A stretch of DNA of 64,000 bases from Bacteroidota bacterium (GTDB lineage: Bacteria > Bacteroidota > Bacteroidia > Flavobacteriales > Flavobacteriaceae). Position numbers and translations under genes: made by a program. The DNA is taken from the NCBI GenBank assembly GCA_027621505.1, contig JAQCBK010000004.1, positions 1 through 64,000 on the forward strand, in the 5' to 3' direction. Position 1 is the stretch's first letter; every line of letters starts with the position of its first letter. This document shows, piece after piece, positions 1 to 64,000 of this stretch. Below the pieces are notes generated by a model. The model was not told the origin of the DNA, ran no database searches, and worked only from the letters and a program-made list of their open reading frames with translations.

Positions 1-68
1 TTTTAATTTTTAAAATTCTTAGTATTGAAAAAATCATACATGATCCTTTTTGGAGTGTTCCTTCTCAG

Positions 69-746
69 TCAAAAAGCTATAACATTCATGTAACGCGTGC
101 TTTTGTATCCTCCCCCTACTTCAAATAGGCCCTTGTAGTCATAGGTACCGCCAAAATGTATTGTATTGCCTATCCCCGGAATGATCTTGGAACTGATAAA
201 GGGATTGATCGAGGAGTCCACTGTCTCTAACCCGATTTTATAGCCTGCTAATAAATAGGTGGAAGGTGTCTCATCTCAGATAAACGAGTCATTGTCGGTG
301 TACTTGATGGGGTTCAAGAAATTAGGGATGGAAAAAGAAACATAAAACTTTTGTGTTTTGTAGAGACCTCCAAACCCAAACACAGGGTAGGTCTCCTTAG
401 TGATGTCAGGAATAGCTGTAATGGGTGTATTGGTCAGACGCTGTATCGCCTCTACATCTGTAAATTTGGTATGTGCTCCTGCCTTGATTCCCAATGATAG
501 GGTTTTCCCTGCCCCAACAGTGAGCTGAAAACTGGCGTCTAATGAGTAGAGGGTTCGTTCGTCAATAAAAACCTTATTGTTGGTAATGGAAAGTCCAAAA
601 GCCAAGTTCTTTTTGGGATTACCGCTATAATAAAAATAGTTCATCTTTGGCGCACCACTAACCCCCTGCCAAGTGGATCGGGTGGTAAAAGAGAGGACCC
701 TCCCTTCTGATCCTGCATAGGCGGGATTAAAAGCGGCTTTTGTTTT
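69..746 (-). pseudogene. PorP/SprF family outer-membrane protein remnant
   Basis: Reading the minus strand from 746 gives a frame with the PorP/SprF signature (FNPAYAGSEGR, then TRSTWQGVSGAPK), followed by beta-strand-rich sequence typical of this type IX secretion/gliding-associated family. The gene is broken in three ways. There is no start or signal peptide: an in-frame TAG lies at 747-749, directly before the first recognisable residues. An in-frame TGA at 276-278 interrupts the protein after NDSFI, yet the same frame continues with family-like sequence (TYLLAGYKIG, later GLFEVGGGYKSTRYMN). It then ends at TGA 69-71, short of the family's C-terminal strands. About 225 codons remain of a usual 300 or so. 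No partner genes (sprE-like, large adhesin) are nearby. The family assignment rests on motif recognition; the stops are seen directly. Confidence 0.8.
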
Positions 747-788
747 CTATTTTCTTTCACTAGTCAAAACATGTTTTACTTGTTCCAT

Positions 789-821
789 AAAATAAAAAAC
801 CCACAACATCCGTTGTGGGTT
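789..821 (-). terminator. Rho-independent terminator of the tRNA-Ser gene
   Basis: A perfect 10-bp stem (798-807 with 812-821), a 4-nt loop and, on the minus strand, a following T-rich tail (TTTTTTATTTT). It lies directly 3' of the tRNA. Confidence 0.85.
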
Positions 822-829
822 TCCTTTTG

Positions 830-914
830 CGGAGAAAGAGGGATTCGAACCCCCGGAGGTGTGACCCTCAACAGTTTTCAAGACTGCCGCATTCGACCAC
901 TCTGCCATTTCTCC
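830..914 (-). tRNA. tRNA-Ser (anticodon TGA)
   Basis: The minus strand reads as a class II tRNA of about 85 nt. The acceptor stem GGAGAAA pairs with TTTCTCC, with discriminator G at 830. The anticodon loop CTTGAAA carries TGA (complement of 878-880). There is a long variable arm as expected for serine, and a T arm with GGTTCGAATCC. The 3' CCA is not encoded. It reads UCA and, by wobble, other UCN codons. Confidence 0.96.
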
Positions 915-923
915 TTTGGGGTG

Positions 924-931
924 CAAATATA
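924..931 (-). promoter_or_regulatory. Bacteroidota-type -7 element of the tRNA-Ser gene
   Basis: On the minus strand the sequence TATATTTG matches TAnnTTTG exactly and ends 9 nt before the tRNA 5' end, the expected spacing for a start just before the tRNA. A TTG triplet 23 nt upstream may serve as the -33 element. Confidence 0.6.
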
Positions 932-992
932 AGATTTATCCCATTTTAAGCCACCAATTTTATAAAAAACCCTTTTGTCATTTTTTAGTGGT

Positions 993-2123
993 CTAATATT
1001 TAGTATATCCAACAATTTCGAGTCCATAGCCTGTGATTCCAACCCTTGGCATCTTACTGGAATTACTAATCAAGTTTAATTTTTTAATGTTTAAATCATG
1101 TAAAATTTGTGCTCCAATACCAAAATCACGATGATCCATAACAATGGGGGGAGCCTTGTCTATTTCTCCCTTGCGTTGCATGCCCTCCAATTTTTTTATT
1201 CTGGACAATAGATTGTCCGAGGATTGTTGTTGATTGATAAAAATGACCGCCCCTTTTTCTTCTCGATTGATCAATGAGAAAATATCATCGAACCCTTTTG
1301 TAATTTCTCCCGTCAAGGTACTCAGTATGTCGTTGCTAATTCTCAGGGAATTGATTCGTGTCAAAACAGCCTCATCCTCTGTCCAGTTTCCTTTGGTGAG
1401 TGCCAAATGGATTTGCCCATTGGTAGTTTGTTGAAAAGCCCTAAGGCGAAATGTTCCAAAGCGGGTAGCTACTTGAAAATCACTTTTTTTCTCAATCAAA
1501 CTGTCGTATTGCATTCGATAGGCCACCAGATCCTCTATGGAGACAATTTTTAGATTAAATTTTTCAGCCACCTTCAACAATTCCGGCAATCTTGCCATCG
1601 ATCCATTCTCATTCATGATTTCAACAATTACTCCAGCAGGCTCAAAACCTGCCAAACGAGCAAAATCAGTGGCAGCTTCTGTGTGTCCTGTCCGACGTAA
1701 CACCCCTCCATCTTTTGCAATCAAGGGAAATACGTGGCCAGGTTTCGTCAAGTTGCTGGCAACAGTGGTTTTATCAACCAATGCGCGAATGGTTTTTGAT
1801 CGATCTGCAGCTGAAATTCCAGTAGTTACTCCATTTCCATTGTAATCTACAGAGACCGTAAAAGCGGTATCCATCGGATCTGAGGTAGAACTGACCATGC
1901 GACTCAATTTTAATTTTTTACATCTTTTTTCTGTCAAAGGCGTACAAATTAAACCTTTACCGTAGGTTGCCATAAAATTGATCTTTTCTGGAGTGATGAT
2001 CTCTGCTGCTGCAACAAAATCACCTTCATTTTCACGATCCTCATCGTCAACCACAATGATAATTTCTCCCTTTTTTATGGAGGCAATTGCTTCTTCAATA
2101 GTATTGAGTGATTTTTTTGGCAT
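993..2123 (-). CDS. ribB: 3,4-dihydroxy-2-butanone-4-phosphate synthase with degenerate GTP cyclohydrolase II domain (RibBA-type)
   Basis: Riboflavin biosynthesis: converts ribulose 5-phosphate to 3,4-dihydroxy-2-butanone 4-phosphate. The N-terminal half (about 1-205) has the RibB motifs: the acidic loop DDEDRENEGD, GISAADRS, and GHTEAATDFARLAG. The C-terminal half (about 210-376) is a RibA-type domain in outline and keeps the late motif DHRDFGIGAQIL, but the zinc-binding Cys cluster and HSECLTGD-type region of active GTP cyclohydrolase II are absent, as is the EGRGIGL segment. It therefore probably makes only the RibB product. The ATG start is at 2121-2123, 6 nt after the permease stop, so it is likely the last gene of the ftsK-lolA-lptF operon. 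The stop is TAG. Confidence 0.92.
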   Translation of the reverse strand: MPKKSLNTIEEAIASIKKGEIIIVVDDEDRENEGDFVAAAEIITPEKINFMATYGKGLICTPLTEKRCKKLKLSRMVSSTSDPMDTAFTVSVDYNGNGVTTGISAADRSKTIRALVDKTTVASNLTKPGHVFPLIAKDGGVLRRTGHTEAATDFARLAGFEPAGVIVEIMNENGSMARLPELLKVAEKFNLKIVSIEDLVAYRMQYDSLIEKKSDFQVATRFGTFRLRAFQQTTNGQIHLALTKGNWTEDEAVLTRINSLRISNDILSTLTGEITKGFDDIFSLINREEKGAVIFINQQQSSDNLLSRIKKLEGMQRKGEIDKAPPIVMDHRDFGIGAQILHDLNIKKLNLISNSSKMPRVGITGYGLEIVGYTKY

Positions 2124-2129
2124 ATGTTT

Positions 2130-3578
2130 TTATGATTTTGATCCCATGAATTTGGAATATAATTTTTGAACGGGAACGATAATAAAATCCAAATTGACTA
2201 AACCTTCATCGGATGAGGCTCTTTTGGTCAGGTAAATTGCAACTGGAACCAAAACCATTGTCGATATCCAACTCGCCAAGATAGGGTTGATGCTATTATC
2301 TTCGGAGGCATTTTTTGCAAAAATACCGATGTAATGGTAGCATAAGAAAATGATGACTGATAAAACCAAGGGTAAGCCCAATCCCCCTTTTTTGATGATG
2401 GCACCCAGTGATGCGCCAATAAGAAACAGAAAAATACAAGAAAAAATCAATGTAAATTTTTCCAACATTATCATTTTGTGGACGTTGATCGCTTTCTGGA
2501 AAAGAAAATACGTTTTTTTCTTGTTTTCCAAACTTCTAATGATGCCTCCCAAGTCGCTTGACGAACTTTGTACTATTCGGATAATTTCGAAATTTTCATC
2601 TGTTTTTATGATATTTAGCAAATTTGCTTTGAGGACTGAATCGGTCTGAAAAGTATCCTTTTCTACGGTTCCATTTAATTGACTCGCATAATGTTTTTTA
2701 TTAAAATTATCACTGAATACTTTTCTCTGTTTTCTAAAGTCGCGTTCCAAAGTGTCGATACTTACTCTTAATTGACTGACTTTCTGCATTCTGTAAGTGG
2801 TGGTATATTGCTGCTCATTTAAATCTACATTATTAAATTGGGACAGATCTATATTCATCACATACTTTTCAAAATGGACTTTGGCATGTGGAAATCGTGA
2901 CCGTTCTTCGAAACTTTTTCCAAGAATTTCCTCGTATCTGTTTCCATCATACAAGACCAATTGAAGGGTAGCATCGGTGGTTTTACTTTTTAGTTCCCCA
3001 TTTTTAGCCTTGATGACAATTCGGTTTTTATAATCATCTGTTTTTTCATGGATGATGACATCCTCCAACAGTCTTTTGTTTTCTCCATATTTGCGCTTCA
3101 CCTTGATACTCATTTGGCCCAGATCATTGAAAACTCCTTCACGAATGGCGATGGCTGGTTTTAGTTTGGCTAAGTTTCTCCTTAAATTATAGGATTTTAC
3201 TTCACCAGACGGAATGACATAATTGGAAAAATAATAACTGCCAACACCAATAAATAGATGAACAATAAAAAGGGCGGTCATGCAACGGACAAGCGAAATT
3301 CCTGTGGATTTCATTGCAGCAAACTCATAATTCTCAGCCAAGCTTCCAAAGGTCATCAATGAAGACAATAAAATAGATAAAGGAAGAACAATGGGAATCA
3401 ATTTGGGAATAAAATAAATCAGAAATTTAAAGATGGTTTCGAAATCCAAGCCTTTTCCCGCCAGATCATCAATGTAGAGCCAAAAAGTTTGGACAACAAA
3501 AATCAACATACAAATAGAGAAGATGCTGACCAAACGGATCAAATATTGTTGAACGATATAGCGATCAAGGATTTTCAA
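2130..3578 (-). CDS. LptF/LptG family permease (YjgP/YjgQ)
   Basis: Inner-membrane subunit of the lipopolysaccharide transporter that drives LPS from the inner membrane to the Lpt bridge. The 482-aa protein has the family layout: three N-terminal transmembrane helices (about 14-120), a long periplasmic beta-jellyroll region (about 130-355) and three C-terminal helices. The opening MKILDRYIVQQYL is the standard LptF/G start. The initiation codon is TTG (complement of 3576-3578), 2 nt after the lolA TAG; no ATG fits. Whether it plays the F or G role cannot be told here. It is coupled to lolA upstream and ribB downstream, so two envelope-transport genes sit together. Confidence 0.9.
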   Translation of the reverse strand: MKILDRYIVQQYLIRLVSIFSICMLIFVVQTFWLYIDDLAGKGLDFETIFKFLIYFIPKLIPIVLPLSILLSSLMTFGSLAENYEFAAMKSTGISLVRCMTALFIVHLFIGVGSYYFSNYVIPSGEVKSYNLRRNLAKLKPAIAIREGVFNDLGQMSIKVKRKYGENKRLLEDVIIHEKTDDYKNRIVIKAKNGELKSKTTDATLQLVLYDGNRYEEILGKSFEERSRFPHAKVHFEKYVMNIDLSQFNNVDLNEQQYTTTYRMQKVSQLRVSIDTLERDFRKQRKVFSDNFNKKHYASQLNGTVEKDTFQTDSVLKANLLNIIKTDENFEIIRIVQSSSSDLGGIIRSLENKKKTYFLFQKAINVHKMIMLEKFTLIFSCIFLFLIGASLGAIIKKGGLGLPLVLSVIIFLCYHYIGIFAKNASEDNSINPILASWISTMVLVPVAIYLTKRASSDEGLVNLDFIIVPVQKLYSKFMGSKS

Positions 3579-3580
3579 TA

Positions 3581-4222
3581 CTAATTGTTGATATAATAAT
3601 TGGGGTAATCCGATGCATTGAAAACGAAGAAATTTTCGGGCAAGGGATTGTCCACATTCATATTGTTAATGGTCAAAGTGGTTATAGTTCCATTGTCTCC
3701 TACTTCAATCAGCTTATAGATGTGGTTCTCTTGGGTGTCAATCCCTATCAATAAAGATTTGATACCGCCATCATCTTGGGTGGGAATCAATTTGACGAAT
3801 TGTATTTTTTTCCCTTTTACCCTTTGGCTGATGTCCCAATGGTAGTCGTACCCCTCTTTATAAAATTCAAGCAGCTCTTTAGGATTGATTCCAAAATCTT
3901 CCGTTTCCTCTGCTTCAGTTAGGGTTATTTCTTCATTTTCAGGGACAATGGTATACAAGGTTTTTCCATCAAATAACTGGATGGCATCCAAAAAGTTTAA
4001 CCTGTACTTTTCGTCAGCTACCGTCACTTCACCGGAGTTTTCTTGGTTGATTTGTTCCACACGGTTGTTCAAAACATAACTGAATTCAAAGCTTATATTG
4101 TCATAGCTTTCCATCTTTTTGGAGGCCAATTCTAATAGCTTCTGGGCTTCGATTGAGGTTTGAGCCTTAACTACGGGTACCAAACCGATCGATAAGACCA
4201 AAAAAATCATTTTCAATTTCAT
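3581..4222 (-). CDS. lolA: LolA-like outer-membrane lipoprotein carrier
   Basis: Periplasmic chaperone family that shuttles lipoproteins towards the outer membrane. 213 aa with an N-terminal signal peptide (about 1-20, cleavage after VVKA-Q) and the beta-rich LolA fold (for example YDNISFEFSYVLNN, then DAIQLFDGKTLYTIVPEN, and the late LKSLLIGID-like strand). It lies 9 nt downstream of ftsK and 2 nt upstream of the permease, an arrangement common in flavobacteria. LolB is not in the window, consistent with its general absence in Bacteroidota. Confidence 0.88.
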   Translation of the reverse strand: MKLKMIFLVLSIGLVPVVKAQTSIEAQKLLELASKKMESYDNISFEFSYVLNNRVEQINQENSGEVTVADEKYRLNFLDAIQLFDGKTLYTIVPENEEITLTEAEETEDFGINPKELLEFYKEGYDYHWDISQRVKGKKIQFVKLIPTQDDGGIKSLLIGIDTQENHIYKLIEVGDNGTITTLTINNMNVDNPLPENFFVFNASDYPNYYINN

Positions 4223-4231
4223 AGTATAAAT

Positions 4232-6541
4232 TTAGACATCTTCTTGATTCAATAAGGCGTCCAAAGCATTCAAATCAGTAATGAGTACCTGCCTTGCCTT
4301 ACTTCCTTCAAATGGCCCCACGATTCCAGCCACTTCCATTTGATCGATAATTCTGCCCGCCCGATTGTAACCCAATTTGAGTTTTCTCTGAAGTAATGAG
4401 GCAGAGCCTTGCTGGGCCGTAACGATTACCTCAGCTGCTTCTCTAAAAAGCTCATCCCTTTCCGAAGGGTCTAAATCCAAATTACTGGCATTTTCCTCTA
4501 CATATTCCGGTAAAACATAGGCACTGGCATACCCCATTTGGGCGCCAATATAATCGGATATTTTTTGAACCTCTGGCGTATCCACAAATGCACATTGGAT
4601 ACGGGTCAAATCATTGCCTTGGGTATAGAGCATATCTCCTCGACCGATCAACTGGTCTGCCCCTCCTGAATCCAAAATGGTTCGAGAATCTATTTTTGAA
4701 GTAACCCGAAAAGCAATTCTGGCAGGGAAATTGGCCTTGATGATTCCCGTAATGACATTCACTGATGGCCTTTGGGTGGCAATGATCAAATGTATGCCTA
4801 CAGCTCGTGCCAGTTGCGCCAGTCGTGCGATCGGCGTCTCAACTTCTTTCCCTGCAGTCATAATCAAGTCAGCAAATTCATCAACCACCAAAACAATATA
4901 GGGTAAAAAACTGTGGCCGTCCTCAGGGTTCAACTTTCGTTCTCTGTATTTTTGGTTGTACTCTTTCAAATTACGACACATTCCGTTTTTGAGCAACTCA
5001 TAGCGGTTGTCCATCTCGATACAGAGCGAATTTAGGGTATGAATTACTTTGGTATTGTCTGTGATGATGGCTTCTTCGGTATCGGGTAATTTAGCGAGAT
5101 AGTGCCGTTCAATTTTATTGTAAATATTAAGTTCTACTTTCTTGGGGTCCACCAAAACAAATTTGATTTCGGCGGGGTGTTTCTTGTATAGCAAGGAGGT
5201 GAGTACAGCGTTTAAACCCACTGATTTTCCTTGACCCGTAGCACCCGCCATCAGCAAGTGGGGCATTTTGGTCAGATCAACAACAAAAGTCTCATTACTG
5301 ATGTTTTTCCCCAATGCAATGGGTAACTCCATTTCGGCTGATTGAAAACGATTGGAGCTTATGACAGAGCGCATTGAAACAACGCTGGCTTTCTGATTGG
5401 GTACTTCAATACCGATGGTTCCCTTCCCGGGAATTGGAGCGATGATTCTAATTCCCAATGCAGAAAGAGAAAGCGCAATGTCATCCTCTAAGTTCTTGAT
5501 TTTCGAAATCCGAATCCCTGCCTCAGGAACAATCTCATAGAGGGTGATTGTCGGGCCCACCGTCGCTTTGATTTTAGAAATTCCTATATTGTAATTCTTA
5601 AGGGTATCGACAATCTTGTTTTTATTTAATTCTAACTCTTCTTGGTCTATGGTAATAGTACCCTCTCCATAATCTTTTAAAAGGTCTATGATGGGGAACC
5701 TATATTTACTCAGTTCCAATTTGGGGTCAAAAAACCCCTGTTTTTCTACCAAAGATTGAGCTAGATTATCGATTAAACTTTCCTCCTCTTCGAAGGTCTC
5801 AATTTCCATGGCTACCTCATCTTTCTCCAATGGATTTTCTACTTCCAACGCATCAACTTCCTTTTCGGGTTCTATTGACTCGGTTTGATCTAAAAATTTG
5901 TCAATTTCAAGATCTAAACTGTTTTCTATGGCGACTTCATCTTGTTTATCTTCTTTCTTAAAAACAGACTGTAAGTAAAGGATGACTTTTTCTGGGGTCA
6001 GTTGCCACTGAACCACCAATATGGTAATCAAACTAAAGATCAATAAACCTATTACGCCAACTTTTCCGAGATAAGCCACGAGAAAAACATTGACTTCAAA
6101 ACCTATGATGCCTCCCAAAAGAGGAGAATCAATATGATAAAAACCAAAGAAAACAGATAGGCAGATCATATACAGAAGGCCCCAACTCCAATGGTTGAGT
6201 AACCTACTTTTTTCACGATCAAAAAAGAAAAGGTATCCGCTGTATCCCAAAAGGTAAGGAAAAATAAAACTGCTAATCCCAAACAGTTGGTAAATAAAAA
6301 AGTGGCTGGCCAATGCTCCTATTTTACTCAAAAGATTTTTCGATGGAATCTCTTTTTCAAAAAAGAAATCCAATGTGCTCTGATCGGATTGATGGTGAAA
6401 TAAAAAAGAGAAAAAGGATAAAGCCAATAAGCTCCCAATCAGTACAAGAAAACTACCAAACAATATTTGTCTTTTTCGGAAACGATGTTTTTTTTCTTCA
6501 GAAAATTCAGGTATGCGGGATCGCGAATGCTTTTTGGCCAT
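4232..6541 (-). CDS. ftsK: DNA translocase FtsK
   Basis: Septal DNA pump that clears and aligns chromosome ends during division and activates dimer resolution. The 769-aa protein has an N-terminal membrane domain with about four helices (27-48, 73-106, 119-136, 145-178) and a short acidic linker (about 195-265). The motor domain has Walker A GATGQGKS at 433-440 and the Walker B region VLVVDEFADLI. A C-terminal gamma winged-helix domain (LLQRKLKLGYNRAGRIIDQM) reads the KOPS orientation signal. The linker is short compared with E. coli FtsK, as usual in this phylum. ATG start, no Shine-Dalgarno. It is the first gene of a four-gene run. Confidence 0.96.
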   Translation of the reverse strand: MAKKHSRSRIPEFSEEKKHRFRKRQILFGSFLVLIGSLLALSFFSFLFHHQSDQSTLDFFFEKEIPSKNLLSKIGALASHFFIYQLFGISSFIFPYLLGYSGYLFFFDREKSRLLNHWSWGLLYMICLSVFFGFYHIDSPLLGGIIGFEVNVFLVAYLGKVGVIGLLIFSLITILVVQWQLTPEKVILYLQSVFKKEDKQDEVAIENSLDLEIDKFLDQTESIEPEKEVDALEVENPLEKDEVAMEIETFEEEESLIDNLAQSLVEKQGFFDPKLELSKYRFPIIDLLKDYGEGTITIDQEELELNKNKIVDTLKNYNIGISKIKATVGPTITLYEIVPEAGIRISKIKNLEDDIALSLSALGIRIIAPIPGKGTIGIEVPNQKASVVSMRSVISSNRFQSAEMELPIALGKNISNETFVVDLTKMPHLLMAGATGQGKSVGLNAVLTSLLYKKHPAEIKFVLVDPKKVELNIYNKIERHYLAKLPDTEEAIITDNTKVIHTLNSLCIEMDNRYELLKNGMCRNLKEYNQKYRERKLNPEDGHSFLPYIVLVVDEFADLIMTAGKEVETPIARLAQLARAVGIHLIIATQRPSVNVITGIIKANFPARIAFRVTSKIDSRTILDSGGADQLIGRGDMLYTQGNDLTRIQCAFVDTPEVQKISDYIGAQMGYASAYVLPEYVEENASNLDLDPSERDELFREAAEVIVTAQQGSASLLQRKLKLGYNRAGRIIDQMEVAGIVGPFEGSKARQVLITDLNALDALLNQEDV

Positions 6542-6595
6542 TGTAGTAGCTTATTAAACAAAAATACAAATTCAAAAGCAATCCCTGCTAAAAAT

Positions 6596-6627
6596 AAACC
6601 CCGAGACCTTTTTTGGCCTTGGGGTTT
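6596..6627 (-). terminator. Rho-independent terminator of katG
   Basis: Inverted repeat AAACCCCGAGACC / GGCCTTGGGGTTT (arms 6596-6608 and 6615-6627) with a T-rich loop. On the minus strand it is followed by ATTTTTA. It sits 26 nt past the katG stop and before ftsK. Confidence 0.8.
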
Positions 6628-6653
6628 TAATTGTACTTTTTTGGTTTGGGTGC

Positions 6654-8888
<2,235 letters not shown>

Positions 8889-8999
8889 TTAATTCCAAAA
8901 ATGTACTTCAAATTTATATTTATTTATGCAATCATTCATAACAACCCATAATAAATTTCTTTGCTATTATAAGAAATTTTGATCCATCGAAATATGATT

Positions 9000-10457
9000 T
9001 TAATCAACCTTTAATTTTTTGATTTTAATTTTAAAAAAGGCATACACTAGCGTCGTGATTGGACTGATCCAATTAAAGATGGCGTAGATAAAATACTCTG
9101 CCACACCCACACCCAATACGCCCGATTGATAAGCCCCACAGGTATTCCAAGGAACCAAAACGGAGGTAACCGTTCCAGCATCCTCTAAGGTACGACTCAA
9201 ATTTTCAGGAGCCAACTTTCGATTTCTATAGGCTTGGGCAAACATTTTTCCCGGCACCACTATGGCCAAGTATTGGTCGGAGGCGGTAAGGTTGACTGTC
9301 AGACACGATGCTGCGGTGCCTGCAATCAATTGAAAAGTAGTTTGAGCCCATTTTAAAAAAGCATTACTAATGGCTTGCAAGGCACCAATGGCATCCATCA
9401 CGCCACCAAAAACCATGGCACAAATAATCAACCAAACCGTTCCCAACATCCCTTGCATTCCTCCAGAAGAAAATAATTCATTCAAAAGGGGATCACTGGT
9501 TTCGATTTGGGTATCGACCGTAATGGCATTCAGTATGGTTTGGTAAATGGCGCTAGTGTGCAACACATTTCTTCCCGATAGTTCCAACAACAGTTGGGGT
9601 TGAAAAATCAGTGCAAAAACACCACCCAAAAGCGTGCCTACAAACAGTGCCAATAGGGGCGGTGTTTTTTTGACAATCATCAGGATGACCCCCAAAGGCA
9701 CTAAAAATAACCAGGGGCTGATATTGAACTTCTCACCAATGGATTCACTCAATAATGAAGTATCTACAGTTCCGTAGGTGGAAAATCCCAACCCCAAAAA
9801 AACAAACACCAACAAAGTAATACCAATGCTGGGAAGGGTGGTATAAAGCATATAACGAATGTGTGAAAAGAGTTCACCGCCCGACATGGCCGATGCCAAA
9901 TTGGTGGTATCGCTCAGGGGAGAAAGTTTGTCTCCAAAATAAGCCCCAGAGATCACTGCCCCAGCTACCATACCCACAGGCAAACCCAAGGCTTTTCCGA
10001 TACCGATCAAGGCAATCCCGATCGTAGCTGATGTTGACCAACTGCTCCCCGTTGCAAGAGATACCAAGGCCGAGATCAATACACAAGTAGGTAGAAAAAA
10101 GCGGGGGTTGGCGATTTGTAATCCATAATCGATCATGGCGGGAATGATACCGCTCAATAGCCATGTCCCAGCCAATGCCCCTACCAAAAGTAAAATCAAA
10201 ATAGGCCCAGTAACCGATTGTAAGTTTTCCCCCACCTTATGCAACATTTGTTCATAAGAGACTTGATTTCTGACTCCTACCAAACCAGCAACTGCCGCTC
10301 CCAACAAAAGAATAAACTGGTTGGAACCGCTTAGCGCATCATCTCCAAAAACGGTAACATTATAGGTCAACAATAAGACCAATATGATGATGGGGAGTAA
10401 AGCAGCTGATAAAGGCAGTCTTGAGGTTTTCAATTGGATAACTTTTAAAAAGTACAA
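9000..10457 (-). CDS. nhaC: NhaC family Na+/H+ antiporter
   Basis: Inner-membrane antiporter of the NhaC family; exports sodium (or another small substrate) in exchange for protons. About 485 aa with 11-12 predicted hydrophobic helices and the family's conserved stretches (ALVSLATGSSWSTSATIGIA, AVISGAYFGDKLSPLSDTTN, and later WNTCGAYQSGVLGV). No in-frame ATG precedes the first helix. The frame is closed upstream by TAA, so the start must be TTG, either at 10457 or eight codons later at 10433 (giving MKTSRLPLSAALLP); the second looks more natural. Substrate specificity cannot be read from sequence: some NhaC-type proteins carry amino acids or organic acids. Confidence 0.85.
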   Translation of the reverse strand: MYFLKVIQLKTSRLPLSAALLPIIILVLLLTYNVTVFGDDALSGSNQFILLLGAAVAGLVGVRNQVSYEQMLHKVGENLQSVTGPILILLLVGALAGTWLLSGIIPAMIDYGLQIANPRFFLPTCVLISALVSLATGSSWSTSATIGIALIGIGKALGLPVGMVAGAVISGAYFGDKLSPLSDTTNLASAMSGGELFSHIRYMLYTTLPSIGITLLVFVFLGLGFSTYGTVDTSLLSESIGEKFNISPWLFLVPLGVILMIVKKTPPLLALFVGTLLGGVFALIFQPQLLLELSGRNVLHTSAIYQTILNAITVDTQIETSDPLLNELFSSGGMQGMLGTVWLIICAMVFGGVMDAIGALQAISNAFLKWAQTTFQLIAGTAASCLTVNLTASDQYLAIVVPGKMFAQAYRNRKLAPENLSRTLEDAGTVTSVLVPWNTCGAYQSGVLGVGVAEYFIYAIFNWISPITTLVYAFFKIKIKKLKVD

Positions 10458-10506
10458 TTTACCCTTTTTTACAACTTCTTAAATCAATCTTAAACCCTAA
10501 CTTTTG

Positions 10507-10514
10507 TATTTTTG
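10507..10514 (+). promoter_or_regulatory. -7 promoter element of lpdA
   Basis: TATTTTTG matches TAnnTTTG and lies 22 nt before the lpdA ATG in the 79-bp divergent gap with nhaC. No clear TTTG -33 box at the best spacing. Confidence 0.5.
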
Positions 10515-10536
10515 GTGATAAATCGAAAATTAAACC

Positions 10537-11937
10537 ATGCAGTCATTTGATGTTGCCGTTATCGGATCGGGCCCAGGAGGCTATGTAGCCGCCATTCGTT
10601 GTGCCCAGTTGGGGATGAAAACCGCCTTGATAGAAAAATACAATACTTTGGGAGGAACTTGTCTTAATGTAGGCTGTATTCCCTCCAAATCCTTATTGGA
10701 CTCTTCCCATCACTATGAGGATGCGGTTAATCATTTTGAAGAACACGGTATCGAAATTCCAGGTGAGGTAAAGGTCAACTTGGAAAAAATGATTGCCCGA
10801 AAAGCCGCTGTGGTGGAGCAAACTACCAAAGGGATTGATTTTTTGATGGAGAAGAACAAGGTAAGCGTATTCAATGGCTTGGGATCTTTTAAAGATGCCA
10901 CCACGGTTCATATAGCAGGGGATAAGCCGGAGGACATTACCGCCAAAAACATCATCATCGCCACCGGTTCCAAACCCGCCAGTTTGCCCTTTATCAATAT
11001 TGATAAGGAACGTATTATCACCTCAACCGAGGTCTTGGAGTTAAAGGAAATTCCAAAGCATATGGTGATCATCGGTGGAGGCGTTATTGGATTGGAACTG
11101 GGACAGGTTTACAAAAGACTTGGGGCGGAGGTCTCTGTCATTGAGTATGCCGACCGCATCACCCCGGTCATGGACAGTGCCCTTTCTCGTGAATTGACCA
11201 AGGTGATGAAAAAGCAAAAAATAAAATTTTATTTATCGCATCAAGTCAACAAGGTGGAGCGTAAGGGGGATACGGTTGTGGTAACTGCCTTGGACAAAAA
11301 AGGGGAGGAGGTCCAGTTTGAAGGAGATTACTGCTTGGTTTCTGTGGGCAGGAAACCCTATACCGATGGATTAAATGCAGATGCGGCTGGTGTAAAGCTT
11401 ACCGATCGCGGTCAGGTTGAAGTGAATGAGCACCTGCAAACTACGGTTTCAAATATTTATGCCATTGGCGATGTGGTTAGAGGGGCCATGCTGGCCCATA
11501 AAGCAGAGGAAGAAGGGGTGATGGTAGCTGAAATACTGGCCGGACAACAACCCCATATCGACTACAACCTTATTCCCAATGTGATCTATACTTGGCCTGA
11601 GGTGGCAGCGGTAGGAAAAACGGAGGAAGAACTTAAAGCCGCTGGGGTGAATTATAAAAGTGGGCAGTTTCCCATGCGCGCCTTGGGGCGTTCGCGTGCC
11701 AGTGGAGATACCGATGGTTTTATCAAAATTTTGGCCGATGCCCAAACCGATGAGGTGCTTGGGGTTCATATGATCGGTGCCCGTGTGGCCGACTTGATTG
11801 CCGAAGCGGTGGTAGCGATGGAATTCCGCGCCTCTGCCGAGGACATCGCCCGTATGAGTCATTCACACCCCACCTATGCTGAAGCGGTTAAAGAAGCAGC
11901 ATTGGCGGCCTCAGAAAATCGACCCCTTCACATTTAA
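10537..11937 (+). CDS. lpdA: Dihydrolipoyl dehydrogenase
   Basis: FAD-dependent E3 subunit that reoxidises dihydrolipoamide in the 2-oxoacid dehydrogenase and glycine cleavage complexes, reducing NAD+. 466 aa. The FAD-binding GSGPGG is near residue 10 and the redox disulfide C42/C47 lies in GGTCLNVGCIPSKSLL. The NAD-binding motif is GGGVIGLELG, and the dimer-interface base pair H444-E449 lies in HSHPTYAEAV. No lipoyl domain is fused to it. The gene stands alone: divergent from nhaC and convergent with argH, 5 nt apart with no clear terminator between. GC content is slightly higher than in its neighbours. Confidence 0.96.
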   Translation: MQSFDVAVIGSGPGGYVAAIRCAQLGMKTALIEKYNTLGGTCLNVGCIPSKSLLDSSHHYEDAVNHFEEHGIEIPGEVKVNLEKMIARKAAVVEQTTKGIDFLMEKNKVSVFNGLGSFKDATTVHIAGDKPEDITAKNIIIATGSKPASLPFINIDKERIITSTEVLELKEIPKHMVIIGGGVIGLELGQVYKRLGAEVSVIEYADRITPVMDSALSRELTKVMKKQKIKFYLSHQVNKVERKGDTVVVTALDKKGEEVQFEGDYCLVSVGRKPYTDGLNADAAGVKLTDRGQVEVNEHLQTTVSNIYAIGDVVRGAMLAHKAEEEGVMVAEILAGQQPHIDYNLIPNVIYTWPEVAAVGKTEEELKAAGVNYKSGQFPMRALGRSRASGDTDGFIKILADAQTDEVLGVHMIGARVADLIAEAVVAMEFRASAEDIARMSHSHPTYAEAVKEAALAASENRPLHI

Positions 11938-11942
11938 AAGTA

Positions 11943-13229
11943 TTAAGGCTTAACAGCTTTTTCCATTTTTGATTGAATGGATTCCAATGCCAGGTTTCCC
12001 AAACTTCCCAAATGGGTATGGTAGAGTTTTTTGGAGGCTTGGTAGTCGCCCTTCCCAATGGCTTCCCCCATCTTTTTATAAGCATCTCTAAAAGGCATGC
12101 CTTCTTTGACCCATTCGTTTAAGGTATCCACACTGAAAACATACTGATATTTAGGGTCATCCAAAATATTTTCTCTGACCTGTATTTCCTTCAAGCTAAA
12201 CGTAAAAAGATCCAAACACGCTTTTAGCTCATTGATTGCTTCAATGATGGGGCCTTTGGCGAGTTGCATTTCTCGATGGTAACCAGAAGGCAGATTGGCC
12301 ATTAGTAATGACAACTGATTGGGCAGTCCCTGAAGGAGATTGCACTTGCCTCGGATGAGTTCAAATACATCTGGGTTTTTTTTGTGTGGCATGATACTGG
12401 AACCAGTGGTCAACTCCTCTGGGAAACTGATAAAATTGTGTTCTTGCCCCATATAGAGACAGATGTCCATTGCCATTTTGGAGAGGGTAGCGGCCAAAGC
12501 CGCCATGGCAGAAGCTGTGGTTTTTTCAGCTTTGCCTCTGCTCATTTGAGCGGCAATCACATTGTATTTTAGGTCGGCAAAACCCAAACTTTTGGTGGTG
12601 ACTCTCCTGTCAATCGGAAAAGAACTGCCAAAGCCTGCGGCACTGCCCAATGGATTTTGATCTACAATTTTGTGAGCTGCGTTAAGGAGTGTCACATCAT
12701 CAATCAAGCTTTCGGCATAGGCGGAAAACCACAAACCGAAAGAAGAAGGCATGGCCACCTGAAAATGGGTATAGCCGGGCAAATAATGGTCCTTGTGTTG
12801 ATCGGCCAAATCCATCAACAACTTAAAAAAACTGTGGGTCAGTTCCTTAATTGTTTCAATCTCTGACTTGAGGTACAAATGCAATGCGACCAAAACCTGA
12901 TCATTTCTTGATCTGGCGGTATGTATTTTTTTACCCAAATCCCCGAGTTTTTGGGTCAGTACATATTCTATCTTAGAGTGCATGTCTTCAAACTCGGTTT
13001 CGATGATGAAATTTCCATTTTCGGCGTCGGTTTTTAAATCATCTAGCACACTGACGAGAAGATGGGCTTCCTGTTGGGTTATGATTCTGATTTTGGCCAA
13101 CATCTGCGCATGGGCGATTGAGGCTTGGCAGTCATAGGCGGCCAAGTAGAGATCGTAAGCCCGATCTTTACCCACCGTAAATTGATCGATCTTTTCGTGT
13201 GGGGCTTGGTTTTTTTGCCAGAGCTTCAT
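11943..13229 (-). CDS. argH: Argininosuccinate lyase
   Basis: Last step of arginine synthesis: splits argininosuccinate into arginine and fumarate. 428 aa. Fumarase/aspartase superfamily motifs are all present: TARSRNDQV (about 104-112), GYTHFQ (152-157) and the signature loop GSSIMPHKKNPD (276-287) with the catalytic serine. Slightly shorter than the E. coli enzyme. It is the last gene of the arginine operon, 2 nt after argE. Confidence 0.96.
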   Translation of the reverse strand: MKLWQKNQAPHEKIDQFTVGKDRAYDLYLAAYDCQASIAHAQMLAKIRIITQQEAHLLVSVLDDLKTDAENGNFIIETEFEDMHSKIEYVLTQKLGDLGKKIHTARSRNDQVLVALHLYLKSEIETIKELTHSFFKLLMDLADQHKDHYLPGYTHFQVAMPSSFGLWFSAYAESLIDDVTLLNAAHKIVDQNPLGSAAGFGSSFPIDRRVTTKSLGFADLKYNVIAAQMSRGKAEKTTASAMAALAATLSKMAMDICLYMGQEHNFISFPEELTTGSSIMPHKKNPDVFELIRGKCNLLQGLPNQLSLLMANLPSGYHREMQLAKGPIIEAINELKACLDLFTFSLKEIQVRENILDDPKYQYVFSVDTLNEWVKEGMPFRDAYKKMGEAIGKGDYQASKKLYHTHLGSLGNLALESIQSKMEKAVKP

Positions 13230-13231
13230 GA

Positions 13232-14287
13232 TTAAAGTATTTTTTTTAACAGTTGGATGTAAATTTCAATCGCCTCTTCGATCTCATGGACAAAGATAAA
13301 CTCATTGGCGGAATGGGATCTTGTGGACAGTCCGGGGCCCATTTTTAGTGATGGACATTCCAGCGCTGCCTGATCCGATAGGGTAGGGGAACCATAGGTT
13401 TTTCTCCCCAGGGCAATCCCAGCCTGAACCAATTCGTGATCCATTCCTATGGATGAGGAATTGAGGTGCAAAGACCTGGGTGTCATCTCACAGGGGGCGG
13501 CTTCGGTGAGGATTTTCGCCAATTCCTCATTGCTGTATTGGTCGTTGACCCTAACGTCGACCACCAAATTCACACTGGCAGGAATTACATTGTGTTCTTT
13601 TCCCGCATTGACTTGGGTGACAGTAATTTTGACTTCTCCCAAAAAGTCGGATTGCTTCTCAAGCGAAAAGTTTTGAAACCACTCCAACACCTTGGGGAGT
13701 TTCATGATGGGGTTGTCATCGTTGGGGTGGGCCGCATGACCAGGAGTTCCTTTAATGACTGCATCAAAAACGAGTAAACCTTTTTCAGCGACTGCCAAAT
13801 GCATTTCGGTGGGCTCCCCTACTATGGCCACATCGATTTTGGGCAATTCGGAGAGCAGCCCCCTTAGGCTGTCTTGTCCAGCAATTTCTTCCTCTGCCGA
13901 GGCGGCCATGACCAGATTGTATTTTGGATCTTCAACGTCATAAAAGTGGGTAAACAGGGCGATAAGAGAAACCAATGCCCCGCCAGCATCGTTACTGCCC
14001 AAACCGTATAACTTTCCATTTTCTATTTTGGGTTCAAAAGGATCGTTGGTATAGGCGGTGTTGGGTTTTACCGTATCGTGATGGGAATTGAGCAAAAGGG
14101 TGGGCTTTTGGGGGTCAAAAGCTTTATTTTTTGCCCACAAGTTGTTCCCCCTTCTTTGGTAGGGAATTTGATGATCGTCAAACCACTCTCCAATCCTGTC
14201 GGCCGTTTTATTCTCCTCTTTCGAAAAAGAGGGAGTGGCTATCAAATCCTTTAATAAATCAATCGCTGCTGCGGTTAGCTCATTCAT
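13232..14287 (-). CDS. argE: M20 family N-acylcitrulline/N-acylornithine deacylase (ArgE-type)
   Basis: Zinc-dependent M20 amidohydrolase, 351 aa. Metal ligands: H69 and D71 in NSHHDTV, D100 in GSNDAGGALVSL, and the catalytic/ligand glutamates in SAEEEIAGQDS (about 130-140). By context it removes the acyl group. Because the operon encodes an ArgF'-type enzyme that acts on acylated ornithine, the substrate is expected to be N-acetyl- or N-succinyl-citrulline rather than N-acetylornithine. That is an inference from the pathway, not visible in the active site. It sits 1 nt after argB and 2 nt before argH. Confidence 0.85.
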   Translation of the reverse strand: MNELTAAAIDLLKDLIATPSFSKEENKTADRIGEWFDDHQIPYQRRGNNLWAKNKAFDPQKPTLLLNSHHDTVKPNTAYTNDPFEPKIENGKLYGLGSNDAGGALVSLIALFTHFYDVEDPKYNLVMAASAEEEIAGQDSLRGLLSELPKIDVAIVGEPTEMHLAVAEKGLLVFDAVIKGTPGHAAHPNDDNPIMKLPKVLEWFQNFSLEKQSDFLGEVKITVTQVNAGKEHNVIPASVNLVVDVRVNDQYSNEELAKILTEAAPCEMTPRSLHLNSSSIGMDHELVQAGIALGRKTYGSPTLSDQAALECPSLKMGPGLSTRSHSANEFIFVHEIEEAIEIYIQLLKKIL

Positions 14288-14288
14288 C

Positions 14289-15062
14289 CTATAAAATTAA
14301 AGTAGTGTGTTTCGTTTTCCCGGAGATCATTTCCGGTGCTCCAATTTTGACTTCGGCAACACCGTTTTGCAAGGCGATGAGACAGTTGTCAATTTTGGGG
14401 ATCATCCCAGAGTGAATGACATGCTCCGTTTTTAGTTTTCTGTATTTTTCTGGGGTGATGGTTTCAATCACGCTACTGTTGTCTTCGATATGCTCTAAAA
14501 CACCTTGCTTTTCAAAACAATACCATAGAGAAACCTCAAAATATTGCGATAAACTCTGCGCCAAGGTGGCGGCAATGGTATCGGCATTGGTATTGAGGAG
14601 TTGTCCTTTTTGGTCGTGGGTAATGGCACAACAAACGGGGGTGTATCCTCCTTGAAGTAATAATTGAAAAAAATTGCTGTTCACACCGACTACATCTCCT
14701 ACAAAACCATAGTCAATGTTTTTTATGGGTCTTTTTACCGCTTGAATGGCATTGCCATCCGCCCCTGAAAGTCCTACTGCATTGCAGCCCAATGCCTGTA
14801 ATTGAGCGACGATATTTTTATTAATTTTCCCCCCATAAAGCATGGTAATGATATCGAGGTTTTGAGCATCGGTGATTCTTCTGCCCTCTACCATTTGAAC
14901 AGGGATGTCCATTTTTTCAGCCATCTTAGTGGCTTTTTTCCCCCCTCCGTGCACCAAAATTTTGGGACCTTGCATCTTGGCAAAGTCATTCAGGAAAGAC
15001 TGCAATGCGGTTGCATCTTCAATTACATTTCCTCCAATTTTAACCACAGAAAGTTTATCCAT
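14289..15062 (-). CDS. argB: Acylglutamate kinase (ArgB)
   Basis: Phosphorylates N-acetylglutamate (or the N-succinyl analogue used by some Bacteroidota). 257 aa, amino-acid kinase fold: VVKIGGNVIED at the N-terminus, the glycine-rich LVHGGGKKATKMAEK, GLSGADGNAI, and NTNADTIAATLA for nucleotide binding. It lacks the N-terminal extension linked to arginine-sensitive hexameric forms, so feedback inhibition by arginine is uncertain. The start overlaps the end of argF' by 8 nt. Confidence 0.92.
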   Translation of the reverse strand: MDKLSVVKIGGNVIEDATALQSFLNDFAKMQGPKILVHGGGKKATKMAEKMDIPVQMVEGRRITDAQNLDIITMLYGGKINKNIVAQLQALGCNAVGLSGADGNAIQAVKRPIKNIDYGFVGDVVGVNSNFFQLLLQGGYTPVCCAITHDQKGQLLNTNADTIAATLAQSLSQYFEVSLWYCFEKQGVLEHIEDNSSVIETITPEKYRKLKTEHVIHSGMIPKIDNCLIALQNGVAEVKIGAPEMISGKTKHTTLIL

Positions 15063-16002
15063 TTTCCAATAATTGTTTCAGCACCGCTTGTGCGGAGTAG
15101 ATTCTGTTTTGTGACTGTTGGATTACAAGAGAATTGGGACTGTCTAATACTCCATCAGCTGCTACAATATTTCTTCTGATAGGCAAACAGTGCATGAATT
15201 TGCCATTGTTGGTCAATTTCATTTTTTCAGGGGTAATCATCCATTTGTCATCGGTTCTTAAAATCTGCCCATAGTGCTGGTAGGAACACCAATTTTTGGT
15301 GTAAACAAAATCTGCTCCTTCCAATGCCTCTTTTTGGTTGGTGGTGCATGGGATTCCCTCAGTAATTTCAGGATTGAGGGCATACCCTTCGGGATGGGCA
15401 ATAACAAAATCGGCATCCATTTTTCGCATCATATGGGTAAACGAATTGCCTACGGCATGGGGGAGTGCTTTGGGGTGAGGCGCCCAACTTAATACAACCT
15501 TAGGTTTGTGGGCAGGTTGAAATTCCTTAAGCGTTATTGCGTCTGCCAAGGCTTGTAAAGGGTGAGCCGTTGCACTCTCCATATTGATGATGGGCACAGA
15601 GGCATATTTGGCAAAGCTTCTCAATACTATTTCAGCCTCGTCTTTTTCTTTGTCAGAAAGGGAAGCAAAGGCTCTGATCGCCACCATGTCACAATATTGT
15701 GAAACCACGGCGGCAGCTTCTCTGACGTGTTCCGATCGGAGACCACTCATTTTGGTGCCATCTTCAAATTCCAATGCCCAGGACTCCTGACTGAAATTCA
15801 TGACCATGGTCGGAAGCCCAAGATTTTGGGCTGCCTTTTGGGTACTCAGTCTTGTTCTTAAGCTGGGATTAAAAAACAGCAAGCCCAAAGTTTTGCCCTT
15901 GCCCAAACCTTCTGATTGTGTGGGATTCTTTTTCAAATCCATCGCCAAGTCTAGGGTATGGTTAAAATCGGGTAAATCCGCTAAGGTGATAAAATGTTTC
16001 AT
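15055..16002 (-). CDS. argF': N-acylornithine carbamoyltransferase (ArgF' type)
   Basis: Transfers carbamoyl phosphate to an N-acylated ornithine, giving N-acylcitrulline. 315 aa. Carbamoyl-phosphate site: FFNPSLRTRLSTQKAA (about 43-58) and HPLQALADA. The C-terminal HCLPIRRN matches the ArgF' family (N-acetylornithine enzyme of Xanthomonas, N-succinylornithine enzyme of Bacteroides fragilis) rather than ordinary ornithine carbamoyltransferases. The residue that sets the acyl group in those enzymes (Glu92 for acetyl, Pro90 for succinyl, just before EH) is Ser90 here (GLRSEHVREA), so the substrate is undetermined. It overlaps argD by 4 nt and argB by 8 nt. Confidence 0.92.
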   Translation of the reverse strand: MKHFITLADLPDFNHTLDLAMDLKKNPTQSEGLGKGKTLGLLFFNPSLRTRLSTQKAAQNLGLPTMVMNFSQESWALEFEDGTKMSGLRSEHVREAAAVVSQYCDMVAIRAFASLSDKEKDEAEIVLRSFAKYASVPIINMESATAHPLQALADAITLKEFQPAHKPKVVLSWAPHPKALPHAVGNSFTHMMRKMDADFVIAHPEGYALNPEITEGIPCTTNQKEALEGADFVYTKNWCSYQHYGQILRTDDKWMITPEKMKLTNNGKFMHCLPIRRNIVAADGVLDSPNSLVIQQSQNRIYSAQAVLKQLLENG

Positions 16003-17120
16003 AGTAAATCTTCTAAGGCGTTAAAGAACTTATCGAAATGTTGCTCTTGAACGGTAAGTGGTGGAAGGATTCTCAGCACATTTTTGTTGCTGCTGCCTCC
16101 TGTAAATATATGTTTTTCATAGATAAGCCTTTTTCTCAAAGGCCCTACTTCAAAGTCAAATTCCAATCCCAGCATCAACCCTCTTCCTTTGATTGTTGCC
16201 CCTTTTATTTTTTTGGCTTTACTCCTAAAATAGGCTTCCATCTTTTTGGCATGCTTTTGGAGATCCTCTTTTTTAAGGATTTCCAATACGGCGAGGGAGG
16301 CGGTACAAGCCAAATGATTTCCTCCAAAAGTAGTCCCTAACATTCCGTATTTGGGTTGAACGTCTGGATGAACCAGTATCCCACCTATCGGAAAACCATT
16401 GCCCATTCCTTTGGCCATGGTAATGACATGCGGTTTGATGTGGTTGTTTTGAAAAGCGAAAAAGGTACCCGATCTGGAAAAACCAGATTGCACCTCATCT
16501 GCAATCAAAGCAGTATCGTATTGGTAACATAATTTTTCCATTTTCAATACAAAATCATCCTCGGGCATATCGAGTCCTCCAACCCCTTGTATGGGTTCAA
16601 AAATAACGGCACATACATCGCCTTTTTCCAATTCCTTTTCCAAGGCCTCTGCATCGTTGAAAGGAATAAAAGTTACCTTCTGCTGTTGATTTAGTGGTGC
16701 ATTTATGTTTTGGTTGTCCGTTGCAGCAACAGCCGCGGAGGTTCGGCCGTGAAAAGCATTTTTAAAAGCCACCACTCTTTTTTTACCGGTGTGAAAAGAA
16801 GCCAATTTAAGCGCATTTTCATTGGCTTCAGCTCCAGAGCTACACAGGAATAATTGGTATTCGTGTAAGCAGGATTGCTCCCCGATTTCGTCTGCTAATT
16901 GTTGCTGTAGCGGGTTTTCTACCGCATTGGAGTAAAAAGCAATTTTCTGCAATTGCTCTTGCAATCTATTGACATAATGGGGATGGCTGTGTCCTATGGA
17001 GATCACCGCATGGCCCCCGTACAGATCCAAATATTCCGTTCCCGCCTCGTCGTATACATGGACATCTTTTGCCTTTACGGGGCATACGTCATAGAGTGGG
17101 TAAACGTCAAATAGTTTCAT
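15999..17120 (-). CDS. argD: Acylornithine aminotransferase
   Basis: PLP-dependent class III aminotransferase that turns N-acylglutamate semialdehyde into N-acylornithine. 373 aa, slightly shorter than E. coli ArgD. Visible motifs: YLDLYGGHAVISIGHSHP at the N-terminus, SSGAEANENALKLA, FHGRTSAAVAATD, the PLP aspartate in ALIADEVQSGFSRSG, and the Schiff-base lysine in TMAKGMGNGFPIGG. Ornithine aminotransferases are related, but the length and operon position favour ArgD. It overlaps proC and argF' by 4 nt each. Confidence 0.93.
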   Translation of the reverse strand: MKLFDVYPLYDVCPVKAKDVHVYDEAGTEYLDLYGGHAVISIGHSHPHYVNRLQEQLQKIAFYSNAVENPLQQQLADEIGEQSCLHEYQLFLCSSGAEANENALKLASFHTGKKRVVAFKNAFHGRTSAAVAATDNQNINAPLNQQQKVTFIPFNDAEALEKELEKGDVCAVIFEPIQGVGGLDMPEDDFVLKMEKLCYQYDTALIADEVQSGFSRSGTFFAFQNNHIKPHVITMAKGMGNGFPIGGILVHPDVQPKYGMLGTTFGGNHLACTASLAVLEILKKEDLQKHAKKMEAYFRSKAKKIKGATIKGRGLMLGLEFDFEVGPLRKRLIYEKHIFTGGSSNKNVLRILPPLTVQEQHFDKFFNALEDLL

Positions 17121-17911
17121 TGCATTTTAATTTCATTGATTTTATCAAAAGAGGCCATCAAACCTTTTATGAGTGATGAACTCAGCCCTTGGTGTTCCAT
17201 TTCATTCAATCCCGCAATGGTACATCCTTGTGGGGTGGTGACCTTGTCGATCTCTGTTTCGGGATGGGAGTTGGTTTCAATCAATAGACTGGCCGCCCCT
17301 AAGGCGGTAAACATCGACATCCGCATGGATTCATCCGCATCAAAACCCATCTGTACCCCTCCTTGTGTTGTGGCTCGGATCAGTCGCATCCAAAAGGCTA
17401 TGCCACTGGCACAAACCACGGTAGCGGCTTGCATTTGTTTTTCATCAATATTGATGGTGGTTCCCAAACCGTTAAAGATGGCTTCAGCGATGGCAATCCT
17501 TTTTTCTCCCACTGCATTGGAACACAAACAGGTCATGGATTTTCCAACTGAAATAGCGGTATTGGGCATGCTTCTGATGATGGGATAGTTCGCTCCCACT
17601 TTTTCTTCCATCCGCTGGATACTATAACCGGTAATGGCAGAAATTAATACGTGTTTGTCGGTCAATACATCTTTGATTTCCTCTAGGATCCCGTCAAACT
17701 GTTTGGGCTGAACCGTAAATATGATGATGTCGGCATTTTTTACGGCCTCTTGATTGTCCGATGTCACTTTGACATTGGTGTACTCCTCCCATTTTTCAAT
17801 GGCACTGAGATCTCTTTTGGTCAAGTACAGAGAAGTATAGGTATTGTTATATACCAAACCTTTGGCAATACTCAACCCCAAATTTCCTGATCCGATGATG
17901 GCTATTTTCAT
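17117..17911 (-). CDS. proC: Pyrroline-5-carboxylate reductase
   Basis: Reduces pyrroline-5-carboxylate to proline. 264 aa. Rossmann start MKIAIIGSGNLGLSIAKGL; the family signature lies near the C-terminus (VTTPQGCTIAGLNEMEHQGL), and SMPNTAISVGKSMT is in the middle. Its place inside the arginine operon, overlapping argD by 4 nt, is unusual relative to E. coli. It could link proline supply to glutamate semialdehyde or ornithine-derived pyrroline-5-carboxylate. No proA or proB is in the window. Confidence 0.93.
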   Translation of the reverse strand: MKIAIIGSGNLGLSIAKGLVYNNTYTSLYLTKRDLSAIEKWEEYTNVKVTSDNQEAVKNADIIIFTVQPKQFDGILEEIKDVLTDKHVLISAITGYSIQRMEEKVGANYPIIRSMPNTAISVGKSMTCLCSNAVGEKRIAIAEAIFNGLGTTINIDEKQMQAATVVCASGIAFWMRLIRATTQGGVQMGFDADESMRMSMFTALGAASLLIETNSHPETEIDKVTTPQGCTIAGLNEMEHQGLSSSLIKGLMASFDKINEIKMQ

Positions 17912-17928
17912 TTTGATTCTTTTAAATT

Positions 17929-18888
17929 TTAAAATACACTGGCTTTAAGCTGAAGCCCTAAATCTTCTTCCCATCCCATGATGAGGTTTAAGTTCTGTAG
18001 GGCTTGACCTGAGGCGCCTTTTACCAAATTGTCAATGACTGATGTGATGAGCAGTTGATCCTCGAATTGGTGAAGGTGTATCACACAATGATTCGTATTG
18101 ACCACTTGTTTTAAAGTAAGCTCATTGTCTGAGACATGAGTAAAAGGATGACTTTTGTAATAGGCTTTGTACATTTCAATAGCGTTCTTTACATCTCCTT
18201 CATATGCGGTGTAGCAACTGGCAAAAATCCCTCTTGTAAAATTTCCTCTTTGGGGAAGGAAATAGATTTTGGGATGCTCTAGGGTTTCTCCGATTTCTCC
18301 CAAATGTTGATGGGTAAAAGGTTTGTACCAAGAGACGTTGTTGTTTCTCCAGCTAAAATGTCCTGTGGGGCTTAATCCTACGCCTGCTCCTGTACTTCCT
18401 GTGGTGGCGTTGACATGGACAGCGGAATTGATCATGCCTTCTTTTGCCAAAGGCAATAGGGCCAATTGTATGGCGGTGGCAAAACAACCAGGATTGGCAA
18501 TGGCATTGGCTTTTTCTATCTTTTCCCGCTGGTTTTCTGGTAACCCATATACAAAATCATAATCCTGAAATTGAGCGTCTTTTTTCAATCTAAAATCGTT
18601 GCTCAAATCAATAATAATTGTCTTTTTAGAAAATTGATTTTTTTCCAAAAACCCAGCCGATTTACCATGCCCTACGCATAGGAATACCGCATCTACATCT
18701 GGATTGATGGAAGCGGTAAAATCGGGTGCTCCGCTGCCGAGTAGATCCAAATGGGTATCGTGAAGTGGTGTTCCGGGTCGGGTGGTACTGTATACAAAAT
18801 CCAATTCCAGTGCAGGGTGATGCAATACCAGTCGAATTAATTCTCCTCCAGTATAACCCGATCCCCCTATGATACCTACTTTCTTCAT
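17929..18888 (-). CDS. argC: N-acyl-gamma-glutamyl-phosphate reductase
   Basis: NADPH-dependent reduction of N-acylglutamyl phosphate to the semialdehyde. 319 aa, the short (type 1) form. Rossmann motif GIIGGSGYTGGELIRL, catalytic C135 in IANPGCFATAIQLALLPL, and the STGAGVGLSPTGHF segment. Its ATG overlaps the argG stop (ATGA); 17 nt separate it from proC. Confidence 0.95.
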   Translation of the reverse strand: MKKVGIIGGSGYTGGELIRLVLHHPALELDFVYSTTRPGTPLHDTHLDLLGSGAPDFTASINPDVDAVFLCVGHGKSAGFLEKNQFSKKTIIIDLSNDFRLKKDAQFQDYDFVYGLPENQREKIEKANAIANPGCFATAIQLALLPLAKEGMINSAVHVNATTGSTGAGVGLSPTGHFSWRNNNVSWYKPFTHQHLGEIGETLEHPKIYFLPQRGNFTRGIFASCYTAYEGDVKNAIEMYKAYYKSHPFTHVSDNELTLKQVVNTNHCVIHLHQFEDQLLITSVIDNLVKGASGQALQNLNLIMGWEEDLGLQLKASVF

Positions 18889-20075
18889 TTTTCTTTATTT
18901 ACAAATTGGTATATTTTATTTTGATTGGAGAGCAGTTTAATAAAGCCTTTGGCGTCATCGGCAGACCAACCCTTGTTTTCTTCCCCATAACTTCCAAAAG
19001 CGGCATTCATCAGATCATGATCCGATTCGATCCCATTGAGTTCAAACCTGAAGGGGTGGAGGGTTACAAATACTTTTCCACTTACCGTTGATTGACTGTT
19101 GCTCAAAAAAGCCTCCAAGTCACGCATTACTGGATCTAAATATTGTCCTTCGTGGAGTAACATTCCATAGAAATTACCCAATTGTTCCTTTTGGAACTGT
19201 TGCCATTTGCTCAAAGTGTGTTTTTCGAGCAGGTGATGGGCCTTGATGATCAAAAGAGGAGCAGCGGCTTCAAAGCCAACCCTCCCTTTGATACCGATGA
19301 TGGTATCCCCGACATGGATGTCTCTCCCAATAGCAAATTTTTGGGCTTTTTCTTGTAATTTAATGATGTTGTTGACCGGATTGTCCATTTGGTCATCAAT
19401 TCCTATTAGTTCCCCTTTTTCAAAATGAAGGCTTACTTTTTCAGATTCTCTTTTTTCAAGTTGAGACGGATAGGCGGATTCGGGTAGGCTGTCTTGGGAA
19501 GTCAAAGTTTCTTTACCGCCCACACTGGTTCCCCACAATCCTTGGTTGATGGAGTACTGTGCTTTTTCCCATGAAAGGGCCACCCCATTCTCTTTGAGGT
19601 AGTTGATTTCTGCTTCTCTAGAAAGCTGTTGGTCTCTTATGGGGGTGATGATTTCAATGCCAGGCGCCATGACCTGAAAAATCAAATCGAATCTTACTTG
19701 GTCGTTGCCTGCCCCAGTGCTCCCATGGGCGATGGCCTCTGCTCCAATTTTTTTAGCATAGGTAACAATCTCCATGGCTTGGACAATTCGCTCGGCACTG
19801 ACCGATAGGGGATAGGTATTGTTTTTGAGAACGTTTCCAAACACCAAATATTTGACCACCTTTTCGTAAAAGGAGGACAAAGCGTTGATGGATTGATAGG
19901 TATGGGCCCCCATCTGCAAGGCTTTGGTTTTCATTTCCGCTACCTCATGGGCATCAAAACCTCCGGTATTGACACTGATGGCGTGGACTTCATAACCTTG
20001 CTTGGATAGTTTCATCAAGCAGTAAGAAGTATCCAAACCCCCGCTGTATGCCAATACTAATTTTTTATTTTCCAT
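18885..20075 (-). CDS. argG: Argininosuccinate synthase
   Basis: Condenses citrulline and aspartate with ATP. About 396 aa from the ATG at 20073-20075 (MENKKLVLAYSGGLDTS); the frame remains open further upstream, but homologues start here. The N-type ATP pyrophosphatase P-loop AYSGGLDTS, EAIAHGSTGAGNDQVRF and the GLWGTSVGG region are visible. Sequence between the ATP site and the citrulline site is somewhat divergent from E. coli ArgG, as is typical for Bacteroidota. It follows the GNAT gene by 20 nt and overlaps argC by 4 nt. Confidence 0.94.
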   Translation of the reverse strand: MENKKLVLAYSGGLDTSYCLMKLSKQGYEVHAISVNTGGFDAHEVAEMKTKALQMGAHTYQSINALSSFYEKVVKYLVFGNVLKNNTYPLSVSAERIVQAMEIVTYAKKIGAEAIAHGSTGAGNDQVRFDLIFQVMAPGIEIITPIRDQQLSREAEINYLKENGVALSWEKAQYSINQGLWGTSVGGKETLTSQDSLPESAYPSQLEKRESEKVSLHFEKGELIGIDDQMDNPVNNIIKLQEKAQKFAIGRDIHVGDTIIGIKGRVGFEAAAPLLIIKAHHLLEKHTLSKWQQFQKEQLGNFYGMLLHEGQYLDPVMRDLEAFLSNSQSTVSGKVFVTLHPFRFELNGIESDHDLMNAAFGSYGEENKGWSADDAKGFIKLLSNQNKIYQFVNKEK

Positions 20076-20080
20076 GATAT

Positions 20081-20104
20081 TATTAACTATATTTATTAAT
20101 GTTT
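20081..20104. repeat. 24-bp exact repeat, copy 1
   Basis: TATTAACTATATTTATTAATGTTT, identical to 47273-47296. It covers the last codons and stop of the GNAT gene and most of the GNAT-argG gap. A shorter 14-bp reverse-complement match occurs at 60478-60491. Confidence 0.8.
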
Positions 20105-20620
20105 GGCGTCGTGCAACATGCCGGTACACAAGCACATCGTCCTTTCTGTACGGGTGAGAACGTCATAATTTTTACAGGTCTGACAGCCTTTCCAAAATTC
20201 AGGATCGTCCGTTAGCTCTGAAAAAGATACCGGTCGATATCCCAACTCGAAATTGATTCGCATCACCGCCTTACCAGTGGTGATTCCAAAAATTTTGGCA
20301 TCTGGAAATTTATCTTTGGACAAATCAAATACCTTTTGTTTGATTTGCATGGCAAGTCCTTTTCCACGATGTTTTGGGGAGACAATCAGGCCGGAATGGG
20401 CGACATATTTGCCATGTCCCCAAATTTCAATATAGCAAAACCCTGCAAATTCATTGTCTTCTAAAGCAATGACTGCATTGCCCGTTTCCATCTTTTTACT
20501 GATGTATTCGGGACTTCTTCTTGCGATGCCCGTCCCCCGCATTTTAGCCGACTCCCCTATACAGGTGCTAATGGATTGTGCGTGAATGATATGTTTTGCG
20601 TTGGCAATAACTAGTTCCAT
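20096..20620 (-). CDS. GNAT family acyltransferase, candidate glutamate N-acyltransferase
   Basis: First gene of the arginine operon; 174 aa from the ATG at 20618-20620 (a TTG three codons earlier is possible). The GNAT acyl-CoA site is visible: AHSGLIVSPKHRGKGLAMQIK, with the R/Q-x-x-G-x-G/A type loop. The C-terminus carries a compact cysteine cluster, CQTC then, 14 residues later, CLC, which may bind a metal. No argA, argJ or amino-acid-kinase-type synthase is in the operon although every later step is. A role in making N-acetyl- or N-succinyl-glutamate is therefore the best inference. I recall genetic evidence for a GNAT in this role in other Bacteroidota. An alternative is regulation or protein acetylation. 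Confidence 0.75.
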   Translation of the reverse strand: MELVIANAKHIIHAQSISTCIGESAKMRGTGIARRSPEYISKKMETGNAVIALEDNEFAGFCYIEIWGHGKYVAHSGLIVSPKHRGKGLAMQIKQKVFDLSKDKFPDAKIFGITTGKAVMRINFELGYRPVSFSELTDDPEFWKGCQTCKNYDVLTRTERTMCLCTGMLHDAKH

Positions 20621-20795
20621 TATTGACAAAGTTGATTAGGTTTAAAAAATAAATTGTGATTGATGCAAAGAGAGACTGGACGCACCTGAGTCTCGAATAG
20701 AGAAATATACCCGCTAGGGGCGGCGTGGACGAAGTGGAGCCGAAAAAAAATAATTAACGGTTTCCATAGAATATGTCGAAGCATCTTTCATTTGA
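20621..20795 (-). ncRNA. Candidate structured leader of the arginine operon
   Basis: About 175 nt between the predicted promoter and the first ATG. Inside AT-rich sequence lies a GC-richer block (20671-20742) with three stems: 6-bp GAGACT/AGTCTC (20672-20677 with 20689-20694), CCGC/GCGG (20711-20714 with 20720-20723) and CGGC/GCCG (20721-20724 with 20739-20742). The last two share bases and exclude each other. On the minus strand the T-run lies before, not after, the hairpins, so this is not a simple terminator. It does not match a riboswitch class I can recall. A cis-acting leader or an unrelated conserved intergenic element are both possible. Confidence 0.4.
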
Positions 20796-20831
20796 AATGC
20801 AAATATCCGAATTTTATTTTTTTTGGCAAAA
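20789..20831 (-). promoter_or_regulatory. Putative arginine-operon promoter with operator-like palindrome
   Basis: Minus strand: TTTTG (complement of 20827-20831), 19 nt, then GATATTTG (20800-20807), one mismatch from TAnnTTTG. Directly downstream, where the transcript should start, is the 11-bp palindrome CATTTGAAATG (20789-20799). A repressor such as ArgR could act here. Confidence 0.4.
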
Positions 20832-20924
20832 TCATTAATTATTATTCAGAAATCCCCACATAACTAAGGTTTTAAAAAGAAAATAAGTGTAGTCAAAATT
20901 ACATCTCGGCTGTTCCAAAATCCT

Positions 20925-20932
20925 TAATTTTG
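20925..20932 (+). promoter_or_regulatory. -7 promoter element of tilS
   Basis: TAATTTTG fits TAnnTTTG and ends only 3 nt before the tilS ATG, implying a very short or absent 5' leader. Confidence 0.45.
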
Positions 20933-20935
20933 CTC

Positions 20936-22240
20936 ATGTTTCAGAAGTTCCAAAATCATTTGTCAAAATATTTTCCTCGACTCGCGGATCAAAAACTCCT
21001 ATTGGCATTGAGCGGTGGGGTAGACAGTTGTGTATTATTGGATCTGTGTTTGAAATCGGGACTTCTCCCTGCGGTGGCCCATTGCAATTTTCAATTAAGA
21101 GGGACAGCCAGTGAGGACGATGCTATTTGGATCCAAAATTTAGCCCAAAAAAATAACTTAAAATGCCACATTCAAAACTTTGATACCCAAACTCATGCTT
21201 TAGAAACAAGAGTGTCTATTCAAATGGCGGCACGAGAATTGCGATACCAATGGTTTGAAAAGTTGTGTTCCGAAAACGACTATGATTTGATTTTGGTGGC
21301 CCATCATGCCGATGATGTCATAGAAACTTTTATGATCAATACCATGCGGGGCTCTGGCCTAAGAGGACTGTTGGGTATCCCAGAGCGTAGACGAAAGATC
21401 CGTCGTCCTTTGTTGCCTTTTTCTCGTGAAGAAATCAAAAATTATGCAAGGGAAAATAAAATCGAATGGAGAGAAGATGCTTCCAATGTCAAAACCGATT
21501 ATTTGCGCAATGCCCTTAGGCACGAAGTCATTCCACTTTGGAAAAAAAGAGAACCGAATTTCGATGCACAATTTCAGGAAACATTGTCGTATTTGGGACA
21601 AGCTCAGGCGGTATTGGATGGGGTTATTGAGGATTTTAAAGACCAAAATATCATCCCCCAGGATCAGGGTTTTAAAATTTCGATTGATGCGCTGAAATCC
21701 CTGTCATCATTGGGTTATTACCTGCATGCCTTGTTTGCTCCCTATGGTTTTAGAAACCTTGCTGACCTCGAAAAGTTGATCGATGCACAAAGCGGCAAAC
21801 AGCTTTTTTCAGACACCCATAGGTTGATCAAAGACAGGGTATATTTATTGTTGAGTTCCCTTGATCATTCAGTAACCGAGTCCTATACCATTGATTTAGA
21901 AATGTCGTCCATTGACCATCCTTTAAAGTTGTTTTTCTCGCACGAAAAAAGCTTTAAAAAAGGAGATCCAAAAACTTTATTATTGGACAAATCCAAGTTA
22001 AAGTTTCCTCTGATCTTAAGAAAATGGAACCAAAGTGATTATTTTTATCCCAATGGGATGAGAGGGAGAAAAAAATTGAGTAAATACTTTAAAGACGAAA
22101 AGTTTTCTCTTCTCCAAAAAGAAGCACAATGGTTGCTCTGTTCAGGCGATGATATCGTTTGGATTGTTGGTAAAAGGGCCGATCAGCGTTTTTTGGCGGA
22201 TTTCGACACTTTAGACAAATGGTTAATTAGGATAGGATGA
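20936..22240 (+). CDS. tilS: tRNA(Ile)-lysidine synthetase TilS
   Basis: Modifies cytidine 34 of tRNA-Ile(CAU) to lysidine so that it reads AUA. 434 aa. N-type ATP pyrophosphatase P-loop ALSGGVDSCVLLDL near residues 26-39, VAHCNFQLRG, and HHADDVIETFMINTMRGSGLRG. The TilS substrate-binding and C-terminal domains follow (TLLLDKSKLKFPLILRKW, with a KLSKYFKDEK motif). The ATG at 20936 gives MFQKFQNHL; an upstream TTG in frame overlaps the -7 element and is unlikely. Its end overlaps the DsbD-like gene by 4 nt (ATGA), so the two are probably co-transcribed. Confidence 0.95.
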   Translation: MFQKFQNHLSKYFPRLADQKLLLALSGGVDSCVLLDLCLKSGLLPAVAHCNFQLRGTASEDDAIWIQNLAQKNNLKCHIQNFDTQTHALETRVSIQMAARELRYQWFEKLCSENDYDLILVAHHADDVIETFMINTMRGSGLRGLLGIPERRRKIRRPLLPFSREEIKNYARENKIEWREDASNVKTDYLRNALRHEVIPLWKKREPNFDAQFQETLSYLGQAQAVLDGVIEDFKDQNIIPQDQGFKISIDALKSLSSLGYYLHALFAPYGFRNLADLEKLIDAQSGKQLFSDTHRLIKDRVYLLLSSLDHSVTESYTIDLEMSSIDHPLKLFFSHEKSFKKGDPKTLLLDKSKLKFPLILRKWNQSDYFYPNGMRGRKKLSKYFKDEKFSLLQKEAQWLLCSGDDIVWIVGKRADQRFLADFDTLDKWLIRIG

Positions 22241-24225
22241 TTAGAAAAGTTTTTTTACTGTTATTTTTTTGGGTGGTAGGACTCCAAGGGCAAAATCCTG
22301 TGGTTTGGACGACGGATTTTAAAAAGCAATCGGATACCGAGTACTTGCTGATTTTTAAAGCATCGGTTCAACCCAAATGGCATTTGTATTCTCAGAACCT
22401 TCCCAAAGACGGGCCTTTGCCTACCGAGTTTATTTTTCAAGAGGTGGGGACTGCCTTTGAGTTGGTTGGAAAAATGCAGGAGAGTGAAACCGTTACGGCT
22501 TTTGATCCCATTTTTGAAATGGATTTATCTTGGTTTGAGGGGGAGGGTACTTTCCAACAAAAAATTAGATTGATCCAACCTGAGTTGGGAGCAATTTCTG
22601 GAGAAATTAATTTTCAAGCTTGTGATGACAAGATATGTATTTTTAGGAATGAGCCCTTTCGTTTTGTATTGGATATTTCCAAAGCTGTGGCAGCCGAACA
22701 AAAAACCGTTGACTCGGAAAGCTTAAAAAAATCGCAGGCATTACAATTATCGCTTAAGAATAAGGAATTATTGTCGCAAGACCAAGACCAAAAAAGTGAT
22801 AACCCTTTGTTGAATTTATTTTTATTGGGCTTTGTCGGGGGGTTGATTGCACTGCTTACCCCTTGTGTTTTCCCAATGATTCCCCTAACGGTCTCCTTTT
22901 TTCTCAAGCAAAGTACCAGTAAAAGCAGTGGGGTAGTTCGTGCCCTGCTCTATGGTTTTTTTATACTGTTGATCTACGTCCTGATGAGTTTACCCTTTCA
23001 CTTTTTGGATGCTTTAGATCCCCAAATCTTGAATACCCTATCGACCAACATCGTGATGAACCTGATCTTTTTTGCGGTATTTGTCTTTTTTGCCTTTTCC
23101 TTTTTTGGTTATTACGAATTGACCTTACCCAGTAGTTGGGGGAATCGCTCCGACGCAGCGGCTTCAAGTGGTGGCGTTTTGGGCATCTTTTTTATGGCGC
23201 TCACTTTGGCAATTGTTTCCTTTTCCTGTACGGGCCCTATTTTGGGGTCACTGCTTGCAGGTTCACTCACCGCCGAGGGGGGAGCAACCCAATTGACCAT
23301 TGGAATGGCTGGTTTTGGTTTTGCCTTGGCCTTGCCTTTTGGACTATTGGCTTTTTTCCCCAATGCACTCAAATCCATTCCCAAATCAGGAGGATGGATG
23401 ACCAAAGTTAAAGTAACCCTGGGTTTTTTGGAGTTGGCTTTGGCTTTGAAGTTTTTATCCAATGCTGATTTGGTGGGGCATTGGGGAATCCTCAAACGCG
23501 AAGTTTTTGTGGGGATATGGTTGGTGATTTCCATTCTATTATTCGTTTACCTTATGGGATGGTTACGCTTTCCACACGATGTAAAGGGGGCGAAGATTTC
23601 TGTGTTCCAACGTTTATTTACTTTTTTGGTGATGCTCTTTATTTTTTATTTGATCCCCGGTTTGGGTAAGAATCAAGATGGACAACTCACCCTTTTGAGT
23701 GGCTTTCCCCCTCCAGTGTTTTACAGTGTTTACCCTTCCGACTCCGAATGTCCCTTGGGATTGAATTGCTTTAAGGATTACGAAAAGGGAAGGGCCTATG
23801 CTGAGGCCCAAGACAAACCCATCTTATTGGATTTTACTGGTTGGGCCTGTGTCAACTGCAGAAAAATGGAAGAAAATGTCTGGTCACAACCCGAAGTTTT
23901 TCGTTTGTTGAAAGAAGAGTTTGTGATCATATCCCTCTATGTTGATGACCGAAAAGAATTACCTGAGGCCGAGCAATTCAACTTCCAATATCCCAGTGGC
24001 AGGATCAAAACCATTCATACCGTTGGAGAAAAATGGGCGACTTTTCAGAACCTGAATTTTGCCTCTGCTTCGCAACCTTATTATGTTTTGATGACAGCCG
24101 ATGCAACCCTGCTCAATCCTCCCGTTCAATATACGGATACGGCAACCTACAGGGACTGGTTGAAATCTGGTTTAGAGCAATTTCGGGAAAGCGAAAAACA
24201 GCCCAATAGTGGTTATGCCTTTTAG
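22237..24225 (+). CDS. DsbD-like thiol:disulfide interchange protein
   Basis: Passes reducing power from cytoplasmic thioredoxin across the inner membrane to the periplasm. 662 aa: signal peptide (about 1-18, ending LQGQ), DsbD alpha-like domain (about 20-150), and a polytopic DsbD/CcdA-type domain (about 190-480) with Cys-Pro motif LLTPCVFPMIPLTVSFF and second cysteine in IVSFSCTGPILG. A C-terminal thioredoxin-like domain has the redox pair C538/C541 (WACVNCRKME). The thioredoxin motif CVNC matches the usual C-V-x-C of DsbD gamma domains. The alpha domain retains Cys residues (CDDKIC). Confidence 0.92.
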   Translation: MIRKVFLLLFFWVVGLQGQNPVVWTTDFKKQSDTEYLLIFKASVQPKWHLYSQNLPKDGPLPTEFIFQEVGTAFELVGKMQESETVTAFDPIFEMDLSWFEGEGTFQQKIRLIQPELGAISGEINFQACDDKICIFRNEPFRFVLDISKAVAAEQKTVDSESLKKSQALQLSLKNKELLSQDQDQKSDNPLLNLFLLGFVGGLIALLTPCVFPMIPLTVSFFLKQSTSKSSGVVRALLYGFFILLIYVLMSLPFHFLDALDPQILNTLSTNIVMNLIFFAVFVFFAFSFFGYYELTLPSSWGNRSDAAASSGGVLGIFFMALTLAIVSFSCTGPILGSLLAGSLTAEGGATQLTIGMAGFGFALALPFGLLAFFPNALKSIPKSGGWMTKVKVTLGFLELALALKFLSNADLVGHWGILKREVFVGIWLVISILLFVYLMGWLRFPHDVKGAKISVFQRLFTFLVMLFIFYLIPGLGKNQDGQLTLLSGFPPPVFYSVYPSDSECPLGLNCFKDYEKGRAYAEAQDKPILLDFTGWACVNCRKMEENVWSQPEVFRLLKEEFVIISLYVDDRKELPEAEQFNFQYPSGRIKTIHTVGEKWATFQNLNFASASQPYYVLMTADATLLNPPVQYTDTATYRDWLKSGLEQFRESEKQPNSGYAF

Positions 24226-24232
24226 TTTTATC

Positions 24233-26410
24233 CTAGAGGTTGATCCAATAATTGATTTTTAGGGTAAGATTCCAATTTCTATTGGGCGTTAGCATTTGGG
24301 TGTCACTGCTGTTAAACACCAAAAAAATGTCTGATGCTGGTTTGTAACGCCATTGAAAACGAGAATTGAAATTCCACAGTTTTTGTTGCTCATTATATTG
24401 ATAGAGATTGGAAAAGAAAATATTTCTGGTAAAAGTAAATTTCGATTTCACCCCCAGCAACCAGAATCCATTGGTTCCCCAAGGTGCCTCTAGTTCAATG
24501 TGGTTGTAACTAACCAAGGTGTTCAATTCCACATAAGGTTGAAAGCGGTAGCCCATTTCGCTGAAAAACAGCCACCTTTTCCCATCTTGAAAGTAGCCCC
24601 CATAGGAGGATTTAAGCGCGTAGGTAAATAGACTTTGGGGCTTGGATTCGTATTCCAGATTGATGCTGTTCCACCGATGTTTGGTCAGCGCCTCAAGACT
24701 TAGAATACCTGTTCTTATGGGATCAAATGGATTTTGTAGAATGATGAATTGATTTTCAAAAGTAAGGGCCATTTCACTCCTGTTTTTAAAATTGACCTCA
24801 TAGCCCAGCTCCGTTCCTCTGTCGATACCCAACCCGTCAAAATTGAAATATTGAATGCTCCCGACCATTGGGCCGTGGGACAAAACCTTTGATTCTTGTC
24901 TGGGGAAAAACAAATATTTGAATGTAGTATCAAATTTATAATAATGGGTTCGAGGAACATAGCCCACATCGGCATTGTAATTTTCCCCCACATATTCTAA
25001 TTGGAAATTCCCTAAGAAGTTATTGTCGTTATAGGTGAGGTTACCTGCAAAAATGGCATCGTCATCGCTCACCCTTGGACTAAAGGATTTGAGGTACATC
25101 AATTTACCATTCCACAGATTGTCCGCCGAAAAATAGTTGTATTCCAAACCGAAATTACGGTTGTATTCCTCGCTTGCATTTTTGAAGTTTTCAAGCTCAC
25201 CCATGCTTTGCTTGTTAACAAAAATCATCCCGATAGAAGAGCGATCCAAGACTTTGCGTTGTAAACTGAAAACACCAAAATTTTCACTTGGAATTCCAAT
25301 TTCTTTGTCCTCTTGGGTTTGAATATCCAATAATCCAATCCTCCACTTTTCGTCTATGTTTCCACTCAGTCGAATTCCACCAATAATGGGGTTTTGAAGT
25401 CCAACACGCCTGGAAAAAAAGGGTCGAATATTATCATAGCCAAAATTGGCAAATAGGTCGGCATTTTCCAGAAAAAACTGCCTTCTTTCTGGAAAGAAGA
25501 GTTCAAAACGATCCAGATTGGTTACCTGTTGGTCCACCTCCGCCTGGGAAAAATCGGGATTGAGGGTTACATCCAAATTGAGAGAGGAGGTCAGATTGAG
25601 TTTTAGATCCGCGCCGGCATTGAGTTGCTGATCAGTGATGTTTTTTTGAGGGCTGTCAATTTCGCCCAAAAGATAAGGGATAAATGAAACATTCGATCCC
25701 TGAGAAGGGGGGGGTGCATCCCAGTCCAATACCCCGGAATAGGCCATGGTAATGGATGGAAATTGACGGGGAACTGGTGTCCATCCGGATTTTTCACTGG
25801 CTTTAAGATCCAAGCGACTAAAACTGATGCCCCATTGGGTAAGCTTTTCATCATAGCGTATGGATTTGAGTGGAATGGCAATTTCAGCCGTCCATTTTTC
25901 TTCATCGAAAGCCACTTCCGAATACCATTTGGTGTCCCAATTCAAGTCCACTCGACGGCCGTCATACATGGTGCCATCCCACTGGGCTCCATAGGCATTC
26001 AGCCCAAAGGCAAAGCCCGTAGTCATGTTGTTAAAAGGATCAATGGCCACCAAAAAATTGTCATTCTTGCCAAAACTGAAATCTCTTTTATAGGATTCTA
26101 CCACATAATCCCCTTTAATGGTGTTGTTATAAAAAACCACTGCGAGGTATAGGTTTCTATCGTCATAGGCCATTCTCACTTCCGAAAACTGGGTGGCCTT
26201 ACGGTCGTCTTGGGGAAGAATCATGGAAAAATTATCCGCAACATCTGCGATCTCCCAAACGCTTTCGTTTAATAGGCCGTCCAAAACGATTTCCTCAGAA
26301 GTTTTTCCAATTTTAAGGACATAGTCTTTATTGAATTTTTGCCCCCAAGCAACTTGAAAAATAAAAAGTAAGAGGGAAGGGACTAAAATTTCTTTGTAAG
26401 AAAAAGACAT
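24233..26410 (-). CDS. DUF5916 domain protein with N-terminal CBM9-like domain
   Basis: Outer-membrane or secreted protein of 725 aa. Signal peptide about 1-23 (VAWGQ). The first about 220 residues look like the carbohydrate-binding family 9-like fold (GLLNESVWEIADVADNF, MAYDDRNLYLAVVFYNN). The rest is the DUF5916 region, with alternating strands typical of a beta-barrel and the block NPDFSQAEVDQQVTNLDRFE followed by FFPERRQFFLEN. It ends with an amphipathic strand. Function is unknown; no SusC/SusD pair or peptidase sits next to it. It converges with the dsbD-like gene 7 nt away. Confidence 0.85.
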   Translation of the reverse strand: MSFSYKEILVPSLLLFIFQVAWGQKFNKDYVLKIGKTSEEIVLDGLLNESVWEIADVADNFSMILPQDDRKATQFSEVRMAYDDRNLYLAVVFYNNTIKGDYVVESYKRDFSFGKNDNFLVAIDPFNNMTTGFAFGLNAYGAQWDGTMYDGRRVDLNWDTKWYSEVAFDEEKWTAEIAIPLKSIRYDEKLTQWGISFSRLDLKASEKSGWTPVPRQFPSITMAYSGVLDWDAPPPSQGSNVSFIPYLLGEIDSPQKNITDQQLNAGADLKLNLTSSLNLDVTLNPDFSQAEVDQQVTNLDRFELFFPERRQFFLENADLFANFGYDNIRPFFSRRVGLQNPIIGGIRLSGNIDEKWRIGLLDIQTQEDKEIGIPSENFGVFSLQRKVLDRSSIGMIFVNKQSMGELENFKNASEEYNRNFGLEYNYFSADNLWNGKLMYLKSFSPRVSDDDAIFAGNLTYNDNNFLGNFQLEYVGENYNADVGYVPRTHYYKFDTTFKYLFFPRQESKVLSHGPMVGSIQYFNFDGLGIDRGTELGYEVNFKNRSEMALTFENQFIILQNPFDPIRTGILSLEALTKHRWNSINLEYESKPQSLFTYALKSSYGGYFQDGKRWLFFSEMGYRFQPYVELNTLVSYNHIELEAPWGTNGFWLLGVKSKFTFTRNIFFSNLYQYNEQQKLWNFNSRFQWRYKPASDIFLVFNSSDTQMLTPNRNWNLTLKINYWINL

Positions 26411-26420
26411 AAGCTGTACT

Positions 26421-27182
26421 TTATTGATACAATTGACCTGGAGGGGTTTTACAAATGTCCTGAATCAACTCACTGATTTTATCCGTCACATCATCAAAAA
26501 ACTTTTTTCCTTTTTCCTTAGTGGATTTTTTGGGATTGCCCACGCCCGTATCTTCAGTTACTTGCGACCATTTTCTTTCTTTCCAAGCCCATTTTTCACG
26601 AAAAGCCTTGATGACGTTTTTCTTTTCTTTGCCCATCCCAGCCTCGGAAAGCGGCAAGACAAACTCAGGGTTGATGTGCATCATGATACTGGTTTCCATC
26701 TCGTCGGCATGGTCTCCTTCCTCCTCAAAATATTGCGACTTGTCCAAGGCTTGAAACCAATTGCAAGTACTCAGAAACATTTTGGGAAACTCAAGCCCCA
26801 ATTCTCTCAAAATGATTTTAAAATCATTACCGCCATGACTGTTGAGAATCAGGAATTTTTTTACGCCTTGGCGATTGAGCACAGTCAAAAAATCTTTAAG
26901 TACTGCCATTTGGGTGCTCGGACTCATGTTCATGTCCAAATAAATGTCTGTTTGGCCCGTATTGACTCCAAAGGGAAGGGTAGGTAAAATAACCACTTTG
27001 GCTCCTTTATCCCAAGCTTTTTTGCCCGATTCGGCAGCGATGGCATCGGCTTCATAGACGTCCGTTCCGTAGGGCAAATGATAATTGTGCGCCTCGGTTG
27101 CTCCCCATGGCAATACTGCCAATTCAAAGCGTTGGGTTTTTAAATCTTTCCAATGACACTCGGATAGGATATAGGGTCTCAT
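26421..27182 (-). CDS. Creatininase family amidohydrolase
   Basis: 253 aa from the ATG at 27180-27182 (MRPYILSECHW); longer versions add a lysine-rich tail with no homology. Family metal-site features: glutamate and histidine in PWGATEAHNYHLPYGTD, LNSHGGND in the middle, and acidic/histidine residues in EEGDHADEMETS. Creatininase-fold enzymes include creatinine amidohydrolase, the FAPy deformylase ArfB and MftE-type peptidases; this one is more distant and its substrate is unknown. Cytoplasmic: no signal peptide. It lies 10 nt upstream of the DUF5916 gene. Confidence 0.85.
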   Translation of the reverse strand: MRPYILSECHWKDLKTQRFELAVLPWGATEAHNYHLPYGTDVYEADAIAAESGKKAWDKGAKVVILPTLPFGVNTGQTDIYLDMNMSPSTQMAVLKDFLTVLNRQGVKKFLILNSHGGNDFKIILRELGLEFPKMFLSTCNWFQALDKSQYFEEEGDHADEMETSIMMHINPEFVLPLSEAGMGKEKKNVIKAFREKWAWKERKWSQVTEDTGVGNPKKSTKEKGKKFFDDVTDKISELIQDICKTPPGQLYQ

Positions 27183-27264
27183 TGTTTGCGAATTTAAACT
27201 ATTTTGCGATATCAAATAATACAGACCAACTTTACTTAATCGACAAAACACAAAGGCATTAAAT

Positions 27265-28044
27265 TTATTTTTTTTGATAAGGTATTTGTTCAAGAATATA
27301 TTCAATGGCTTCTATGCGTGCAACGGTTTTATGATTGGCATCGATGATTTGCCAGGGAGCTTGGGAAGTGTTGGTTTTATCAAACATGAGTTCTTTATAG
27401 CGGGTGTAGTCGTCCCAAAGGGCTTGCGCATTAAGGTCAACACGGGTGATTTTCCATTTTTTTAGTGGATTTTTTTTGATCTCTTCAAAGCGATACTGCT
27501 GTTCTTCTTTGCTGATCGAAAAATAGATTTTGATCAAATAGGCTTCCGATTCCAAAAGCATTTTTTCAAAGGCGTTAACCTGTCCCATAAAACGGTCGTA
27601 TTCTATTAGAGTACAAAATCCATTCACAGGTTCTACTACAGCACGGTTGTACCAACTGCGATCAAAAAAGACCATCTCTCCAGGCTTAGGCAATTGGTTG
27701 ATGTAACGCTGAAAAAACCACTGTTTTTTTTCGTCGTAGGTGGGTACGTTCAACGCAACGATTTTAATGTGCCTGGGGTTCATGCGTTGGGTAATCCTTC
27801 GGATGGCTCCCCCTTTTCCAGCAGCATCCCTTCCTTCAAATAAGATGACTACCTTTTTTTCCTGCTCAATCACCCAATGCTGCAGTTTGATCAATTCGGT
27901 TTGAAGGGTACGCAGTTTTTTTTCGTAAAGAATACGCTCCCTGGCCTTGTCGTAGTCCACATTCTTGTAGGCCATCAAAGTGCGCAGTCCTATCTTGCTA
28001 TTGAGAAGTTCCAAGGTTTCGATCGGGAGTTTTTTTGAAGTCAT
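27265..28044 (-). CDS. Polyphosphate kinase 2 family protein, copy B
   Basis: 259 aa from the ATG at 28042-28044 (MTSKKLPIETLELL), 7 nt after the other PPK2 gene; earlier in-frame starts would overlap that gene. Catalyses phosphate transfer between polyphosphate and nucleotides. Walker A-like EGRDAAGKGGAIRR (about 70-83), lid/Walker B VFFDRSWYNRAVVEP, and IYFSISKEEQQYRF. Single-domain PPK2; whether it favours ADP/GDP phosphorylation or AMP cannot be judged with certainty from sequence. Confidence 0.92.
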   Translation of the reverse strand: MTSKKLPIETLELLNSKIGLRTLMAYKNVDYDKARERILYEKKLRTLQTELIKLQHWVIEQEKKVVILFEGRDAAGKGGAIRRITQRMNPRHIKIVALNVPTYDEKKQWFFQRYINQLPKPGEMVFFDRSWYNRAVVEPVNGFCTLIEYDRFMGQVNAFEKMLLESEAYLIKIYFSISKEEQQYRFEEIKKNPLKKWKITRVDLNAQALWDDYTRYKELMFDKTNTSQAPWQIIDANHKTVARIEAIEYILEQIPYQKK

Positions 28045-28051
28045 GTATCTA

Positions 28052-28921
28052 TTAAATATCAATTTGTGTGGCACTGCGGTGGTAGCGAACCATTACGTTG
28101 GGGTCGGGATAAAGGGAAATTCCAGATTCACCTTTTCCATCATAATCAAACTGCGAGAGCAAATATCGAATACTTTCCAAACGGGCTTCGCGTTTCTGGT
28201 TGGTTTTCACGATCATCCAGGGGCTGAAATTGGTATGGGTTTTGCTGAACATTTGTTCTTTGTAATGGGTATAGTCATTCCATAGCTCTTGCCTTTTGAG
28301 GTCAACGGGACTGAATTTCCATTGCTTCAGGGGATTGTTGAGTCGAGATTCAAAACGTTTTTTTTGTTCTTCTTTGGAGATGGAAAACCAAAATTTGATC
28401 AGTTTGACGTTGTCTTCATAAAGTAAATGTTCAAACTCGGAGACTTGCACCATAAATTTTTGATATTGCTCTTTGGAACAGAATCCCATCACGGGTTCCA
28501 CCACAGCTCGGTTGTACCAACTGCGATCAAAAAAAACCAGTTCTCCGGGGTTGGGAAGCTGTTTGATGTAACGCCTGAAATACCATTGCCCTTGTTCTAC
28601 GGGAGTGGGTTTGGATAAGGCAACTACTCTGGAACTTCTCGGGTTGAGGTGTTCTTTGAACCTTTTGATGGCGCCCCCCTTTCCTGAGGCATCTCTTCCC
28701 TCAAAAATTACAGCAACCCGATATTGGTGCTGGGCAACCCATTGTTGGAGGTTGACCATCTCACTTTGCAGTTGGGTCAGTTCTTCAAGGTATTGGAAAT
28801 TGGTTAAGGCATCACTGATGTCCACGCCACGAGCCTTAGCGGTTTTGACCAGTTCCTTTCGGGTTTTGATCTGTTGAAAATCTTTTTCAGAAAAACTTTT
28901 CTTGTTAGGTATTTGGTACAT
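28052..28921 (-). CDS. Polyphosphate kinase 2 family protein, copy A
   Basis: 289 aa, first gene of the tandem PPK2 pair. Walker A-like FEGRDASGKGGAIKRF (about 73-88), VFFDRSWYNRAVVEP, and FWFSISKEEQKKRFESR. About half the residues are the same as in copy B by eye, with a longer N-terminus and a C-terminal tail absent from copy B. The two may differ in nucleotide preference (di- versus monophosphates) or direction. No ppk1 or ppx is in the window. Divergent from yifB. Confidence 0.92.
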   Translation of the reverse strand: MYQIPNKKSFSEKDFQQIKTRKELVKTAKARGVDISDALTNFQYLEELTQLQSEMVNLQQWVAQHQYRVAVIFEGRDASGKGGAIKRFKEHLNPRSSRVVALSKPTPVEQGQWYFRRYIKQLPNPGELVFFDRSWYNRAVVEPVMGFCSKEQYQKFMVQVSEFEHLLYEDNVKLIKFWFSISKEEQKKRFESRLNNPLKQWKFSPVDLKRQELWNDYTHYKEQMFSKTHTNFSPWMIVKTNQKREARLESIRYLLSQFDYDGKGESGISLYPDPNVMVRYHRSATQIDI

Positions 28922-29044
28922 GAAGTAGGTTATTTATCAAGTGTTAGAGTGTTTAATTGGGTTACCTAAAGATAACAATAATAGATTTGTTGAGGATTTT
29001 TTCTCCATAAAAGGATTTATTATATTGTATTCAAATACCTACTT

Positions 29045-30577
29045 ATGCTGGTCTCCGTATATGGAAGCGCTGTTTTTGGCGTGGATGCTCAACGCATCAC
29101 TATCGAAGACAATATTGATAAAGGCATTGGCTATCACTTGGTGGGCTTACCTGATAATGCCGTAAGAGAAAGTAACTTCCGAATCGCTGCTGCACTTAAA
29201 AACATCGGCTATCAACTTCCGGGAAAAAAAATCACCCTCAATATGGCACCTGCTGATCTTCGAAAGGAAGGTTCGGCCTATGACTTACCCCTTTCTGTGG
29301 GCATATTGGCGGCCTCGGGCCAAATCAAAGCACCCAATATAGGAGATTATCTGTTGATGGGGGAATTGGCTTTGGATGGAAATATCCGACCCATTAAAGG
29401 GGCTTTGCCCATTGCCATTCAGGCTCTTAAGGACGGTTTTAAGGGGATTTTACTACCCAGAGAAAACGAAAGGGAAGCCGCCATCGTAAAGGGCTTGGAC
29501 GTTTACGGTATGGAAAATCTTACCGATGTTATTGCTTTCTTTGGTGAAACAAAATCCTTCAGTCCCATTGTAGTGGATACCCGTAAAGCTTTTGAAAAGC
29601 AATTGAAATACCCAGAGCATGATTTCTCTGATGTCAAGGGACAAGAAACCATCAAACGATGTATGGAAATTGCTGCGGCAGGGGGCCACAACATCATCCT
29701 CATAGGCCCGCCAGGAGCAGGAAAAACCATGCTTGCCAAACGGCTGCCTTCCATTTTACCTCCGATGACGCTCCAAGAGGCATTGGAAACCACCAAAATA
29801 CATTCTGTGGTTGGGAAAATCGAAAATCAAGGCTTGATCAGTGTGCGTCCCTTTCGTTCACCTCATCATACCATCTCTGATGTTGCATTGGTAGGAGGGG
29901 GGCAATACCCACAGCCGGGTGAGATTTCCATGGCCCACAATGGAGTACTTTTTTTGGATGAGTTACCCGAGTTCAAGCGTTCTGTTTTGGAGGTGATGCG
30001 ACAACCTTTGGAAGATCGGGAGGTGACCACTTCTAGGGCCAAATTTACGGTTACCTACCCCGCCTCGTTCATGCTGGTGGCCAGCATGAATCCTAGCCCT
30101 TCAGGATACTTTAACGATGGCAAAAGCGCATCGGTTACCCCTTTTGAGATGCAGCGCTATTTGGGTAAAATTTCAGGGCCACTGCTGGATCGCATCGACC
30201 TGCATGTAGAAGTAGAACCTGTTCCCTTTGAAAAATTGTCTGATACCCGCCCCGCGGAATCCTCAGCATCGATTCGCAGTAGGGTGACGGAAGCGCGTAA
30301 GTTGCAAACAGAACGCTTTATAAAAACAAAAAACACCCACTACAATGCCCAAATGAGCAGTCGGCAGATTCGAAAATATTGTTCCTTGGATCAGGATTCT
30401 TCATCACTACTCAAATCGGCGATGGAACGTTTGTCTTTGTCTGCCCGTGCCTGTGATCGTATATTAAAAGTCTCCCGAACTTTGGCCGATTTGTCAGGAC
30501 AGGAAAAGGTAAATTCAGACCATATTGCCGAAGCAATTCAGTGCAGAAGTTTGGATCGGGAAGGTTGGTTGGGATAG
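29045..30577 (+). CDS. YifB/ComM family magnesium-chelatase-like AAA+ ATPase
   Basis: 510 aa. An N-terminal Lon-protease-like domain (about 20-170; VGLPDNAVRESNFRIAAALK), then the AAA+ core with Walker A GPPGAGKT at 221-228 and Walker B NGVLFLDELPEF. A C-terminal Mg-chelatase subdomain ends RSLDREGWLG. ComM homologues are hexameric helicases that promote branch migration during natural transformation, so a role in DNA uptake or recombination is likely but not proven for this phylum. Single gene: divergent from PPK2, convergent with the nitroreductase. Confidence 0.93.
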   Translation: MLVSVYGSAVFGVDAQRITIEDNIDKGIGYHLVGLPDNAVRESNFRIAAALKNIGYQLPGKKITLNMAPADLRKEGSAYDLPLSVGILAASGQIKAPNIGDYLLMGELALDGNIRPIKGALPIAIQALKDGFKGILLPRENEREAAIVKGLDVYGMENLTDVIAFFGETKSFSPIVVDTRKAFEKQLKYPEHDFSDVKGQETIKRCMEIAAAGGHNIILIGPPGAGKTMLAKRLPSILPPMTLQEALETTKIHSVVGKIENQGLISVRPFRSPHHTISDVALVGGGQYPQPGEISMAHNGVLFLDELPEFKRSVLEVMRQPLEDREVTTSRAKFTVTYPASFMLVASMNPSPSGYFNDGKSASVTPFEMQRYLGKISGPLLDRIDLHVEVEPVPFEKLSDTRPAESSASIRSRVTEARKLQTERFIKTKNTHYNAQMSSRQIRKYCSLDQDSSSLLKSAMERLSLSARACDRILKVSRTLADLSGQEKVNSDHIAEAIQCRSLDREGWLG

Positions 30578-30588
30578 GGAAAATTGAT

Positions 30589-31314
30589 TTATTTTTCAAA
30601 ATAAACTTCGTCGAAAGGAACCCTAAAGCGTGCTCCATAGATGCCCTTTTTGGTGCGAATTCCACAACCGATGACCATACTGATCTCAGCTGCAGCAGGT
30701 AAATCCAATATTTTTTTGATCCGAAGGGAATCAAATCCCTCCATGGTGCAGGTATCATAACCATTGCCTGCCATGCTCACCAAAAAATTCTGCGCTGCCA
30801 ATGCGGTACTCTTGTGTACTACCACGCGCATGTCTGATTTTTTGACTTGACGGTAAACCACCTTGTTAAGCCCTTTAAAAAAAGTAGCGATATGATTGGC
30901 CCAACCCCTCAAATTTCCAGCCCCATAGATTTTGGGGAGGATTTTTTGATAATAGGAAATGGCGCCCTTCTTCTTTTTTTCGTCTTTGTTTTTTGATTTT
31001 TCAAACTCTGATTGAATAAAAGCTACATTGGAGGCAATTCTTCTTTTCCATAAGTCTTTTCGGACTATGGGGATAACAAATTGCTTCGCTGTTTTGGCGG
31101 CGGGCTGATTAAAGCAAGCCTTGGCAATTTTTTTGACTTCTTCGTTAGAGGTAATGTGATAAAACTCCCACAATTGAAGGTTACTGCTGTTTGGAGCGAG
31201 AATGGCCTGCTCAACACATTTTTTGACCACTTTATGATCGATTTCTTTTTTATCGTCAAAAATCCTTACCGAGCGTCGAAACTCGATAGCTTCACTTACT
31301 TTCTTTTCAGACAT
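30589..31314 (-). CDS. Nitroreductase family protein
   Basis: FMN-dependent oxidoreductase fold, 241 aa. N-terminal FMN-phosphate motif FRRSVRIFDDKKEID, LAPNSSNLQLWEFYHI, and C-terminal MVIGCGIRTKKGIYGARF. Substrate unknown. A lysine-rich insertion (about 95-110, KSKNKDEKKKKG) lengthens the middle. Its ATG shares one base with the stop of the aldehyde dehydrogenase gene (TAATG), so the pair is translationally coupled and may act on related reactive electrophiles. Confidence 0.88.
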   Translation of the reverse strand: MSEKKVSEAIEFRRSVRIFDDKKEIDHKVVKKCVEQAILAPNSSNLQLWEFYHITSNEEVKKIAKACFNQPAAKTAKQFVIPIVRKDLWKRRIASNVAFIQSEFEKSKNKDEKKKKGAISYYQKILPKIYGAGNLRGWANHIATFFKGLNKVVYRQVKKSDMRVVVHKSTALAAQNFLVSMAGNGYDTCTMEGFDSLRIKKILDLPAAAEISMVIGCGIRTKKGIYGARFRVPFDEVYFEK

Positions 31315-32705
31315 TAAAGGTTTTTTAATAAAAATTTCAACAAAGATAAGAACTTTGGATAAGGTGCATAGCGACCGGGAAGATCAAACCAAAAGCTGCG
31401 TTTGATGATGGGTTTTTCATGGGTGAAATTTTTAAAACTGTATTTCCCGTGATAGGCTCCCATTCCACTGTGACCCACCCCTCCAAAAGGCAGGTTGTCA
31501 TTGGCAAATTGGATAATGGAATCGTTGGCTACTCCACCTCCAAAAGAATAGCGGTTGAAAAGTTGCTTGATGAATTTTTTTCGTTTAGAAAAGATATAAA
31601 AAGCCAATGGTCGCTCCCTACCTTTAAAGATTTCGTGTATTTCGTCCTCAGTTTTATAGGAGATGATAGGCAAAATGGGCCCAAAAATTTCTTCCTGCAT
31701 CAGTTCACTGTCCAAGGCAGGTTCATCCACTAGGGTTGGACTGAAGAAAAAATCTTTTTCGTTGGTCGCTCCTCCATATATGATGTTATGATTTTTTAGT
31801 GAGGCTTTTAATTTATCGAAATGCCTCTGGTGTGCAATCCTACCATAATCGTCAGAATTTTCCTGATTTTCGCCAAAAGCTTTTTTAATTTGCTTGATGA
31901 TTTCTTGGGTCAATTTGTCCTTTATCTTTTCGTGAACCAAAAGATAGTCCGGAGCTATACAAGTCTGTCCGCAGTTTAGGAATTTCCCCCAAACCAACCT
32001 TTTTGCGGTCATAACAATGGGTGCCGAATCATCGACAATACAGGGGCTTTTTCCTCCCAATTCCAAGGTGGTGGGCGTGAGGTGTTCTGCAGCTGCTTTG
32101 GCAATGATTTTTCCAATGGTCGTACTACCGGTAAACATGATGAAATCCCATTTTTTTTGGAGTAAAGCAGTTGCAATTGATGCATCTCCCTCTACTACTG
32201 CTACATGGCCAGGATCAAAAACACACGCCATGATCTCACTGATGACTTTGCCTGTTTGCGGGGCAAATTCAGAGGGTTTTAATACGACGGTATTTCCAGC
32301 AGCTATAGCCCCAACCAGCGGAGTGACTGCCAACTGAAAGGGATAGTTCCATGGACTGATGACAAGGGTATTCCCATAAGGCTCGTGGATGATATAGTCC
32401 TTTGAAGGAAAATTAATCAAACTGCTTTTTGCCCGTTGGGGACGGTTCCAAAGCGGGAGCATTCGTATCATTTTGTCAATTTCCTTCTCTACCAAAACCG
32501 TTTCTGAGGTCATTGACTCAAAACCCGACTTTCTGAGGTCTTTTTTTAGCGCCTGATAAATGTCCTTTTCCCTGTGTTGGATTTCTTTTTTTAAAGCCCT
32601 GAGCTTCTCTATTCTAAAGGAATTCCCATGGGTTATCTGTGATGCAAAAAAAGCCTTTTGTTTTTCGTGTAAAGTTTCAATCAATTTTTGTTTGTTATTT
32701 TTCAT
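31314..32705 (-). CDS. Aldehyde dehydrogenase family protein
   Basis: 463 aa, the short fatty-aldehyde-dehydrogenase-like subgroup. General base in TLELGGKSPCIVDDSAPI, catalytic cysteine in NCGQTCIAPDYLL, and the GGGVANDSIIQFANDNLPFGG stretch (positions about 385-405) before the conserved GVGHSGMGAYHGKYSF. The last about 20 residues (from PYPKFLSLLKFLL) form a short hydrophobic, basic-ended segment resembling the membrane-attachment tail of fatty aldehyde dehydrogenases. Oxidises long-chain or other aldehydes with NAD(P)+. Coupled to the downstream nitroreductase. Confidence 0.92.
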   Translation of the reverse strand: MKNNKQKLIETLHEKQKAFFASQITHGNSFRIEKLRALKKEIQHREKDIYQALKKDLRKSGFESMTSETVLVEKEIDKMIRMLPLWNRPQRAKSSLINFPSKDYIIHEPYGNTLVISPWNYPFQLAVTPLVGAIAAGNTVVLKPSEFAPQTGKVISEIMACVFDPGHVAVVEGDASIATALLQKKWDFIMFTGSTTIGKIIAKAAAEHLTPTTLELGGKSPCIVDDSAPIVMTAKRLVWGKFLNCGQTCIAPDYLLVHEKIKDKLTQEIIKQIKKAFGENQENSDDYGRIAHQRHFDKLKASLKNHNIIYGGATNEKDFFFSPTLVDEPALDSELMQEEIFGPILPIISYKTEDEIHEIFKGRERPLAFYIFSKRKKFIKQLFNRYSFGGGVANDSIIQFANDNLPFGGVGHSGMGAYHGKYSFKNFTHEKPIIKRSFWFDLPGRYAPYPKFLSLLKFLLKNL

Positions 32706-32780
32706 TGTTAGGTATTTTTGGGACTTAGATTTTTATAAAGGTAACTCAATTTATTTTTTTCATCTCTGGATGTATTAATT

Positions 32781-32811
32781 AGTATTGGTTAAATAATTAA
32801 TAATCAATACT
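32781..32811. promoter_or_regulatory. Inverted repeat in the ilvD upstream region
   Basis: Arms AGTATTGGTT (32781-32790) and AATCAATACT (32802-32811), complementary except for one position, 11 AT-rich bases apart. It lies about 97 nt before the ilvD ATG in the divergent gap with the aldehyde dehydrogenase, a plausible operator. Confidence 0.35.
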
Positions 32812-32907
32812 TTATAATGATTTAATTTCGTTTGGGTATAGTCTAAAAAAACAGAACATTGTGGGCCAATGGCAGTTAGCCCTTAAATTAGCATAAAATT
32901 CCTTTAA

Positions 32908-34581
32908 ATGGAGCTCAACAAATACAGTCAGCGTGTAACCCAAGACCCCACTCAACCCGCAGCACAAGCAATGTTGCATGCCATTGGTATGACCGATGAG
33001 GATTTTAAAAAACCACAGATCGGTATTGCCAGCACAGGTTATGAGGGGAATCCATGTAACATGCACTTGAACGATTTATCTGTTCACGTGAAGCATGGTA
33101 TCGCCCCCCATCAAATGTTGGGTTTGATTTTTAATACCATAGGGGTAAGTGACGGGATTTCAATGGGAACCCCAGGAATGCGTTTTTCCTTACCTTCAAG
33201 GGACATCATTGCGGATTCAATTGAAACAGTTGTTCAAGCCATGTCGTACGACGGTGTGGTAACTGTAGTGGGCTGTGACAAAAACATGCCCGGTGCCTTA
33301 ATGGCCATGTTGCGGTTGAATCGCCCAAGTATTTTGGTCTACGGTGGAACCATTGCCTCGGGTTGTGTTAAAGACAAAGAATTGGATGTGGTCTCTGCTT
33401 TTGAAGCTTGGGGGGAAAAAGTCGCTGGAAAAATAGACGAAAAAGAGTATAAAAAAGTTATACAAAATGCCTGTCCTGGAGCCGGTGCTTGTGGAGGGAT
33501 GTATACAGCCAATACGATGGCCTCTGCCATTGAGGCTCTGGGAATGTCATTGCCCTACAGCTCCTCCAATCCAGCGGTGAGTCAAGAAAAAATTGATGAT
33601 TGTAAAGCGGTTGGCCTTGCCATGCGGCAATTGATAGAGAAAGATCTAAAACCTTTGGATATTGTTAACAATAAATCACTGGAAAATGCGCTGCGTTTGA
33701 TTGCTGTTTTGGGTGGATCTACCAATGCTGTGCTGCACTTTCTGGCCATTGCACATGCAGCGAATATTGACCTAAGCATTGATGATTTTCAAAAAATAAG
33801 TGACAGCACACCATTTTTAGCAGATCTCAAGCCCAGTGGTAAATATTTGATGAAAGATTTACATTCAATTGGAGGAATTCCAGCGGTGTTAAAATTCATG
33901 TTAGCGAATGGCATGCTTCATGGAGATTGCATGACCATTACGGGTAAAACCTTAGCCGAAAACCTGGCAGATGTTCCCCCCCTTCAAGAGGGTCAGGATT
34001 TGATCAGAAACCTTGACAATCCAATTAAACCGACTGGACACATCAGAATACTTAAAGGCAACTTAGCCTCGCAAGGCTCAGTGGCTAAAATTACTGGAAA
34101 AGAGGGGCTGAAGTTCGTAGGCCCGGCACGTGTATTTGATGGGGAATACGACGCCAATGCTGGAATTGGTCAAGGCAAGGTCCAAAAAGGTGATGTAGTG
34201 GTCATCCGCTACGAGGGCCCAAAAGGAGGGCCAGGTATGCCTGAAATGTTAAAGCCAACTGCAGCCATTATGGGTGCTGGATTGGGTAAAGAGGTGGCCT
34301 TGATCACCGATGGGAGATTTTCAGGAGGTACCCACGGTTTTGTGGTGGGACATATTGTCCCTGAAGCACAAGAGGGGGGAGTCATTGGTCTGCTTCAAGA
34401 CGGAGATCAGATAACAATTGATGCAGAGACCAATCGTTTGAGTGTTGATTTGACCGATGAAGAAATAGAAGCAAGAAGAAAAAATTGGGTACAACCTCCT
34501 TATAAATTTTCAAAAGGGGTATTGTACAAATACATAAACAGTGTGGCAACAGCCTCCGAGGGTTGTGTTACCGATCTTTAG
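32908..34581 (+). CDS. ilvD: Dihydroxy-acid dehydratase
   Basis: Iron-sulfur dehydratase giving 2-ketoisovalerate and 2-keto-3-methylvalerate. 557 aa. Three cluster cysteines are consistent with the [2Fe-2S] type: C50 (EGNPCNMHL), C123 (GCDKNMPG) and C195 ([16 protein letters not shown]). The C-terminal [14 protein letters not shown] is the second family signature. First gene of ilvD-ilvB-ilvN-ilvC, with 5 nt to ilvB. The upstream 200 bp hold an inverted repeat and probably the operon promoter. Confidence 0.97.
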
Positions 34582-34585
34582 AACT

Positions 34586-36319
34586 ATGAAAACAAAAGAA
34601 CAAATTGCATTGCAAGAGCTAGAAAATGAAAGCATCAATATTAGCGGTGCTGAGGCAGTCATTCGCTGCTTGTTGGCTGAGGGAGTAGACTTGATCTATG
34701 GTTACCCTGGAGGTGCCATCATGCCGGTGTATGATGAATTGTATAAGTTTCAGGATCAGTTAAATCACGTTCTGACCCGGCACGAACAAGGGGCGACCCA
34801 CGCTGCCCAAGGCTACGCCAGAACTTCTGGAAAAGTAGGGGTGGCCATTGCCACCTCAGGACCAGGAGCCACCAATTTGGTAACGGGTATTGCTGATGCT
34901 CAAATCGATTCTACCCCCATGGTTTGTATTACAGGTCAGGTTGCCTCCAAACTTTTGGGTTCCGATGCTTTCCAAGAAACCGATATCATTGGTATTTCGA
35001 CTCCAGTCACCAAATGGAATTATCAAATTACCAAAGCTTCAGAAATTCCTGAAATTTTTGCAAAAGCATTTTACATTGCTAGATCGGGCAGACCAGGACC
35101 GGTATTGATTGATATCACCAAAGACGCTCAATTTGATACTTTTGATTTTGCCTATCAAAAATGCAAAGGGGTGAGGAGTTACAACCCCATTCCTGTTTTG
35201 GATACCAATGCCGTAAGACAAGCCGCTGAATTGATCAACCAAGCCAAAAAACCATTTATCGTTTGGGGGCAAGGTGTCATTCTGGGAGAAGCAGAAGAGC
35301 GATTCAAGGCGTTTGTGGAAAAATCAGGTATCCCGGCTGCATGGACCATTTTGGGACTTTCGGCCCTTCCAACATCTCATCCACTCAATGTGGGAATGGT
35401 AGGAATGCATGGGAATTATGGCCCCAATTTATTGACCAACGAGTGCGATCTTCTGATCGCCATCGGAATGCGTTTTGACGATCGTGTAACAGGAGATTTG
35501 AATTCCTATGCCAAACAAGCCAAAATAATCCACTTCGAAATCGACCCTGCTGAAATCAATAAAAATGTAAAGGCAGATGTTCCCGTTCTGGGAGATTGTA
35601 AGGAAAGTTTAAACGCCCTTATACCGCTTGTCGAAAAGAAATCACACAAACAATGGATCGGACGTTTTGAAGAATTGATGAAAGTAGAGGTAAAGGAAGT
35701 CATTGACAAAGACATCCATCCTAAAAAGGGAGGGCTCACCATGGGTGAAGCGATTGTATCCATCAACAAACACACTAAGGGCGACGCTGTAATCGTCACC
35801 GATGTGGGACAACACCAGATGGTGGCTTGTCGTTATGCCGATTTTGTTAGATCCAGAAGTAATGTGACCTCTGGTGGGCTGGGAACCATGGGATTTGCAC
35901 TACCGGCCGCAATCGGTGCCAAAATGGGGGCCCCCGAAAGAGAAGTCGTAGCTGTGATCGGAGATGGCGGATATCAGATGACCATTCAAGAGTTAGGTAC
36001 CATCTTCCAAACGCAGGCTGCCGTTAAAATTGTTGTATTGAATAATGAATTTTTGGGAATGGTAAGACAATGGCAACAATTGTTTTTTGACAAACGCTAT
36101 GCCTCCACCGAGATGGTTAACCCGGACTTTGTTGCCATCGCTAAAGGATATCATTTGGAAGCAGACCGGGTGGAAAAAAGGGAGGATTTGGATGCAGCAG
36201 TGGCTAAAATGATTGCTTCAGACAAACCTTATTTTTTAGAAGTTTGTGTTGAGAAAGAAGACAATGTCTTTCCCATGATCCCCTCTGGAGCCTCGGTTTC
36301 TGATATTCGTTTAAAATAA
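34586..36319 (+). CDS. ilvB: Acetolactate synthase, large subunit
   Basis: ThDP-dependent enzyme making acetolactate and acetohydroxybutyrate. 577 aa from the ATG at 34586 (MKTKEQIALQELEN); an earlier in-frame start would overlap ilvD. Conserved glutamate in RHEQGATHAAQGYA, FAD-binding middle domain, and the ThDP motif beginning GDGGYQMTIQELGT. The regulatory subunit ilvN follows 12 nt later. Confidence 0.96.
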   Translation: MKTKEQIALQELENESINISGAEAVIRCLLAEGVDLIYGYPGGAIMPVYDELYKFQDQLNHVLTRHEQGATHAAQGYARTSGKVGVAIATSGPGATNLVTGIADAQIDSTPMVCITGQVASKLLGSDAFQETDIIGISTPVTKWNYQITKASEIPEIFAKAFYIARSGRPGPVLIDITKDAQFDTFDFAYQKCKGVRSYNPIPVLDTNAVRQAAELINQAKKPFIVWGQGVILGEAEERFKAFVEKSGIPAAWTILGLSALPTSHPLNVGMVGMHGNYGPNLLTNECDLLIAIGMRFDDRVTGDLNSYAKQAKIIHFEIDPAEINKNVKADVPVLGDCKESLNALIPLVEKKSHKQWIGRFEELMKVEVKEVIDKDIHPKKGGLTMGEAIVSINKHTKGDAVIVTDVGQHQMVACRYADFVRSRSNVTSGGLGTMGFALPAAIGAKMGAPEREVVAVIGDGGYQMTIQELGTIFQTQAAVKIVVLNNEFLGMVRQWQQLFFDKRYASTEMVNPDFVAIAKGYHLEADRVEKREDLDAAVAKMIASDKPYFLEVCVEKEDNVFPMIPSGASVSDIRLK

Positions 36320-36331
36320 TTCAAATTTCAA

Positions 36332-36859
36332 ATGGAGAAAACCTATACCGTTTCAATTTACTCTGAAAACAATGTGGGCTTGTTGAACCGCATTTCGTCT
36401 ATATTTTTAAAGCGTCATATCAACATTGAAAGTCTAACCACCTCACAATCCGAAATCAAAGATGTTTTCCGATTCATTATCATCGTTAATGTTACAGAGG
36501 AGAGTGTCAAAAAACTCATCAAGCAAATCGAAAAGCAAGTGGATGTGATTCGGGCTTTTTACCATACCGATGAGGAAACCATTTTCCAAGAAAGTGCGCT
36601 TTACAAAGTCAAATCCAGCGCTTTGTTTGAAGAGCGACACATTCAAAATATCATCAAAGAGAGCCATGCCAATATAGTCACGGTTTCTCCCGAATATTTT
36701 GTCATCGAAAAAACAGGTTTTAGAAAAGAAACCGACCGCTTGTACCATGATTTAGCCCCTTTTGGTTTACTTCAATTTGTTCGATCTGGGCGGATTTCGA
36801 TTACCAAATCCAAAATGGGCATCAGTGAAATTCTCAAAAAATTTAAATCAGATAACTAA
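36332..36859 (+). CDS. ilvN: Acetolactate synthase, small (regulatory) subunit
   Basis: Activates the large subunit and carries valine feedback control. 175 aa: N-terminal ACT domain (about 1-80; SENNVGLLNRISSIFLKRHI) with a second, more divergent ACT-like half. Length and layout are those of IlvN/IlvH. 17 nt before ilvC. Confidence 0.94.
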   Translation: MEKTYTVSIYSENNVGLLNRISSIFLKRHINIESLTTSQSEIKDVFRFIIIVNVTEESVKKLIKQIEKQVDVIRAFYHTDEETIFQESALYKVKSSALFEERHIQNIIKESHANIVTVSPEYFVIEKTGFRKETDRLYHDLAPFGLLQFVRSGRISITKSKMGISEILKKFKSDN

Positions 36860-36876
36860 CATAAACCTAGAAATAC

Positions 36877-38352
36877 ATGGCCAATTATTTTAATCAACTT
36901 TCATTAGCAGAAAAATTAGAACAACTCGGGCAGTGCCGTTTTATGGATCAATCAGAATTTGATCAAGGAGTGGACGCCCTCAAAGGAAAAAAAATCGTGA
37001 TTGTAGGGTGTGGCGCTCAGGGACTCAATCAAGGACTCAACATGCGCGATTCTGGGTTGGACATCAGCTATACCCTTCGTCAAGGGGCCATTGATCAAAA
37101 AAGAGCCTCCTACCAAAATGCCGTGGACAATAATTTTAATGTAGGGAATTATGAAGAGATGGTTCCCACTGCCGATGTGGTGATCAATCTTACTCCCGAC
37201 AAAAACCACAGTTCAGTAATAGAAGCTGTTGTTCCTTTGATGAAAAAAGGAGCGACCCTGTCCTATTCACACGGTTTTAATATCGTAGAGGAGGGAATGA
37301 CCATACGAAAAGATCTCACGGTGATCATGGTCGCCCCCAAATGTCCCGGATCTGAAGTTAGAGAAGAGTTTTTACGCGGTTTTGGTGTTCCTACTTTAAT
37401 CGCTGTTCACCCCGAAAATGATCCCCAAGGTCATGGGTTAGAATACGCCAAAGCCTATGCAGTAGCAACAGGTGGGCATCGCGCGGGGGTACTGGAATCG
37501 TCCTTTGTTGCCGAAGTAAAGTCCGATCTGATGGGAGAGCAAACCATACTCTGTGGGGTATTGCAAACCGGTTCCATTCTTTCTTTTGATAAAATGGTGG
37601 AAAAGGGCATTGACCCCGCTTATGCCGCCAAACTCATTCAATACGGTTGGGAAACCATCACCGAGGCCCTCAAACACGGTGGAATTACCAATATGATGGA
37701 TCGCTTGTCCAATCCTGCTAAAATTAAAGCTTTCGAACTTTCTGAGGCTTTAAAGGAAATTTTGACTCCTTTGTTCCAAAAACATATGGACGATATCATG
37801 TCCGGTCATTTTTCCAAAACCATGATGCAGGACTGGGCCAATGACGATAAAAACCTCTTGGAATGGAGGGCTGCTACTGGAGAAACCGCATTTGAGAAAA
37901 CCACCATTACCGATCAAGAAATTCCCGAACAAGAATATTTTGATCATGGTGTTTTGATGGTTGCTTTTGTTCGTGCGGGCGTAGAATTGGCTTTTGACAC
38001 CATGGTGGCCTCTGGTATCAAGGAGGAATCCGCCTACTATGAATCCCTTCACGAAACACCCCTGATCGCCAATACGATTGCCAGAAAAAAATTATTTGAA
38101 ATGAACCGTGTTATCTCTGATACTGCTGAGTATGGCTGTTATCTTTTCGATCACGCAGCCAAACCTTTATTGGTTGATTTTATGAAAGGCATCGATACAG
38201 ATGTGATCGGTAAACCCTTTGCAGATGGTAAGGGCAATGGTGTGGATAATCGACAACTGATCGATGTCAATGAGCTCATTCGTTTTCATCCAGTAGAAAT
38301 CGTTGGATACGAACTGAGAGAGTCCATGACAGCGATGAAAAAGATCGTTTGA
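36877..38352 (+). CDS. ilvC: Ketol-acid reductoisomerase, class II (long form)
   Basis: NADPH-dependent isomeroreductase. 491 aa, the long class with a duplicated C-terminal knotted domain, as in E. coli and plants rather than the about 335-aa class I. Rossmann motif [22 protein letters not shown] at about 35-56, metal-binding acids in [13 protein letters not shown], and a second copy including [14 protein letters not shown]. The cofactor loop has the positively charged context ([13 protein letters not shown]) expected for NADPH. Last ilv gene here; ilvA, often next in flavobacteria, is not found. Confidence 0.96.
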
Positions 38353-38446
38353 TCTGTGAATACTTCAAATCATTTTCTTTAAAGTTAATTTTTAGTTAAG
38401 AGCAATTTGGAAAGCTTTTTCCTTATCCTCTGTGTAAAAAATTGTC

Positions 38447-38454
38447 TAACTTTG
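38447..38454 (+). promoter_or_regulatory. -7 element before the GapN-like gene
   Basis: TAACTTTG fits TAnnTTTG, 29 nt before the ATG at 38484, suggesting the gene has its own promoter behind ilvC. Confidence 0.5.
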
Positions 38455-38483
38455 TAATACAAACATAAAACAAAACCAAAGCA

Positions 38484-40112
38484 ATGAGTAACGTTTTGTC
38501 TGTACCTGGTTCAAATTTACTGACACTTAATGACATTCCTGAGGCCTATCGCCCGCAAGAAAACCATTTTAATCAATACCTCATCGGTGGGGAGTTGAAA
38601 ACATGGGAAGGCGAGATGGCTGAGGTTTATTCCAGCATCCATACCGAAAATAAAAATGGCGAAATGGGCCCTACTTTATTGGGATCTGTGCCTGATATGG
38701 AATCCGAACCTGCGCTTTTGGCATTGGAATCTGCCAATAAAGCTTTTGATCGGGGGAAAGGTGAGTGGCCAACCATGCGGGTCCGAGAACGACTCAATTG
38801 TCTTGAGCGCTTTGCTGATAAAATGAAAGCACATCGGGAGGAGGTCGTTAAATTACTGATGTGGGAAATCGGTAAAAATCTCAGTGATTCCCAAAAAGAA
38901 TTTGATCGAACGGTAGACTATATCTATGATACCTTAGATGCTTACAAAAAATTAGATCAGAAAAGTGCAAAGTTTGAAAAAGAAGGAGGCATTCACGCCC
39001 ACATCAGAAGAAGCCCTTTGGGGGTTGTCTTGTGTCTGGGCCCATATAACTATCCACTCAATGAAACCTTTTGTTTGTTGATCCCTGCCATAGTGATGGG
39101 GAACACCGCAGTGTTTAAACCTGCCAAGCACGGGGTGCTATTGATTACTCCTTTATTAAAAGCCTTTCAGGAATCTTTCCCTGCTGGTGTGGTGAACATT
39201 CTTTTTGGTCGTGGAAGAAAAATTGCACAACCCATTATGAAAACGGGACAGGTGGACGTATTGGCACTCATAGGGCACAGCTCCTCTGCCGTTGCACTTC
39301 AAGATGAGCATCCCAATAAAAACAGACTTCGATTGGTTCTTGGTTTGGAAGCCAAAAATCCAGGCGTCGTTTTACCTGATGCCGACCTGGAACATACAGT
39401 TAAAGAATGCATCTCCGGAACCCTATCTTTCAATGGTCAGCGCTGTACTGCCCTCAAGGTACTTTATGTCCATGAGTCCATCATCGATGAGTTCAACAAA
39501 AAATTCTCTGAGGCTGTCGACAATCTAAAATACGGTTTGCCTTGGGAAGAAGACGTTTTCCTCACCCCACTGCCTGAGCCCAGCAAGCCACAATATATCA
39601 AAGACCTTATTGACGACGCTACCTCCAAAGGGGCAAAAGTTATCAACAAAAAAGGGGGACAAATGACTGAAAATTATATCTACCCTGCGGTTTTGTATCC
39701 TGTGGATGATTCAATGAGTCTCTACCACGAAGAACAATTTGGACCTATCATTCCAATCATTCCCTATAAAGACATTAATGAACCTTTGGATGCCATGGCT
39801 GCATCAGAATATGGTCAACAAGTCAGTTTGTTTGGTAGAGATGTCACAAAAATTGGACCGCTTATTGACATCATGGCCAATTTGGTTTGTCGCGTTAACC
39901 TCAACAGTGCCTGCCAGAGAGGACCAGATGTCTATCCTTTTACTGGGAGAAAAAATTCTGCTGTAAGTACTTTGAGTGTATTTGATGCCTTGAGATCCTT
40001 CTCTATCAGAACTTTTGTGGCTTCCAAAGACAACCCCTACAATAATGAAATATTAGAATCGCTGTTGAATTCCAATGAATCCAACTTTGTATCCTCGGAT
40101 TACATACTGTAG
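38484..40112 (+). CDS. GapN-like NADP-dependent aldehyde dehydrogenase
   Basis: 542 aa, ALDH superfamily, closest in feel to the non-phosphorylating glyceraldehyde-3-phosphate dehydrogenases annotated in Bacteroidota. Catalytic nucleophile C321 in [11 protein letters not shown]. The segment that usually reads ELGGK is GLEAKN (287-292): the position of the usual general-base glutamate (34 residues before the cysteine) is G287, with a glutamate two residues later. Other landmarks: [19 protein letters not shown], and [14 protein letters not shown] near the end. If GapN-like, it makes 3-phosphoglycerate and NADPH directly. The function is inferred from family resemblance. Confidence 0.8.
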
Positions 40113-40115
40113 CGC

Positions 40116-41705
40116 TTAGTTTTTGTAGATCTTTTTGACTAAGTTTTTACCCACCATGGCGGAGGCGGTTACCACCCCCGAGAACATGGCTCCACCGACT
40201 CCAGCCGTAACGATGTCTTGTCCGGTCAGATAAAACCTTTTAATGGGGGTTTTGGGTTGCAAAAACTTTTGTTTGAATCGCTCTGGGGTATGGTCAATAC
40301 CATATATTTCGCCTTCTTTATAGTTCACAAAGTTTTGTGTGGTCAATGGGGTTGATAGTTCATAGTGATCTATTTTACTTTTGAGATGAGGTAAATGATT
40401 GTATAGGATTTCTAAAAGCCTTTGAGACATATCCTCTTTAAATTCTTCATACGCTTTGCCTCTTTTCATCCATCGGGTTCCTTGCCACTGTTTGACCAAG
40501 TCAAATGGCATGAGGGTAATGATATCGATGGTACTGCGGCCGGGATAACGGGCTGACCAACTCGGGTCTTTGGCAGCAGGAAAAGAAACATAGACCACAG
40601 GAAAAGGAGCTTTGGGGTTGGAGAGATAATTTTCCACTATACTGTCGTGATCTCCTTCTTCGGGATAAATCCACAAATTATTTTTGGGCAATTTGAGTGC
40701 TTCTGGACTGCCTTTGAGTCCAAGATACAAACAGGCATGGGCCACAGATGGATTGACTTTTTCCAACTGTAGGTGCAGTTTATATTTTTCGGATACCGAG
40801 GGGGGAATGAGTTTTTCATAGGTGTTAAAAATTCCAGTGCTGCTGATAACATATTTTGCGCGGAATGCCTTTCCATCTTTCATCTGCACCCCAACGGCAG
40901 TGTTTTTTTCAGTGAGAATATGATCCACCTCGGCATTAATCAAAATAGTACCACCGCTTTTTTCAATAACAGGATCGGTGGTTTCAGCAATTTGAGATGA
41001 TCCTCCTACTGGAAAACTACCGCAATTAAAATAATGCCTTACAACCGTGGCGTGCATTGCAAAACTACTCTGTTTTGGGGGCAAGCCATAGTCGCCATAC
41101 TGTCCCGTCAGTACCTTAATCAGGGTTTCGTTTTGGGTTAAGGATTGCATTACTTCGTAGGTGGTTTTGCTGGCATACTGCAGGTATTTTTTTCTCATCT
41201 TTCTGCCCAATAATCTTGAAAGGATTGCTGGCAAGGCTTTGACACTATAATAGGATCCCATGGATTTAACCACGTCAAAAACCAAATCCACATATTGGTT
41301 GATTGCTTCTTTTTCCTCAGGAAAATATTGGATCAGTTGTTTTTTAAAATTTTCTACCCCCTTCACGAATTCATATTCCTGATCACCGATGATGATGCGG
41401 TCGTAAACCTACCCCATATCGGCCCATTCCAGTTTACTATCGGAAATGTAATCAAACATTTTTCTGATGGCACTATTGGGTCGTTGTACTTCTCCGATAT
41501 AGTGTATCCCCACATCCCATTCATAGCCTTTTCGTTTAAAAACATGGGTAAAGCCTCCAGCAGTATAGTGTCGCTCCAGCACCAAAACTTTTTGACCTTC
41601 TTTGGATAAAAAAGCGGCAGCAGTGAGTCCACCTATACCTGAGCCAATGACAATGGTATCGTAATGCGTTAAGGTTTTATACCTTTTTTTATATGACTGA
41701 ATCAT
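40116..41705 (-). pseudogene. CrtI/retinol-saturase-like FAD oxidoreductase with one in-frame stop
   Basis: One continuous minus-strand frame of about 529 codons, from the ATG at 41703-41705 to the stop at 40116, interrupted only by TAG at 41409-41411 (codon 99). The N-terminal piece has the FAD motif GSGIGGLTAAAFLSKEG and ERHYTAGGFTHVF. After the TAG the frame goes on without a shift (VYDRIIIGDQEYEFVKG) through substrate and C-terminal FAD regions (FYLTGQDIVTAGVGGAMFSG). The family (phytoene desaturase/retinol saturase-like) acts on polyenes or long hydrophobic chains. A GAG-to-TAG change would explain it. A sequencing error or a recent null mutation are the choices. A GTG at 41366 could restart translation but would lack the nucleotide-binding end. 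Confidence 0.85.
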
Positions 41706-41751
41706 AGCGGTTGGAGTTGCATAAAAGAATTTTGAGGCACTATTAGAGATT

Positions 41752-43819
41752 TTAATTTATTTTTTCACGATGCCAATTTAGATTGTTCAATTTTTCAAAA
41801 AGGAGTAACTCAGCGTAAAATTGCCAATCGAATGCCTTCAATTGATTGGCCAAATGGTGGTGGTGGTCTTGATCCAAAATATAGTCCTTGGGTTTGTGGA
41901 TGATTCGGGTTTTGGCATAGGTTTTTTCAACCTTATTTCTCAAATCATAAAATTCGGTTTCAAGTTGCACTATCTTTGCTTTTTCGATCAGTCTCTCTTC
42001 TTCGTTTTTTGCTTGATCAAAACGCTCCAATGCCAATAACAATTTGGGGGTAAAACCAACGATTTCGTTTACCCGTTGATAAACTTCAAGGGTATAGGCG
42101 TTTCTTTTTGCAATTTTTTGCATCTGATCAATTTTTTTACCAATCTCAATGTTGCTTTCGATCATTTTCTCTGCCATGGCTACCCTTTCCTGATAATCAA
42201 TACTCCATTGACCTGGATTTTGGCTGTTTGGTAGAGGAATCAATCCTTGTTCTTCAGGTTGTTCCATTTCCATCAAGTAGTTTCTTTTATTACCTTTCAG
42301 TAAAATATTTTTCCATTCCGCTACAGGCTTTTCCAAAGCATCGATAAAGGCATACTCATCGTCCGCCAACAAGAAGGAAAATTCCCTTTGTCGGTAGGCC
42401 CTTTTAAGTTCATCTTTACTCAGTTGGTCACCAGACCAAGTGTCATTGGCAAATGCTATAATTCCTCGGTGATACAATTCAAAATGGGGGGAATCGTCAT
42501 CCCAGAGGGTCAATAATAGGCCATTGAGTCCCGTTTCAATCGAGGACAAAGCAAAAGAGCGAATGTTATCCATATTGCCCTCTCTTTGGGGCATCAGCAC
42601 CCAGCGGGTTTGCCCAGCGGTCGCCCCCATCACCTTAAGTCCGTGATCCCGAAACCATTGCATGGCCTTGGTATTTCCATAAGCCTCGGGGGTGTGGTAA
42701 TTCCAACGCATATAGATGCAGTTTTTAGGAAACTGGGGAAGAAAAGCTGCTAAGTTTTTCTGGTTGGCATTCCAAATGCTATCCACTTTGGCTTTGGGCA
42801 TCTCAGGTTGAAACATGGTGCGGTAGACCCCCATTTGTTTTAAAGGCATATCATCCCAAAAAATGGGGGTTCTACCATGTTCCTCTGCAAACTGACACAC
42901 TTTATTCAACCAAATCAATTGGAGTTCAAGGGGAGACTTTCCGCTGTTTCTTCCAGTGGTTTTTACCTCATCGCCGCCCACATGGAGGTACTTGCCGTGT
43001 GGTAAGGCTTCCATGGCATCCAAGTACAAGTCGTATTGTAACTCGTAGGTTTTGGGATCCAAGGGATTGAAGGCCCAATCGCTTTCTGGGTCATCCCTAA
43101 GGGATGCATACTGCTTGTGTTTGAGAACAAAAGAAGCATGACCCAAGCCTTGCACCAAAGGTGAAATCGAAATGTTTCGCTCGTGGGCATATGCACTGAG
43201 CTTTTGCCATTGCTCGATGGTCAGTGCATCGGAGGAACCCACCAAAGGTTGTCTTTTGAATTTAATCTTGTCTTCTACTTCAGCAATCACGGCATTGATC
43301 TTGTATTTTTTGAGTTTGTCGATCAGGTCGTAATAGTAATCCAAGGTTTCAAGATGGTGTTTGATGTCCCAGTGAATGGCACGATAGGAGAGGGAAGTCT
43401 TTAATTTGACATTTTGGAAGATAGACATTTTGCTCTGCTGCGTCTTCCATCAGTTGTTCTAGGGTGGCCAACCCATAGATTAGTCCTGCTTGATCTTTTG
43501 CGGTGATTTGGATTTGATCTGTGCCGATATCCATAAGATAACCTTCTGCCTTAAGATCCAATTCGGTATCGATGGCATAGACCAATTGGGCTTGGTTCCT
43601 ATCATCGGTGGCCTTGGCCTCCGACAAAAAGTCACTTCCTGGAGGCAGGGAAATACCATCGGCATTGAAATGGTACTTCAGATCAGCCGTTTTAAGTTGG
43701 CTGTTCCCCGAAATTTCCCATTGCTGAGGTTGGGGTAAAATTTTAAAAGCTCCTTGTTTTTCTGGGGCACAAGAAAAGGTGAAACCGATAAATAGCAGTG
43801 CAAAGTATTTGATTTTCAT
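41752..43819 (-). pseudogene. GH20 beta-N-acetylhexosaminidase with a frameshift
   Basis: A lipoprotein signal (MKIKYFALLFIGFTFSCAP; lipidation Cys at 17) and the GH20 N-terminal domain are read from 43819 to about 43393. The catalytic TIM barrel continues in another frame (from LSYRAIHWDIKHHLET) down to 41752. The shift falls in 43387-43392, a CT-rich tract on the coding strand between DFP and SYRA; a loss of 2 nt or equivalent would fit. The second part is otherwise intact, including the catalytic Asp-Glu pair in HVGGDEVKTTG and the long C-terminal helical region. Intact, it would be a surface or periplasmic exo-hexosaminidase of about 690 aa. It lies just downstream of GH29. Confidence 0.85.
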
Positions 43820-43821
43820 TT

Positions 43822-45300
43822 TTAATTATTTTTTTGTAAAACTTCTTTAGGAGAGGATTTGTAGAGTCCAATATTGGACAGAGCTACGGTATTGTTGGCT
43901 TTGGTGATGCGGATTCTTAACTTATCTGTATTGACTTCCGGGATTCTGAGTATTCTTTTATAGCCGATGGTAGTTCCTCTGTAGATGCTGATCCAGTTTT
44001 TTTCACCCATCACATCGATTTCAAATTGACTGATGCGTTGTCCCAGATGTATGGGTTCCTGCAACAGGACGCGGTCAAAACTTATTTTTTCATTTAAGGT
44101 GATTTCCAAAGTGGCGGGAAAAACTCCGTCATCGGTGGCCCAGTAGGTCATGGGATCTCCATCCAAAGTGTTTGGCGGAGCAAACTTGGTGTGTTGCAAC
44201 CGATAATTGTCAGCCGATGCAATTTGCCCCTTGGCCAAATCATTGGCAAAAGAGGCATCGATGGTGCTTTTAAATTCCTTCAGTGCTTGAACGTCGTTTT
44301 CATGAATCAATCCTCTTTGATCGGGGGGTAGATTGAGTAACAGCAAGGCATTTCGCCCCACAGATTTATAATAAATATCGGTCAAATGTTGTGGGGTTTT
44401 TACCAAACTGTCTTGATCGGCATGGTAAAACCAGCCTGGACGTATGGAAACATCGCATTGCCCTACGATCCACTTTGTACCCTCTGGATCTCCTGAATTG
44501 AGGTAGTCTGTCTTGGAAGCCCCAATGGTCAGTTGGTCTGTGTTGATGGTTGACCAAAAAGTAGCTCCAGCATAGCCTTTTTCATTACCGATCCAGTGAA
44601 CATCCGGCCCAGCGTCGGAAAATATTTTGATGTTGGGTTGTAAGTTTTTAACAAAGGCAATGATCTCCTCCCAGCCGTAATAAGTATCGCGGTCGATTTT
44701 TCGGATCTCATTGGCACCGCCATAATACCCGTCTCCCCCGTTGGCCCCGTCGAACCATATTTCGTTGATCTCGCCATATTGGGTGAGGAGTTCTTCCAGT
44801 TGGTTTTTGTAGTATGTAATATAGGCGGGTTTGCCATAGTCTTTGTGGTTTCTGTCCCAAGGGGAGAGATAAAGTCCCGCTTTAAGACCATATTTTTTGC
44901 AGGCCGCCACAAATTCCCCCACCACATCGCCCTTTCCGTCTTTGTAGGGGCTGTTTTTGACGCTGTGCTCGGTATATTGACTGGGCCATAGGCAAAAACC
45001 GTCGTGGTGTTTGGCCGTTAGGATCAATTGCTTCATTCCTGCGGCCTTTGCGGTTTGCGCCCATTGCTCTACGTCCAGAGCAGTAGGGTTAAAAATTTCG
45101 GGGTTTTCGTCTCCATACCCCCATTCTTTATCGGTAAACGTATTGACTGTGAAATGAATAAATCCGATCAATTCCATTTGTTGGTAGGCAATCAATTTTT
45201 CATCAGCAACAACGGCGTTGGGGGTCAAATCCGGTGGAGGGCTGGTTTCACAGGAAAGAAAAAAAAGAGATAATAGACCGAAAAAGTATTTGATGTTCAT
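43822..45300 (-). CDS. GH29 alpha-L-fucosidase lipoprotein
   Basis: Releases fucose from glycans outside the cytoplasm. 492 aa. Lipoprotein signal with lipidation at C17 (LLSLFFLSC). The GH29 barrel spans about 30-340, with TAKHHDGFCLWPS and the catalytic nucleophile D184 in INEIWFDGANGG. A C-terminal discoidin/F5-8 (CBM32-like) domain covers about 345-485. Its ATG shares one base with the stop of the upstream alpha/beta hydrolase (TAATG), and the GH20 start follows 2 nt after its stop, so these form one small glycan-degrading set. No SusC/SusD pair is present, so it is not a full polysaccharide utilisation locus. Confidence 0.92.
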   Translation of the reverse strand: MNIKYFFGLLSLFFLSCETSPPPDLTPNAVVADEKLIAYQQMELIGFIHFTVNTFTDKEWGYGDENPEIFNPTALDVEQWAQTAKAAGMKQLILTAKHHDGFCLWPSQYTEHSVKNSPYKDGKGDVVGEFVAACKKYGLKAGLYLSPWDRNHKDYGKPAYITYYKNQLEELLTQYGEINEIWFDGANGGDGYYGGANEIRKIDRDTYYGWEEIIAFVKNLQPNIKIFSDAGPDVHWIGNEKGYAGATFWSTINTDQLTIGASKTDYLNSGDPEGTKWIVGQCDVSIRPGWFYHADQDSLVKTPQHLTDIYYKSVGRNALLLLNLPPDQRGLIHENDVQALKEFKSTIDASFANDLAKGQIASADNYRLQHTKFAPPNTLDGDPMTYWATDDGVFPATLEITLNEKISFDRVLLQEPIHLGQRISQFEIDVMGEKNWISIYRGTTIGYKRILRIPEVNTDKLRIRITKANNTVALSNIGLYKSSPKEVLQKNN

Positions 45301-46046
45301 TAATGTTCAATTTTTTTTAGTAATTCAGTAAAGGCTTTGGGCGCCGACCACTGGGGGTTGTGATCCGCTTCCAATACATAAACCGGCCAATTTTTTTCTT
45401 TGGCACGATTAGCATGTAAAATAAAGTCGTCCGTTTCGGGAGTTTTGCCTTTTTCCACGGTATGGATATAATGGGTTTCAATTTCCAATCTTTTAGGATT
45501 TTTTAGGACAATGGGGTCGGTAAAGGTCTTGTAGGGATGGGGAACATCAGAGGGTGGCAGTTGATCTTTGGGAACCCAAGGGGGAACGATCCCTCCATCA
45601 ACGATGTTAAATTTTTTGGGGTCGATGACAAAAAAATCGTTGACATTTTCGTTGTTTTCGGGAACAAAAGCATCGAGATAGACCAATTTTTTGATCCGTT
45701 CGGGCAGGCGATCGGCCACGGCTGTCACTACCATGCCTCCATAGCTATGGCCCACTAAAATGATATTTTCCAATTCTTCATATCGCAGGGTGTTGACCAC
45801 ATCCATGATATGGGTTTCCAAACCAATGGATTCATCGGCCAAATGAACCCGTTCCCCTTGTCCGGTCAGGCTGGGACGATAGACCGCACTGCCCGTAGCG
45901 CTAAGCAATTGATCCACTTCCTTAAAAGCCCATGACCTGCCCCACGCCCCGTGAACGATCACATAGACCGCCGGTTGCTTTTGTGCTTGGCTGAAACAAA
46001 ACAAACACAAACTCATAAACAGCATCATGGTTTTAAAGATGCGCAT
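45300..46046 (-). CDS. Secreted alpha/beta hydrolase
   Basis: 248 aa from the ATG at 46044-46046 (MRIFKTMMLFMSLCLF), which opens with a clear signal peptide ending SQAQ; a start 69 nt further up would bury it. Oxyanion region VIVHGAWGRSWAF, nucleophile serine in GHSYGGMVVTAV, acid in LVYLDAFVPE, and the final histidine probably in EADHNPQW. It resembles the MES/hydroxynitrile lyase-like esterase group; the substrate is unknown. Coupled by TAATG to the fucosidase, so an esterase removing acyl decorations from the same glycan is possible. Confidence 0.85.
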   Translation of the reverse strand: MRIFKTMMLFMSLCLFCFSQAQKQPAVYVIVHGAWGRSWAFKEVDQLLSATGSAVYRPSLTGQGERVHLADESIGLETHIMDVVNTLRYEELENIILVGHSYGGMVVTAVADRLPERIKKLVYLDAFVPENNENVNDFFVIDPKKFNIVDGGIVPPWVPKDQLPPSDVPHPYKTFTDPIVLKNPKRLEIETHYIHTVEKGKTPETDDFILHANRAKEKNWPVYVLEADHNPQWSAPKAFTELLKKIEH

Positions 46047-46219
46047 GCTTGGTTTTTTGATGAAGTTAAAAAAATGCTGGCTGAAATGGAATTTTTTCCC
46101 TGTAAATCCACTCATTGTTTTTCAAAATATTTAAAATAAAGCCTGGTTTGGTCAAGCCGAATAATTTTTTAAAATTAAAACCGCTTGGCAGAGAAATGGA
46201 TATTGTCCTACCCTCCTAT

Positions 46220-46240
46220 CTGACCCTTGAGGTCAGTTTT
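46220..46240 (+). repeat. Small hairpin CTGACC/GGTCAG with T-tail
   Basis: A 6-bp perfect stem, 5-nt loop, then TTTTA on the plus strand. It looks like a weak terminator, but no plus-strand gene ends here. It may be an operator for the hydrolase operon. The rest of the 46047-46320 gap holds nothing I recognise. Confidence 0.3.
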
Positions 46241-46320
46241 ATCCTGCCCCTTATTCAGAACGGGTCAGACCTTGGTTGGAAGCACAGAACTTTGATTTAG
46301 CAATAAACCCGCTATTGCTA

Positions 46321-47046
46321 TTACACGATGTTAGTCAAAGTTTTTCTTATTTCATCCAATACTTTTTCGTTTGGTTTATCCTTTGCTGAATAATAAATTT
46401 TCTTGCCGTTAGTCTTTTTAAATAAGATGACTGGTTTATTGTCTGAATTTAAAATCAGTTTCAAAACTTCTCCATTTTTTGTTTTGAAATACCCCTTATT
46501 TATTGTTCCAAGTGCAAATCCATTTGTCTTTAGAGTGATCTTGGGCAATTCACTGACTAGTTCAATACTTTTGATTTCAGCTTTAGTTAGAGTCTCTCCA
46601 TAACTTCCCTTAAATGATATGCTTTCTGAATCAAAGGTTATTTTGTTTTCTGCAAATCGGTATCCCAAAAGTCCAACAACAAAAAGTAGCGTACCTACAA
46701 GTAGGACAATCCCGATTTTATTCCATTTTGTGCTAAGTCCTTTTGAATATTTTGAACTTGCTGTTAGAAAATATATATAAGCAAGAATAGGATAAACGGC
46801 TAAGAATATATCACCAGCATTTTCATTGATTAAATAGGTCAAGGCAGTCCCAAATATCACAAGTGATATTCCTAGAAAAATATGAAAATTTCGAAAATAT
46901 GGGACAAATGCTTTGATGTCAAACTTCTTTCTGTCTTCTTCACTCATTGTATTGTATCCGGAATGAAGATATTTCGCATTATTCTCTGTTAAAATAAACC
47001 CAATTGCAACAAAAAGTAAACCCATTCCAATAAGTACGTAAATCAT
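46321..47046 (-). CDS. DUF3784-type membrane protein with C-terminal PH-like domain
   Basis: 241 aa, inner-membrane protein with about four helices: about 3-20, 55-72, 77-95 and 111-130. The segment between helices 1 and 2 (YLHSGYNTMSEEDRKKFDIK) is the typical DUF3784 loop. The C-terminal 110 residues form alternating strands (ITFDSESISFKGSYGE, EIKSIELVSELP) like the bacterial PH-like domains attached to such proteins. Function unknown. Base composition is more AT-rich than in the flanking genes, and it stands alone, so recent gain is possible. Confidence 0.75.
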   Translation of the reverse strand: MIYVLIGMGLLFVAIGFILTENNAKYLHSGYNTMSEEDRKKFDIKAFVPYFRNFHIFLGISLVIFGTALTYLINENAGDIFLAVYPILAYIYFLTASSKYSKGLSTKWNKIGIVLLVGTLLFVVGLLGYRFAENKITFDSESISFKGSYGETLTKAEIKSIELVSELPKITLKTNGFALGTINKGYFKTKNGEVLKLILNSDNKPVILFKKTNGKKIYYSAKDKPNEKVLDEIRKTLTNIV

Positions 47047-47050
47047 ATTT

Positions 47051-47167
47051 TTAAATTTTGCCTAATTCTGAAATATCCGAACCAAGGTTCCGATATATTC
47101 CTTTTGTGTTTTCTTTAAAGCCCTCTATCTGGAAATACCGTCTGGGAAAAATCCATAAGTATTTCAT
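47051..47167 (-). CDS. Possible 38-aa small protein
   Basis: ATG at 47165-47167, ending in TAA 4 nt before the DUF3784 gene. The product begins MKYLWIFPRRYF and is basic. It could be a coupled upstream small ORF, a remnant, or chance in AT-rich sequence. No recognised family. Confidence 0.25.
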   Translation of the reverse strand: MKYLWIFPRRYFQIEGFKENTKGIYRNLGSDISELGKI

Positions 47168-47399
47168 GGCAGTAGTAGGATTTGGGTAGGCCTAATGTAG
47201 GGATTTATCTAAAAAAAACAAAAGGAGAATAAGCACCCGTTTGCCTTGTGATAATAAGATTTACAGCTAGTCTATTAACTATATTTATTAATGTTTACTG
47301 GAGCAAACCCCTATAAAGCAAAAAGAGTCAATGGTTTTGGAGGGATGGTGTAGCTTTTCCCTTTGGGTGGGATCGTCGGTAGGGGGTTACAAGTTCAGC
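47168..47399. other. Gene-free stretch between the membrane protein and the leu operon esterase
   Basis: No frame with protein-like sequence on either strand. Contains the 24-bp repeat (copy 2) and a C-rich patch on the minus strand just past the esterase stop, with no strong terminator. Confidence 0.5.
47273..47296. repeat. 24-bp exact repeat, copy 2
   Basis: Identical in sequence and orientation to 20081-20104, which lies at the end of the GNAT gene. Here it is in non-coding DNA about 100 bp past the esterase stop. Confidence 0.8.
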
Positions 47400-48668
47400 T
47401 TATTCGATCAAGCTGCTGTTTTGGGAAACTCCAATCTTAACCGAAAAAACCATAGCGGGGTCCCCGCGTTCTTGGAGGGAAGTGTACAGGTTGATGGTGG
47501 TCCGTTCAAAAACCTTATGGGCAATCTCATTGCCTTGATAACGGATGCTTACGGCTTGATCCAAATCCAACATCTCGTCGTTTAAATAGAGGAATAGGGT
47601 AGGGCTGTAGTTGGATTCGATATTGACCGAATTGGTGCTTCGGTCATAGGAGGCGATGACCTCTCCAGCTGTTTGGATCTGGTCTTGTGGCACTTCCAAC
47701 CAGTAAAATCTCCTATGGTGTCGGTCGTCCTGTTTCCAAACCACACTTTCAGGGGTCGGCCTACGATTGTATTGTGCCATCCATGGGAGGGCGACTGCAT
47801 CTTGCAAATTTATCCAATGTCCTAGGCCTTGGTGGATTTGTACATCATGGAGGTAGCTACCGGGAGCATCCGACTGCAATTTTTGGAGTTGATCTCTCCA
47901 TTCCTGGGCTTTTAAGTTTCGATTATAAGCGTTGTCCAATGCTCCCATATGCAGTGCAAAAGGGGTATTTTTTAATCCCAATGGAGAAGCATCGTTGGGA
48001 TGGCCTGCCATCATGGCGGCAGCGGCCCAGCGGTCGGCCATACGTGGAGCCAGTTGGTAAACCCCGTCTCCTCCAGCGGAATATCCCAGCAGATAAACTT
48101 TATTGGGGTTTACATTTTCTCGGATCACTGCCATTTGAATCAAGACATCCAAAAAGTCATCGATATGACTTTGATGCCAGAGATTCCAGGTATTGGTTGG
48201 CGCACGTGCGGCCAAGTACACCCCCTCCATACCATTCATGGTTTGGTCGTACAAATGTTTTTGGTTGTTGTATTGCTGATCGTTGACTTCGGCGCTTGTC
48301 TCTCCACCTCCGTGGAGTGAAATAAACAAAGATCGGCCACCGGAAGGAGCGGTACCAAAATGTTGATAATAAAATGGCATTTGCAAGTCTCCCATTTTCA
48401 AAACCCCTGCACTCCATTGACTGCCATAACGGGCTTCCAAAGCAGTTTGATGGTCTTGTATCAGTAAGGTAGTGGCTTCTTCCGCTTCTTTTTCCGACAG
48501 GGGGGTGGTCGCAAAATTCATTTTCGCTAGGGATTCCCTGCTATCGGCATCTTGGTTAATCCAACTGCTCAGCGTGGGGGTGTCTTGGGTTTCCGATACA
48601 GAATTTCGCTTTTCTTCTGCGCAATTGAGGTGCAAAAAAATCCAGAAAAATACTGGGATCTTTCTCAA
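47400..48668 (-). CDS. Lipoprotein alpha/beta hydrolase (PHB-depolymerase-like esterase)
   Basis: 422 aa. The TTG start overlaps the leuB stop (TTGA) and gives a lipoprotein signal, MRKIPVFFWIFLHLNC, lipidated at C16. Hydrolase core: SLHGGGETSAEV (oxyanion), GYSAGGDGVYQLAPRMA with the nucleophile serine, and a likely histidine in QGLGHWINL. A C-terminal beta-rich module (about 315-420; ESNYSPTLFLYLNDEMLD) is unassigned. The product should be outside the cytoplasm, so its coupling to leuB is not explained by leucine synthesis. The substrate is unknown; polyester or peptide-like esters are options. Confidence 0.82.
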   Translation of the reverse strand: MRKIPVFFWIFLHLNCAEEKRNSVSETQDTPTLSSWINQDADSRESLAKMNFATTPLSEKEAEEATTLLIQDHQTALEARYGSQWSAGVLKMGDLQMPFYYQHFGTAPSGGRSLFISLHGGGETSAEVNDQQYNNQKHLYDQTMNGMEGVYLAARAPTNTWNLWHQSHIDDFLDVLIQMAVIRENVNPNKVYLLGYSAGGDGVYQLAPRMADRWAAAAMMAGHPNDASPLGLKNTPFALHMGALDNAYNRNLKAQEWRDQLQKLQSDAPGSYLHDVQIHQGLGHWINLQDAVALPWMAQYNRRPTPESVVWKQDDRHHRRFYWLEVPQDQIQTAGEVIASYDRSTNSVNIESNYSPTLFLYLNDEMLDLDQAVSIRYQGNEIAHKVFERTTINLYTSLQERGDPAMVFSVKIGVSQNSSLIE

Positions 48669-49741
48669 ACGCTAAAGGCTTTGATTTGTGCGGCCAAATA
48701 ATCCCCCACTTCACTGGTTTTATAAGCTTTGGCATTTCCTTCTACCAAATCTTCGGTTACGATGCCTTCGGCAAGGGATTGATCGACGATTTTACGAATC
48801 AAAGCACCTTCTTCCTGCAGACCAAAAGACATTTCAAACATCATGGCTGCAGAGAGCACCGTCGCTAAGGGGTTGGCAATGTCTTTTCCAGCAGCCTGAG
48901 GGAATGAACCGTGGATGGGTTCAAACAGACCAATGTCAGAACCTACTGAGGCTGAGGGCATCAAGCCCATGGATCCAGAGATGACAGAAGCTTCGTCTGT
49001 TAGGATGTCTCCAAAAAGATTTTCGGTGATCAACACATCATAGCTATTGGGCCATTGGACCAATCGCATGGCCACTGCATCGACAAATTCATAGGACACT
49101 TCCACTTCGGGATAGTCTTTTTCCATGGCCTGAACGGTTTCGCGCCACAGACGGGAGCTTTCCAAAACGTTGGCTTTGTCCACACAACACAATTTTTTAC
49201 TGCGCGTCATGGCCAGTTCGAACCCTTTTTTGGCCAACCGCTGAATTTCTGATCGGGTATAGGTACAGGTATCAAAAGCCGTATTGCCATCATCTTTTCG
49301 GCCCCTTTCTCCAAAATAGATCCCTCCAGTGAGTTCCCTTAAAAATACCAAATCGGTTCCTTCAATACGTTCTTTTTTAAGGGGAGATTTGTCGATCAAA
49401 GAAGGAAAGGTAAAAGTGGGTCGAACGTTGGCAAACAAGCCTAATTTTTGTCGCATTTTCAGCAGTCCTTGTTCGGGTCGTACTTTGGCTGAGGGGTCGT
49501 TATCAAAACGCGGGTGACCGATGGCTCCAAACAATACGGCATCAGAGCTAACACATATCTCATGGGTTTCGTCGGGATAGGGTTCCCCAACTGCATCTAT
49601 GGCGGCAGCACCTGTCAGGGCGGGCATCCACTGGATATCGTGATTGAATTTTTTGGCGATCGCGTCGCATACTTTAACGGCTTGGTCAATAACTTCTGGT
49701 CCGATACCGTCTCCGGCCAATAAGGCGATTTTTAATTGCAT
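48665..49741 (-). CDS. leuB: 3-Isopropylmalate dehydrogenase
   Basis: NAD-dependent oxidative decarboxylation of 3-isopropylmalate. 358 aa. LLAGDGIGPEVIDQAV at the N-terminus, the substrate arginines around RPEQGLLKMRQKLGLFANVRP, and the metal-binding stretch NLFGDILTDEASVISGSMG. The ATG shares one base with the stop of the preceding synthase (TAATG). If that synthase makes citramalate, LeuB would also serve isoleucine synthesis. Confidence 0.96.
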   Translation of the reverse strand: MQLKIALLAGDGIGPEVIDQAVKVCDAIAKKFNHDIQWMPALTGAAAIDAVGEPYPDETHEICVSSDAVLFGAIGHPRFDNDPSAKVRPEQGLLKMRQKLGLFANVRPTFTFPSLIDKSPLKKERIEGTDLVFLRELTGGIYFGERGRKDDGNTAFDTCTYTRSEIQRLAKKGFELAMTRSKKLCCVDKANVLESSRLWRETVQAMEKDYPEVEVSYEFVDAVAMRLVQWPNSYDVLITENLFGDILTDEASVISGSMGLMPSASVGSDIGLFEPIHGSFPQAAGKDIANPLATVLSAAMMFEMSFGLQEEGALIRKIVDQSLAEGIVTEDLVEGNAKAYKTSEVGDYLAAQIKAFSV

Positions 49742-51261
49742 TAGCTTGAAATGATGTTTAACATTTTTTCGGTGGCTTTGATGGCCGATACGGTTTGATC
49801 GGAATCCAACCCACGGGTGATGAATTCCTTACCTCCATTTTTCCAGGTGATTAGGGTTTCACATAAGGCGTCGGAATTACTTCCAGGGGGGATGCGAACA
49901 GCATAGTCCGTCAGCTGGGGGAGGATCATTTTTTTCTTTTTATAGATTTTTTTGATCGCATTCATGAAGGCGTCAAATTGTCCATCGCCCGCTGCGATTT
50001 CCTCTAATATTTCTCCTTCCATATCCAGGGATACCACTGTGTTGGGTTTTAGCCCTTTGGCGTGGGTTAATACATAGGAGTTTACTTTTACCTTTTGTTC
50101 GGTATTGCTATTGAGTACATCGGAGATGATATAGGGGAGATCTTCGGTGGTGACAATTTCCTTTTTGTCTCCCAATTCTATGATGCGTTGGGTCACTTTT
50201 TTGACTTCCTCATCGTTTAGTGTTAGCCCCAGTTTTTGAAGGTTTTTTTGTATGTTGGCTTTACCAGAAGTTTTGCCCAAGGCGTATTCCCGGGTTCTTC
50301 CAAAACGTTCGGGTAGCAGGTCGTTAAAATAAAGGTTTTTCTTTTTGTCCCCATCGGCATGGATACCGGCGGTTTGTGTAAAAACATTCTGCCCCACAAT
50401 GGGTTTGTTGGCTGGGATTCTAAAGCCTGTAAAAGTAGCAACCAGCTTACTTACTTTATAGAGCGAGGACTCGTTGATGTTAATTTCTACCTCGGGAAGA
50501 AAATCTTTGAGGGTGGCTACCGTACTGGCCATGGGGGTGTTTCCGGCACGTTCTCCCATCCCATTGACGGTGAGGTGAAGCCCATGACAACCTGCTCTAA
50601 CGGCTTCCATGGCATTGGCCACGCTCAGGTCGTAATCGTTGTGACCGTGAAAATCAAAATGAAGGTTTGGAAAATTTTGAACCACCTCAGAGACAAAGGA
50701 AAAGGTTTCGTAATAGGTCATTACCCCCAGGGTGTCGGGCAGTAACACCCTTTTGATGGGTTGGGTTGACAGGAATGATAGATATTCCTTTACATAATCC
50801 GACGAATTACGCATGCCGTTGCTCCAATCCTCCAAATAAACATTGGTGTTGATGCCTTCTTTATGAGCGTCCGAGACATGGGTCTCGATGGCTTTAAAAT
50901 GTTGGTCGGGTGTTTTTTTGAGTTGGTGCTTAAGGTGATTGAGCGACCCTTTGGTCAGTAGGTTCTGAACTTTTGTACCCGTCTGGAGCATCCAGTCGAT
51001 TGAGCTTCCTCCGTCAACAAAAGTCAAAATTTCAATTTTTTCTTGATGGCCTTTGTCTTTTGCCCATTGGGATACTTCTTTGACCGATTGGAGTTCTCCC
51101 TCCGACACCCGTGCCGAGGCAATCTCTATTCGATCCACTTTAAGCTCTTCCAACAACAACTGAGAAAGCGTCAGTTTTTCGGCTATTGAAAACGATACAC
51201 CTGAAGTTTGTTCCCCGTCACGCAGGGTCGTATCCATGATTTCTATCGTTCTTTTTTCCAT
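49741..51261 (-). CDS. LeuA/CimA-like synthase with C-terminal regulatory domain
   Basis: 506 aa. HMGL-like barrel (about 5-280): [17 protein letters not shown], metal-binding HGHNDYDLSVANAME, and NGMGERAGNTP. A LeuA dimerisation/regulatory domain follows (about 370-505). It is the second LeuA-type gene in the operon; leuA at 53305 lacks the regulatory domain. The opening [20 protein letters not shown] with RIEIASARVSEGE resembles citramalate synthases, but some 2-isopropylmalate synthases look alike, so the substrate (pyruvate or 2-ketoisovalerate) is uncertain. 25 nt after leuD; coupled to leuB. Confidence 0.85.
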   Translation of the reverse strand: MEKRTIEIMDTTLRDGEQTSGVSFSIAEKLTLSQLLLEELKVDRIEIASARVSEGELQSVKEVSQWAKDKGHQEKIEILTFVDGGSSIDWMLQTGTKVQNLLTKGSLNHLKHQLKKTPDQHFKAIETHVSDAHKEGINTNVYLEDWSNGMRNSSDYVKEYLSFLSTQPIKRVLLPDTLGVMTYYETFSFVSEVVQNFPNLHFDFHGHNDYDLSVANAMEAVRAGCHGLHLTVNGMGERAGNTPMASTVATLKDFLPEVEININESSLYKVSKLVATFTGFRIPANKPIVGQNVFTQTAGIHADGDKKKNLYFNDLLPERFGRTREYALGKTSGKANIQKNLQKLGLTLNDEEVKKVTQRIIELGDKKEIVTTEDLPYIISDVLNSNTEQKVKVNSYVLTHAKGLKPNTVVSLDMEGEILEEIAAGDGQFDAFMNAIKKIYKKKKMILPQLTDYAVRIPPGSNSDALCETLITWKNGGKEFITRGLDSDQTVSAIKATEKMLNIISS

Positions 51262-51286
51262 TTTCTTTTAGGGTTGGGAAAATGCG

Positions 51287-51883
51287 CTAGAGCGGGGTGT
51301 TTTTTGAGAAGGTTCTGATGTCTTCTTTGATGTTAAGGAGATAGTCGATATCATCAAAACCGTTGGTCATGTTTTCTTTTTTGTAGGGGTTGATTTCGAA
51401 ATGTTCTGCGGCACCGCTGGCGTCAATGCTTATTTTTTGATGGGGAAGATCAACGGTAAAGTTGGAATTAGGGTCAGCATCAATGGCAGCAAAGATTTGT
51501 TCCAAAAAAACTGGACTCACTTGAACGGGCAGTACGCCAATGTTCAGGCAGTTGTTTCTAAAGATGTCGGCAAAAAAACTGGAAACCACACAGCGGAAAC
51601 CATAGTCGTAAATGGCCCAAGCAGCGTGTTCGCGAGATGAACCTGAACCAAAATTTTTACCCCCGACGAGGATCTTTCCACTAAAAGTGTCGTTGTTGAG
51701 CACAAAATCTTTTTTTGGGGTATCATCGCTATTGTAACGCCAATCTCGAAACAGATTGTCTCCAAAACCGACCCGCTCAGTTGCTTTTAAAAATCGAGCT
51801 GGTATAATTTGGTCCGTATCTACATTTTCGATGGGTAGAGGCACGGCGCTACTCTTAAGGATATTGAATTTGTCGTATGCCAT
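51287..51883 (-). CDS. leuD: 3-Isopropylmalate dehydratase, small subunit
   Basis: 198 aa swivel domain that completes the aconitase-like active site with LeuC. VDTDQIIPARFLK at the N-terminus and the substrate loop GKNFGSGSSREHAAWAI. One base overlap with leuC (TAATG), consistent with a fixed heterodimer. Confidence 0.95.
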   Translation of the reverse strand: MAYDKFNILKSSAVPLPIENVDTDQIIPARFLKATERVGFGDNLFRDWRYNSDDTPKKDFVLNNDTFSGKILVGGKNFGSGSSREHAAWAIYDYGFRCVVSSFFADIFRNNCLNIGVLPVQVSPVFLEQIFAAIDADPNSNFTVDLPHQKISIDASGAAEHFEINPYKKENMTNGFDDIDYLLNIKEDIRTFSKNTPL

Positions 51884-53283
51884 TAGGAATTCATTAAGGT
51901 TCTGGGATCGGTTACTTTTCCAGTTACGGCAGCGGCTGCTGCCATAATGGGACTGGCCAATAGGGTACGAGAGCCGGGGCCTTGCCGTCCTTCAAAGTTT
52001 CTGTTGGAAGTGCTCACAGCGTATTTTCCTATTGGGACTTTATCGTCGTTCATGGCCAAACAAGCCGAGCAACCGGGTTCTCGCAATTCAAATCCAGAAG
52101 CTTGGAGGATTTCCAATAGGCCTTCTTCTTTGATGGCTTTTTCCACTTTATGAGATCCAGGGACCAACCATGCCGTTACATTGTCGGCTTTTTTACGCCC
52201 TTTTACCATTTCAGCAAAAGCGCGAAAATCTTCAATCCTTCCATTGGTACAACTGCCAACAAAGACAAAATCAATGGATTTGCCAATCATGCTTTCCCCT
52301 TCATTGAATCCCATATAATCAAGGGCTTTTTGATAGGTCGCGGCACCGCCTTCTATGTCGTCGGCAGTGGGGATGTCCTTGGAGATCCCGATTCCCATTC
52401 CAGGATTGGTGCCAAAAGTGATCATGGGTTCTATTGCGGCACCGTCGAAGATAAATTCTTTGTCGAATGAAGCCCCTTCATCGGTGAACAATTCTTGCCA
52501 GTATCCCATGGCCTTGTCCCAATCGGCTCCTTCGGGGGTAAACTCTCGGCCTTTGATGTAATGAAAGGTTTTTTCGTCGGGGGCGATCATACCGCCTCTT
52601 GCCCCCATTTCAATACTGAGATTGCAAACCGTCATGCGCCCTTCCATACTCATATTTTTAAACACATCACCAGCATATTCAACAAAATGGCCTGTCGCTC
52701 CTGAAGTGGTCAGTTGGGAGATGATAAACAAAGCCACGTCTTTGGGGGTAACTCCAAATTGAAGGTTTCCATTAATGGTGATCCTCATTTTTTTAGGTTT
52801 GGGCTGGAGGATACACTGGGTGGACAATACCATTTCGACTTCAGAGGTTCCAATCCCGAAGGCAATTGCGCCAAAGGCACCATGCGTGGAGGTATGAGAA
52901 TCCCCACAAACAATGGTTGCTCCAGGCAGGGTGATGCCATATTCTGGGCCTACTACGTGGACAATTCCATTTTTTTCATGCCCTAGTCCCCAATAAGAGA
53001 TACCGTGTTCTTTTGCATTTTTTTCCAACGCATCCAATTGCTTGGCCGACAAGGGATCCGCCACGGGAAGGTGCTGATTGATGGTGGGGGTATTGTGATC
53101 GGCGGTGGCAAAAGTACGTTCTGGGTACATCACCTTGATGTCCCTGTTTTTTAAACCTAAAAAGGCCACTGGGCTGGTCACCTCGTGTACCATGTGTCGG
53201 TCGATGAATAGTACATCTGGACCTTGATCAATTTGTTGGACTATATGCTTGTCCCAAACTTTATCAAAAAGTGTTTTCTTCAT
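51883..53283 (-). CDS. leuC: 3-Isopropylmalate dehydratase, large subunit
   Basis: 466 aa; isomerises 2- to 3-isopropylmalate (and could act on citramalate). [4Fe-4S] ligands: the cysteine in [14 protein letters not shown] and the pair in [14 protein letters not shown]. Also [18 protein letters not shown] at 53281-53283. A -7 element lies 7 nt upstream, so the gene may have its own start in addition to read-through from leuA. Confidence 0.96.
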
Positions 53284-53290
53284 GCCAATG

Positions 53291-53298
53291 CAAAAATA
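53291..53298 (-). promoter_or_regulatory. -7 element 7 nt before leuC
   Basis: Minus strand TATTTTTG, an exact TAnnTTTG, in the 21-nt leuA-leuC gap. The start would fall at or next to the ATG. The same spacing occurs at menD. Confidence 0.4.
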
Positions 53299-53304
53299 AG
53301 TGAT

Positions 53305-54459
53305 TTATAATCCGCAGGCCTCAATTATTTTAGGAATGTCTTCATCGTTGACTTCCTTCTGTAGGTCTGCAACTTTTAAAAATTCTGTATAAACTTTGTC
53401 CAGTTGAAGCTTGTCCAATTCAAAGCCGATATTCTTGGCGCGGTAGGCCAATGCAGCTCGACCACTCCTGGCCGTGAGGACAATAGCGGACTGGGTGACC
53501 CCTACATCGTGGGGATCCATAATTTCGTAAGTTTCTCTTTTTTTGATCACACCGTCTTGATGGATGCCGGAACTGTGGGCAAAAGCATTGGCTCCCACCA
53601 CAGCTTTGTTGGGTTGAACGGGCATGCCCATGCTCTCAGAAACCAACAGACTGGTGGAGTAGAGTAATTTAGAATTGATGTTCGTGTCCAAATTCAAATC
53701 AGGATGCTGACGCATGATCATCACCACTTCCTCCAGTGAGGTATTTCCAGCCCTTTCACCGATTCCGTTGATGGTGCACTCAATTTGCCTTGCACCGTTG
53801 ATTACCCCTGCAATGGAGTTGGCAGTAGCCAGGCCTAAGTCGTTATGGCAATGACATGACAAGATGGCCTTGTCGATGCCTTTGACGTTCTCTTTCAGGT
53901 ATTTTATTTTTGCTCCATACTCCTCTGGCAAACAATAACCAGTGGTGTCGGGAATGTTCAGTACCGTGGCACCTGCTTTGATTACAGCCTCACAGACCCT
54001 CGCCAAATATTCGTTGTCGGTTCTTCCAGCATCTTCTGCATAAAATTCGACGTCTTCTACAAAACTTTTGGCATAGCTGACCGCTGAGATTGCCCTTTCC
54101 ATGATCGCCTCTCGGTTGGAATTGAACTTGTATTGGATGTGTGCGTCGGAGGTGCCGATACCGGTATGGATTCTCGATTTTTTGGCCCCCTTCAGGGCCT
54201 CTGCCGCCACCTCAATATCTTTCTTGACTGCTCGGGTTAAACCGCATACCCTTGCATTTTTGATGAGTTGGGAAATTTTTACTACTGAATCGAAATCGCC
54301 AGGACTGGAAATGGGAAACCCAGCCTCTAAAACATCGACGCCCAGTTCGTCCAATCGTTCAGCAATGATAAGTTTGTTGCGCGTATCCAATTTGCAACCG
54401 GGAACTTGCTCACCGTCACGTAAAGTTGTATCAAAAATTTGTACCTTTCCTTTAGACAT
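53305..54459 (-). CDS. leuA: 2-Isopropylmalate synthase (short form, no regulatory domain)
   Basis: 384 aa from the ATG at 54457-54459 ([17 protein letters not shown]); an ATG six codons earlier is possible. HMGL barrel with [32 protein letters not shown] (metal ligands) and [14 protein letters not shown], then only a short tail. Normal LeuA proteins are about 510 aa; the leucine-binding C-terminal domain is missing, so feedback control by leucine is unlikely. First gene of the leu operon, divergent from the 522-aa unknown. Confidence 0.93.
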
Positions 54460-54545
54460 CTGTAGGGTTAAATGCAATGCTTAACGAAAGTATAACGAAA
54501 AACCAAATACTGAGTTTAAATCATTAATTTTATTACAATATTCTC

Positions 54546-54553
54546 TACCTTTG
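54546..54553 (+). promoter_or_regulatory. -7 element before the 522-aa unknown gene
   Basis: TACCTTTG fits TAnnTTTG, 51 nt before the ATG at 54605. Confidence 0.5.
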
Positions 54554-54604
54554 TTTTAAATTTAAGTCACTGCAAATAAGAGAGTTAAATAAGCTTTTGT
54601 TACA

Positions 54605-56173
54605 ATGATTAATGAACAAAAAGACAATTTATTTCAACTGATTAAGTCGTTGACCAAATCGGAGAAGCGTCAATTTAAGTTGTACGTGGGTCGGATGGGT
54701 TCCAATAACAACGCCAAATTTCTCAGTCTTTTTAACTTTTTGGACAAATTAGACAAGTACAGTGAAAAGGCCATTTTGGTCAAGGGTATTGTCACCAAAC
54801 AACAGCTTTCCAATCTTAAAGCCCATCTATACAAACAAATTTTGATCAGTTTGAGGTTGAATCCCATTCATCAAAACATTCGGATTCAGATTCGAGAGCA
54901 AATGGATTTTGCCGTCATATTGTATCAGAAAGGTTTATACAAATTGAGTCTTAAAATTTTGGACAAAGTCAAAACATTGGCCCTAAAAAACGAAGAGAAA
55001 TATGCCGCATACGATATCGTTGAATTCGAGAAACTTATTGAATCACAGTACATCACTAGGAGTTTGTCCAACCGTGCTCAGGAGTTGATCAAAGAGGCCG
55101 ATGAACTGAGAAACCACAACGACCTTACCAGCCAACTGTCCAACCTTTCCCTGCTGTTATACGAACAGTTGATCAAAACTGGTTATGCCAAAAGTGACGA
55201 TGAATTCAGAGAAATCACCAAGTTTTTCTACGAGAGAATGCCAGCTTTAGAATTGGACAAATTGGGGTTCCGTGAAAAGCTGTGGTATTTTAAAGCCCAC
55301 GTATGGTATAGCTTTTTAGTTCAGGACTTCCTATCCTGTTTCAAGTACGCCAGCAAGTGGGTGGACATGTTCAACGAAAATCCAGAGATGATCTCCATCC
55401 ATCCTGTCTTTTATCTTAAGGGAAATAATTTTTTGATGGAATCTTTGGCATTGATCAAGTATCCTGAAAAGTTTAAGGAAACCCTTCACCATATGTTGAT
55501 CAAAATCGATTCTGATGAATTCCCTAAGAATGATAATTTGGCAGCATTAAGCTTTTTGTATTCCTACAACAACCGCTTTAACCTGTATTTTTTACAAGGA
55601 GAATTTAAAGAAGGCTTGTCCATTTTACCAGAGGTCATTCAGGGGATTGAAAAATTTAAAAACCAGATTGACCCCCATCATGTGATGTTGTTTTACTATA
55701 AAATTGCATGCTTGTATTTTGGGTTGGAAGACAATGAAAATTGTATCGTTTATCTGAATAAAATCATACAGAACAAGCATTTAAAAATGCGTGAGGATTT
55801 GTTGTGTTTTACCAGGGTCCTCAGCTTGGTAGCCCATTATGAGGCAGGTTTTGACTACCATCTGGAAAGCCATTTGAGGGAAACCTACAAATTTTTGATC
55901 AAAATGGACGACCTTCATGAGGTGCAAAAAGCGATGATCCGTTTTGTTCGATCACTCGGAGATATCTACCCCCATGAGCTTAAGGCGGCCTTTGTCAAAC
56001 TCCACAAAGAGCTCAAACAATACGAAGAAGATCCCTATGAGCGACGTGCTTTTCTCTACTTGGATGTCTTGTCTTGGCTGGAGAGTAAAATCGAAAACCG
56101 TCCTGTGGGAGAGATCATCCGCGAGAAAGCCAAGGTCATCAATAGGAAAGAGCGAAACTCCATTCAGGTTTAA
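54605..56173 (+). CDS. Conserved helical-repeat protein of unknown function
   Basis: 522 aa with no signal peptide or membrane helix, so cytoplasmic. It opens INEQKDNLFQLIKSLTKSEK and is almost wholly alpha-helical, with spaced aromatic and leucine positions suggesting TPR-like repeats (for example YDIVEFEKLIESQYITR, then LYFLQGEFKEGLSILP, IACLYFGLEDNENCIVYLNK). The C-terminus is charged (REKAKVINRKERNS). I recognise it as a type found widely in Bacteroidota, but know of no assigned role. It has its own promoter-like element and is divergent from leuA. A scaffold or regulatory function is only a guess. Confidence 0.85.
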   Translation: MINEQKDNLFQLIKSLTKSEKRQFKLYVGRMGSNNNAKFLSLFNFLDKLDKYSEKAILVKGIVTKQQLSNLKAHLYKQILISLRLNPIHQNIRIQIREQMDFAVILYQKGLYKLSLKILDKVKTLALKNEEKYAAYDIVEFEKLIESQYITRSLSNRAQELIKEADELRNHNDLTSQLSNLSLLLYEQLIKTGYAKSDDEFREITKFFYERMPALELDKLGFREKLWYFKAHVWYSFLVQDFLSCFKYASKWVDMFNENPEMISIHPVFYLKGNNFLMESLALIKYPEKFKETLHHMLIKIDSDEFPKNDNLAALSFLYSYNNRFNLYFLQGEFKEGLSILPEVIQGIEKFKNQIDPHHVMLFYYKIACLYFGLEDNENCIVYLNKIIQNKHLKMREDLLCFTRVLSLVAHYEAGFDYHLESHLRETYKFLIKMDDLHEVQKAMIRFVRSLGDIYPHELKAAFVKLHKELKQYEEDPYERRAFLYLDVLSWLESKIENRPVGEIIREKAKVINRKERNSIQV

Positions 56174-56813
56174 CTGGAGGATCGGCAACAATGCTGATGC
56201 TTTCTTTGGTGGTCGGGTGTTCCACCTTCAGTAAACGCGCATGCAAGGCTATGCTTCCATCGGGATTGCTTCTTTTGGCGCCGTACTTTAAATCTCCTTT
56301 GATGGGAAATCCCAAATGCGATAGTTGACTCCTGATTTGGTGATGCCTTCCTGTCTCAATTTCAATTTCCAATACAGCATATCGGTCCAGATCTTGAATT
56401 TTCTTGTAGTGAAGTACCCCTTTTTTAGATCCGCCGACTTCTTGGTCATGAGCAAAAGACTTGTTCATCTTTGGATTGCGTTTCAACCAATGGATTAGTG
56501 TTGCACTGGTGGGAGCAATATCAGCCTCAACGATGGCCCAATAGATTTTATGGGTTTTCCGTTCCTTAAACTGCAAGTTCATTCTGGTCAATGCTTTGGA
56601 GGTTCTGGCAAAAAGCACCACACCACTGGTGGGTCGGTCCAAACGGTGAATGACCCCCAAAAATACCGCTCCCGATTTGTTGTATTTCTTTTTAATATAA
56701 GTTTTGACTTTGTCCACCAAAGGCTCATCCCCCGTTTGGTCGCCTTGTACCAAATCGCCTGCGGATTTGTTTACCGCAATAAGATGATTGTCTTCGTAGA
56801 GTATCTCCAACAC
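56139..56813 (-). CDS. RluA family pseudouridine synthase
   Basis: 224 aa. Catalytic aspartate in the motif HRLDRPTSGVVLFART (about 58-73), GRHHQIRSQLSHLGFPIKGD for RNA binding. No N-terminal S4 domain. It modifies uridines in rRNA or tRNA, target not predictable. Its 3' end overlaps the convergent unknown gene by 35 bp. 14 nt downstream of panB, probably co-transcribed. Confidence 0.92.
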   Translation of the reverse strand: MLEILYEDNHLIAVNKSAGDLVQGDQTGDEPLVDKVKTYIKKKYNKSGAVFLGVIHRLDRPTSGVVLFARTSKALTRMNLQFKERKTHKIYWAIVEADIAPTSATLIHWLKRNPKMNKSFAHDQEVGGSKKGVLHYKKIQDLDRYAVLEIEIETGRHHQIRSQLSHLGFPIKGDLKYGAKRSNPDGSIALHARLLKVEHPTTKESISIVADPPVKPEWSFALSY

Positions 56814-56827
56814 AACGCAAGCGGGGG

Positions 56828-57646
56828 CTAATACTGTTCTTCTGGCTTTGGAAAATCCTGATTTTTGACGTCTTCCGTATAGGCTTTTACAGCCTTAGAA
56901 ATGTCGCTGTTGAGATCGAGATACCGTCTTAAAAAACGAGGACTGAATTCTTTGTTCATCCCCAACATATCATTGACGACCAATACCTGACCGTCTACTT
57001 CGCCTCCCGCGCCAATTCCAATAATGGGAATGTCCAGGGTTTGGGTGACTTTTTCCGCCAATTTTGCGGGGATTTTTTCCAATACAATTGCAAAACACCC
57101 TGCTTTTTCCAGCATCATGGCATCATTTAACAGTTGTTGGGCTTCGGCTTCTTCTTTGGCTCTTACGCTGTAGGTTCCAAACTTATAGATGGATTGTGGG
57201 GTTAACCCAAGGTGTCCCATGACGGGAATGCCAGCCTTGAGGATCCTTTGAATAGATTCTTGAATTTGACTCCCTCCTTCCAATTTAACGGCATGTGCTC
57301 CAGATTCTTTCATGATTCGGATGGCCGACCGCAAAGCTTCTTTGGAGTCGGCCTGGTAGGTGCCAAAAGGAAGATCAACTACCACCAATGCCCTTTCTAC
57401 CCCTCGAACCACACTCGTGGCATGGTAGATCATTTGATCCAATGTAATGGGTAGGGTCGTTTCATGTCCAGCCATCACATTCGAGGCAGAGTCTCCAACC
57501 AAAATTACATCAATTCCCGCTTTATCAATGATGCCGGCCATGGTGAAATCGTAGGCAGTCAACATCGCAATTTTTTCCCCTTTGGCCTTAAATTCCGCCA
57601 AGGTTCTGGTGGTGATGCGGGAATAATCATTTTTTAATTTGGACAT
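56828..57646 (-). CDS. panB: 3-Methyl-2-oxobutanoate hydroxymethyltransferase
   Basis: First committed step of pantothenate synthesis: adds a hydroxymethyl group from methylene-THF to 2-ketoisovalerate, the ilv product. 272 aa. Metal and substrate motifs: [27 protein letters not shown], and [14 protein letters not shown]. The catalytic glutamate region is [23 protein letters not shown] lies near the end. Followed by the pseudouridine synthase gene; divergent from dnaK. Confidence 0.96.
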
Positions 57647-57710
57647 AACGCAGTAAAATTAGTTTTTTTTGACAGATCACGGAAGAGATCCCTAGCGAAT
57701 CATCACATTA

Positions 57711-57723
57711 TGACAAGTTGTCA
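57711..57723. promoter_or_regulatory. 13-bp palindrome in the panB-dnaK divergent region
   Basis: TGACAAGTTGTCA: 5-bp perfect arms around a 3-nt centre, 54 nt before the dnaK ATG. Not a CIRCE element. Possibly a stress-response operator. Confidence 0.35.
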
Positions 57724-57776
57724 GCAATAATTAAATGGCACAGTGATTGAATAAGTTTTAACAAATCTTATAAACG

Positions 57777-59696
57777 ATGAGCAAAATAATAGGAATCGAC
57801 TTAGGAACTACCAATTCTTGTGTATCTGTAATGGAAGGTAACGAGCCAGTAGTTATCCCTAATGCGGAAGGAAAAAGAACCACTCCCTCTGTTATCGCTT
57901 TTGTTGAGGGAGGCGAAATAAAAGTAGGAGATCCCGCCAAAAGGCAAGCGGTGACCAATCCTACCAAAACCATTGCTTCTGTCAAGCGTTTTATGGGCAA
58001 TAAATTCTCCGAATCATCAAAGGAGGTCAAAACAGTGGCCTACAAAGTGGTGAAGGGAGACAATGACACCCCACGCGTTGATATCGACGGTAGGCTCTAC
58101 ACCCCCCAAGAACTGTCTGCCATGATTTTGCAGAAAATGAAAAAAACAGCCGAGGATTATTTGGGTCAAGATGTTTCTGAGGCCGTTATCACAGTTCCCG
58201 CTTATTTTAATGATGCACAGCGACAGGCCACCAAAGAGGCTGGAGAAATCTCTGGTTTGAAGGTGCAGCGGATCATCAATGAGCCTACGGCTGCAGCATT
58301 GGCCTTTGGGTTGGACAAAAAAGGCGGAAGCGATAGTAAAATAGCTGTTTATGACTTGGGTGGAGGTACTTTTGACATTTCCATCTTAGAACTGGGCGAT
58401 GGTGTTTTCGAGGTATTGTCTACCAACGGGGATACCCACTTGGGTGGAGACGATTTTGATCAAGTCTTGATTGATTTCTTGGCAGATGACTTCAAGAAAG
58501 CCGAGCAAATCGACTTGAGAGATGATCCCATGGCACTACAGCGTTTAAAAGAAGCAGCTGAAAAAGCAAAAATTGAATTGTCTTCTTCAGCCCAGACTGA
58601 GATTAATTTGCCCTATGTTACTGCTACAGCTTCAGGGCCCAAACACTTGGTAACAACCCTGACCAGAGCTAAGTTTGAGCAACTCTCTGACGAATTGGTC
58701 AAAAGATCTATGGCTCCTGTCAAAAAAGCATTGGAGGACGCAGGTTTGTCTACTGGAGACATTGATGAGGTCATCCTCGTAGGAGGATCCACAAGGATAC
58801 CAATCATTCAGGAAGAGGTGGAAAAATTCTTTGGAAAAAAACCTTCTAAAGGCGTAAACCCCGATGAAGTGGTAGCCATTGGTGCTGCCATCCAAGGTGG
58901 GGTTTTGTCTGGAGATGTAAAAGATGTTTTGTTACTCGATGTCACCCCACTCTCTCTCGGTATAGAAACCATGGGGAGTGTTATGACCAAGCTTATCGAT
59001 GCCAATACCACCATACCCACCAAAAAATCTCAGGTGTTTTCGACGGCTGCTGACAACCAGCCCTCCGTCGAAATTCACGTCCTACAAGGGGAACGTTCCA
59101 TGGCAGCGGACAACAATACCATAGGAAGATTCCACTTAGACGGCATTCCACCCGCCCCCCGAGGAACGCCTCAAATTGAGGTGACCTTTGATATTGATGC
59201 CAACGGGATCATCAAAGTAAGCGCCTCTGACAAAGCCACGGGTAAATCACAAGACATTCGTATCGAAGCGTCTTCTGGCCTGACGGAGGAAGAAATCGAA
59301 AAAATGAAACAAGAGGCTGAAGCCAATGCAGAAAGTGATAAAAAAGCCAAGGAAGAGGTGGACAAACTCAACAGTGCCGATCAGATGATTTTCCAAACTG
59401 AAAAGCAACTGAAGGAGTTTGGAGAAAAACTTTCAGACGACAAAAAAGCACCCATTGAGGCCGCTTTGGAGGAATTGAAAAAAGCACACCAATCCAAAGA
59501 CTTATCTGCCATTGACGCAGCGATGGAAAAAATCAATGAGGCATGGAAAAATGCCTCTGAGGAAATGTACAAAGCCCAAGCAGAAGCCGGTCAAGGCGCT
59601 GAGGGTGCTGCTCCGCCTCCCAATGGAGATGCTAAAGAAGCGGCCAAAGGAGGGGATGATGTACAAGATGTAGATTTTGAAGAGGTCAAAGACTGA
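57777..59696 (+). CDS. dnaK: Chaperone DnaK (Hsp70)
   Basis: 639 aa. ATPase domain (about 1-385): [16 protein letters not shown], then [38 protein letters not shown] and the [11 protein letters not shown] segment. The linker and substrate-binding domain begin near [17 protein letters not shown]. The C-terminal tail is glycine-rich and acidic, ending [12 protein letters not shown]. dnaJ and grpE are not adjacent, unlike many bacteria. It has its own terminator; the upstream region holds a palindrome but no CIRCE. Confidence 0.98.
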
Positions 59697-59717
59697 TCTT
59701 CATTTTTCAACCTACAT

Positions 59718-59752
59718 AAACCTTCCGTTAATCCGTTAGCGGGAGGTTTTAT
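59718..59752 (+). terminator. Rho-independent terminator of dnaK
   Basis: AAACCTTCCGTTAA pairs with TTAGCGGGAGGTTT (two G-T wobbles) around a short loop, then TATTATTAAT. Located 22 nt past the dnaK stop. Confidence 0.8.
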
Positions 59753-59766
59753 TATTAATTAAGCTC

Positions 59767-60183
59767 ATGGAAAAAGAAAAAGTATTGGAAATTTGCAATG
59801 CCCTCACCAAGGGGAACCTCATGGAAACCTTGGAAATAGAGTTTGTAGATGTAGGGGAAGATTTTCTCTCTGCCCGCATGCCAGTCACTCCCAAAGTTCA
59901 CCAATTGGACGGAATACTTCATGGTGGTGCTACCGTTGCATTGGCAGAAACCGTTGGCAGTGCTGCCGTTTCTGTGTTGAACCGCGATCCCAAAGTGTCT
60001 ACCCTCGGCATTGAAATATCGGCCAACCATGTTCGATCTGTACGCAGTGGATACGTTACCGCTACCGCAAAGCCCCTTCACATGGGCAAGACCATACAAC
60101 TGTGGGAAATCAGGGTGGTTGACGACGAGGGGCAACTCATTTCTCATTGCAAACTATCTACCATTTCCCGACCCAAAAAATAG
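59767..60183 (+). CDS. PaaI-type hotdog thioesterase, probable DHNA-CoA thioesterase (MenI-like)
   Basis: 138 aa hotdog fold: HQLDGILHGGATVALAETVG holds the conserved HGG and the catalytic glutamate, and the C-terminus is strand-rich. Directly followed by menF with no gap, and menD and menB are downstream; hydrolysis of 1,4-dihydroxy-2-naphthoyl-CoA, the step after MenB, is therefore the best inference. Hotdog enzymes are hard to assign by sequence alone. Confidence 0.8.
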   Translation: MEKEKVLEICNALTKGNLMETLEIEFVDVGEDFLSARMPVTPKVHQLDGILHGGATVALAETVGSAAVSVLNRDPKVSTLGIEISANHVRSVRSGYVTATAKPLHMGKTIQLWEIRVVDDEGQLISHCKLSTISRPKK

Positions 60184-61227
60184 ATGGATACAAAGGGCTT
60201 AACTTCTGTTTTCGAAACCTTGTTGTCTCGCAATCAAGCCTTTGTTTTTTTTCGCCTGCCCCACAGCAAAACCGTTCATTGTTTTTTTCAAGAGCACCAA
60301 AACTTGACTCAGACTGCCGATTTAAAGGTCAGCGGTTTTGTCATGAGCCGATTCGAAGATCCTTTGCCTGCTGCTTATATTTCCAATAGAAATCACTTGC
60401 AATGGGAGTTTATTCCTCCCGTTGTGGAAAGCCCTCAAAAAGCGAAAACCCTCCCGAAAGAAGACCCTTCAAGATATATAAATATAGTTAACAAGACAAA
60501 AAAAGCCATAAACCATGGGGCGTTAAAAAAGCTCGTGGTGGCCCGGCAACTTTTCCTTCAAGAGGAGGTCGAACCCCTCCCCATGTTTTTCCAATTATTG
60601 TCTTTTTACCCCAATGCAATGGTCTATTTCTGGCATCACCCCAAAGCAGAGACTTGGATTGGTGCCACTCCCGAGCAGCTTTTCTCGCTTCGTTCAGGAA
60701 CCCTTACCACCATGGCCTTGGCCGGCACTTTACCTTACCATCCCGATGAGGAATACCAATGGGGTGAAAAAGAAAAAAAAGAACAGCAATGGGTAAAAGA
60801 CACCCTATTGAGCGACCTGCAAACACTTTTTTCAAAAGATAAGGTGACTTGTTCGGATGCTTTTACCCGCAGGGCAGGGAACTTGGTGCATTTGTGTAGT
60901 GAATTGACTGTTGATGCCGAGAAAGTAAATCCAAAGGAATTGGTACAAAAACTTCATCCTACTCCCGCAGTGGGTGGGATTCCCTTGGAAGCAGGATTGC
61001 GATTTCTGTCTGAAAACGAAAATTTGGATCGCGCCTATTATACGGGTTTTTTGGGGCCAGTATTTTCGGAGACGCAAATCGATCTTTATGTGAATTTACG
61101 TTGTGCACAAATGACCAAGAAAGGGCTACTCTTGTATGTTGGTGCGGGCATTACTGCTGATAGTGATCCCCAAAAAGAATGGGAAGAAACCCAAAACAAA
61201 GCCAAAACCTTACTGGCGGCGCTTTAA
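60184..61227 (+). CDS. menF: Isochorismate synthase (MenF-type)
   Basis: Chorismate-binding enzyme, 347 aa, converting chorismate to isochorismate for menaquinone. Conserved blocks: KLVVARQLFL, TWIGATPEQLFSLRSG, MALAGTLPY, LHPTPAVGGIPLEAG and LYVGAGITADSDPQKEWEE, the last carrying the magnesium-site glutamates. Shorter than E. coli MenF (431 aa), mainly at the N-terminus. ATG at 60184 directly after the thioesterase TAG. Confidence 0.93.
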   Translation: MDTKGLTSVFETLLSRNQAFVFFRLPHSKTVHCFFQEHQNLTQTADLKVSGFVMSRFEDPLPAAYISNRNHLQWEFIPPVVESPQKAKTLPKEDPSRYINIVNKTKKAINHGALKKLVVARQLFLQEEVEPLPMFFQLLSFYPNAMVYFWHHPKAETWIGATPEQLFSLRSGTLTTMALAGTLPYHPDEEYQWGEKEKKEQQWVKDTLLSDLQTLFSKDKVTCSDAFTRRAGNLVHLCSELTVDAEKVNPKELVQKLHPTPAVGGIPLEAGLRFLSENENLDRAYYTGFLGPVFSETQIDLYVNLRCAQMTKKGLLLYVGAGITADSDPQKEWEETQNKAKTLLAAL

Positions 61228-61260
61228 TTACTTGGTAGATATCAATCCCATTGGGTTTTG

Positions 61261-61268
61261 TATTTTTG
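61261..61268 (+). promoter_or_regulatory. -7 element 7 nt before menD
   Basis: TATTTTTG, an exact TAnnTTTG, in the 48-nt menF-menD gap. It argues for the ATG at 61276 rather than the in-frame TTG at 61258, and for a nearly leaderless transcript. Confidence 0.4.
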
Positions 61269-61275
61269 CAAAGCC

Positions 61276-63075
61276 ATGAAAAAGAATTCCTACGAGCAGT
61301 TGTCCATAAAATATCCTGAAATCCCCCTAGCCCAAACCGTGGTTAAGTTTTGTGAGTTGAAAGCGATTCAAAACATTATTATCTGTGCAGGTTCTCGAAA
61401 TGCTCCTTTAACCAATGGATTTGTGGAAAACCCTTTTTTTAAGACCTACAGCATTGTTGATGAGCGGGCTGCAGCTTTTTTCGCTTTGGGGATGGCCCAA
61501 CAATTAAAATCGGCCACTGCTGTGGTATGTACTTCCGGTTCAGCTTTACTCAATTTTTATCCTGCTGTGGCCGAAGCTTTTTACAGTAACATTCCTTTGG
61601 TCATCATTTCTGCCGATCGTATGCCCCACCGTATCGATATAGGCGACGGACAGACCATCCAACAAAAAGGAGTATTTGAGCCCCATTTAGTAGATTTTGC
61701 CTACCTCACACCTGATGTGACGCACGCTGTAAATACCCTATTGGAAAACCCCAACCAAAAATTGGTTCCACCAGATGCCACTGCGGGGAGCTTGAAAAAA
61801 AGACAAAAAGAGATACAAGAGGAGAACGAAAAGAGCATCGATGCAGTGCTGAACCATTGCCAATTCAAAAGTGGTCCAGTTCACCTGAATGTACCGATGG
61901 AAGAACCCCTTTATGGGATGACTACATCCCCAATACAAATCACCAACTGTAATTCCCCCCAAATCAAATCCCTAAAGGTGGACTTTGAGGCTGTTCGCAA
62001 GCAATGGCATCAGTCTGTCAAGAAAATCATACTCGTTGGGGTTAATGATCCCAACACGATTGATCAGCAATGGTTGGATGCCATTGGATCCGATCCCTCT
62101 GTGGTTTTGATGACTGAAACCACCTCCAATATTAAGTTGTCTAATGCCATCTCCTCCATTGACAGCCTGATTGCTCCACTGGAAAATGGAGAGATGGATT
62201 TTTTTAATATGCTACAGCCAGACCTCTTGTTGACTTTTGGTGGGATGGTTGTTTCCAAAAAGATCAAAAAGTTTTTGAGAACTTTTGCCCCCAAAACCCA
62301 CTGGCATGTCAATCCATACAGAGCATATGACACATATTATTCACTGAGTCGACACTTTACCATGCCAGCCGACATTTTCTTGTCTCAGTTGCTTGAGGAA
62401 AATACAAGCACTGCAAGCGATTACCGAGAGATGGTTTTGAAGCGCTACCAACAACACTTGGATAGGGGGGCTGCTTACCTGCGTCATATTCCTTTTTCGG
62501 ATTTAAAGGCTTTTCAAACCCTTTTCAAACAATTACCGGAAAAGATACATTTGCAACTGGCCAACAGCTCCACGGTACGCTATGCCCAGCTCTTTGAGAT
62601 GCCCCGTTTGGCCCAGGTTTTTTGCAACAGAGGAACCAGTGGTATTGACGGTTCTACAGCGACAGCCATTGGTGCTTCATTGATCAATTCCAGTCCAACC
62701 CTACTGATTACTGGAGACCTCAGTTTCTTTTACGATATCAATGGATTGTGGAACAATTATATCCCTGCCCATTTTAGAATCATTGTTATCAATAATGGGG
62801 GAGGAGGTATTTTCAGAATCCTACCAGGAGAAAAAGACACGCCCAAATACAATACTTACTTTGAAACCATCCATAAAAGAAATGCCCGACAGCTGGCCAA
62901 AGCTTTTGGCTTGGGCTACAAGTCGGTAAAGACCCATACAGGACTCAAATGGGCCTTAAAAAGTTTTTTTAAACCTTCTCGATGTGCGAGAATTTTGGAA
63001 GTCAAAACCCCGAGAAAGGCCAATGATAGTATCTTATTAAATTATTTTAAAGCCATGCAAAAGTCTTACATTTGA
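61276..63075 (+). CDS. menD: 2-Succinyl-5-enolpyruvyl-6-hydroxy-3-cyclohexene-1-carboxylate synthase (MenD)
   Basis: ThDP enzyme joining isochorismate and 2-ketoglutarate. 599 aa from the ATG at 61276 (MKKNSYEQLSIKYPE). N-terminal CAGSRNAPL and the catalytic glutamate in VDERAAAFFALGMA; SADRMPHRIDIGDGQTI; C-terminal GTSGIDGSTATAIGA and the ThDP motif starting GDLSFFYDINGLWNN. Length is typical. Lysine-rich segment at about 175-190 (KKRQKEIQEENEK) is a loop insertion. 16 nt before menB. Confidence 0.95.
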   Translation: MKKNSYEQLSIKYPEIPLAQTVVKFCELKAIQNIIICAGSRNAPLTNGFVENPFFKTYSIVDERAAAFFALGMAQQLKSATAVVCTSGSALLNFYPAVAEAFYSNIPLVIISADRMPHRIDIGDGQTIQQKGVFEPHLVDFAYLTPDVTHAVNTLLENPNQKLVPPDATAGSLKKRQKEIQEENEKSIDAVLNHCQFKSGPVHLNVPMEEPLYGMTTSPIQITNCNSPQIKSLKVDFEAVRKQWHQSVKKIILVGVNDPNTIDQQWLDAIGSDPSVVLMTETTSNIKLSNAISSIDSLIAPLENGEMDFFNMLQPDLLLTFGGMVVSKKIKKFLRTFAPKTHWHVNPYRAYDTYYSLSRHFTMPADIFLSQLLEENTSTASDYREMVLKRYQQHLDRGAAYLRHIPFSDLKAFQTLFKQLPEKIHLQLANSSTVRYAQLFEMPRLAQVFCNRGTSGIDGSTATAIGASLINSSPTLLITGDLSFFYDINGLWNNYIPAHFRIIVINNGGGGIFRILPGEKDTPKYNTYFETIHKRNARQLAKAFGLGYKSVKTHTGLKWALKSFFKPSRCARILEVKTPRKANDSILLNYFKAMQKSYI

Positions 63076-63091
63076 AATCTAAATAAAACCT

Positions 63092-63913
63092 ATGAAAAAG
63101 ATAGAATGGCAAAGCCTTGCAGATTACAGTGACATTAAGTTTGAATACTATAATGGTGTAGCTAAAATCACCATCAACCGACCAGATGTTTACAATGCCT
63201 TTCGACCTGAGACCAACATTCAGATGTTGGAAGCAATGGAGGTTTGTCGGGAACGCAATGATATCGATGTGGTTGTCTTTACTGGAGAGGGAGACAAAGC
63301 CTTTTGCAGTGGTGGAGACCAAAATGTTAAAGGGGTCGGAGGCTATGTAGGAGAAGATGGTGTTCCTCGCTTGAATGTTTTGGATTTGCACAAACGCATC
63401 AGGGAATTGCCCAAGCCTGTTATTGCAATGGTCAATGGCTATGCCATCGGAGGGGGGCATGTGCTGCACGTGGTTTGTGATTTGACCATCGCCAGCGAAA
63501 ATGCCATTTTCGGGCAAACAGGCCCAAAAGTGGGAAGCTTTGACGGTGGTTTTGGATCTTCTTATTTGGCCCGACATGTAGGACAAAAGAAGGCGAGAGA
63601 AATTTGGTTTCTTTGCCAACAATATTCCGCCCATGAAGCAGAGCAAATGGGATTGGTCAACAAGGTGGTGCCACTCGACCAATTGGAAACCACCGTTTTG
63701 GAATGGTGTCAAATGATACAAAAAAGAAGTCCACTGGCTTTGCGAATGATCAAAAGGTGTTTGAATGCAGAATTGGATGGTCAACATGGATTGATGCAAC
63801 TGGCCGGAGATGCTACATTGATGTATTATTTGATGGACGAAGCACAAGAGGGCAAACAGGCTTTTCTCGACAAAAGAGATCCCAATTTCAAACAGTATCC
63901 TAAGTTTCCCTGA
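63092..63913 (+). CDS. menB: 1,4-Dihydroxy-2-naphthoyl-CoA synthase
   Basis: Crotonase-fold ring-closing enzyme, 273 aa. [16 protein letters not shown] (oxyanion and A-loop), [17 protein letters not shown], and [20 protein letters not shown]. The glycine of QTGPKVGSF is that of type I MenB, which needs bicarbonate as catalytic base in place of an aspartate. C-terminal FKQYPKFP matches the family. Its TGA is 3 nt before the menA start. Confidence 0.97.
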
Positions 63914-63916
63914 TCG

Positions 63917-64000
63917 TTGAGCACTTCTTTGAAAATTTGGTTATCAGCAGCACGCTTGAGAACCCTTCCAGTATCGGTTGCGGGCATTATCTCGGGAAAT
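63917..64000 (+). CDS. menA: 1,4-Dihydroxy-2-naphthoate polyprenyltransferase, 5' fragment
   Basis: The frame after the menB stop reads SLKIWLSAARLRTLPVSVAG, the conserved N-terminus of MenA prenyltransferases, and runs off the window. MenB's in-frame TGA at 63911-63913 rules out an upstream start, and no ATG precedes the motif, so initiation must be at TTG 63917 (MSTSLKIW) or TTG 63929. Attaches the isoprenoid tail in the membrane. It completes the order thioesterase-menF-menD-menB-menA. Confidence 0.8.
   Translation, partial: MSTSLKIWLSAARLRTLPVSVAGIISGN

Follow-up and report, generated by a model that had tools for sequence, protein, structure and literature searches.

The arginine operon and its leader

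In this marine bacterium, the window (all 64,000 nt of the DNA analysed here) carries on its minus strand a GNAT-argG operon and its leader (Table 1). The GNAT acetyltransferase returned no NCBIfam match and is a probable N-acetylglutamate synthase. Among 80 named loci from related genomes, argG was located 3' of the GNAT gene on the same strand in 76 and tilS was present in only 31, indicating that the leader travels with the arg operon. A plus-strand leader belonging to tilS was considered and rejected: the whole-stretch plus-strand fold gave z = -2.04, but it is the GNAT-argG side that conservation tracks. A search of 60 order-level genomes detected no ArgR, with a Bacteroides control scoring positive.

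Table 1 Features of the arginine operon leader and the genes downstream of it
Feature	Positions	Strand	Basis
Predicted promoter, Bacteroidota-type (TTTTG 20831..20827, 19-nt spacer, GATATTTG 20807..20800)	20800..20831	-	sequence
Leader ORF, 25 codons, MKDASTYSMETVNYFFSAPLRPRRP*	20714..20791 (20791..20714)	-	conserved in genus; family enrichment
Arginine codon cluster at the leader ORF end, CGT CCA CGC CGC CCC TAG	20714..20731	-	sequence
Hairpin P1 (CCGC-CCCUA-GCGG), spanning the final Arg, Pro, and stop codons	20711..20723	-	position conserved family-wide
Hairpin P2, GAGACU-CA-GG-UGCGU-CC-AGUCUC	20672..20694	-	covarying stem, near-invariant GG-UGNGY-CC tip
AU-rich stretch, P2 to GNAT start	20621..20671	-	sequence comparison, same-genus leaders
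GNAT acetyltransferase gene, first gene of the operon	20096..20620	-	
argG, argininosuccinate synthase	18885..20075	-	
argC, proC, argD, N-acetylornithine carbamoyltransferase, argB	14289..18888	-	
argE-like and argH-like ORFs, operon continuation	11943..14287	-	named from reading the sequence, no family search

The first-pass annotation had placed a GC-rich block with several stems between the predicted promoter and the first gene, and this arrangement was upheld: the promoter, called with the Bacteroidota -7 consensus of PMC9723704, lies upstream of the block, and the transcription start expected from its position falls near 20795, which is the upper bound of the earlier annotation. The leader ATG follows about 4 nt further downstream. 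Such close spacing recurs in the family, where a scan of 94 leaders found a -7 box in 53, ending 6-8 nt upstream of the leader ATG in 47 of these. The spacer core AAAAAAAATAAAATTC (within 20808-20826) was identical in all 16 aligned same-genus leaders, more conservation than a promoter spacer requires.

A conserved arginine-rich leader ORF

What the earlier reading overlooked, though its stems are real, is that the GC-rich block makes up the 3' end of a 25-codon minus-strand leader ORF. In the same-genus alignment (16 leaders, i.e., our own and 15 others), the start, a frame free of indels, and the Arg-rich end were kept in 16 of 16 while the middle varied, and the block itself shared 73-82% identity in most same-genus genomes. 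One same-genus leader (L016) has TTG in place of the stop codon, and its ORF extends past P1.

The same type of ORF is strongly enriched across the family. We assembled 123 mutually dissimilar Flavobacteriaceae leaders preceding the same GNAT-argG operon, and 94 of them contained an Arg-rich leader ORF, defined as an ATG-initiated frame of 12-45 codons whose last 12 include three or more Arg; dinucleotide shuffles gave 3.05 on average, and the antisense strand gave 10. Codon usage in these 94 ORFs was markedly skewed, with CGC and CGT accounting for 369 of 408 Arg codons (90%), compared to 34% in general ORFs of the window and 27% in those of related loci, both backgrounds being ORFs of at least 250 codons that include some spurious frames. 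The leader ORF is thus short, conserved, enriched in codons for the amino acid whose operon it precedes, and located in the predicted transcribed leader of that operon.

Most of these peptides end alike, with RRP before the stop in 74 of the 94, which might suggest nascent-peptide arrest at RRP-stop, i.e., direct sensing of arginine or a relative in the manner of TnaC or SpeFL and not by the speed of codon decoding. We consider this improbable. The Pro codon can be accounted for by pairing in hairpin P1, which explains part of the shared ending, and many marine relatives read on past it (…RRP-x-GV*); in addition, the remainder of the peptide differs between genera, Arg residues vary in number, and the strong CGY bias points to tRNA sensing instead.

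Two hairpins accompany the leader ORF

The three stems proposed earlier within the block are all present on the minus strand, and two of them are conserved. The CCGC/GCGG stem (20723..20711) is conserved and forms hairpin P1. The 6-bp hairpin GAGACT/AGTCTC (20694..20672) is present, strongly covarying, and forms hairpin P2. The CGGC/GCCG pairing can be drawn (20742..20721) and does share 20721-20723 with CCGC/GCGG as described, but it is not conserved, CGGC being replaced by GACTC, AGTTC, AGCTA, and others in the nearest relatives, and the idea of two mutually exclusive stems as the mechanism is therefore not supported.

In most genera, P1 takes the form GCCC-GUAA-GGGU, with the stop codon inside its loop; 92% of its alignment cells are paired, with covariation confined to one pair and seen there in three sequences. 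Between P1 and P2 lies a pyrimidine-rich spacer of roughly 11-16 nt. P2 was parsed in 96 of 107 leaders; its stem changes freely (52 variants, including one mis-parse), its bulge is mostly of 1-2 nt, and its tip, GG-UGNGY-CC, is near-invariant. The proposal that leaders of homologous GNAT-argG operons be checked for covariation was borne out for this stem: a model-fitted alignment of 92 loci held 115 cells changed on both sides versus 38.9 in shuffles, and an unfitted alignment held 80 versus 21.2, where the shuffles ignore relatedness, so that these figures are not probabilities, though sliding controls agree. No covarying cis partner was found for the N of the P2 loop, nor any alternative pairing of P1 or P2 across the family leaders.

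By contrast, single-sequence folding of the minus strand did no better than chance (z = -0.84 for the leader and -0.66 for the block), which on its own would fit a chance structure or a dispersed repeat with no tie to arg genes. The significance of the block comes from comparison, i.e., from identity within the genus, covariation of the 6-bp hairpin, and the lack of dispersed copies. With its single copy, the family-wide ORF enrichment, and the argG link added, conservation refutes this explanation, to which we attach a negligible probability.

The element is single-copy and linked to argG

The block has no other copies in its own genome and lies with arg genes in other genomes, contrary to the earlier concern that it might be a dispersed repeat. 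A covariance model of P1 and P2 together (R1) gave strong matches once per genome, at the GNAT-argG leader. Weak R1 matches also occurred outside the family. The two inspected, one a terminator and the other lying away from any arg context, look like chance; the others reach E values down to 8e-5. When P2 alone was searched in 18 genomes, the arg leader ranked first in all 17 that had any match; P2 as a structure shared with other operons was rejected, since the extra matches were few, weak, and chance-like.

The absence of a nameable class was confirmed in that Rfam returned no match in our leader or 20 others, the sole match being a tRNA elsewhere on L264. The bulge, the near-invariant tip, and the free stem of P2 might suggest a metabolite-binding RNA, with P2 as a small aptamer that binds arginine or a relative. 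We judge this very unlikely, as P2 is very small, Rfam gave no match, and the conserved Arg-rich ORF both explains the GC-rich block and already supplies the sensor, so that no aptamer is needed. Of the two functions first suggested, attenuator or metabolite-sensing RNA, the leader is accordingly retained as a cis-acting arginine leader, most likely a sensor of the attenuation type.

Terminators separate the arg leaders from the his leaders

An Arg-rich leader peptide ahead of a biosynthetic operon recalls the classical his/trp-type attenuator, with an intrinsic terminator and an antiterminator, and in a few genomes (e.g., L050 and L244) a U run does follow a long P1. However, strict intrinsic terminators were found in only 11 of 187 arg leaders, several of them spurious and our own leader not among them, whereas the same scan, with the His-rich leaders of the same lineage as positive control, found strong intrinsic terminators in all 18. 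No antiterminator pairing exclusive with a terminator was found in the arg leaders. P2 was rejected as an intrinsic terminator because most genera lack the U tract, and pairing of the spacer with the 5' arm of P2, as an anti-P2, was rejected because its co-evolution did not exceed permutation. With terminators at 11/187 versus 18/18 and no antiterminator pairing, the arg leader is not an ordinary his/trp attenuator, and we regard that design as even less probable here than peptide arrest. In the his leaders themselves (L290, from our own genome, C96, and L267-L291), many show a visible His-rich peptide and then a textbook terminator (AAACCCGTTTGA...TCAAACGGGTTTTTTT), and the his operons of this lineage are, as read from sequence, classical attenuation systems.

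Proposed mechanism

Comparison supports the conserved ORF, the Arg codon cluster, P1, P2, and the argG link. On this basis, we propose that an Arg-codon leader-peptide sensor controls this arginine operon (probability about 0.8) and probably turns the arginine genes on when arginine runs short; that the leader senses through Arg codons at all is slightly more secure still. Other families of the order carry different Arg-rich leaders before the same gene, which is consistent with this proposal, while the Arg-poor leaders of Flavobacterium, the Chryseobacterium-like genomes that have none, and the covariation of P1 at one pair only speak against it.

The best reading, drawn from the comparison and from general leader-peptide logic, is that stalling on CGY codons reports the supply of Arg-tRNA. 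Transcription would begin near 20795, and ribosomes would load almost immediately on the 25-codon ORF ending in the CGY cluster. When charged Arg-tRNA is scarce, a ribosome would stall at the cluster and cover the 5' arm of P1, which would stay open, and RNA polymerase and mRNA would continue into the operon. With arginine in good supply, the ribosome would finish and depart at the stop codon in the P1 loop, P1 would close, and passage into the operon, or its translation, would be reduced. P1 may serve as a hairpin for pausing or weak termination; one idea is a class-I pause.

For the output step, we tentatively prefer this occlusion of P1 by a stalled ribosome. Few terminators (11/187) and no antiterminator pairing mean that the sensor with P1 and P2 as output does not yet account for that step. 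An alternative keeps the same Arg-codon sensor and differs in the output step only, which would run through Rho-dependent termination, decay of the RNA, or GNAT translation, with P1 and P2 serving as alternative folds or as sites of processing or binding; we give it somewhat less than an even chance, and taken together these routes are about as likely as P1 occlusion. Such an output would suit leaders that mostly lack an intrinsic terminator, unlike the His-rich leaders of the lineage, and that hold two hairpins at fixed spacing, one with a near-invariant tip. A possible hairpin over the GNAT start in the genus points the same way, as do precedents in Salmonella speF orf34 (PMC6386406) and Staphylococcus aureus rbfL (PMC13009471). 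On the other hand, the start-codon hairpin is weak across the family (10 of 300 permutations were as good), and no alternative pairing of P1 or P2 was found. The 9 nt before the GNAT ATG (20621-20629) showed zero differences among 13 same-genus leaders compared, and a pairing between this stretch and the 5' coding region of GNAT (UUGUCAAUAAU with AUUAUUGCCAA) is possible.

P2, whose loop is fixed, probably serves the output as a site of binding or of tertiary contact. Conceivably, P1 and P2 form a new output module that works without terminator and antiterminator, combining a stop-codon hairpin with a P2 tip bound by a putative factor or by the ribosome, and so govern the arginine operon throughout a family with no ArgR detected, a suggestion that we hold as tentatively as P1 occlusion itself. 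Two further ideas are that AGGUGA might pair with the anti-SD region of the 16S RNA and that a GUAA tetraloop might dock on GG/CC pairs. Translation initiation in the Bacteroidota is, at phylum level, already unlike that of E. coli.

Relation to known systems

Ribosome-mediated attenuation of the his/trp type, including the His-rich leaders described above, resembles the arg leader in having, near the transcription start, a short ORF enriched for the amino acid that the operon makes, followed by RNA hairpins. It differs in the strong intrinsic terminator and antiterminator that most arg leaders lack, and here the Arg codons lie in and beside a stop-codon hairpin while the loop of the second hairpin is fixed. 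Arrest peptides such as TnaC and SpeFL are likewise short leader peptides, some with a Pro-stop end, but the arg leader has no conserved arrest sequence beyond RRP, which RNA pairing partly explains.

In the Salmonella speF leader, the progress of the ribosome over orf34, an ORF with consecutive Arg codons, determines how the RNA folds, and ornithine decarboxylase is controlled via Rho, RNase G, and the ribosome-binding site of speF (PMC6386406); the likeness lies in the Arg-codon leader ORF and, as proposed here, in the coupling of ribosome progress to the RNA fold, and no shared sequence or hairpins were noted. The S. aureus rbfL leader peptide senses arginine via rare AGA/AGG codons and blocks the rbf ribosome-binding site (PMC13009471). 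It shares sensing through Arg codons and differs in codon type (CGY here) and in that the gene start here lies about 90 nt downstream. Closest by lineage is a 2021 report on Flavobacterium psychrophilum, which describes in general terms clues for leader-peptide attenuation upstream of amino-acid operons (PMC9723704), i.e., the same family and the same general idea; its main text, however, does not describe an arg leader, P1/P2, or their conservation, and the Flavobacterium leaders sampled here differ from this element. In the open-access literature, supplements aside, we found nothing beyond that report on an arg leader peptide in Bacteroidota.

We therefore regard the family-wide arginine leader-peptide element of the Flavobacteriaceae, with its apparently unusual output, as real on comparative grounds. 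It offers a possible answer to how arginine genes are controlled in Flavobacteriaceae without a detectable ArgR, and a covariance model and a defined leader are now provided. If P2 is the output element, the leader would represent a leader-peptide mechanism that works without intrinsic termination.

Leaders beyond the main family set

In genomes from other families of the order (L263, L264, L265, and L266), the same GNAT gene is preceded by Arg-rich leader ORFs that are unrelated, e.g., MDSTLRLRRSRRRLRA* and MNLRRRRPVRR*. In genus g142 (probably Flavobacterium; L247-L253), a diverged but conserved leader ORF precedes the GNAT gene (MNKISLHITSLSRTN..TSPEVRMLSL*) and has two or three Arg codons, and in Chryseobacterium-like genomes (genus inferred) no leader was seen before the GNAT gene. 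Lastly, in the very small genomes of family f16 (0.3-0.6 Mb; G344, G353, and others), the GNAT domain lies inside an open frame of ~590 codons, which suggests a GNAT-ArgG fusion.
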